This document shows positions 1 to 20,734 of a stretch of DNA of 20,734 nt, piece after piece. The notes under the pieces were generated by a model. That model worked only from the letters and a program-made list of their open reading frames with translations, was not told the origin of the DNA and ran no database searches. The stretch is taken from IMG/VR virus record IMGVR_UViG_3300005578_000017, positions 1 through 20,734 of that record; one strand, given 5' to 3'. This DNA is from a virus. Made by a program: the position numbers and the translations under genes. Positions within the stretch are counted from its first letter, which is position 1; every line of letters starts with the position of its first letter.

Positions 1-2
1 CC

Positions 3-335
3 GGGCCAACGCCTGAATGGACTGCAAGGCAGGTCAGCCGATATTCCGAAATGCAAAGAAACTATAGGGCGGAAACAATTGCCAGGACCGAAACAATGCG
101 GAGTGCAAATGAGGGACAACGAGAACTATGGAATGAGGCTAAAAATCAAGGACTAATTCCGGAGAATGTGGGAAGAATTTGGATAGGGGTTGAAGACGAG
201 AGAGAGCGTGACGAACATTATGACATGAATGATCAAGTGGTAGGGTTGAATGAGCCATATGATCCGCCTATAGAACCAGGAGAAGAAGTTAATTGTAGGT
301 GTACGGAAGGATTGGTGGAGATAGAAGGTAATTAA
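3..335 (+). CDS. Mu gpF-like head morphogenesis protein (C-terminal part, 5' end outside window)
   Basis: The reading frame is already open at the first bases of the window, so this is the last 110 residues of a longer protein. The residues visible match the C-terminal core of the Mu F / SPP1 gp7 minor head protein family: an arginine-rich helix with RAETIARTET, then NEGQRELW, a W-x-G segment followed by DERERDEH, and the closing PGEEVNCRC. In this family the protein sits at or near the portal inside the procapsid and is encoded just after the portal gene, which fits the capsid genes that follow. The ATG at 51 lies inside the conserved domain and is not the true start. The gene ends one base before the next ATG. 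Whether the missing N-terminus carries a portal fusion or an extra effector domain cannot be seen. Confidence 0.85.
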   Translation, partial: GPTPEWTARQVSRYSEMQRNYRAETIARTETMRSANEGQRELWNEAKNQGLIPENVGRIWIGVEDERERDEHYDMNDQVVGLNEPYDPPIEPGEEVNCRCTEGLVEIEGN

Positions 336-336
336 T

Positions 337-525
337 ATGGAAGAGAACGAAGATAGGTCCATTGCTGCATACAATTCACACACTTGGGTAGGGCATAGAT
401 CCTATATTCCGGGTGAGCCCGATAACTACGATGAATATTGCTCCGAATGTGGATGCACAAACCTCGGAGATCCAGTAGAGTTTCCCGATCTTGAGTATCC
501 TTTTTGCGACGAGATCGGATACTAA
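337..525 (+). CDS. Small Cys-containing hypothetical protein
   Basis: This is a 62-residue acidic protein (start MEENEDRSIAAYN) that I do not recognise. It begins one base after the MuF-like stop, with a purine-rich GGAGATAGAAGG stretch upstream that can serve as ribosome binding site. Residues 34-40 read YCSECGC and another Cys lies near the C-terminus (PFCDEIGY), so a small zinc-binding fold is possible, although the ligand set is not a clear ribbon. It sits between the portal-end minor head protein and the protease-scaffold gene, where phages often carry small unnamed genes. Its position in the operon and tight spacing support it as real; no function can be assigned. Confidence 0.6.
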   Translation: MEENEDRSIAAYNSHTWVGHRSYIPGEPDNYDEYCSECGCTNLGDPVEFPDLEYPFCDEIGY

Positions 526-527
526 AA

Positions 528-2696
528 TTGAGATCTAATTTTCATACCGCCCATCTCACCGGTCTCGCCGGAGGGTCTTCTCTTCGTTCTGCATCATTCG
601 AGGGGCGTACTCACTTGATCGTTCCTGTTGTCGCAATGGTCGGAGATTCCGTCGTCCATCCTGCAAATAGTAAAACCGCGGAATTGGTCCTGTCCTCCGA
701 GCTTGCTATCGCTCCTGCGGGCTGGAATGGCCGTCCCGTTGTCCCCGATCATATTACTAGCTCCTCAGGAGTCTACGGGGACGGGTCAGCGAATGAGCCC
801 GAAACACTAGAAAAATTCTGTTTTGGAAGGGTTTTTAATTCCCGCTTTGATCGTTCGGATAATCGACTAAAGATGGACGCATGGCTCGATATTGCCAAAG
901 CAGAATCACTCGGTGGTGATCCTTTATCTGTTATTCGTAGATTAAAAGCGGGTGAAATGGTCGAGGTAAGTGTTTGTGCTTTTATTCTTACCGAGCCAAA
1001 ATCGGGTGTTAAAAGCGGCAAAGTATATTCCGGAATCTGGCGAAGAATCACTCCGGATCATCTAGCGATGCTTCCAAAATCCATGCAAGGTGCTTGCTCA
1101 ATCAGTGCGGGATGCGGGGCGCCTAGATCAGCGAGTGGAAATATGAAAACTGTATCCTCTTCTACCGATCTTACTAACCAAGATAAATCTAGTCTTCTCG
1201 AATCGGCCGTCTATGAGATTGAAACCGAAGCAAAATACGTTTGGGTAATGTCCGGATCAATCAACGATGATTCTGGTACATTCGTGTATCAGATGAAAAC
1301 TGAAGATGAAGGCGAATCGCAATTATATCAGCGGACATTCTCTATTTCCGATGATAATAAAACAGTAACATTGGGTACTGAAAGAATTCCAGTCAGAGAG
1401 CGGATTGTCTATGAACCTGAAAACGATCCTGTGGAAGTCGTAGCGGCGAGTAAAATAGCCGGGGAGAAACCAAAAGTGAAAACAGAAAATAGATTGATTG
1501 CCCAAGCACGTTCTCTGCTTACGAAGGCTTTTCGGTCTTCTGCTGCTGTAGAAACCGAAACAGAAACCGGAGAAGAGGCAGCGGAACTAGTACACTACAA
1601 TACGATGGATTCTCTATTGAATCAAGCTTCTGCCACTATTTCAGCGGCAAAAATTCTCGTCGGGCAATTGATCTCCGATGAAACAGAAAACCCTACCGAT
1701 AGCCCCGAAGCTGAAGCCGCGGAAATGGAAATAGAGTGTGCGAGACTAGAATCTATCATGCTCTTCTGCTATGAGGCTGTAAATTCTTTGTATACTTGCG
1801 CATCGTCCAGTCAAAGATGTATTGAAATGATGATGGAAAATGCAGCAGAAAAAAATGGTGATGGAATCCAGAACGTCCGCGTGATTAATATGGCAGGAAG
1901 ACGAAATTCCACCAAAGATCAGAAAACTATCCAAGCTGTCCATGATCATACGATTAGTCTAGGGGCGATGTGCTCTGGAAGTAACCTAGAGTCAAAAACA
2001 AAGTCTAGTGCAAATGCAGGTAAAAATGAGAATATAGGCGATCCATCATCCATCCGCGCGGCTGCATCCTGCGGCTGCAATAGTGAAAACAGAAACGGAG
2101 ATACAGATACTATGCTTACTGAAAAGGAAAAGAAGAATGCTGTCGCGCGGCTGATCTCTAACGCCGCAAGCCCTTTTACTGAGGATGACGAAAAAACTCT
2201 TATGAGTTTCAAAGATGATAGGATTGCTGCTCTAGCGGCAAAATACACAGACGATAGCAAAACGGAAACCCCTGTAGCTGCTGCTTCTAATAAGCCCGCC
2301 GATCCTCCGAAGGCGCAGACTATCGAGGAGTTCCTAGCTACTGCTCCGGCTCCTCTCGTCGCAATGGCAAATGGTTTTATCGCGGCCGAGAACGCACACC
2401 GGTCAGCAGTAATCGCAAGTCTTAAGTCTCTTACTACTGGTATCTATACCGAAGAGCAGCTCAACGGTAAACCGACAGATGAGCTGGATTCTCTGCTTGC
2501 ATTAGCGTCGAAGGGAAAAACTGAAAATCAGAATAATAATAGTACTACACCTGTCTCTGCTTCCTATTTCGGCCGTGGTATTCCTATCCCTCCGGTTGAA
2601 AAGCCGGCACCTCGGGTGGTGCCAAAGTCCTGGGATGTCGCGAGAAGCCTAAGAGCAAAAGGTACCGAAACCTCGCAAGATCCTAAGGCGAATTGA
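528..2696 (+). CDS. Prohead protease-scaffold fusion (DUF2213-like)
   Basis: This 722-residue protein should make the procapsid core and cut it during maturation. Residues about 20-200 match the phage DUF2213-type protease family: HLIVPVVAMV, GWNGRPVVPDH (His75), an acidic helix, GEMVEVSVCAF (Ser148), TPDHLAML and the closing GACSISAGCGAPR. His75 and Ser148 are my best candidates for catalytic residues. A second segment (about 215-300) has a YVWVMSG...VYQM...LGTERIPV pattern that I associate with the same family. Residues 360-450 form a helical Cys-containing segment starting MDSLLNQAS. From 529 on, the sequence is scaffold-like: MLTEKEKKNAVARLI, TIEEFLATAPAPL, then charged helices. The start is uncertain. 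TTG 528 begins MRSNFHTAH and clears the upstream stop; TTG 504 in the same frame would overlap the previous gene by 22 bases. Confidence 0.85.
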   Translation: MRSNFHTAHLTGLAGGSSLRSASFEGRTHLIVPVVAMVGDSVVHPANSKTAELVLSSELAIAPAGWNGRPVVPDHITSSSGVYGDGSANEPETLEKFCFGRVFNSRFDRSDNRLKMDAWLDIAKAESLGGDPLSVIRRLKAGEMVEVSVCAFILTEPKSGVKSGKVYSGIWRRITPDHLAMLPKSMQGACSISAGCGAPRSASGNMKTVSSSTDLTNQDKSSLLESAVYEIETEAKYVWVMSGSINDDSGTFVYQMKTEDEGESQLYQRTFSISDDNKTVTLGTERIPVRERIVYEPENDPVEVVAASKIAGEKPKVKTENRLIAQARSLLTKAFRSSAAVETETETGEEAAELVHYNTMDSLLNQASATISAAKILVGQLISDETENPTDSPEAEAAEMEIECARLESIMLFCYEAVNSLYTCASSSQRCIEMMMENAAEKNGDGIQNVRVINMAGRRNSTKDQKTIQAVHDHTISLGAMCSGSNLESKTKSSANAGKNENIGDPSSIRAAASCGCNSENRNGDTDTMLTEKEKKNAVARLISNAASPFTEDDEKTLMSFKDDRIAALAAKYTDDSKTETPVAAASNKPADPPKAQTIEEFLATAPAPLVAMANGFIAAENAHRSAVIASLKSLTTGIYTEEQLNGKPTDELDSLLALASKGKTENQNNNSTTPVSASYFGRGIPIPPVEKPAPRVVPKSWDVARSLRAKGTETSQDPKAN
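2091..2103 (+). promoter_or_regulatory. Internal ribosome binding site ahead of nested scaffold start
   Basis: The 13-base stretch AGAAACGGAGATA lies inside the protease-scaffold gene, with 8 bases between it and the in-frame ATG at 2112. Exactly the same 13 bases, again 8 bases before an ATG, occur at 2743-2755 ahead of the decoration gene. The GGAG core at 2097-2100 is the likely Shine-Dalgarno element. A perfect copy with matched spacing is unlikely by chance. Confidence 0.55.
2112..2696 (+). CDS. Nested scaffolding protein from internal start (candidate)
   Basis: An in-frame ATG at 2112 would give a separate 194-residue protein, identical to residues 529-722 of the protease-scaffold fusion. 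It starts exactly at the boundary where scaffold-like sequence begins (MLTEKEKKNAVARLI), after a Cys/Ser/Asn-rich linker with CGCNSENRNGD. The 13 bases upstream of the start are identical, at identical spacing, to the ribosome binding context of the decoration gene at 2764. The known precedent is lambda, where scaffold Nu3 is made from an internal start within protease gene C. The arrangement would yield many scaffold molecules per protease. That the site is used is inference; the sequence shows only the start context and domain boundary. Confidence 0.5.
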   Translation: MLTEKEKKNAVARLISNAASPFTEDDEKTLMSFKDDRIAALAAKYTDDSKTETPVAAASNKPADPPKAQTIEEFLATAPAPLVAMANGFIAAENAHRSAVIASLKSLTTGIYTEEQLNGKPTDELDSLLALASKGKTENQNNNSTTPVSASYFGRGIPIPPVEKPAPRVVPKSWDVARSLRAKGTETSQDPKAN

Positions 2697-2742
2697 GGAT
2701 ACAGGTTAAATCTGATAATATCAGTAAACACTTTTCTAAATA

Positions 2743-2755
2743 AGAAACGGAGATA
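2743..2755 (+). promoter_or_regulatory. Ribosome binding site of decoration gene
   Basis: AGAAACGGAGATA lies in the 67-base spacer between the scaffold stop and the decoration ATG at 2764, with the GGAG core at 2749-2752. It duplicates the internal site at 2091-2103. The rest of the spacer is AT-rich and holds a weak inverted repeat (CTGAT/ATCAG, 2712-2724) with no U-tract. Confidence 0.6.
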
Positions 2756-2763
2756 TAATCACC

Positions 2764-3231
2764 ATGCCTCTTAGTCTTCTTGATCCAAACACTGTTCTAT
2801 TGTCTCCTCGGGACAAATCATTCATCTATGACAATATCCCCGCAGGTGAGGCGGACATCGTAGCGGGGATGTTGGTTGAACCTTACAACAAGTCCGGGGT
2901 GCTCTCATGGAGGAAAGCAAGCGCGGTGGCCGGACAAACTTCCATGTTTGTTGCTCTGGAACCAGATATCCAAAATCTTCCAATCGATACTCCATACGCG
3001 ATTGATAGCGAGATGCCGGTTGCATCCTTACCCGTAGGCGGGCGCTGGTGGGGATTGATAGCGAGTGGGCAGAATATCGCACGTGGTCCATTACAGTCAG
3101 CGGGAGACGGCACTGTGAAGGCCGCAACAGCAACTACGGCAACCGCGAACGTCTATCATTTTCACGCGTTGGAGTCGAGTGGTGGAACGGTAAACGCATT
3201 GACCCGAATTCGTATTATGCGGGTAGCATAA
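2764..3231 (+). CDS. Capsid decoration (head stabilising) protein
   Basis: This 155-residue protein lies between scaffold and major capsid protein, the usual place for a head decoration protein that binds the outer capsid surface after expansion. The sequence supports this: an N-terminal stretch, then beta-rich modules with Gly at turns, including IVAGMLVEPYN, TSMFVALEPDI, a Pro/Gly turn before RWWGLIASGQNI, and SAGDGTVKAAT. The 'GLIASGQ...ARGPLQSAGDG' part resembles decoration proteins that accompany this type of capsid. The start is well placed after a GGAG site. It could instead be a minor capsid cement protein of unrelated fold; the positional argument is stronger than the sequence match. 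Confidence 0.7.
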   Translation: MPLSLLDPNTVLLSPRDKSFIYDNIPAGEADIVAGMLVEPYNKSGVLSWRKASAVAGQTSMFVALEPDIQNLPIDTPYAIDSEMPVASLPVGGRWWGLIASGQNIARGPLQSAGDGTVKAATATTATANVYHFHALESSGGTVNALTRIRIMRVA

Positions 3232-3291
3232 GAAAACAAAATCTGGAAGTCTTTGACATATTAACACAAAAGGAAAAGGAAACTTAATCCC

Positions 3292-4329
3292 ATGGTAGAT
3301 TTTTACGACGTTTCACCGGACGCTATGGCAGGAGTACCTCTCGGGGTTGACCCTGTTGCTCACATGCGCGCGTGCGCTCCTCTGCCCCTTCATGCCGAGG
3401 AGTATATCGATCGTGCGGTGACTCCGGTTGCTTTGGAGCGACTGGCGATCCTCGATTACCTAATCGGAAAAGGTCTTACCTATCCTATTACCGATTGGCT
3501 TGGGATCATGAATATCCGTTGGCAGAAGTCCAACAAGACAGGTAATCCTCAGTTCAGCATGTATCCGGAACCTGACCAGGTCGAAGAGCGGCGACCGGAT
3601 CTTGGGTTGGATTCTCTGCCTGTCTACTGCCTCACAGACGGTTTCAGTATCCACCCTCGTTTGTTCGCTGAGTGGGAACGCACGGGATTTCAGTCTATGG
3701 ATACTACGATGATTCAGGACTCTATCCGGCGTGAAAACGAAGCCCTAGAGTTGTCCGTGATCGAGGGGCCGCGGCGGGCAGATGGATCGCAATTCAAAGT
3801 CAATGGACAAGCGATTCCGGGCTTGCTAACCGATCCGAACGCGTCACAGTTTGCGTTCGATTCCAACTTAACATGGACGGATGCTGCAAAAGATCCTACG
3901 GATATCATCGGCGATGTTCGCGCTGCCCGGGCGATGCTGAAGGCAAACGGCCGATACGGTCCGTATGTTCTTATCATCGGTACGGACTACGATGACGTGC
4001 TTGACGCCGACTATAAGACTACTGCGTCATCCGTCATCATGACTACTCGCGAAAGAATTATGAAGTTGAGCGGTATCCAGGATATTATTATCAGTGACCG
4101 GTTCCCTGCAAGCCGAGCCGTACTGCTTCAACCCACGAATAACGTCATTGACATTGTTATCGGACAGCAACCAGCGGTTGTATCGTGGATTACAGGTCCG
4201 GCTGCACTTCCTGTTAGAAAGTGGATGACGGTTGCTTGCGTCATCCCAAGAATAAAACAAACATATGAAGGACAGAGCGGAATCGTTGTCATGAAACCGA
4301 ATCTGGGAGATCCAAATCTACCATCATAA
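3292..4329 (+). CDS. Major capsid protein (HK97 fold, encapsulin-like family)
   Basis: This 345-residue protein should form the icosahedral shell. Visible family features are an N-terminal segment with AEEYIDRAVTPVALERLAI, a charged stretch DQVEERRPDLGLDSLPVYCLTD followed by DFS-like FSIHPRLFAEWER, the helix IRRENEALELSVIEG, an IPGLLTDPNAS strand, and a C-terminal P-domain with YVLIIGTDYDDVL, IIISDRFPA, VIDIVIGQQPAVVSW and SGIVVMKPN. This is the pattern of the encapsulin-related HK97-fold capsids found with DUF2213-type proteases. There is no separate N-terminal delta domain, in keeping with the scaffold being supplied by the upstream gene. A purine-rich AAGGAAAAGGAAA site precedes the ATG. 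The length is normal for the family. Confidence 0.9.
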   Translation: MVDFYDVSPDAMAGVPLGVDPVAHMRACAPLPLHAEEYIDRAVTPVALERLAILDYLIGKGLTYPITDWLGIMNIRWQKSNKTGNPQFSMYPEPDQVEERRPDLGLDSLPVYCLTDGFSIHPRLFAEWERTGFQSMDTTMIQDSIRRENEALELSVIEGPRRADGSQFKVNGQAIPGLLTDPNASQFAFDSNLTWTDAAKDPTDIIGDVRAARAMLKANGRYGPYVLIIGTDYDDVLDADYKTTASSVIMTTRERIMKLSGIQDIIISDRFPASRAVLLQPTNNVIDIVIGQQPAVVSWITGPAALPVRKWMTVACVIPRIKQTYEGQSGIVVMKPNLGDPNLPS

Positions 4330-4376
4330 AAGATGAAAAATAGAGCGTCTCTTTAAGTACCTAGGGAGGAACGAGT

Positions 4377-4673
4377 ATGATTGTCCGAGCTGTAAAAAGA
4401 TTCATCAACGGAGATGGATTACCTATCCGACGTGAGAAAACGTGGCTATGTGCAAGCGTTACAACGGAAAATGTTCCTAATACTAGCCAAACGGTAATTG
4501 AAATGACACCCGGTCCCGGACCCTTTGTTGTTCCCGGGGATTGGGACCGAGTGTATTTCATGAGTCCGGAAGGAACTAACATAGATTCGTGGCCGAGGAA
4601 TAATAAGGGCAAAAAAGAGGAAGAATTTCCGGCATTGGCTTCAACATTGGCTCGGAGAGGAGCAGACCTATGA
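4377..4673 (+). CDS. Small head-region hypothetical protein (98 aa)
   Basis: This gene has one of the strongest ribosome binding sites in the window, GGGAGGA about six bases before ATG. I do not recognise the 98-residue product. It opens with an Arg/Lys-rich part (MIVRAVKRFINGDGLPIRREK), continues with a predicted beta region WLCASVTTE...VIEMTPGPGPFVVPGDWDRVYF, and ends in a charged tail. The stop overlaps the next ATG by four bases, so the two are probably translated together. Its place between capsid and adaptor genes suggests a minor head or connector accessory role, but this is context only. Confidence 0.7.
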   Translation: MIVRAVKRFINGDGLPIRREKTWLCASVTTENVPNTSQTVIEMTPGPGPFVVPGDWDRVYFMSPEGTNIDSWPRNNKGKKEEEFPALASTLARRGADL

Positions 4674-5056
4674 GCAACGAAATCCGCAAAAAGTACAGGC
4701 TTTTGTCCGGATCGGTAAGCCTCAAGATCGATGGAGAGAGGTATTCAGCTCAAAGCTGGAATAAGGCAAACAATACTGTTATGCTGACGGATGAAGAGGC
4801 GAAAGGACTCGGAAAGCAAGTAGAGGAAATTAAGGAGGAGAAAGAAAGTCAAGGGGTGAATGCTGAAATTGATGAGGAATCGGAGACCACAGCCGATTAC
4901 TTTTTTATTAATGACCTGACTATTCCGGATGTAGTAGAAGTAATCGGAAAAATTACCAAACGATCGGATCTAGAATCCTTACGCTCCGTTGAGCTTGCAA
5001 ATAGAAACCGAAAAGGGGTTATTACTGCTATCGATTCATGGGAGGAGCCAGAATGA
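4670..5056 (+). CDS. Head-region hypothetical protein with C-terminal helical NRKGV motif (128 aa)
   Basis: The product has two parts. Residues 1-45 look like a small beta domain (KYRLLSGSVSLKIDGERYSA...MLTDEEAKGL). After an acidic, Lys/Glu-rich linker, residues 80-128 form a helical motif, LTIPDVVEVIGKI...DLESLRSVELANRNRKGVITAI. The closing NRKGV-xx-AI pattern recurs at the C-termini of small phage head proteins, where it looks like a helix-turn-helix or LEM/HeH-like binding module; I cannot name the family securely. The gene starts in an ATGA overlap with the previous gene and ends in another with the next one, so it belongs to a translationally coupled trio. The function is unknown; a connector or head accessory role is inferred from position. 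Confidence 0.7.
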   Translation: MSNEIRKKYRLLSGSVSLKIDGERYSAQSWNKANNTVMLTDEEAKGLGKQVEEIKEEKESQGVNAEIDEESETTADYFFINDLTIPDVVEVIGKITKRSDLESLRSVELANRNRKGVITAIDSWEEPE

Positions 5057-5268
5057 GATATGTAACGGAGATTAGGTTTGCACGATTTGAAAATGGAAGA
5101 ATAGTCAATTATCCGCCGGGTAGTCAGATTGAATTATCAGAAAAGGAAACGGAGGTTTTTGCCGCAGGTACCTTGAAACTGGTGCTTGGAAACACTACAA
5201 CCTTAACTAGCGTGAATAACACTTTTTCTCCGGATACAGTATCTATTCATACCCGCTCTAAGAAATAG
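5053..5268 (+). CDS. Small head-region hypothetical protein (71 aa)
   Basis: The start is the ATG at 5053, forming an ATGA overlap with the preceding stop and placed six bases after GGAGGAG (5041-5047). An in-frame ATG at 5038 is rejected because it would put this strong ribosome binding site inside the gene. The 71 residues (MRYVTEIRFARFENGRIVNY) include YPPGSQIELSEKETEVFAAGTLKLV, a beta-type pattern similar to the N-terminal part of the preceding protein (GERYSA...VMLTDEEAKGL), so the two may share a fold. The tail is Thr/Ser-rich. No function is recognised. Confidence 0.7.
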   Translation: MRYVTEIRFARFENGRIVNYPPGSQIELSEKETEVFAAGTLKLVLGNTTTLTSVNNTFSPDTVSIHTRSKK

Positions 5269-5270
5269 CT

Positions 5271-5858
5271 ATGCCCATTACTATCATCGCAACGCCCGGA
5301 GATCCGGCAGCAAATTCGTATCAAACGCTTGCCGAGTTTAAGTCCTATATTGCACTTAGGACTCCCGTCGTGGCCTGGACAACGGGGGCAAGCGATGATA
5401 CACTGTCCTCTGCCATGATTATCGGTACGCTGCTACTGGATTCCTGTTTTGACTGGACGGGGGTGGCGACTCTACCTACCCAAAATAGATCATGGCCGAG
5501 GACAGGGATGCTAAATAGAAATGGATTCCTTATTGACCCATTGTCTATTCCAGATGAGTTGAAATATGCTCAATCCGAATTTTCCTTAGCGGTGGGATCT
5601 TCCGATCTATTCGCCGATAATGATGCGGCAAAGGCAAATATTGCTGCAATCAAGGCCGGCTCCGTCGAAGTTCAGTTTCAATCCACGAGAAGCGACAGTA
5701 GAGAAGCTATAGATTTATGGGTCAGGAGACTAGGGCCAGAATTCAGATATTTATCCAATGCGGTACCGGAAGCAGTTAGATTAATGCTAATTCCTAGTTG
5801 GTATAACCAAGGAAGTATCACGAGACCTTTTATGTTTAGGCCGATGGGGGGAAATTAA
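5271..5858 (+). CDS. Head-tail adaptor, DnaT-like putative ssDNA-binding family
   Basis: This 195-residue protein fits the phage family often labelled 'DnaT-like ssDNA-binding protein' (PF20557). In structural operons it occupies the place of the adaptor ring under the portal. Features are the N-terminal ANSYQTLAEFKSYIALR, a helix of small residues around the LLLDSCFDWTG motif, the Trp-Pro signature QNRSWPRTGM, and IPDELKYAQSEFSLAV. A second half (residues 120-195) has VEVQFQSTRSDSREAI and a basic C-terminus. It begins two bases after the previous stop without its own strong ribosome binding site, so it is probably coupled to it. The DNA-binding label comes from automated naming; the adaptor role is the more likely one here. 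Confidence 0.8.
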   Translation: MPITIIATPGDPAANSYQTLAEFKSYIALRTPVVAWTTGASDDTLSSAMIIGTLLLDSCFDWTGVATLPTQNRSWPRTGMLNRNGFLIDPLSIPDELKYAQSEFSLAVGSSDLFADNDAAKANIAAIKAGSVEVQFQSTRSDSREAIDLWVRRLGPEFRYLSNAVPEAVRLMLIPSWYNQGSITRPFMFRPMGGN

Positions 5859-5862
5859 AGGG

Positions 5863-6027
5863 ATGAAAAAGTCTGCAAAACTTTTTAGCTACACGAGAGT
5901 TGGTTCGATTTCTGTTTTATCCATTCTAGGATTTCTTTCTTTTGTTCGTGTCGGCCACCGCAGGGCAATAGCGTATTGTGATAAAAGAATAGTTTCATGG
6001 TCTTGGCCTATGGAGAAAACGGAATGA
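5863..6027 (+). CDS. Small predicted membrane protein (54 aa, hypothetical)
   Basis: The spacer between adaptor and head-closure genes holds a 54-codon frame starting ATG 5863 (MKKSAKLFSYTRVGS). A GGGGGAAA run about nine bases upstream can act as ribosome binding site, and the gene starts four bases after the adaptor stop. Residues 13-31 (VGSISVLSILGFLSFVRVG) form one hydrophobic segment flanked by basic residues, as in a single-pass inner-membrane protein. The C-terminal part is basic with two Trp. I recognise no family. A small membrane protein inside a neck cassette would be out of place for a virion part and could act on the host envelope. It could also be a decayed remnant. Confidence 0.4.
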   Translation: MKKSAKLFSYTRVGSISVLSILGFLSFVRVGHRRAIAYCDKRIVSWSWPMEKTE

Positions 6028-6080
6028 ATACCGGATATGACGGTGGCGGTGGTGTTGATCCTTGGGATGGATTCGCTTAA
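6024..6080 (+). CDS. Possible 18-residue coupling mini-ORF
   Basis: This frame encodes MNTGYDGGGGVDPWDGFA. Its ATG overlaps the stop of the 54-residue frame (ATGA, 6024-6027), a GGAG site lies eight bases upstream (6012-6015), and its TAA touches the ATG of the head-closure gene at 6081. The perfect tiling suggests it carries ribosomes to the next gene, whose own GGGATGG site (6064-6070) lies inside this frame. The peptide itself may have no function. Confidence 0.3.
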   Translation: MNTGYDGGGGVDPWDGFA

Positions 6081-6479
6081 ATGTCTCTTGCCACTCTCTT
6101 GCAGTCCGGAGTCAAGATTGCAAATAATCTTACTGCTTCATTGCAAGTAAAAATTAAGCGCGAAGCATGGATAGGATCGGATCAATTTGGAAAAAAACAG
6201 TATGCGGCCGCTGATTATCTTGATTGTATCGTCGACGAAACGTTAAAAGAAATTCAGAATACTGCCGGCCAGACGATAGCAATCTCGGCAACTCTAACAA
6301 TTGTTGGGGATGTTTTACCCAATGGCGCCGCGGGACGAAGAGAACCAATCGATCCCAGAGATCGAATTACAATGCCAGATGGATCTATCGGGCCTATTGT
6401 ACAGTCTCCGTTTGGATCGGTAATTAATCCATTGACAGGCAGGGGATTTGTACAAGTAGTAATGATTGGGCCGAGGTAA
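6081..6479 (+). CDS. Head-closure / head-tail joining protein
   Basis: This 132-residue protein has the outline of small phage head-closure proteins that plug the adaptor ring and receive the tail. It shows an N-terminal helix (LLQSGVKIANNLTASLQ), a strand with Trp-x-Gly (IKREAWIGSDQFGKK), CIVDETLKEI, then beta strands ending in DPRDRITMPDGSIGPIVQ and the C-terminal NPLTGRGFVQVVMIG. The 'D-x-I-x-x-PDG' followed by a 'TG-x-G-F' closing strand is characteristic of this group. It comes straight after the adaptor gene, as expected for a neck cassette. A tail-completion role of the lambda gpFII type would look similar. Confidence 0.65.
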   Translation: MSLATLLQSGVKIANNLTASLQVKIKREAWIGSDQFGKKQYAAADYLDCIVDETLKEIQNTAGQTIAISATLTIVGDVLPNGAAGRREPIDPRDRITMPDGSIGPIVQSPFGSVINPLTGRGFVQVVMIGPR

Positions 6480-6542
6480 ACGGAATAAGGGAAGAACGAA
6501 AGAAGACCAGATGTACTAGGAAGGCAAAAGAAAGGTTATCAT

Positions 6543-7397
6543 ATGATCACTACCTCCCACAGAGTCAAAGCAGAATACTTCGTTGAACCATGGTTTCAGC
6601 GGCGTAGAGAAGAGTTGCAAGAGGAGCCCGGGAGAATCCACAGGAAGATCTGGGAATTTGCGGTGATTGCAGAGACTTTTGGTCTTCTAAATACTTGTCC
6701 TGAATGTTTAGGTTTGGAGCTGTGTGCAGATTGTACAATGTTAGGTCGTTCTAGATTGGAAGGCTCTAAGGTTTTAGGCTTCGGAGTTGGGCGTGAGCCT
6801 CTTCCTTATTGGTTCTATCATCAGGGTTGTTACGTGATGGCTACCGATGCCCCCCTCGATATTGTCCAGGCTGACTGGCTACAATCGGGACAACATGCAG
6901 CCAGTTTAAAACAGTTGCGACAATTAAACCAGAGTACTGACAGTGACGGCCGCTTATTTTATCGCCCCGTCGACATGAATCATATCCCGTCCGACTTATT
7001 ACTAGGCAATTTCGATTTTATTTATTCCGCGGGATCATTCGAGCACCTAGGTGGACTCGATGCTGGTATTTATTTCTTTCTTCGCTCAATGGCAGCATTA
7101 AAACCCGGCGGAATAGCCTGCCATACGACAGAATATAATCCGCTTAGTGATCGGGAGACACTGAACGGCGAAGGCTTGTGCATCTATCGAAAACAGGATC
7201 TTGAAAAATTATCAATCATGCTCCAAGACCAGGGGGATGAGTTGTATCCCCTAGATTTATCCGGTGGAGATCTCGATGAAGACTTGTATATTGACAGAAT
7301 TCCTTATCATGGAATACCGAGCCACTTGAGTTTGTATATCGGACCGCATGTTACAACGAGTATTGTGCTGATTGCACGGCGAGGGGGTGTGAAATGA
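6543..7397 (+). CDS. SAM-dependent methyltransferase with Cys4 insertion
   Basis: This 284-residue protein is a class I methyltransferase. Motif I is at residues 77-88 (VLGFGVGREPLP), the acidic residue ending strand 2 is Asp102 (MATDAP), then come PVDMNHIP (142-149), the motif IV region FDFIYSAGSFEHLG (157-170) and motif V LKPGG (186-190). The SFEH-L-G form is common in methyltransferases acting on sugars or small molecules, and no DNA-methylase signature (DPPY/NPPF or PC) is visible. Ahead of motif I, Cys52, Cys55, Cys61 and Cys64 form a likely structural zinc site. It follows a 63-base purine-rich spacer and ends in an ATGA overlap with a 55-residue gene, itself overlapping a glycosyltransferase. 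The likely target is a glycan; this is inferred from the pairing. Confidence 0.8.
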   Translation: MITTSHRVKAEYFVEPWFQRRREELQEEPGRIHRKIWEFAVIAETFGLLNTCPECLGLELCADCTMLGRSRLEGSKVLGFGVGREPLPYWFYHQGCYVMATDAPLDIVQADWLQSGQHAASLKQLRQLNQSTDSDGRLFYRPVDMNHIPSDLLLGNFDFIYSAGSFEHLGGLDAGIYFFLRSMAALKPGGIACHTTEYNPLSDRETLNGEGLCIYRKQDLEKLSIMLQDQGDELYPLDLSGGDLDEDLYIDRIPYHGIPSHLSLYIGPHVTTSIVLIARRGGVK

Positions 7398-7561
7398 GCC
7401 AATATACCCATGGTGATTTTACTGTCCTAATCGGAAAGCAGATCATAGACGTTGTACGGATTGAATCGAGCGGCAGTCTTCTCATTTATTTTGATGATGC
7501 CTCTACTTTGGAGATTTTCAAGGGATCGAAGTTTCTATTCAAGCCGGATGGTGAAAAGTGA
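7394..7561 (+). CDS. Small hypothetical protein between methyltransferase and glycosyltransferase (55 aa)
   Basis: A 55-codon frame fills the space between the two enzymes. It starts in an ATGA overlap (7394-7397) and ends in a GTGA overlap (7558-7561), so all three are probably translated as a unit. The product (MSQYTHGDFTVLIGKQIIDV) alternates hydrophobic and polar residues and reads like a small all-beta domain: IIDVVRIESSGSLLIYFDD, then STLEIFKGSKFLFKPDG. There is no signal peptide and no Cys. I recognise no family. Coupling to both enzymes suggests it binds or positions one of them or their substrate. Confidence 0.6.
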   Translation: MSQYTHGDFTVLIGKQIIDVVRIESSGSLLIYFDDASTLEIFKGSKFLFKPDGEK

Positions 7562-8889
7562 AGATAATTTGGTGCGGAGATGCTGCGTGTGCTTCGGGTT
7601 TTGCCCGTTGTAGTCATGCGGTCTGCAATTATCTTCATTCACTCGGCCATGAGATCCACATCCTCGGCCTCAATTATCTCGGGGACCCTCACGAGTATCC
7701 ATATACGATTTATCCTTGTTTTCAGCCCTCAGATCTAGGCACCGATCACTATGGTATCGGACGTCTTCCATCTCTCATCCATCGGCTAAAACCAGACATC
7801 GTCGTTCTTCTTCAAGATCCATGGAATGTACGTGGGTATCTTGATAATCTTCTTGCTTCTCAAGTCAACATGCCGCCGATGATTGCATGGTTGGCAGTGG
7901 ACTCAAGGAACCAAAAATCCGCAAAAGAGCTAAACCACTCCCATCTATCTCACGTTGTAACGTGGACAGAATTCGGAGCAAAAGAATTAATTGCAGGCGG
8001 ATACACTGGTCCACTCTCGATCGTTCCTTGCGGTGTGGATGTTGATCTATTTAAGCCATTAGACAAAACTGAGTCTCGGATCAAAGTCCTCGGCGATGAT
8101 TATTCCCAATTACCAGATAATCCTTTCATCGTCGGATACGTAGGCAGAAACCAATACCGGAAGCGTTTAGACCTCACCATCGAATATTTCTCCGATTGGA
8201 TTCACCGATCAAATATTTCTAACGCCTATCTAATGCTCCACATACCTCCCACGGGTGAAGATCACGTTGACATCATATCTCTTGCTCGATATTATGATAT
8301 CGGAGAAAAACTTATCGTCAGTTCCCCTATGCGAGGATTTGAAGAGTCGTCCATGGCTCTAATCTACAACTGTTTTGATGTATTTTTATCCACGTCTCAA
8401 GCCGAAGGTTGGAATCTTCCGGCGCTCGAATCCATGGCGTGCGGAATTCCGGTAATCGTTCCGGATCAAGGTGCGACAGGGCTAGACGGAGGATGGATAA
8501 CCGAAAAAGCAGCAATCCAAATTCCGTGCAATTCTACCGCCTTGACCGCTCCGCATCCAGTGGGTATGTATACGATTGGAGGAATACCAGATAAGGAAGA
8601 AACTATCAATGCACTTGGAGTTGTGTACAATAAAAGAATTCTAGGAGGTCTCGGATTGAAAGTCCAACAGTCTATTCAAGCTGGTGTCAATCTTGCCCAT
8701 TCTTTAACTTGGGAGCAATCCGCGGAGAAATTCACAGAAGTCATTAATCATGTAGTAGACCCACGGAACGAAACTTGTTCTTGGCCGGAATGTAGTAAGC
8801 CTGCTCTTTGCTCTTCTGGAAACTATAACAATGGACTTGTCTGCTCTGATCACTTTAATATCACCAATGGTACACTCGCATGCCTGTAA
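7558..8889 (+). CDS. GT-B fold glycosyltransferase (GT4-like) with C-terminal zinc-binding tail
   Basis: This 443-residue enzyme should transfer a sugar from a nucleotide-sugar donor. The N-terminal Rossmann half begins KIIWCGDAACASGFARCSHA, with the Gly-rich loop for the acceptor side, and contains HILGLNY and IVVLLQDPW. The C-terminal half has IVPCGVD (155-161), the GRNQYRKR donor-phosphate loop (196-203), DVFLSTSQAEGWNLP and the retaining-enzyme E-x7-E motif at Glu283/Glu291 (EGWNLPALE), then SMACGIPVIVPD. Residues 407-432 add Cys407, Cys412, Cys418, Cys429 and His432, probably a zinc site and unusual for the family. The start is GTG 7558, within a GTGA overlap. It ends 10 bases inside the tail-completion gene. 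There is no membrane segment, so it acts in the cytoplasm, most likely on a virion protein or a host glycan precursor. Confidence 0.85.
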   Translation: MKIIWCGDAACASGFARCSHAVCNYLHSLGHEIHILGLNYLGDPHEYPYTIYPCFQPSDLGTDHYGIGRLPSLIHRLKPDIVVLLQDPWNVRGYLDNLLASQVNMPPMIAWLAVDSRNQKSAKELNHSHLSHVVTWTEFGAKELIAGGYTGPLSIVPCGVDVDLFKPLDKTESRIKVLGDDYSQLPDNPFIVGYVGRNQYRKRLDLTIEYFSDWIHRSNISNAYLMLHIPPTGEDHVDIISLARYYDIGEKLIVSSPMRGFEESSMALIYNCFDVFLSTSQAEGWNLPALESMACGIPVIVPDQGATGLDGGWITEKAAIQIPCNSTALTAPHPVGMYTIGGIPDKEETINALGVVYNKRILGGLGLKVQQSIQAGVNLAHSLTWEQSAEKFTEVINHVVDPRNETCSWPECSKPALCSSGNYNNGLVCSDHFNITNGTLACL

Positions 8890-9305
8890 CTTTTGATGCC
8901 AACGCTCTCGCCGCGATGAAGGCCAAAATGGCTGCGATCACAGAGCAGACTCGTGCTAGATCAGCGTCCGCAGTATACGTGGAAGCTAATCTCATAATGA
9001 CGAATGCTAAACAAAATTTTGTTCCCGTCGATCTTGGGACCCTCCGTAATTCTGGTACCGTGAGCCAACCAATTATTGCCGAAGATGGAACAATTTCCAT
9101 TAAACTATATTTCGGTGGTGCTGCTGCCCCTTATGCACTAGCAATTCATGAGCACCCATCTTCTTTCGATCCGCCGAGCTGGAGAGGAAAACCAATACTA
9201 AATTTCCGCGGCAAACAAGGACGTGGCCCTAAATATTTAGAATATCCACTACGTCAGGCAGAAAACGGAATGGCAGAAAGATTAGCGGCGAGAATTAGAA
9301 AATGA
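8880..9305 (+). CDS. HK97 gp10-like tail completion protein
   Basis: This 141-residue protein matches the HK97 gp10 / minor neck protein family that completes the tail top. It has an N-terminal helix with Arg/Ala ([20 protein letters not shown]), the conserved [14 protein letters not shown], a strand pair [10 protein letters not shown]-type followed by [10 protein letters not shown], and the C-terminal helix [21 protein letters not shown]. The PVD-x-GTLR-x-S and YA-x-x-x-HE signatures are the family's hallmarks. The start overlaps the glycosyltransferase end by 10 bases, and the stop overlaps the next ATG (ATGA, 9302-9305). The family usually follows the head-closure gene directly; here the methyltransferase-glycosyltransferase cassette separates them. 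Confidence 0.85.
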
Positions 9306-10732
9306 AAAAAATTATCCCCGTTGCAATTATTCTTCTTATGGGTTCTATCGCGTATAGCCATGCTCAGACCGTTGGTGGAATCTCATCCGGGGCGTTCGGG
9401 GATAAACATTGGAAATCCCCCGTAGCTTCATTTGTAAATCTTCCTTTGTCTGGAAACAGTATCGCGGATACCCGGCGCACTATGGACGATGGGGATGAGT
9501 ATTGGTGGGATGGAATAATCTGGCAACCATCAAATTCAAGTACCATTAGTGGTAGTAATTGGAGCAGTGGAAATACAATTCCTACTGGTGGTAATAATGG
9601 GGATTTTTATTTACAAGACAATGGGGACGTCTGGAAAAACTCCTCTGGTGTTTGGTCTATTGTGACAAATATTGTGGGACCAGAGGGACCGCAAGGGGAG
9701 CAAGGGCTACAGGGAGAGCCGGGATTGCAGGGTCTCCAAGGCCCACAAGGGCTGCAAGGGCCGCAGGGCTCGAAAGGTGATACGGGAGACAAGGGGGATA
9801 CGGGTGACATAGGACCACAAGGAGTACAGGGTATACAGGGTCTCACAGGTGCTACAGGCGCCACAGGCCCGCAGGGTCCAACCGGAGCAACTGGCCCTAC
9901 AGGAGCCGCCGGTCCTGCCGGTTCCGATGGTATCCCACGGACGATTCTAGATGAAGGATCTCCACTTACCCAGCGTACAGATATCAATTTTACTGGTTCT
10001 GGAATTTTCTGTACTGATAATTCTGGATCTGCTAGAACCGATTGTACAATCTCCACACCTGCACATGCATCTACTCATAAAAACGGGGGTTCGGACGAGA
10101 TCTCCACAGCAACACCTACCGCGAATGCTATTCCAAAAGCTGGATCTGGAGGTCAATTAGCATCCGGATGGGTATCACCAGCGGGGTCTACAACTCAATT
10201 TCAATTTAATGATGCGGGCGTGTTAGCGGGCTCCACTTTCACGTGGGACAAAACTACCAGCACGGTTAAATTTGGTAACAATGCAGCTATATGGAGTCCT
10301 GGTGCGCCTGATTTGTATTTTGGAACCAACAACCGATCTGCTGGAGCATGGGTGTATTTCAAAGGATTTTTCTTATCAGACTCTTTCGGTGCCTCAACGA
10401 TGTCCTACGGGAGCAACTCATTTCCGACTACGTTAGGACTTGCGAGCGGCAGCACCATCGGCTGGACGTCTGGTAGTGGATCTGATCAGAGTAAAGATGT
10501 TGGTCTCGCGCGCGATTCGGCTGGTGTTCTACGTGTCACCAACGGTTCCAGCGGCTCCGGTACGGTCAAAGCATCCGCTGTACTCTTGACGCCGCAAGTG
10601 TCACCGCCTGTGACATGTGGTACTGCTGGTACAGAGGGGACTCAGTATTACGATACGTCACACGCACTTTGTATTTGTGGTGCTTCAACTTGGACCAATT
10701 TGACACCAGCAGATGGAGGAAGCTGTTCATGA
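9302..10732 (+). CDS. Collagen-like fibre protein with N-terminal signal peptide
   Basis: This 476-residue protein has four parts. Residues 1-21 are a typical Sec signal peptide: KK, a hydrophobic core [15 protein letters not shown], and SHA before the predicted cut. Residues 22-125 are a globular region with Trp-rich patches ([26 protein letters not shown]). Residues 126-209 are 28 uninterrupted Gly-X-Y triplets. The C-terminal part begins [14 protein letters not shown], a motif common after collagen stretches in phage fibres, and ends in a small domain with Cys-x-Cys ([19 protein letters not shown]). Such architecture marks a trimeric fibre. It is coupled at both ends by ATGA overlaps within the neck/tail operon. 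The signal peptide is odd for a virion protein, so a secreted lysogenic-conversion fibre is the main alternative. Confidence 0.75.
9677..9928 (+). repeat. Collagen-type Gly-X-Y repeat coding region (28 triplets)
   Basis: Twenty-eight consecutive codon triplets encode Gly-X-Y. The first half is rich in Gln/Leu (GLQ, GPQ), the middle in GDT/GDK, and the last third in Thr (GLT, GAT, GPT). At DNA level this gives a tandem 9-base repeat with varied codons, so the repeat is diverged rather than freshly expanded. GXT triplets are the type glycosylated in bacterial collagens. Confidence 0.9.
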
Positions 10733-11133
10733 GAAAAATCGCGATCATCACATCTATTATACTGGCTCTGTCATTATTTGTCTCGTCTAGTGTTTCTGCT
10801 GGCGTGAGGAATTGCACCTCGGCACTGGTAACTGCTGGTCTGTGTACTAGTGCTACTGATGTTCTGTTAACTTTTTCTCTTCCCACTACAGATCCTGACG
10901 GAGCTGGTCCGCGAGTTTCCATTACAATCCAAGTACAGGAAGGTTGTGCACTTTGGTATGGGTATCAAGCAACGATCAATGGATCTCCAAATCCTGAAAG
11001 TAAGGCTCTGTTTTGTGATCGTATGATTCGAACAGATGTACTGAAGAGGTTTGCAGATATCTACTATAATTCTTTAGCAGAAGCACTGAAACAAACACAG
11101 CTTACTGCTACGCCTACAGATACTATTCCTTGA
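10729..11133 (+). CDS. Small Cys-rich exported protein (134 aa, hypothetical)
   Basis: The start is ATG 10729, in an ATGA overlap with the fibre gene. A longer in-frame version from 10615 would run back through the fibre gene and bury the signal peptide. Residues 1-24 ([20 protein letters not shown], then SVSA) form a clear Sec signal peptide with an Ala-x-Ala-like cut before Gly25; there is no lipobox Cys. The mature part holds Cys29, Cys39, Cys73 and Cys96, an even number that could form two disulphides outside the cytoplasm. A beta-type stretch [18 protein letters not shown] is followed by an amphipathic C-terminal helix ([20 protein letters not shown]). I recognise no family. Coupling to the fibre gene suggests a partner or chaperone for that protein. 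Confidence 0.65.
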
Positions 11134-11155
11134 AGAAAAGAACTAGGATTGAATC

Positions 11156-12064
11156 GTGGATAGAACACTTTCTATTGGTACTTCGGGTTTAGCTCTATCA
11201 GATATAGGGTTACGTCTGTATGCCGATACTATGAGAATAGAGGCCCCTTCCAACGTCACGTTTACAGAGATCACCGATTCCGGAGGATCATACAATCTAT
11301 CTGGGCTTCCACAGAATCCAGATATCACCTACACAATCACCTACGAATATCCACCCGGGGTTTATTTTTCGGATCGCTGGAAAGGTTCATATCCATTTCC
11401 AAACGTGCCAACGTTTTTTATTATTCCATCGCGGATACCAGATCTAGAATCGGAATTGTTATCATCTACCATACTTCTAAAAAATGGAGTAAGACAATCA
11501 ACAGTATTATCTATTGTAGAGCTTGGCACAATTGACGAACCGGGTGATTATTTAGTCTTTGGATGGGAAGACCCTGATTTCCAAGACAAATATAGATTAC
11601 AGTGGACAATTGAAGGAATAATATATTACTTTGATTGGGTAGGGCTTTACAAACAACCAGAGATAGAAACCAGATATATAGAAATTCTCGCTATCCAGGA
11701 GCCGTTTCCATTCAATATAGACTCCTCGGATAGGGTTATGTTTTCCTGTAATTTTAGTGTTCTATGCACACCTACAAATAAACCAGATAGTGATTTTGTG
11801 ACAATTCTTTCAAACGCAGGATTGATAACACCCAACGTTGATACTTTTATTGGCCCTAAAAAGGAAATACCCGAAGGTGATGGCCCATTCATTACGGTTG
11901 TAAATACTGGCGGATCATCAAGCCTCTTTACGCATGATGGTGAGAAAACACAAAGGCCGAGTGTCCAAATTGTCACCCGGGCAACTGATTACGAAGCAGC
12001 GAGAGACAAAGCAATGTTAATATACAATTATTTAGATGGGATTCACGAGTTGACGGTGGGATAA
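11156..12064 (+). CDS. Tail terminator with extra N-terminal beta domain
   Basis: The last ~100 of 302 residues match phage tail terminator/minor capsid proteins of the type that cap the tail tube: DFVTILSNAGLI, GPFITVVNTGGSSSLFTHDG, then RPSVQIVTRATDYEAARDKA and a closing YLDGIHELTV. The family is usually only 120-150 residues. The first ~190 residues are additional. They start GTSGLALSDIGLRLYAD and continue with FTEITDSGGSYNL and YTITYEYPPGVYFSDRW, a pattern like the Ig-like 'TGL...FTE...G-x-Y' domains found on virion proteins, probably followed by a second beta domain (LVFGWEDPDFQDKYRLQWTI). The start is GTG 11156 with AGGA a few bases upstream. It precedes the tail tube gene, as expected. 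An accidental fusion of two genes is possible, but no frameshift sign is visible. Confidence 0.7.
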   Translation: MDRTLSIGTSGLALSDIGLRLYADTMRIEAPSNVTFTEITDSGGSYNLSGLPQNPDITYTITYEYPPGVYFSDRWKGSYPFPNVPTFFIIPSRIPDLESELLSSTILLKNGVRQSTVLSIVELGTIDEPGDYLVFGWEDPDFQDKYRLQWTIEGIIYYFDWVGLYKQPEIETRYIEILAIQEPFPFNIDSSDRVMFSCNFSVLCTPTNKPDSDFVTILSNAGLITPNVDTFIGPKKEIPEGDGPFITVVNTGGSSSLFTHDGEKTQRPSVQIVTRATDYEAARDKAMLIYNYLDGIHELTVG

Positions 12065-12108
12065 GCGATTTAAGATTTTTTTAGCCCTTCAAAAAGGAGA
12101 CCTAAATC

Positions 12109-12591
12109 ATGGGACAAGGTAAGTCTGGTTTTGGTGTTAAAATCGGGGTAGAAATGGACCCCATTGGAACACCGGGAGTTATTACTCGCATTGGCGGATT
12201 GGTCGGCGATATTCCCTATCCCGATCTATCTCACCCGGAAACTGAAGCCACTGAGCACGGTGAGCCCGTAGATGATTATGTGGTGGCCGGGTATACGGCC
12301 CGATCTTTATTTAAATTTTCTGTAAACTTTAACTACAATGATGCAACCCATGATCATCTTACGGGGTTGTACCATATTTTCGAACCGATATACAACATTC
12401 CCCGAGGTTGGCAGATTACAGGTCCATTAGCAACCCCTGGGGGCAAAATCAACGAATGGCTGTTTAGTGGACAGATCCAAATGATTCAAAAGAAATCCGC
12501 GCAAAAGGGTGTACAGAGCGCGGATGTGTCAATTAGACCCAAGGGTGCTTGGTGGATTGATGGGATTAAGTTTGGAGTTGCGGCAACATAA
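12109..12591 (+). CDS. Major tail (tube) protein
   Basis: This 160-residue protein follows the tail terminator and precedes the frameshifted chaperones, the standard position of the tube protein in siphophages. It has one of the best ribosome binding sites in the window (AAAAAGGAGA), as expected for the most abundant tail protein. Sequence features are the N-terminal GFGVKIGVEMD followed by the IGGLVGDIPYP loop, a 'THP/HPETEATEH'-type segment, VKFSVNFNY-like KFSVNFNYNDATHDHL, the Trp-containing YNIPRGWQITGPL, and WLFSGQIQMIQKKSA leading to SADVSIRPKGAWW. This matches the lambda gpV-type tube fold. Normal length, no extra Ig-like domain at the C-terminus. Confidence 0.8.
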   Translation: MGQGKSGFGVKIGVEMDPIGTPGVITRIGGLVGDIPYPDLSHPETEATEHGEPVDDYVVAGYTARSLFKFSVNFNYNDATHDHLTGLYHIFEPIYNIPRGWQITGPLATPGGKINEWLFSGQIQMIQKKSAQKGVQSADVSIRPKGAWWIDGIKFGVAAT

Positions 12592-12643
12592 AAAAAGTGA
12601 CAGCCGATAGGGTTTTAAATATCTAGGAAGAGAGGAATTTATT

Positions 12644-13135
12644 ATGAGCGAAAAAGTCACCATCCCCGCAGTACCGATGTCAATGGATGATCTTATTCGC
12701 GGTGGTAAAACTAAAAATTACCACCGCGAAGTTGTCATTCCTGAAGCTCACGAGGACGGATCTCCAGGCGTGCTTTATGTTAAAGGTCCATCTGCGGCCT
12801 ATATTATTAAATGGAGAAGAAAGTCTGAAGAGCAGAGAACGAAGGATTTTCCCGGACTCGTGATTAGATGCTTAGTAAACAAAGATGGATCTAGACTTGT
12901 TTCCGATGAAAGCGTTTTACTTGTATTATCCGAAATGCCTATGGGTATTTTTACTCATATCTCCGGAGTTGTCGCTGATCTTATTAATGGAAACTCATTG
13001 GGAAACGCCTCCGGGTCAGCGCTGGAGCAAGTAGTGAAGGTGCTGACCGAGCAAGTGAAGGAGCAGAAGGAGAAGGAGAAGAACGAGGAGGAGAACGAGG
13101 ACGAAGAAACGAACTCAAATCTGAGCACGAATTAG
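12644..13135 (+). CDS. Tail assembly chaperone G
   Basis: This 163-residue protein is the short, unshifted product of the tail assembly chaperone pair. It sits between the tube and tape measure genes. The N-terminal part (SEKVTIPAVPMSMDDLI, REVVIPEAHEDG) and the central IKWRRKSEEQRTKDFPG and LIRCLVNKDG-type stretch, with LVSDESVLLVLSEMPMGIFTHI, resemble phage tail chaperones of the gpG type. After the slippery site at residues 120-121 the sequence turns into a low-complexity Lys/Glu tail (KEQKEKEKNEEENEDEE). AGAGGAA lies ahead of the ATG. The G protein coats the tape measure during tail assembly and is made in excess over G-T. Confidence 0.85.
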   Translation: MSEKVTIPAVPMSMDDLIRGGKTKNYHREVVIPEAHEDGSPGVLYVKGPSAAYIIKWRRKSEEQRTKDFPGLVIRCLVNKDGSRLVSDESVLLVLSEMPMGIFTHISGVVADLINGNSLGNASGSALEQVVKVLTEQVKEQKEKEKNEEENEDEETNSNLSTN

Positions 13136-13548
13136 AAATTGAACGTGAAAACCAGGCTGTAGAGTGCTACCGTTTTGCATACTTTCTTGCTTTGAGCTTC
13201 CATCGTCTAGACGTCGATGAAATGCTAGAAGAATTATCCTGGGAAGAATTTGACGGATGGATGACTTATTATGTGATCTCTCCTTGGGGCGAAGAAAGGG
13301 CAGATTTACGGTGTGGAATAATTACATCTAAAATCCACAACGTAAATGTAATAGAGAAATCTGATTTACTATCCCCGATAGATTTCATGCCTTACGCAAA
13401 ACGTCCAGAGCCTGAACCTATATCACCGGAGGAGTGGGAGAGAGCAAAATCAGCGCACAGGGCGGTAGGGGAAAGGTCAGATACCGAGATACTAGTGGCT
13501 ACTGAATGCGTGCTAGAGGAAATAGAGGTGATTGAAGATGTCGACTAG
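12644..13548 (+). CDS. Tail assembly chaperone G-T, made by -1 frameshift (join 12644..13006, 13006..13548)
   Basis: Ribosomes that slip back one base on GGGAAAC (13000-13006) read on into a frame open from 12988 to 13548, giving a 301-residue fusion. The shifted part first runs through an Arg/Glu/Gly-rich linker, then NELKSEHELEIERENQAVEC, and reaches the T domain: YRFAYFLALSFHRLDVDEM, LSWEEFDGWMTYYVISPWG and EERADLRCGIITS. The last two motifs are classic for T domains. A separate start for the T part would have to be TTG 13192, which has no ribosome binding site and lies after the conserved helix has begun, so it is not used. In lambda the G-T protein recruits tube protein to the tape measure-chaperone complex and is absent from the virion. 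Confidence 0.85.
13000..13048 (+). promoter_or_regulatory. Programmed -1 ribosomal frameshift element (slippery site plus stem-loop)
   Basis: The heptamer G GGA AAC (13000-13006) is in the right phase for -1 slippage (X XXY YYZ) with respect to the G frame. After a 7-base spacer, GGTCAGCGCT (13014-13023) can pair with GGTGCTGACC (13039-13048): seven perfect Watson-Crick pairs, then G-U, C-G and U-G, closing a 15-base loop. The spacing is within the usual range for a stimulatory structure. The shifted frame opens only 12 bases before the site and runs to 13548. Confidence 0.85.
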
Positions 13549-13747
13549 CTGGTATTACCATTATAGTCTGCGGTGTTCTTATTGTGGCAGTTATTTGCAC
13601 ACGGTAGCATACTGCCCAAAGACCTATAACGGTTCTGCTAATCGTCAGAATCTTCGTTGTACGTACTGCGGATCAAATTCTCACAATAAAGATGCCTGTC
13701 CAGAGAAGTGGCCTGGAGACAATCCCGTTGTAATATTCGATCGATGA
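13538..13747 (+). CDS. Double CCHC zinc-knuckle protein
   Basis: The ATG at 13538 is chosen over an in-frame TTG at 13532 because AGAGGTG (13523-13529) is then well spaced. The gene overlaps the end of the T frame by 11 bases. The 69-residue product contains two C-x2-C-x4-H-x4-C knuckles: Cys13/Cys16/His21/Cys26 and Cys41/Cys44/His49/Cys54, each with the YCGS-x-x-H core and followed by CPKTY or CPEKW. Such knuckles bind single-stranded nucleic acid or small proteins in other systems. Similar small proteins occur between tail chaperone and tape measure genes in other phages, but I know of no established role. The protein lacks a signal peptide and acts in the infected cell. Confidence 0.8.
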   Translation: MSTSWYYHYSLRCSYCGSYLHTVAYCPKTYNGSANRQNLRCTYCGSNSHNKDACPEKWPGDNPVVIFDR

Positions 13748-13766
13748 TCGGGAATGGATTTTCTAT

Positions 13767-16700
13767 TTGTCCGACCTAGGCAATATCGGCGACGTATCCG
13801 GCTCAATCACTCTCCGTGACAACTTCGCCGCGGTTACGTCCGCATTGGATCGGGTTGCCAATTCGATTACGCAGGCTTCGACTAAAATGTCCGCCGACGT
13901 GGACAAGTTTAGCCATCACGTCGACGAAACCAATAAACATCTAGAAAATCTTCATAAGACCGGAGAGAGGCTCGGCTCCGGAGCATTATCCTCCATTCTT
14001 CCTAAGCTCGGAGAAGGAGGAGAAATTGCTGAGAAAGTTCTTCAAAAATTAGAGGGTTTATCCGGTACTTTCGAGAAGGCAAGCGAGACAGGAGGGGGAT
14101 TTGCTTCCGTTATATCTGGTATAGGCGCTTCCCTTTTAGAATTAGGCCCATTAATTGCTGCTCTTGCGGTTGCTGCCGTTGCTGCTTCTGCCGCATTTGC
14201 AGGATTTGAGTTTTTAAAATCCGCAGTTGAAGAGGGAATGAAAGCTCAAGTAGTTATTGAGCAATTGAATAATTCCCTTAGAGCCAATGGTGCCGCGGCA
14301 GAATACTCCGCGGCGCAGTTAATGGACTATGCGGAATCTCTAATCGTTGTCACCGGACGTGATGATGATGCAATTATATCTGGGGAGTTAATTCTAACCA
14401 GATTTCATAAAATCGGTCATGATGTATTTCCCGTTGCTACTCGTGCGGCGCTTGATTACGCTCAAGCAACCGGCAAAGACTTAAAGCAAGCTTTTGAACA
14501 AGTCGGAAGGGCACTAGAAGGGGATACCCGCGGCCTTGCAGGGTTTAAGGATGTCGGTTTAGTCTACACCCAAGCTCAAAAGAAAATGATGCTGCAATTG
14601 GTGGAGACGGGACACTCCGCCGAAGAGCAGAAGATAATTCTCGACGATTTAAATAGAGCTATTGGTGGTGCTGCCGAATCATACACGCATACGCTATCGG
14701 GTGGCATCTCTATTGCTCGCGCTGAAATGGAGCAGTTTAAAAAAGAGGTATCGAGTGAAATCATCCCCGTGCTTGAAGATTTGCTAGGAGATCTAGTTGA
14801 TCAAGCCGGTGGATGGGAGAACATAGCAAGAGTCATCAAGGAAACCGCGCACGATATAGGGAATGCAGTCCGGCTTACATTTTCAGGCTTTATCCTCATC
14901 TGGGATCAAGCTCACATAGTTTGGGATTCTTTCCTTTCTACAGTTGTTTCCGGGTTGCAATCCCTCGGCGATGGTGTATTTTCTTTCGTTACGCTAGTTT
15001 CTAGTGCTTGGTCTAAATTGCCGGCCGCTCTAGGTGGCGGAGTTGCCGCAGATGTAACAGATGCATTGAAGGAATTACAGTCTTCTTTTGATTCTACCTT
15101 TGATTCGATCCAAGGTAAGATTGAAAAAAGGCTATCAGTTGAGGCTGACTCCTATGCAAAAACAGTCGAGAGGATCAGAGATCATCGTCTAGCACTAGAA
15201 GGAGATACTGAAGTACATGGAAAGCACAATGATGCGATAGACAAGACAATACAAAAAAATAAAGAGGCCGCGGAGTCTTTTGCTAAATTATCAAAAAGCG
15301 TCATAGATCAGACAAATAGCCTAATTGATAATATCAAAAAAAATTCTGATCTAATTGATCTCTATGAATCAGGTGCAACTCAAAAGCAAATTGACGATAT
15401 AAAGAGATCTCATATTCTCCACATCGCGTACCTTTCCGACGTTGCTAAATTCGGAACAATTGCGGCGGAATCACTAAAGGTTTTACGCGCCGTCGACTAT
15501 GATCTATCAAAGGCCGCGGACGAGGCTAAGAAGTCCTGGGAGGGTGTACAGAAAGCAATAGAAAAAGCTAAATCCACCCAACTAGAATCTATTGATCTAT
15601 TCAAAAATTCCGGGGTTGGCGGTGAGGTTGATACTTCTTCTCTAGATGCTTTAATACAAGCTGAGGATCAATGGAGAGATTTTTCCGCCTCTGTTGCTGC
15701 TGATAATCGAAGCATCGTACAGCAGATAGATGCGACGATAGAGAAGATCAAAGAAGCAGTCAGATTGGGTTATTTGAGCGTTGCCGATGGTGAAGAAGCA
15801 ATAAGTAGGTTACGACGGGAAAAGTGTCAGGAAATACTCGGAAATGCGTCCCAAGTTTTTGGTACTCTCGCGGAAATGTTTGGTGGCTTCTTCCGCTATC
15901 TTCAACAAGCCGTTGATACTCTCCAAAAAGCAGCGCAGACAAAATCTAATGTTTCAAGCCTCGCTTCGAGCATGGGCGCGAGCAGCGGCACCGCGTCCGC
16001 TCTTGGTGCTGTAGGGGCTTACGTTGTCATTGCAAAGGCAATGTACGACGCCTTTGAGTCTCATGCTGCTTCTCGCCTTGCCCGAAAATATGACTATGCG
16101 GCAACGCTCGGAATGGAGGGCACGTACGGTTCTGCGTGGAATCTCGGATCTCTAGATCAGAAGACCCGGGAAGCAAGTCGAGAGATTGGTAAAACTATTG
16201 ATGCATTCGCGGATGCGATCGGCGGAGTCATCTCTACTTTTGCTGGCTTAGAAGTCAAAGTCAGAAAAGATGGAAAATACTTCCGTGCGTTCGTCGAAGG
16301 TCAAATCATCGGTCAATTCGATACTTACGAGCAAGCGGTTCAAGCTGGTTTATTAGCATCTCTGCGGAATGCAAAGACGACGATATCTGGGGTCACCGAT
16401 TTAGTCCGTACCGGCTTAGATCAACTTGCAGCCGCATCCACCAATCATCCAATGTCATCTTTGGATGAAGCCGCAGATTTTCTCACCAAATTAAAAGAAA
16501 TATCACAATTAACTTGGTCATCCGAAGCCCAGCAAGTTGTCCAGTTTACTCAGCATTGGGATTCATTATGGAAGGCATTAACACAGGTTGATACCGTTAC
16601 TCCATCGGTGGTTCAAGGATTCACGGACCTCAGTGATTCGATTATTAATTCTTTTTCCGCATGGCGACGCTCGATTACCGGTGAACAAGAATCACCTGCG

Positions 16701-18524
16701 GAACAGTTGGACCGCCTACAGCGAGAGGGTGCACTATTCAATGCCCGTAAAGCCCTAGAGATCGCCGATCTAGAAGCGAGGAAATTTGCATTAGAGTCTC
16801 GAACACTATTAACTCAAGGTCGAGTCCGACTTATCGATATTAATATTGATCTAGATAACTCTGAGCTAGAGACTTGGAGGACATTTACTCTCGGACGTAA
16901 AACTCTCGTCCAGGCGGATGCAGAACTCACCCAAGCATCGGTATCTATTCTTCAGACACAAATCGATGCCATCAATAGTATCCTCGCTCAGCTCAAAGCC
17001 ATTCCGGATATAGACATTCCATCTCTGCATCTACCAAATATCGGAGGTACTTCCGGCACCGATCGTCAAGGATTTATCGATCGTCTAAACGACATCATCA
17101 ATGCTAGCTTACCGCCGCTTGGGCAACAGTTTGCCCAATATCAAAAGCAAGTCCACGATCTAATTGAAGAACAGAAGAAAATTCATGCTTCGACAGATCT
17201 ATTCCAAAAAGCTCTAGAGGCACTTCGTCAACAATTTCTTAAAAATGTCAGAGATCAAGCAAACGCTCTTGCAGGTACTACTTCAGACTTCGCCCGCCAA
17301 TTAAAAGAGGGTCAAGATTTCTTCGAGCAGATGAGGAAAATTGATCCCTCGAAGGCGTGGCAAACACTCGTCGACAGACTGCAAAAATCCTTCCTTGACA
17401 AGATGAAGGGAGAACTAGAATTACGTATCAATGATTTTGCAGGTATTTCTAATCCAATGCTGCAAATCAGTCTGAATGCAAAAAATCTTATCGCTGATCT
17501 AGAGGAGCTTGGAAAGACCGGAGAGCTGACCGCGGCCCAAATTGTGGCAGCAAAAAAACTCATCGAACAGGGGATTGAATATCAGAAACAATCTGGGATC
17601 AATTCAATCCTTGATAGATTATTCGGATACCTCGAAGGTAGCACCAAATACGCCCAGCAAGCACTAGATTTAAAGAAGAGAGAAATCTCATTACAATTTG
17701 ACTTGATCCGTGCTCAGCTTGAAGCATACGGTGTTCTCGCCAAGTATGCCGGATTAGTCAACGATGCTGAAAATGCAGCACTGAAAGCGGCGGCAAATAA
17801 TTCCACCATTACATCGGTCGCCAATGATAATTTTAAAGATCAGGTAAACCAAGCCGCGGATGCAATGAAGACCGCGGTAGTATCTTTGAAAGATTACCAG
17901 ACTAGTCTACGTACGGATGCTATATTAGGATTAGTTAGTAGTAGAAAGGCACTCGATAATTCAAAGGAGATTTTTGAATCAATATCGGGTAAAGCAAAAT
18001 CCGGTGACCTTACTTCGATTCAGGGATTTCAGGCAGCAGCAGAAACTTATCGTAAGAATCTGTTGGGCTTTAGTCCATCCAGCGAATTAGCGGCGTCAGA
18101 ATTAGCAAAAATCGACGCTGCAATTTCTGTTATCACCGGAAAATATGGGGCTGGATCTACCGTTGATCCGGTTTCGACAAACCTTGCGAAGATCCGAAAT
18201 GTCATCGCTGATCAAACCTCCAATGATAATCAGCTTTCCAATGCAACGATAACTTCTATTAATGCAACGAAAACCACTGTCAACGATGCATCGGATCGGA
18301 TGTCCCATATGGTCATGGCGAGCAACGATAAGACCACAGATCAAGTATCAAAATTAAGAGAAGACTTCAACAAATTTACTTCTGGTGTACTGCTCGCATG
18401 GCGGACTGAGATGAGAAATAATTCTGATCATATGAACGATTTGACAGAGAGGGAATTAGATGAAATGCGGAAGATAAATTCAACACTATCCGGTAAGAAA
18501 CAGAAAGCGGGAATTGGTGGTTGA
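13767..18524 (+). CDS. Tail tape measure protein
   Basis: This 1585-residue protein fixes tail length and probably reaches into the host membrane at DNA entry. It begins MSDLGNIGDVSGSITLRDNF, a typical tape measure start; the initiation codon is TTG 13767, since the first Met inside is residue 41 and the frame has no nearer ATG. Hydrophobic segments lie at about 112-152 (LIAALAVAAVAASAAFAGF), 364-425 and 736-770. Between them are long helical Lys/Glu/Ala-rich stretches and, at 160-330, a conserved region with QLNNSLRANG, SGELILTRFHKIG and DVFPVATRAALDYAQATGKD, as in lambda-like tape measures. At about 0.15 nm per residue it predicts a tail near 235-240 nm. It lacks an obvious lysozyme or peptidase domain. 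Confidence 0.92.
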   Translation: MSDLGNIGDVSGSITLRDNFAAVTSALDRVANSITQASTKMSADVDKFSHHVDETNKHLENLHKTGERLGSGALSSILPKLGEGGEIAEKVLQKLEGLSGTFEKASETGGGFASVISGIGASLLELGPLIAALAVAAVAASAAFAGFEFLKSAVEEGMKAQVVIEQLNNSLRANGAAAEYSAAQLMDYAESLIVVTGRDDDAIISGELILTRFHKIGHDVFPVATRAALDYAQATGKDLKQAFEQVGRALEGDTRGLAGFKDVGLVYTQAQKKMMLQLVETGHSAEEQKIILDDLNRAIGGAAESYTHTLSGGISIARAEMEQFKKEVSSEIIPVLEDLLGDLVDQAGGWENIARVIKETAHDIGNAVRLTFSGFILIWDQAHIVWDSFLSTVVSGLQSLGDGVFSFVTLVSSAWSKLPAALGGGVAADVTDALKELQSSFDSTFDSIQGKIEKRLSVEADSYAKTVERIRDHRLALEGDTEVHGKHNDAIDKTIQKNKEAAESFAKLSKSVIDQTNSLIDNIKKNSDLIDLYESGATQKQIDDIKRSHILHIAYLSDVAKFGTIAAESLKVLRAVDYDLSKAADEAKKSWEGVQKAIEKAKSTQLESIDLFKNSGVGGEVDTSSLDALIQAEDQWRDFSASVAADNRSIVQQIDATIEKIKEAVRLGYLSVADGEEAISRLRREKCQEILGNASQVFGTLAEMFGGFFRYLQQAVDTLQKAAQTKSNVSSLASSMGASSGTASALGAVGAYVVIAKAMYDAFESHAASRLARKYDYAATLGMEGTYGSAWNLGSLDQKTREASREIGKTIDAFADAIGGVISTFAGLEVKVRKDGKYFRAFVEGQIIGQFDTYEQAVQAGLLASLRNAKTTISGVTDLVRTGLDQLAAASTNHPMSSLDEAADFLTKLKEISQLTWSSEAQQVVQFTQHWDSLWKALTQVDTVTPSVVQGFTDLSDSIINSFSAWRRSITGEQESPAEQLDRLQREGALFNARKALEIADLEARKFALESRTLLTQGRVRLIDINIDLDNSELETWRTFTLGRKTLVQADAELTQASVSILQTQIDAINSILAQLKAIPDIDIPSLHLPNIGGTSGTDRQGFIDRLNDIINASLPPLGQQFAQYQKQVHDLIEEQKKIHASTDLFQKALEALRQQFLKNVRDQANALAGTTSDFARQLKEGQDFFEQMRKIDPSKAWQTLVDRLQKSFLDKMKGELELRINDFAGISNPMLQISLNAKNLIADLEELGKTGELTAAQIVAAKKLIEQGIEYQKQSGINSILDRLFGYLEGSTKYAQQALDLKKREISLQFDLIRAQLEAYGVLAKYAGLVNDAENAALKAAANNSTITSVANDNFKDQVNQAADAMKTAVVSLKDYQTSLRTDAILGLVSSRKALDNSKEIFESISGKAKSGDLTSIQGFQAAAETYRKNLLGFSPSSELAASELAKIDAAISVITGKYGAGSTVDPVSTNLAKIRNVIADQTSNDNQLSNATITSINATKTTVNDASDRMSHMVMASNDKTTDQVSKLREDFNKFTSGVLLAWRTEMRNNSDHMNDLTERELDEMRKINSTLSGKKQKAGIGG

Positions 18525-18569
18525 TACAATACCTGATTCAGTAGTTAAATTAGATTTAGATAATTAAAT

Positions 18570-20734
18570 ATGCCTTCCTCTACTCCCCTCGGCGTTTCGT
18601 CTCCGGGAATCTCTGCTCCCGGTGTACCCTATTCAGGAACAGATCTATCAATCGCCAATCCATTTCTGTCTCTACTAGCCGACTCTCAATCTATCCGTAC
18701 TTATCTATTCTATGCTCAGCCTTACGATCCAATCACTCGCCAACGCGTCAACGTGAAAATATCCTCGGACGGATTTGGTTCTGATTCTGTTGACTCTTTA
18801 CCCGATGGTACTTCTGCTAATCATTGGTTTTTTCCTAGCGGTCTAGTCACACCCTATAATGCCTCCAATGACGTCATGCAGAACGGCGTTATCTCTGCCG
18901 GTGGTGGCTCAAGTCAAGTTAAATCCTCGGAATCTGTTTCATCTCAGGATCTATCGTCAATTATGCAAGTAGATCTAACAATAGAAAATATATCTGGTAG
19001 GTTTCGTTCTTTATCCCGATATGAATGGGATCAAGCCCCCTGTCAGATTTTTCTGGGTAGACCAGAGTTTAAATTGAGTGAATTTACGACTCTATTTTCT
19101 GGTGTGTGTGGTGCAATCAATCAAGCTGATACTAGTTTAATCCATATTTTGCTTTTGGACTTCTCGTATTTACTCCAAAAGCCACTTCAAGATTCGGTCT
19201 ATACTGGCATGGGCGCAAGTCTCCGTGGAAATGGCACGAACACCTTTGGTTCTGCGACGGTTTCATGTCCCACTGGAGATATGACGTTAGAATTGTATAT
19301 TCGTCCAAAATCTGTATCTAATACTCAGAGATATCTTGCAGGGTGGAGAAATGGTGCAAGCGGCGCTGGGAAGTTTGTCATCCGATTTCAATCTGGATCA
19401 AATAATGATCTAGTATTCCGGATTGTCGATGATGTAGGGACGGAGTTTGTAGTTCATGGTACCCCACTAACAACTGCTCTACATCGTGTTCATATTGCAG
19501 CAGTTAGGTCAGTAACATTCGGAAAAATGCTAATTTACGTTGACGGAGAATTGATCGATCAAAGTGTAATTACTAGTGCATTCACAACGTCTCTTGATAA
19601 TTTTACTACTCTTCGAGAACCAGATACCTCTACGGGTTTCCTTGATGCTGATATAGACGAGATAAGACTATGGAATACTGCACGTACCATTGATCAGATC
19701 AGAGACAACAAAGATAGAGAGCAGATCGTAGGAACGGCTAATCTGATCAGATATTGGAAACATAACGAAGGAACCGGCTCTATCGCCTTTGAATCAATTT
19801 CCGGTGGATCAACGATCGCCGATCTTACCTATTCTGGAACAGTAAAATGGGTAGGGTCTCTCGAAGGTGGATCAGATATCCAAGGCCAAGCACCTCCAGT
19901 TTACGAAGGGGTGAACAGAGAAGTAAATCCAGTTCTCGTCGACTCGCAGAATTACGTCTATGAGATTAGCAGAAGTCCAGACGTTGGAGTAACTGTTTCT
20001 GACGTGAAAGATAAAGGGTCATCGAGTGGAATTATTATCGATGCTCCGATCTCAGACGTTTATGATTGGACACCGGTAGCAGGACATTGTATTACCAGTT
20101 ATCAAGACGGTAGAACATTGCTCCGTCTTGAATCTGCACCACAAGGAACTCTAACCTGTAAGATAACCGGATCAGTATTAGACGCAGCGGGGATTGTCAA
20201 AAGATTATTTACTGTCTACGGTGGCGTTTATCTATTTCAATTAGACCTAGTTGCATTCAACACAGCATCACTTAATTTTCCACAGATCGTCGGAGATGGT
20301 ATTCGTCTCGATTCAAGTACTACAATCTGGCAATTAGCCCAACGCATCATGTATAAATCTGGTGGTTGGGTGACGGTGACACGATTTGGACTAATTACAG
20401 TAAAGATACTTTCCGAACCATCTACCCCGAAATTCAAATTGACAGAAAGAGACATAGCGGCTAATTCAGTCTCAATCATTGCCCGCACAATCGGTTGCAA
20501 AAGAACAAACCTTGGATACCGTTTCTATCAAACGGTACAACAAGGAACGTCTCTATCCACGTCTTTAACAGAGATCCAAAAATCAGATCTCAGTCAGCAA
20601 TACAGGTATATATCTACGCCCGTTGACCAAAATGTGATTTCTATCCGTCCTGCCGCTATTGACTTGATACAATTAACCGGCTATGATAATCCGGTTGAGG
20701 CTTTAGCAGAAGCTGAAAGACGTCAATCTATCTG
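18570..20734 (+). CDS. Tail hub-like protein with inserted LamG domain (3' end outside window)
   Basis: A frame starting ATG 18570 stays open to the last base, giving 721 residues with the end missing. It is the first gene after the tape measure, where distal tail and hub proteins lie. Residues 40-212 look like a phage tail hub module: TYLFYAQPYDP, VDLTIENISGRFRSL, FTTLFSGVCG, LLDFSYLLQKPL. Residues about 214-402 form a laminin-G/concanavalin-type jelly roll, with GDMTLELYIRPKS, HRVHIAAVR, MLIYVDGELIDQS, DADIDEIRLWNTART and LIRYWKHNEGTG. The hub sequence then resumes: SDIQGQAPPVYEGVNREVNP, VLVDSQNYVYEI, and a C-terminal part with VGDGIRLDSSTTIWQLAQRI. No good ribosome binding site precedes the ATG; a stop codon at 18561 rules out an earlier in-frame start. 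Confidence 0.75.
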   Translation, partial: MPSSTPLGVSSPGISAPGVPYSGTDLSIANPFLSLLADSQSIRTYLFYAQPYDPITRQRVNVKISSDGFGSDSVDSLPDGTSANHWFFPSGLVTPYNASNDVMQNGVISAGGGSSQVKSSESVSSQDLSSIMQVDLTIENISGRFRSLSRYEWDQAPCQIFLGRPEFKLSEFTTLFSGVCGAINQADTSLIHILLLDFSYLLQKPLQDSVYTGMGASLRGNGTNTFGSATVSCPTGDMTLELYIRPKSVSNTQRYLAGWRNGASGAGKFVIRFQSGSNNDLVFRIVDDVGTEFVVHGTPLTTALHRVHIAAVRSVTFGKMLIYVDGELIDQSVITSAFTTSLDNFTTLREPDTSTGFLDADIDEIRLWNTARTIDQIRDNKDREQIVGTANLIRYWKHNEGTGSIAFESISGGSTIADLTYSGTVKWVGSLEGGSDIQGQAPPVYEGVNREVNPVLVDSQNYVYEISRSPDVGVTVSDVKDKGSSSGIIIDAPISDVYDWTPVAGHCITSYQDGRTLLRLESAPQGTLTCKITGSVLDAAGIVKRLFTVYGGVYLFQLDLVAFNTASLNFPQIVGDGIRLDSSTTIWQLAQRIMYKSGGWVTVTRFGLITVKILSEPSTPKFKLTERDIAANSVSIIARTIGCKRTNLGYRFYQTVQQGTSLSTSLTEIQKSDLSQQYRYISTPVDQNVISIRPAAIDLIQLTGYDNPVEALAEAERRQSI

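Follow-up and report, generated by a model that had tools for sequence, protein, structure and literature searches.

The window analysed here is a whole IMG/VR virus record of 20,734 bases, from a bacterial virus known from environmental DNA only, and it encodes a methyltransferase and a glycosyltransferase among the genes for the neck of the virion. Three plus-strand ORFs of 284, 55 and 443 aa span positions 6543-8889: a class I SAM-dependent methyltransferase (MT, 6543-7397), a 55-aa ORF without clear homologue (7394-7561), and a GT4-type glycosyltransferase (GT, 7558-8889) with a GTG start. Their successive overlaps measure 4, 4 and 10 nt (ATGA, GTGA, and a 10-nt overlap with the following gp10-like gene). 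This layout, together with the positions of the Cys and His residues discussed below, is exactly as an earlier sequence-only reading had described it.

The surrounding genes encode virion proteins, with the capsid, Ad1, neck, gp10-like and major tail genes on the same strand. Upstream lie the major capsid protein (MCP, 3292-4329), the head-tail adaptor Ad1 (5271-5858; PF20557, E 3e-22; PHROG_477, E 2.5e-29) and a further neck gene (6081-6479). The cassette is followed by the gp10-like tail completion gene (8880-9305), a collagen-like fibre gene, and then the major tail protein (12109-12591; PHROG_158, E 1.5e-5) and tail assembly proteins. The GT and methyltransferase genes are thus found inside the virion structural operon, and the MCP and the major tail protein are candidate acceptors for a sugar. 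The flanking genes had been read as head closure and gp10-like. The latter identity has partial support, from PHROG_5 (E 2e-6), with TIGR01725 scoring 13.9, below its cut-off of 30.8; nothing but its position marks the upstream gene as head closure, and the PHROG family that it matches best has an unknown function (E 0.012).

The GT exceeds the Pfam cut-offs for PF00534 (41.5 vs 26.4 bits), PF13692 (40.1 vs 27 bits) and PF13439 (36.4 vs 28.5 bits). It also matches PHROG_2170 (E 7e-25), a glycosyltransferase family whose label, moron/auxiliary gene, is an annotation rather than a tested function. Two glutamates, E283 and E291, are invariant in alignment A4, and we take them to be the EX7E motif of GT4 enzymes. 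When the GT profile was searched against the PDB, the best match was chlorella virus B736L (3OY2; E 5e-29, 104 bits, full length), a protein beside which no methyltransferase is known; the next match scored 45 bits. On these sequence matches the 443-aa protein is classed as a GT4-type glycosyltransferase. The MT falls below the Pfam cut-offs (Methyltransf_11, 14.0 vs 21.2 bits; Methyltransf_12, 14.6 vs 30 bits), and its class comes from structure prediction. An AlphaFold2 model built with 28 aligned homologues, which share 25 invariant columns, reached a pLDDT of 91.6 and superimposed on 1vl5 with a Z of 15.0 (rmsd 3.5 over 186 residues; top rows tied). As modelled, the fold of the 284-aa protein is that of a class I SAM methyltransferase. 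RebM (3bus) followed at Z 14.4, tied with unrelated methyltransferases, and the Foldseek and VIA matches indicate no single substrate class.

To place the locus among its relatives, IMG/VR was scanned with the GT alignment. The scan confirmed 353 relatives, and the analysis covered the best 80 of these. These 80 loci form 64 clusters at 90% identity, a 19-aa GT fragment (L017) having been dropped from clustering; L008 and L009 are near-identical, and L080 and L105 are contigs of L012 and L013, respectively. By profile mapping, the gp10-like gene immediately follows the GT, as its constant downstream neighbour, in 78 of these best 80. The two exceptions are L061, where the query GT comes after g11156, and L080, where the contig ends. 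Counted from the GT stop, the gp10 profile match begins between -130 and +65 nt in 72 of 79 loci (L061 included). Among the 78 real GT/gp10 pairs, a possible start codon overlaps the GT stop by 1-17 nt in 55, and in another 14 such a codon lies no more than 14 nt after it. Since the junction is kept in the relatives, the old and maintained junction that had been deduced from the 10-base overlap in the window alone generalises.

Loci chosen by other genes give a broader picture, although the MCP and gp10 profiles (A8 and A12) draw on GT-bearing loci and the window, which leaves these controls not fully independent. Among 80 loci picked by gp10 similarity, 47 have an adjacent GT, 2 have one further upstream, 26 have none and 5 are too short, which puts a GT upstream in 49 of 75 evaluable loci. 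Two of 13 loci picked by capsid similarity end before the slot; a GT is present in all 11 others, and in nine of these it immediately precedes gp10. Whole-length searches of six other long records show a strong GT match, single in five (G004-G008) and double in G009; G004 and G006 also have weak matches (E about 3e-5) next to the main one. No GT match was found anywhere in L157 (40,172 bases) or L171 (60,147 bases), both with the same capsid and tail genes, nor in the complete genome of Brevundimonas phage MaInes (68,997 bases), a cultured capsid relative. Because these three carry none, the virion architecture does not need the GT. In GT-less loci where both neck genes are seen, 6 of 11 cases leave 20-117 nt between the end of the counterpart of the 6081-6479 gene and the gp10-like match, and the remaining 5 have gaps of 597-1324 nt. 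The premise that the two genes are normally adjacent is partly borne out.

The divergence of the GT was compared with that of the virion proteins. Median pairwise identity is 0.48 for the GT (inflated, as the 80 loci were ranked by GT similarity), 0.34 for MCP, 0.34 for gp10 and 0.36 for the tail tube. GT distances correlate with those of the tail tube (r 0.65) and MCP (r 0.60), tube and MCP correlate with each other at 0.64, and 0 of 999 permutations reach these values. The correlations of gp10 are weaker (0.31 with GT, 0.26 with tube, 0.24 with MCP). As GT divergence tracks the tail tube and MCP, the GT has largely travelled with the virion genes. Together with its place before gp10 and the adjacent GTs of the gp10-picked control, this bears out the proposal of an old and maintained insertion. 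The finding named beforehand as able to overturn the earlier reading of a coupled glycan cassette, homologues confined to sites outside phage operons, did not occur. A contig of a near relative (L112), with an MCP 88% identical to that of the window, stops short of the cassette.

An MT lies upstream on 13 of the best 80 GT loci, with 49-aa MT matches in L102 and L103 left out of this count, and 9 of these 13 MTs are either joined to the GT or end no more than 130 nt from it. MT and GT form one ORF in 5 of 13 MT-bearing clusters (L008/L009, L012/L080, L014, L044 and L048/L050). The fused protein of L008/L009, 1343 aa long, carries a GT-A-like region and a Cys-rich stretch ahead of the enzyme pair. 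L013 and L016 instead have an MT joined to a nucleotidyltransferase-like domain (MobA-like; E 3e-7 for L013). Fusion in some relatives and adjacency elsewhere are strong evidence that MT and GT serve one pathway, and so the suggestion that the two act as a coupled unit is upheld.

The MT has homologues at 15 viral and 9 bacterial loci. A tree of 28 MTs places the 14 neck MTs with one other phage MT in a clade of 100/100 support, apart from the bacterial MTs, and fused MT-GT forms occur on three separate branches. Among 50,697 phage records there was no match to the MT and no homologue of the whole trio from a cultured phage; the GT has matches in 11 cultured-phage records, all below 60% identity. 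Two Planctomycete loci (L023 and L026) hold two MT-family copies each, among further GT matches, and in L023 the ORF of the second copy continues into an FkbM-type methyltransferase domain.

Relatives hold other glycan-type enzymes in the slot that separates the 6081-type gene from the GT, as seen in 10 hand-picked proteins from 5 loci. L051 combines a GT2 with a methyltransferase and a C-methyltransferase (Methyltransf_14, E 1e-44). A hexapeptide transferase occurs in L095, together with a weak match to GT2; L034 has two methyltransferases and a weak match to a sulfotransferase, L041 a Methyltransf_24, and L088 a radical-SAM match below cut-off. Furthermore, two query regions of GT-A type, so called by reading their translations (Pfam gave no match), have profile matches in 30 of 110 loci. 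The slot of L088 (L088:1409-8001) extends over 6.6 kb between neck gene and GT and includes an ORF that reads as lysozyme-like in translation.

The remaining features of the cassette are restricted to the window. For the 55-aa ORF, Pfam, PHROGs and NCBIfam gave no match better than E 0.065, and there were 0 matches in the viral scan and 0 in 110 loci. Its best match among 27,820 ORFs is one just after the MT of L047 (E 0.79), which is suggestive and not significant; an hmmsearch with this pair recovers L047 by construction and was left out of the evidence. The predicted structure is poor (pLDDT 63.7). With 0 significant homologues, the 55-residue protein finds no support as a conserved partner of the enzymes. 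The Cys clusters, which had been put forward as features added to both enzymes, are likewise absent from relatives and were rejected as general features of the cassette. The insert of the MT (C52 to C64; 6696-6734, plus strand), a possible zinc knuckle modelled at low confidence (pLDDT 55-58), occurs in 0 of 27 other aligned MTs. The C-terminal tail of the GT (C407 to H432; 8776-8853, plus strand), a possible zinc finger, is missing from the other GTs among 85 GT tails compared. Of these tails only that of L047 is Cys-rich outside a fused domain, and it is built differently; the Cys residues in the tails of L032, L040, L043 and L095 lie within a fused stretch that reads as GT2-like in translation. 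C407, C412, C429 and H432 presumably resemble a common phage zinc motif, and Pfam gave nothing convincing for the tail. The Cys segments may be zinc-binding additions, and they and the 55-aa ORF would be late acquisitions of this phage.

The observations, namely gene order, enzyme families, MT fold, fusion in relatives, fixed position and co-divergence with virion genes, are best explained if MT and GT are two steps of one phage glycan pathway that places a methylated sugar on a virion protein, which we regard as probable by a modest measure. The two enzymes would be produced alongside the neck proteins, and the overlaps of start and stop codons would couple their translation to each other and to that of the gp10-like gene. 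The soluble GT4-type enzyme would take a sugar from a nucleotide-sugar donor, probably one of the host, and move it to a virion protein or to a sugar already there, and the MT would then O-methylate that sugar, capping the glycan. Against this stand the presence of an MT on only 13 of the 80 GT loci and the lack of a GT in L157, L171 and MaInes.

The virion as the site of the sugar is suggested by the match to B736L and by known cases. In the Corndog mycobacteriophage (cluster O, gp35-gp38), as described in PMC4351075, an O-methyltransferase and GTs lie between portal and protease, and capsid modification has been proposed; that paper reports the enzymes in infected cells, not among the virion proteins. 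The likeness to the window is an O-methyltransferase with GTs within the virion structural operon, and the difference is the site, which in the window is the neck. No Corndog record appeared among the GT or MT matches, the Corndog record itself not having been located in the data searched. In chlorovirus PBCV-1 (A064R and A061L), according to PMC9614988, A064R unites two GTs and a methyltransferase in one protein and caps the capsid glycan with methylated rhamnose. A single polypeptide of this kind is found in the fused MT-GT relatives and not in the window, where the two are separate ORFs; A064R further differs in its order (GT-GT-MT vs MT-GT), in GT domains described as other families, and in its eukaryotic host. 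The same paper describes B736L of chlorovirus NY-2A (PDB 3OY2/3OY7), the full-length homologue of the window GT, as a GT-B enzyme that binds GDP-mannose and whose own acceptor is unresolved. Lastly, PMC12363180 refers to Freeman 2023 for glycosylation of the capsid and tail tube of mycobacteriophages. These analogues would therefore favour a methylated sugar on a virion protein.

The main rival is that the enzymes modify an envelope glycan of the host (lipopolysaccharide, capsule or S-layer) late in infection, blocking re-adsorption of progeny or superinfection. It owes this rank to the bacterial MT loci: in the genome scan all nine (9/9) also hold GT-profile matches, with phage genes not near, a setting that fits envelope glycans too, and GT4 enzymes commonly build such glycans (NCBIfam matches, all below cut-off). 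We nonetheless consider it unlikely. The MT, GT and 55-aa ORF have no membrane segment (highest 19-aa hydropathy 1.18), no flippase or anchor gene was recognised in the slots examined, and the GT keeps a fixed place among virion genes, with which it also diverges. Of the original proposal, a methyl-capped sugar on a virion protein or a modification of the host envelope, the methyl-capped sugar thus stands as the best reading by analogy; as its site the virion is favoured over the host envelope.

Action on small molecules or on a host protein, by a pair merely parked in the structural operon, would agree with the small-molecule methyltransferases among the fold matches of the MT. It is improbable, as the fixed position, the fusion to the GT and the replacement by other glycan-type enzymes fit a glycan better. 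Modification of phage DNA, in the manner of T4-type glucosyltransferases, appears more improbable still. Both would involve GT-B type enzymes, and since HHpred also pairs the T4 DNA alpha-glucosyltransferase with B736L (PMC6024577), the B736L match alone does not exclude a DNA acceptor. However, no T4 glucosyltransferase is among the 18 PDB sequences matched by the GT at E up to 0.001, neither enzyme has a convincing match to a DNA-modification family (the MT has one PHROG DNA-methyltransferase match, at E 0.66), and the genes sit among structural, not replication, genes.

Enzymes for virion glycans in a structural operon are of a kind already known; what is new is the neck position, the locked GT, the variable slot and the repeated MT-GT fusion. 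No description of this neck lineage was found in the open-licence PMC literature, subscription papers lying outside that coverage. A bolder and rather doubtful extension of a methylated sugar on the virion is that the GT4-type enzyme is a core neck gene that installs the virion-glycan sugar throughout a large uncultivated phage lineage. The upstream slot, with its methyltransferases, GT-A enzymes, nucleotidyltransferase and acyl- and C-methyltransferases, would then be swapped like a bacterial O-antigen locus to give particle 'serotypes', and zinc-knuckle segments and the 55-aa ORF would replace the MT-GT fusion in the window. Virion glycosylation has been reported for few phages in the literature covered and is also known in algal viruses. 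If the virion is indeed the site, a lineage with a sugar enzyme fixed like capsid and tail genes, exchangeable modifying enzymes and repeated MT-GT fusion would point to phage particles with glycan coats being widespread in nature, and the function of the coat (evasion, adsorption or stability) would become testable on defined genes.

An MCP-profile search for hosts gave no match in 4 and 299 genomes and, having no positive control, is uninformative. Further along the window, the collagen-like fibre gene (9302-10732) and the next small gene (about 10729-11133) both start with a signal-peptide-like hydrophobic stretch, which is unusual for virion proteins. In L014, the ORF that follows gp10 has a similar start. 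A small protein at 13532-13747 has two CCHC zinc-knuckle-like motifs and no match in a PHROG search. Its homologue (L008:2825-3037; 57% identity over 54 residues) lies in L008/L009 between Ad1 and the next neck gene.

Among cultured phages, homologous GTs 22-29% identical to that of the window stand in the structural regions of Synechococcus phage S-CBS4, Pontimonas phage phiPsal1 and Microcystis phage Mae-JY09, between portal and protease or between capsid and neck genes rather than before gp10. S-CBS4 and phiPsal1 also resemble the window in having a SAM methyltransferase, along with a second GT, in that region. In S-CBS4 (L003:9049-11415), GT, second GT and SAM methyltransferase lie together between portal and protease, and this phage is a possible laboratory model.

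What the first reader, a model, noticed from the sequence alone, without database searches (positions are those of the whole stretch)
9302..11133. Two consecutive signal-peptide proteins inside a phage tail operon
The collagen-like fibre and the 134-residue Cys-rich protein both start with clear Sec signal peptides, and both are ATGA-coupled. Virion proteins assemble in the cytoplasm, so export is unexpected. Options are a surface fibre displayed by lysogens, a superinfection-exclusion pair, or a fibre added to particles outside the cytoplasm, with the Cys-rich partner (four Cys, likely disulphides) as periplasmic chaperone. Coupling to structural genes argues for late expression.
Basis: partly seen in the sequence, partly recalled or inferred. 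Interest (0 to 1): 0.65.

Follow-up and report, generated by a model that had tools for sequence, protein, structure and literature searches.

The report
Exported phage fibre with cysteine-rich partner
An uncultured tailed phage carries, in the middle of its structural genes, a collagen-like fibre and a small four-cysteine protein that both bear export signals, and five related phage contigs keep the same pair of genes or at least the exported fibre, so some tailed phages seem to send fibre proteins out of the cell instead of keeping them with the assembling particle.

Summary
The collagen-like fibre (9302-10732) and the Cys-rich protein (10729-11133) each start with a convincing Sec signal peptide (SP), overlap their upstream genes by ATGA and lie between neck and tail-terminator genes. 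Neither was found in the GenBank phage or GTDB sets searched; uncultured IMG/VR relatives exist. All five known Cys-rich proteins have an SP and directly follow an SP-like fibre. Four have mature forms of exactly 110 residues with cysteines at 5, 15, 49 and 72. A sixth phage keeps the SP-fibre without the Cys-rich gene. The fibre is made of ordinary phage-fibre modules that lack SPs elsewhere (0 of 20 loci for the N-terminal module), and SP-fibres are cysteine-enriched. All six genomes also encode a tandem Ig-like domain fused to varying neck proteins; one exports a tailspike-like protein from the usual receptor-binding position. Best reading: late-made, Sec-exported, disulphide-bonded fibres that act outside the cytoplasm. 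Whether they dock on virions at lysis or act on the host envelope (exclusion or adhesion) is unresolved; docking is slightly favoured. The Cys-rich protein is probably an accessory, not an obligatory chaperone. New variant of a known kind.

The parts
9302..10732 (+). Collagen-like fibre, 476 aa, with Sec signal peptide; mature from Gln22
   Evidence: Pfam Collagen 3.4e-13; PHROG tail-fibre hits to 1.2e-25
9302..9364 (+). Signal peptide [21 protein letters not shown]
   Evidence: hydrophobic N-terminus kept in six cassette fibres with otherwise diverse sequence
9365..9541 (+). Mature N-terminal module (GGIsxxAFGDKxW...LPLSGN...W.G..W), partly the common phage-fibre module LPxTGNtxGD..W.G..W
9674..9934 (+). 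Collagen (Gly-X-Y) repeats
   Evidence: and direct reading
9929..10060 (+). Module PRTIxDEGSxLxQRxxINFxG..xCxDNSGxxRTDCTI with a Cys pair (Cys237, Cys248) that is absent from the relatives without a signal peptide found here
10610..10729 (+). C-terminal Cys module (4 Cys) shared with the L037 and L043 fibres
10729..11133 (+). Cys-rich exported protein, 134 aa, mature 110 aa, Cys at mature 5, 15, 49, 72
10729..10800 (+). Signal peptide [24 protein letters not shown]
11156..12064 (+). Linked third gene: two predicted Ig-like domains (about residues 1-165) fused to a tail-terminator domain (residues 218-297); no signal peptide
   Evidence: Pfam PF12691 1.6e-10; A5/A9 alignments; AlphaFold residues 1-165 mostly pLDDT 70-90; Ig folds in PDB but best Z only 4.6
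8880..9305 (+). Upstream coupled gene: tail-completion/Neck1-like protein
   Evidence: phrog_5 2e-6

Best explanation
A late-expressed cassette exports a phage fibre. Steps: (1) the fibre and Cys-rich genes are translated by coupling from the structural operon (sequence shows ATGA overlaps and no internal terminator; operon expression is inferred); (2) both precursors go through Sec and are cleaved at Ala|Gln and Ala|Gly (predicted); (3) in an oxidising compartment the fibre trimerises on its collagen stem and both proteins form disulphides (inferred from cysteine positions); (4) the fibre then works outside the cytoplasm. The most likely use, only slightly ahead of its rivals, is that the exported fibre meets finished virions at lysis and binds them, plausibly through the Ig-like pair carried on the neck protein encoded by the next gene, giving neck or side fibres. 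The Cys-rich protein would be an accessory of the exported fibre (stabiliser, adaptor or chaperone) that some phages do without. Steps 1-3 are likely (about 0.8); the docking step 4 is a hypothesis (about 0.4).
For: SP-like N-termini on all six cassette fibres and all five Cys-rich proteins, while the sequence after the signal varies. Mature Cys-rich proteins are 110 aa in four members with identical Cys spacing; L037 (117 aa) moves two cysteines but still has four. SP-fibres are cysteine-enriched: median 1.3 versus 0.2 per 100 aa in 45 phage fibres without a signal peptide, p = 2e-4. The C-x10-C pair occurs in 4 of 7 SP proteins and 0 of 11 others, p = 0.011. The fibre is built of phage-fibre modules. 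Cassettes of five phages sit between connector and tail genes. An Ig-like pair fused to different neck proteins (tail terminator in the window and L002; head-tail adaptor in G001) occurs in 6 of 6 cassette SP-fibre genomes, also in G001 where it is not adjacent. G001 also has an SP-bearing beta-helix protein directly after its tail-tip gene. SP-fibre-like genes recur in three other structural operons: after baseplate genes (L074), after a capsid gene (L084), between portal-type and protease/capsid genes (L089).
Against: No tool here tests export or virion content, and no SignalP was available. Disulphides alone do not require Sec export: phage Milano virions carry many disulphides (PMC10491603); whether its proteins carry signal peptides was not examined. 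The six genomes share distant capsid, tape-measure or tail-tip homology, so co-occurrence of the Ig gene may be common descent. L002's signal peptide is weak (missed by the stricter heuristic) and L037's fibre start codon is ambiguous. G002 has a fibre without a signal peptide and several tail-tip proteins carry a LamG domain, so these phages may not need the exported fibre to bind hosts.
Confidence: 0.42

Rival explanations
1. Superinfection exclusion or receptor blocking: the exported fibre and the Cys-rich protein occupy or mask the receptor in the infected cell's envelope, protecting the cell from further phages or progeny from sticking to debris, as Cor or Llp lipoproteins do.
For: A known signal-peptide protein sits among tail genes of lambda (Lom, PMC12309495; Cor and Llp from general knowledge). 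The fibre changes while the signal peptide is kept: L033 and G003 share structural genes at roughly 40-65% but not the fibre.
Against: Known exclusion proteins of this type are small lipoproteins or membrane proteins, not fibres (general knowledge). No promoter signal above shuffles. In a diderm host a periplasmic fibre would not reach the surface without an unknown second step. No similarity between the SP-fibre and other ORFs of the same genome beyond one 28-residue match in G001.
Confidence: 0.25
2. Lysogenic conversion: the fibre is a surface adhesin of lysogens with the Cys-rich protein as partner.
For: The L043 contig has an integrase; collagen-like proteins serve as bacterial adhesins (general knowledge).
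Against: Coupled to structural genes with no internal promoter above shuffles. No integrase in eight other records, though several are fragments. No confirmed relative in GTDB genomes, where prophages would appear, although these scans are pattern-based and would miss diverged copies.
Confidence: 0.13
3. The hydrophobic N-termini are not export signals but virion-assembly or membrane-contact segments of cytoplasmically assembled proteins.
For: Both genes lie in a structural operon; the fibre modules are those of virion-type proteins.
Against: Short positively charged start, hydrophobic core and small residues before a consistent Ala|Gln site in most fibres; a second consecutive signal on a protein with four fixed cysteines; cysteine enrichment.
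Confidence: 0.12

Closest known systems
Neck passage structure (NPS) whiskers of lactococcal 936 phages
   Same: Structure between capsid and tail, with whiskers, encoded upstream of the major tail gene (PMC4759559).
   Different: Signal peptides on NPS were not tested here and none is mentioned in the passages read; no Cys-rich partner is described there.
Lambda Lom (and Cor/Llp-type exclusion lipoproteins)
   Same: A signal-peptide protein encoded among tail-fibre genes (Lom: PMC12309495).
   Different: Lom is an outer-membrane beta-barrel and Cor/Llp are small lipoproteins (general knowledge); none is a collagen-like fibre. No direct sequence comparison was made.
EPcl prophage collagen-like side tail fibres of E. 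coli O157
   Same: Modular collagen-like phage fibres (PMC3368898).
   Different: The main text has no mention of a signal peptide or signal sequence; the domains differ (phage fibre N and C domains).
Agrobacterium phage Milano disulphide-linked collar and neck
   Same: Cysteine-linked neck region of a virion (PMC10491603).
   Different: The collar is a stack of rings, not a collagen fibre; no export signal is described in the passages read.

Membership tests
Collagen-like phage tail fibre | Gly-X-Y triple-helix repeat within a modular phage fibre | tested here: met
   Pfam Collagen 3.4e-13, over its cut-off; PHROG tail-fibre matches, best 1.2e-25
Collagen-like phage tail fibre | No signal peptide, as in the other collagen-like phage proteins surveyed | tested here: not met
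   The surveyed collagen-like ORFs of loci L004-L031 lack a plausible N-terminal SP (L029's flag is at an internal GTG, residue 75); the cassette fibres have one
Collagen-like phage tail fibre | Present in the virion | not testable with these tools
   Needs virion proteomics
Secreted Sec substrate | Charged n-region, hydrophobic core, small residues at -3 and -1 | tested here: met
   Cassette proteins rank in about the top 0.2-4% of 670 ORFs by a home-made score; no SignalP available
Superinfection-exclusion lipoprotein (Cor/Llp type) | Lipobox cysteine at +1 of the cleavage site | tested here: not met
   Direct reading of both N-termini: Gln and Gly, not Cys, at +1
Known family for the Cys-rich protein | Match to Pfam, PHROGs or PDB sequences | tested here: not met
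   No match in Pfam or PHROGs at E 0.1 or in a PDB sequence profile search
Ig-like phage domain (third gene) | Ig fold | tested here: inconclusive
   AlphaFold residues 1-165 mostly pLDDT 70-90; PDB matches are Ig domains but best Z only 4.6 over about 80 residues

The most novel reading that the evidence does not exclude
A tailed phage completes its virion outside the cytoplasm: fibres and even a tailspike-like adhesin are exported through Sec, oxidised in the envelope, and dock at lysis onto Ig-like domains displayed on the neck.
Probability: 0.3. Interest if true: 0.88.

Novelty: new variant of a known kind. Interest (0 to 1): 0.62.

Why it matters
Tailed-phage fibres are taught to be made and attached in the cytoplasm. 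A conserved export signal on fibres made of standard phage-fibre modules, kept while the fibre itself is swapped, points either to a virion completed outside the cytoplasm or to fibres reused on the host envelope. Both can be tested with simple fractionation and virion proteomics, and either would change how fibre genes in uncultured phages are annotated.

Tried and rejected
AlphaFold of the Cys-rich protein with five sequences gave pLDDT 64 and pTM 0.39; its viral fold search gave nothing meaningful. tblastn of the fibre, Cys-rich and third-gene proteins found nothing in GenBank phages; the Cys-rich protein found only E 0.7-0.8 partial matches in plasmids and no confirmed relative in GTDB genomes (pattern-based). 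The five-sequence alignment of fibre N-termini was too variable to search. L035 matched the DNA pattern but encodes no recognisable relative. SP-fibre versus other ORFs of the same genome: no shared region except 28 residues in G001, so a decoy of the phage's own adhesin was not supported. No PDB sequence match for the third gene. Paper searches turned up no title or passage that reports Sec-exported tailed-phage fibres; only a few of the listed papers were read, and the library is open-access only. An unlisted fold in the PDB comparison is no evidence of a new fold.

Full report
Observation. The window is a 20,734-base uncultured virus record. Two consecutive genes carry signal-peptide-like starts: a 476-aa collagen-like fibre (9302-10732) and a 134-aa Cys-rich protein (10729-11133). 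Each overlaps its upstream neighbour by ATGA. They lie between a tail-completion/Neck1-like gene (8880-9305; phrog_5) and a gene with a tail-terminator domain (11156-12064; PF12691 1.6e-10), followed by a major-tail-like protein, a tail assembly chaperone and a tape-measure protein. A home-made signal score puts both near the top 1.5% of 670 ORFs.

Survey. The Cys-rich protein has no match in Pfam, PHROGs, PDB sequences or GenBank phages, no confirmed relative in GTDB genomes, and no plasmid match of weight. A direct search and a degenerate DNA pattern found four relatives in IMG/VR: L002, L003, L034/L038 and L037/L039. All five members begin with a signal peptide and directly follow a fibre gene that does too. 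Four have mature forms of exactly 110 residues with Cys at 5, 15, 49 and 72; L037 is 117 long with Cys at 5, 15, 51 and 61. A set of four kept when two change place fits two disulphides.

The fibre without its partner. Searching with the third gene found L043, a 64.7-kb contig. It has an SP-fibre (MRIKSITFGLLLVSVVVLSPRSVSA|Q) and the third gene, but a 79-aa ORF without a signal peptide instead of the Cys-rich gene. So the Cys-rich protein is not an obligatory chaperone. L033 (the L003 contig) and G003 (the L043 contig) share structural proteins at roughly 40-65% identity, yet their fibres do not match: the fibre changes while the signal peptide stays.

Controls. The collagen-like ORFs surveyed in loci L004-L031 carry no plausible N-terminal signal; the one flag, in L029, is at an internal GTG start (residue 75). 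The N-terminal module LPxTGN...W.G..W occurs without a signal peptide in the proteins of 20 loci read (found; some of these loci are near-identical and some are cut by contig ends). For the module PRTIxDEGS...xCxDNSGxxRTDCTI, one search lists relatives in 19 loci outside the cassette contigs; three of these, L074, L084 and L089, have an SP-like start. The Cys pair is present in four SP-bearing proteins (window, L002, L043, L074) and absent from the 11 distinct relatives counted without a signal peptide (Fisher p = 0.011). Cysteine density is 1.3 per 100 aa in SP-fibres against 0.2 in 45 others (p = 2e-4). These p-values treat sequences as independent, which related phages are not. L074 and L089 score lower in the signal test (about the 95th percentile).

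Wider pattern. SP-fibre-like genes also lie after baseplate genes (L074), after a major-head gene (L084) and between a portal-type head-tail adaptor and a protease/capsid pair (L089). In G001, the 93-kb contig of L034/L038, a 770-aa beta-helix protein with a clear signal peptide (MRIVRTLGTATALALTLASAAAA|Q) directly follows the tail-tip gene, the usual place of a receptor-binding protein. Its tailspike and Beta_helix matches are weak (0.0014 and 2e-4, below Pfam's cut-off).

Third gene. Its first 165 residues are predicted as two Ig-like domains (mostly pLDDT 70-90); the PDB matches are Ig folds with low Z, best 4.6. The rest is a tail terminator in the window and in L002 (phrog_179 1.8e-8) and a head-tail adaptor in G001 (phrog_195 1.1e-5). 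It is present in all six genomes with a cassette SP-fibre, adjacent in five and distant in G001. This suggests Ig-like docking sites on the neck, but these genomes share distant structural homology, so common descent can also explain it.

Interpretation. Export of both proteins is likely. Docking to virions at lysis explains the gene position, the virion-type modules, the disulphides and the Ig-bearing neck protein; receptor blocking or lysogen adhesion explains export but not the neck link. Lambda Lom shows that tail operons can carry signal-peptide proteins (PMC12309495). Milano shows disulphide-rich virions (PMC10491603), so disulphides alone do not prove export. Lactococcal NPS shows a neck-structure locus upstream of the major tail gene (PMC4759559). 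No integrase was found outside L043's contig, but several records are fragments. Host and envelope type are unknown; the only cultured capsid relatives found infect Brevundimonas (31-32%).

Noticed in passing
window 6543-7397 and 7558-8889: A methyltransferase-like protein (sub-threshold Pfam hits) and a glycosyltransferase (Glycos_transf_1, 1.3e-10) are inserted among the connector genes.
   Followed up: no
window 18570-20732: The tail-tip protein carries a Laminin_G_3 (ConA-like) domain (8.3e-17); tail-tip proteins in G001, G002 and G003 also do.
   Followed up: partly
L099 11467-13779 (G001 71467-73779): An SP-bearing beta-helix, tailspike-like protein sits directly after the tail-tip gene.
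   Followed up: partly
L099 16135-16476 (-) and 17492-17851 (-) (G001 76135-76476, 77492-77851): Two small ORFs with signal-peptide-like starts near the tail genes, with similar FTLSGLV/FALSGLV motifs after the likely cleavage site.
   Followed up: no
L043 9720-9959: A 79-aa ORF without a signal peptide takes the place of the Cys-rich gene between the SP-fibre and the Ig-like gene.
   Followed up: no
L067 17647-18129 (-) (G003 37647-38129): A lipoprotein-like ORF (LSGC) near the terminase gene; no PHROG match.
   Followed up: partly
window 9362-9367; fibres of L002, L003, L034, L043; G001 71467-73779: The likely cleavage sites of five cassette fibres and the tailspike-like protein all have Gln at +1 (A|Q or S|Q), which may hint at the host group; sites were assigned by eye.
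   Followed up: no
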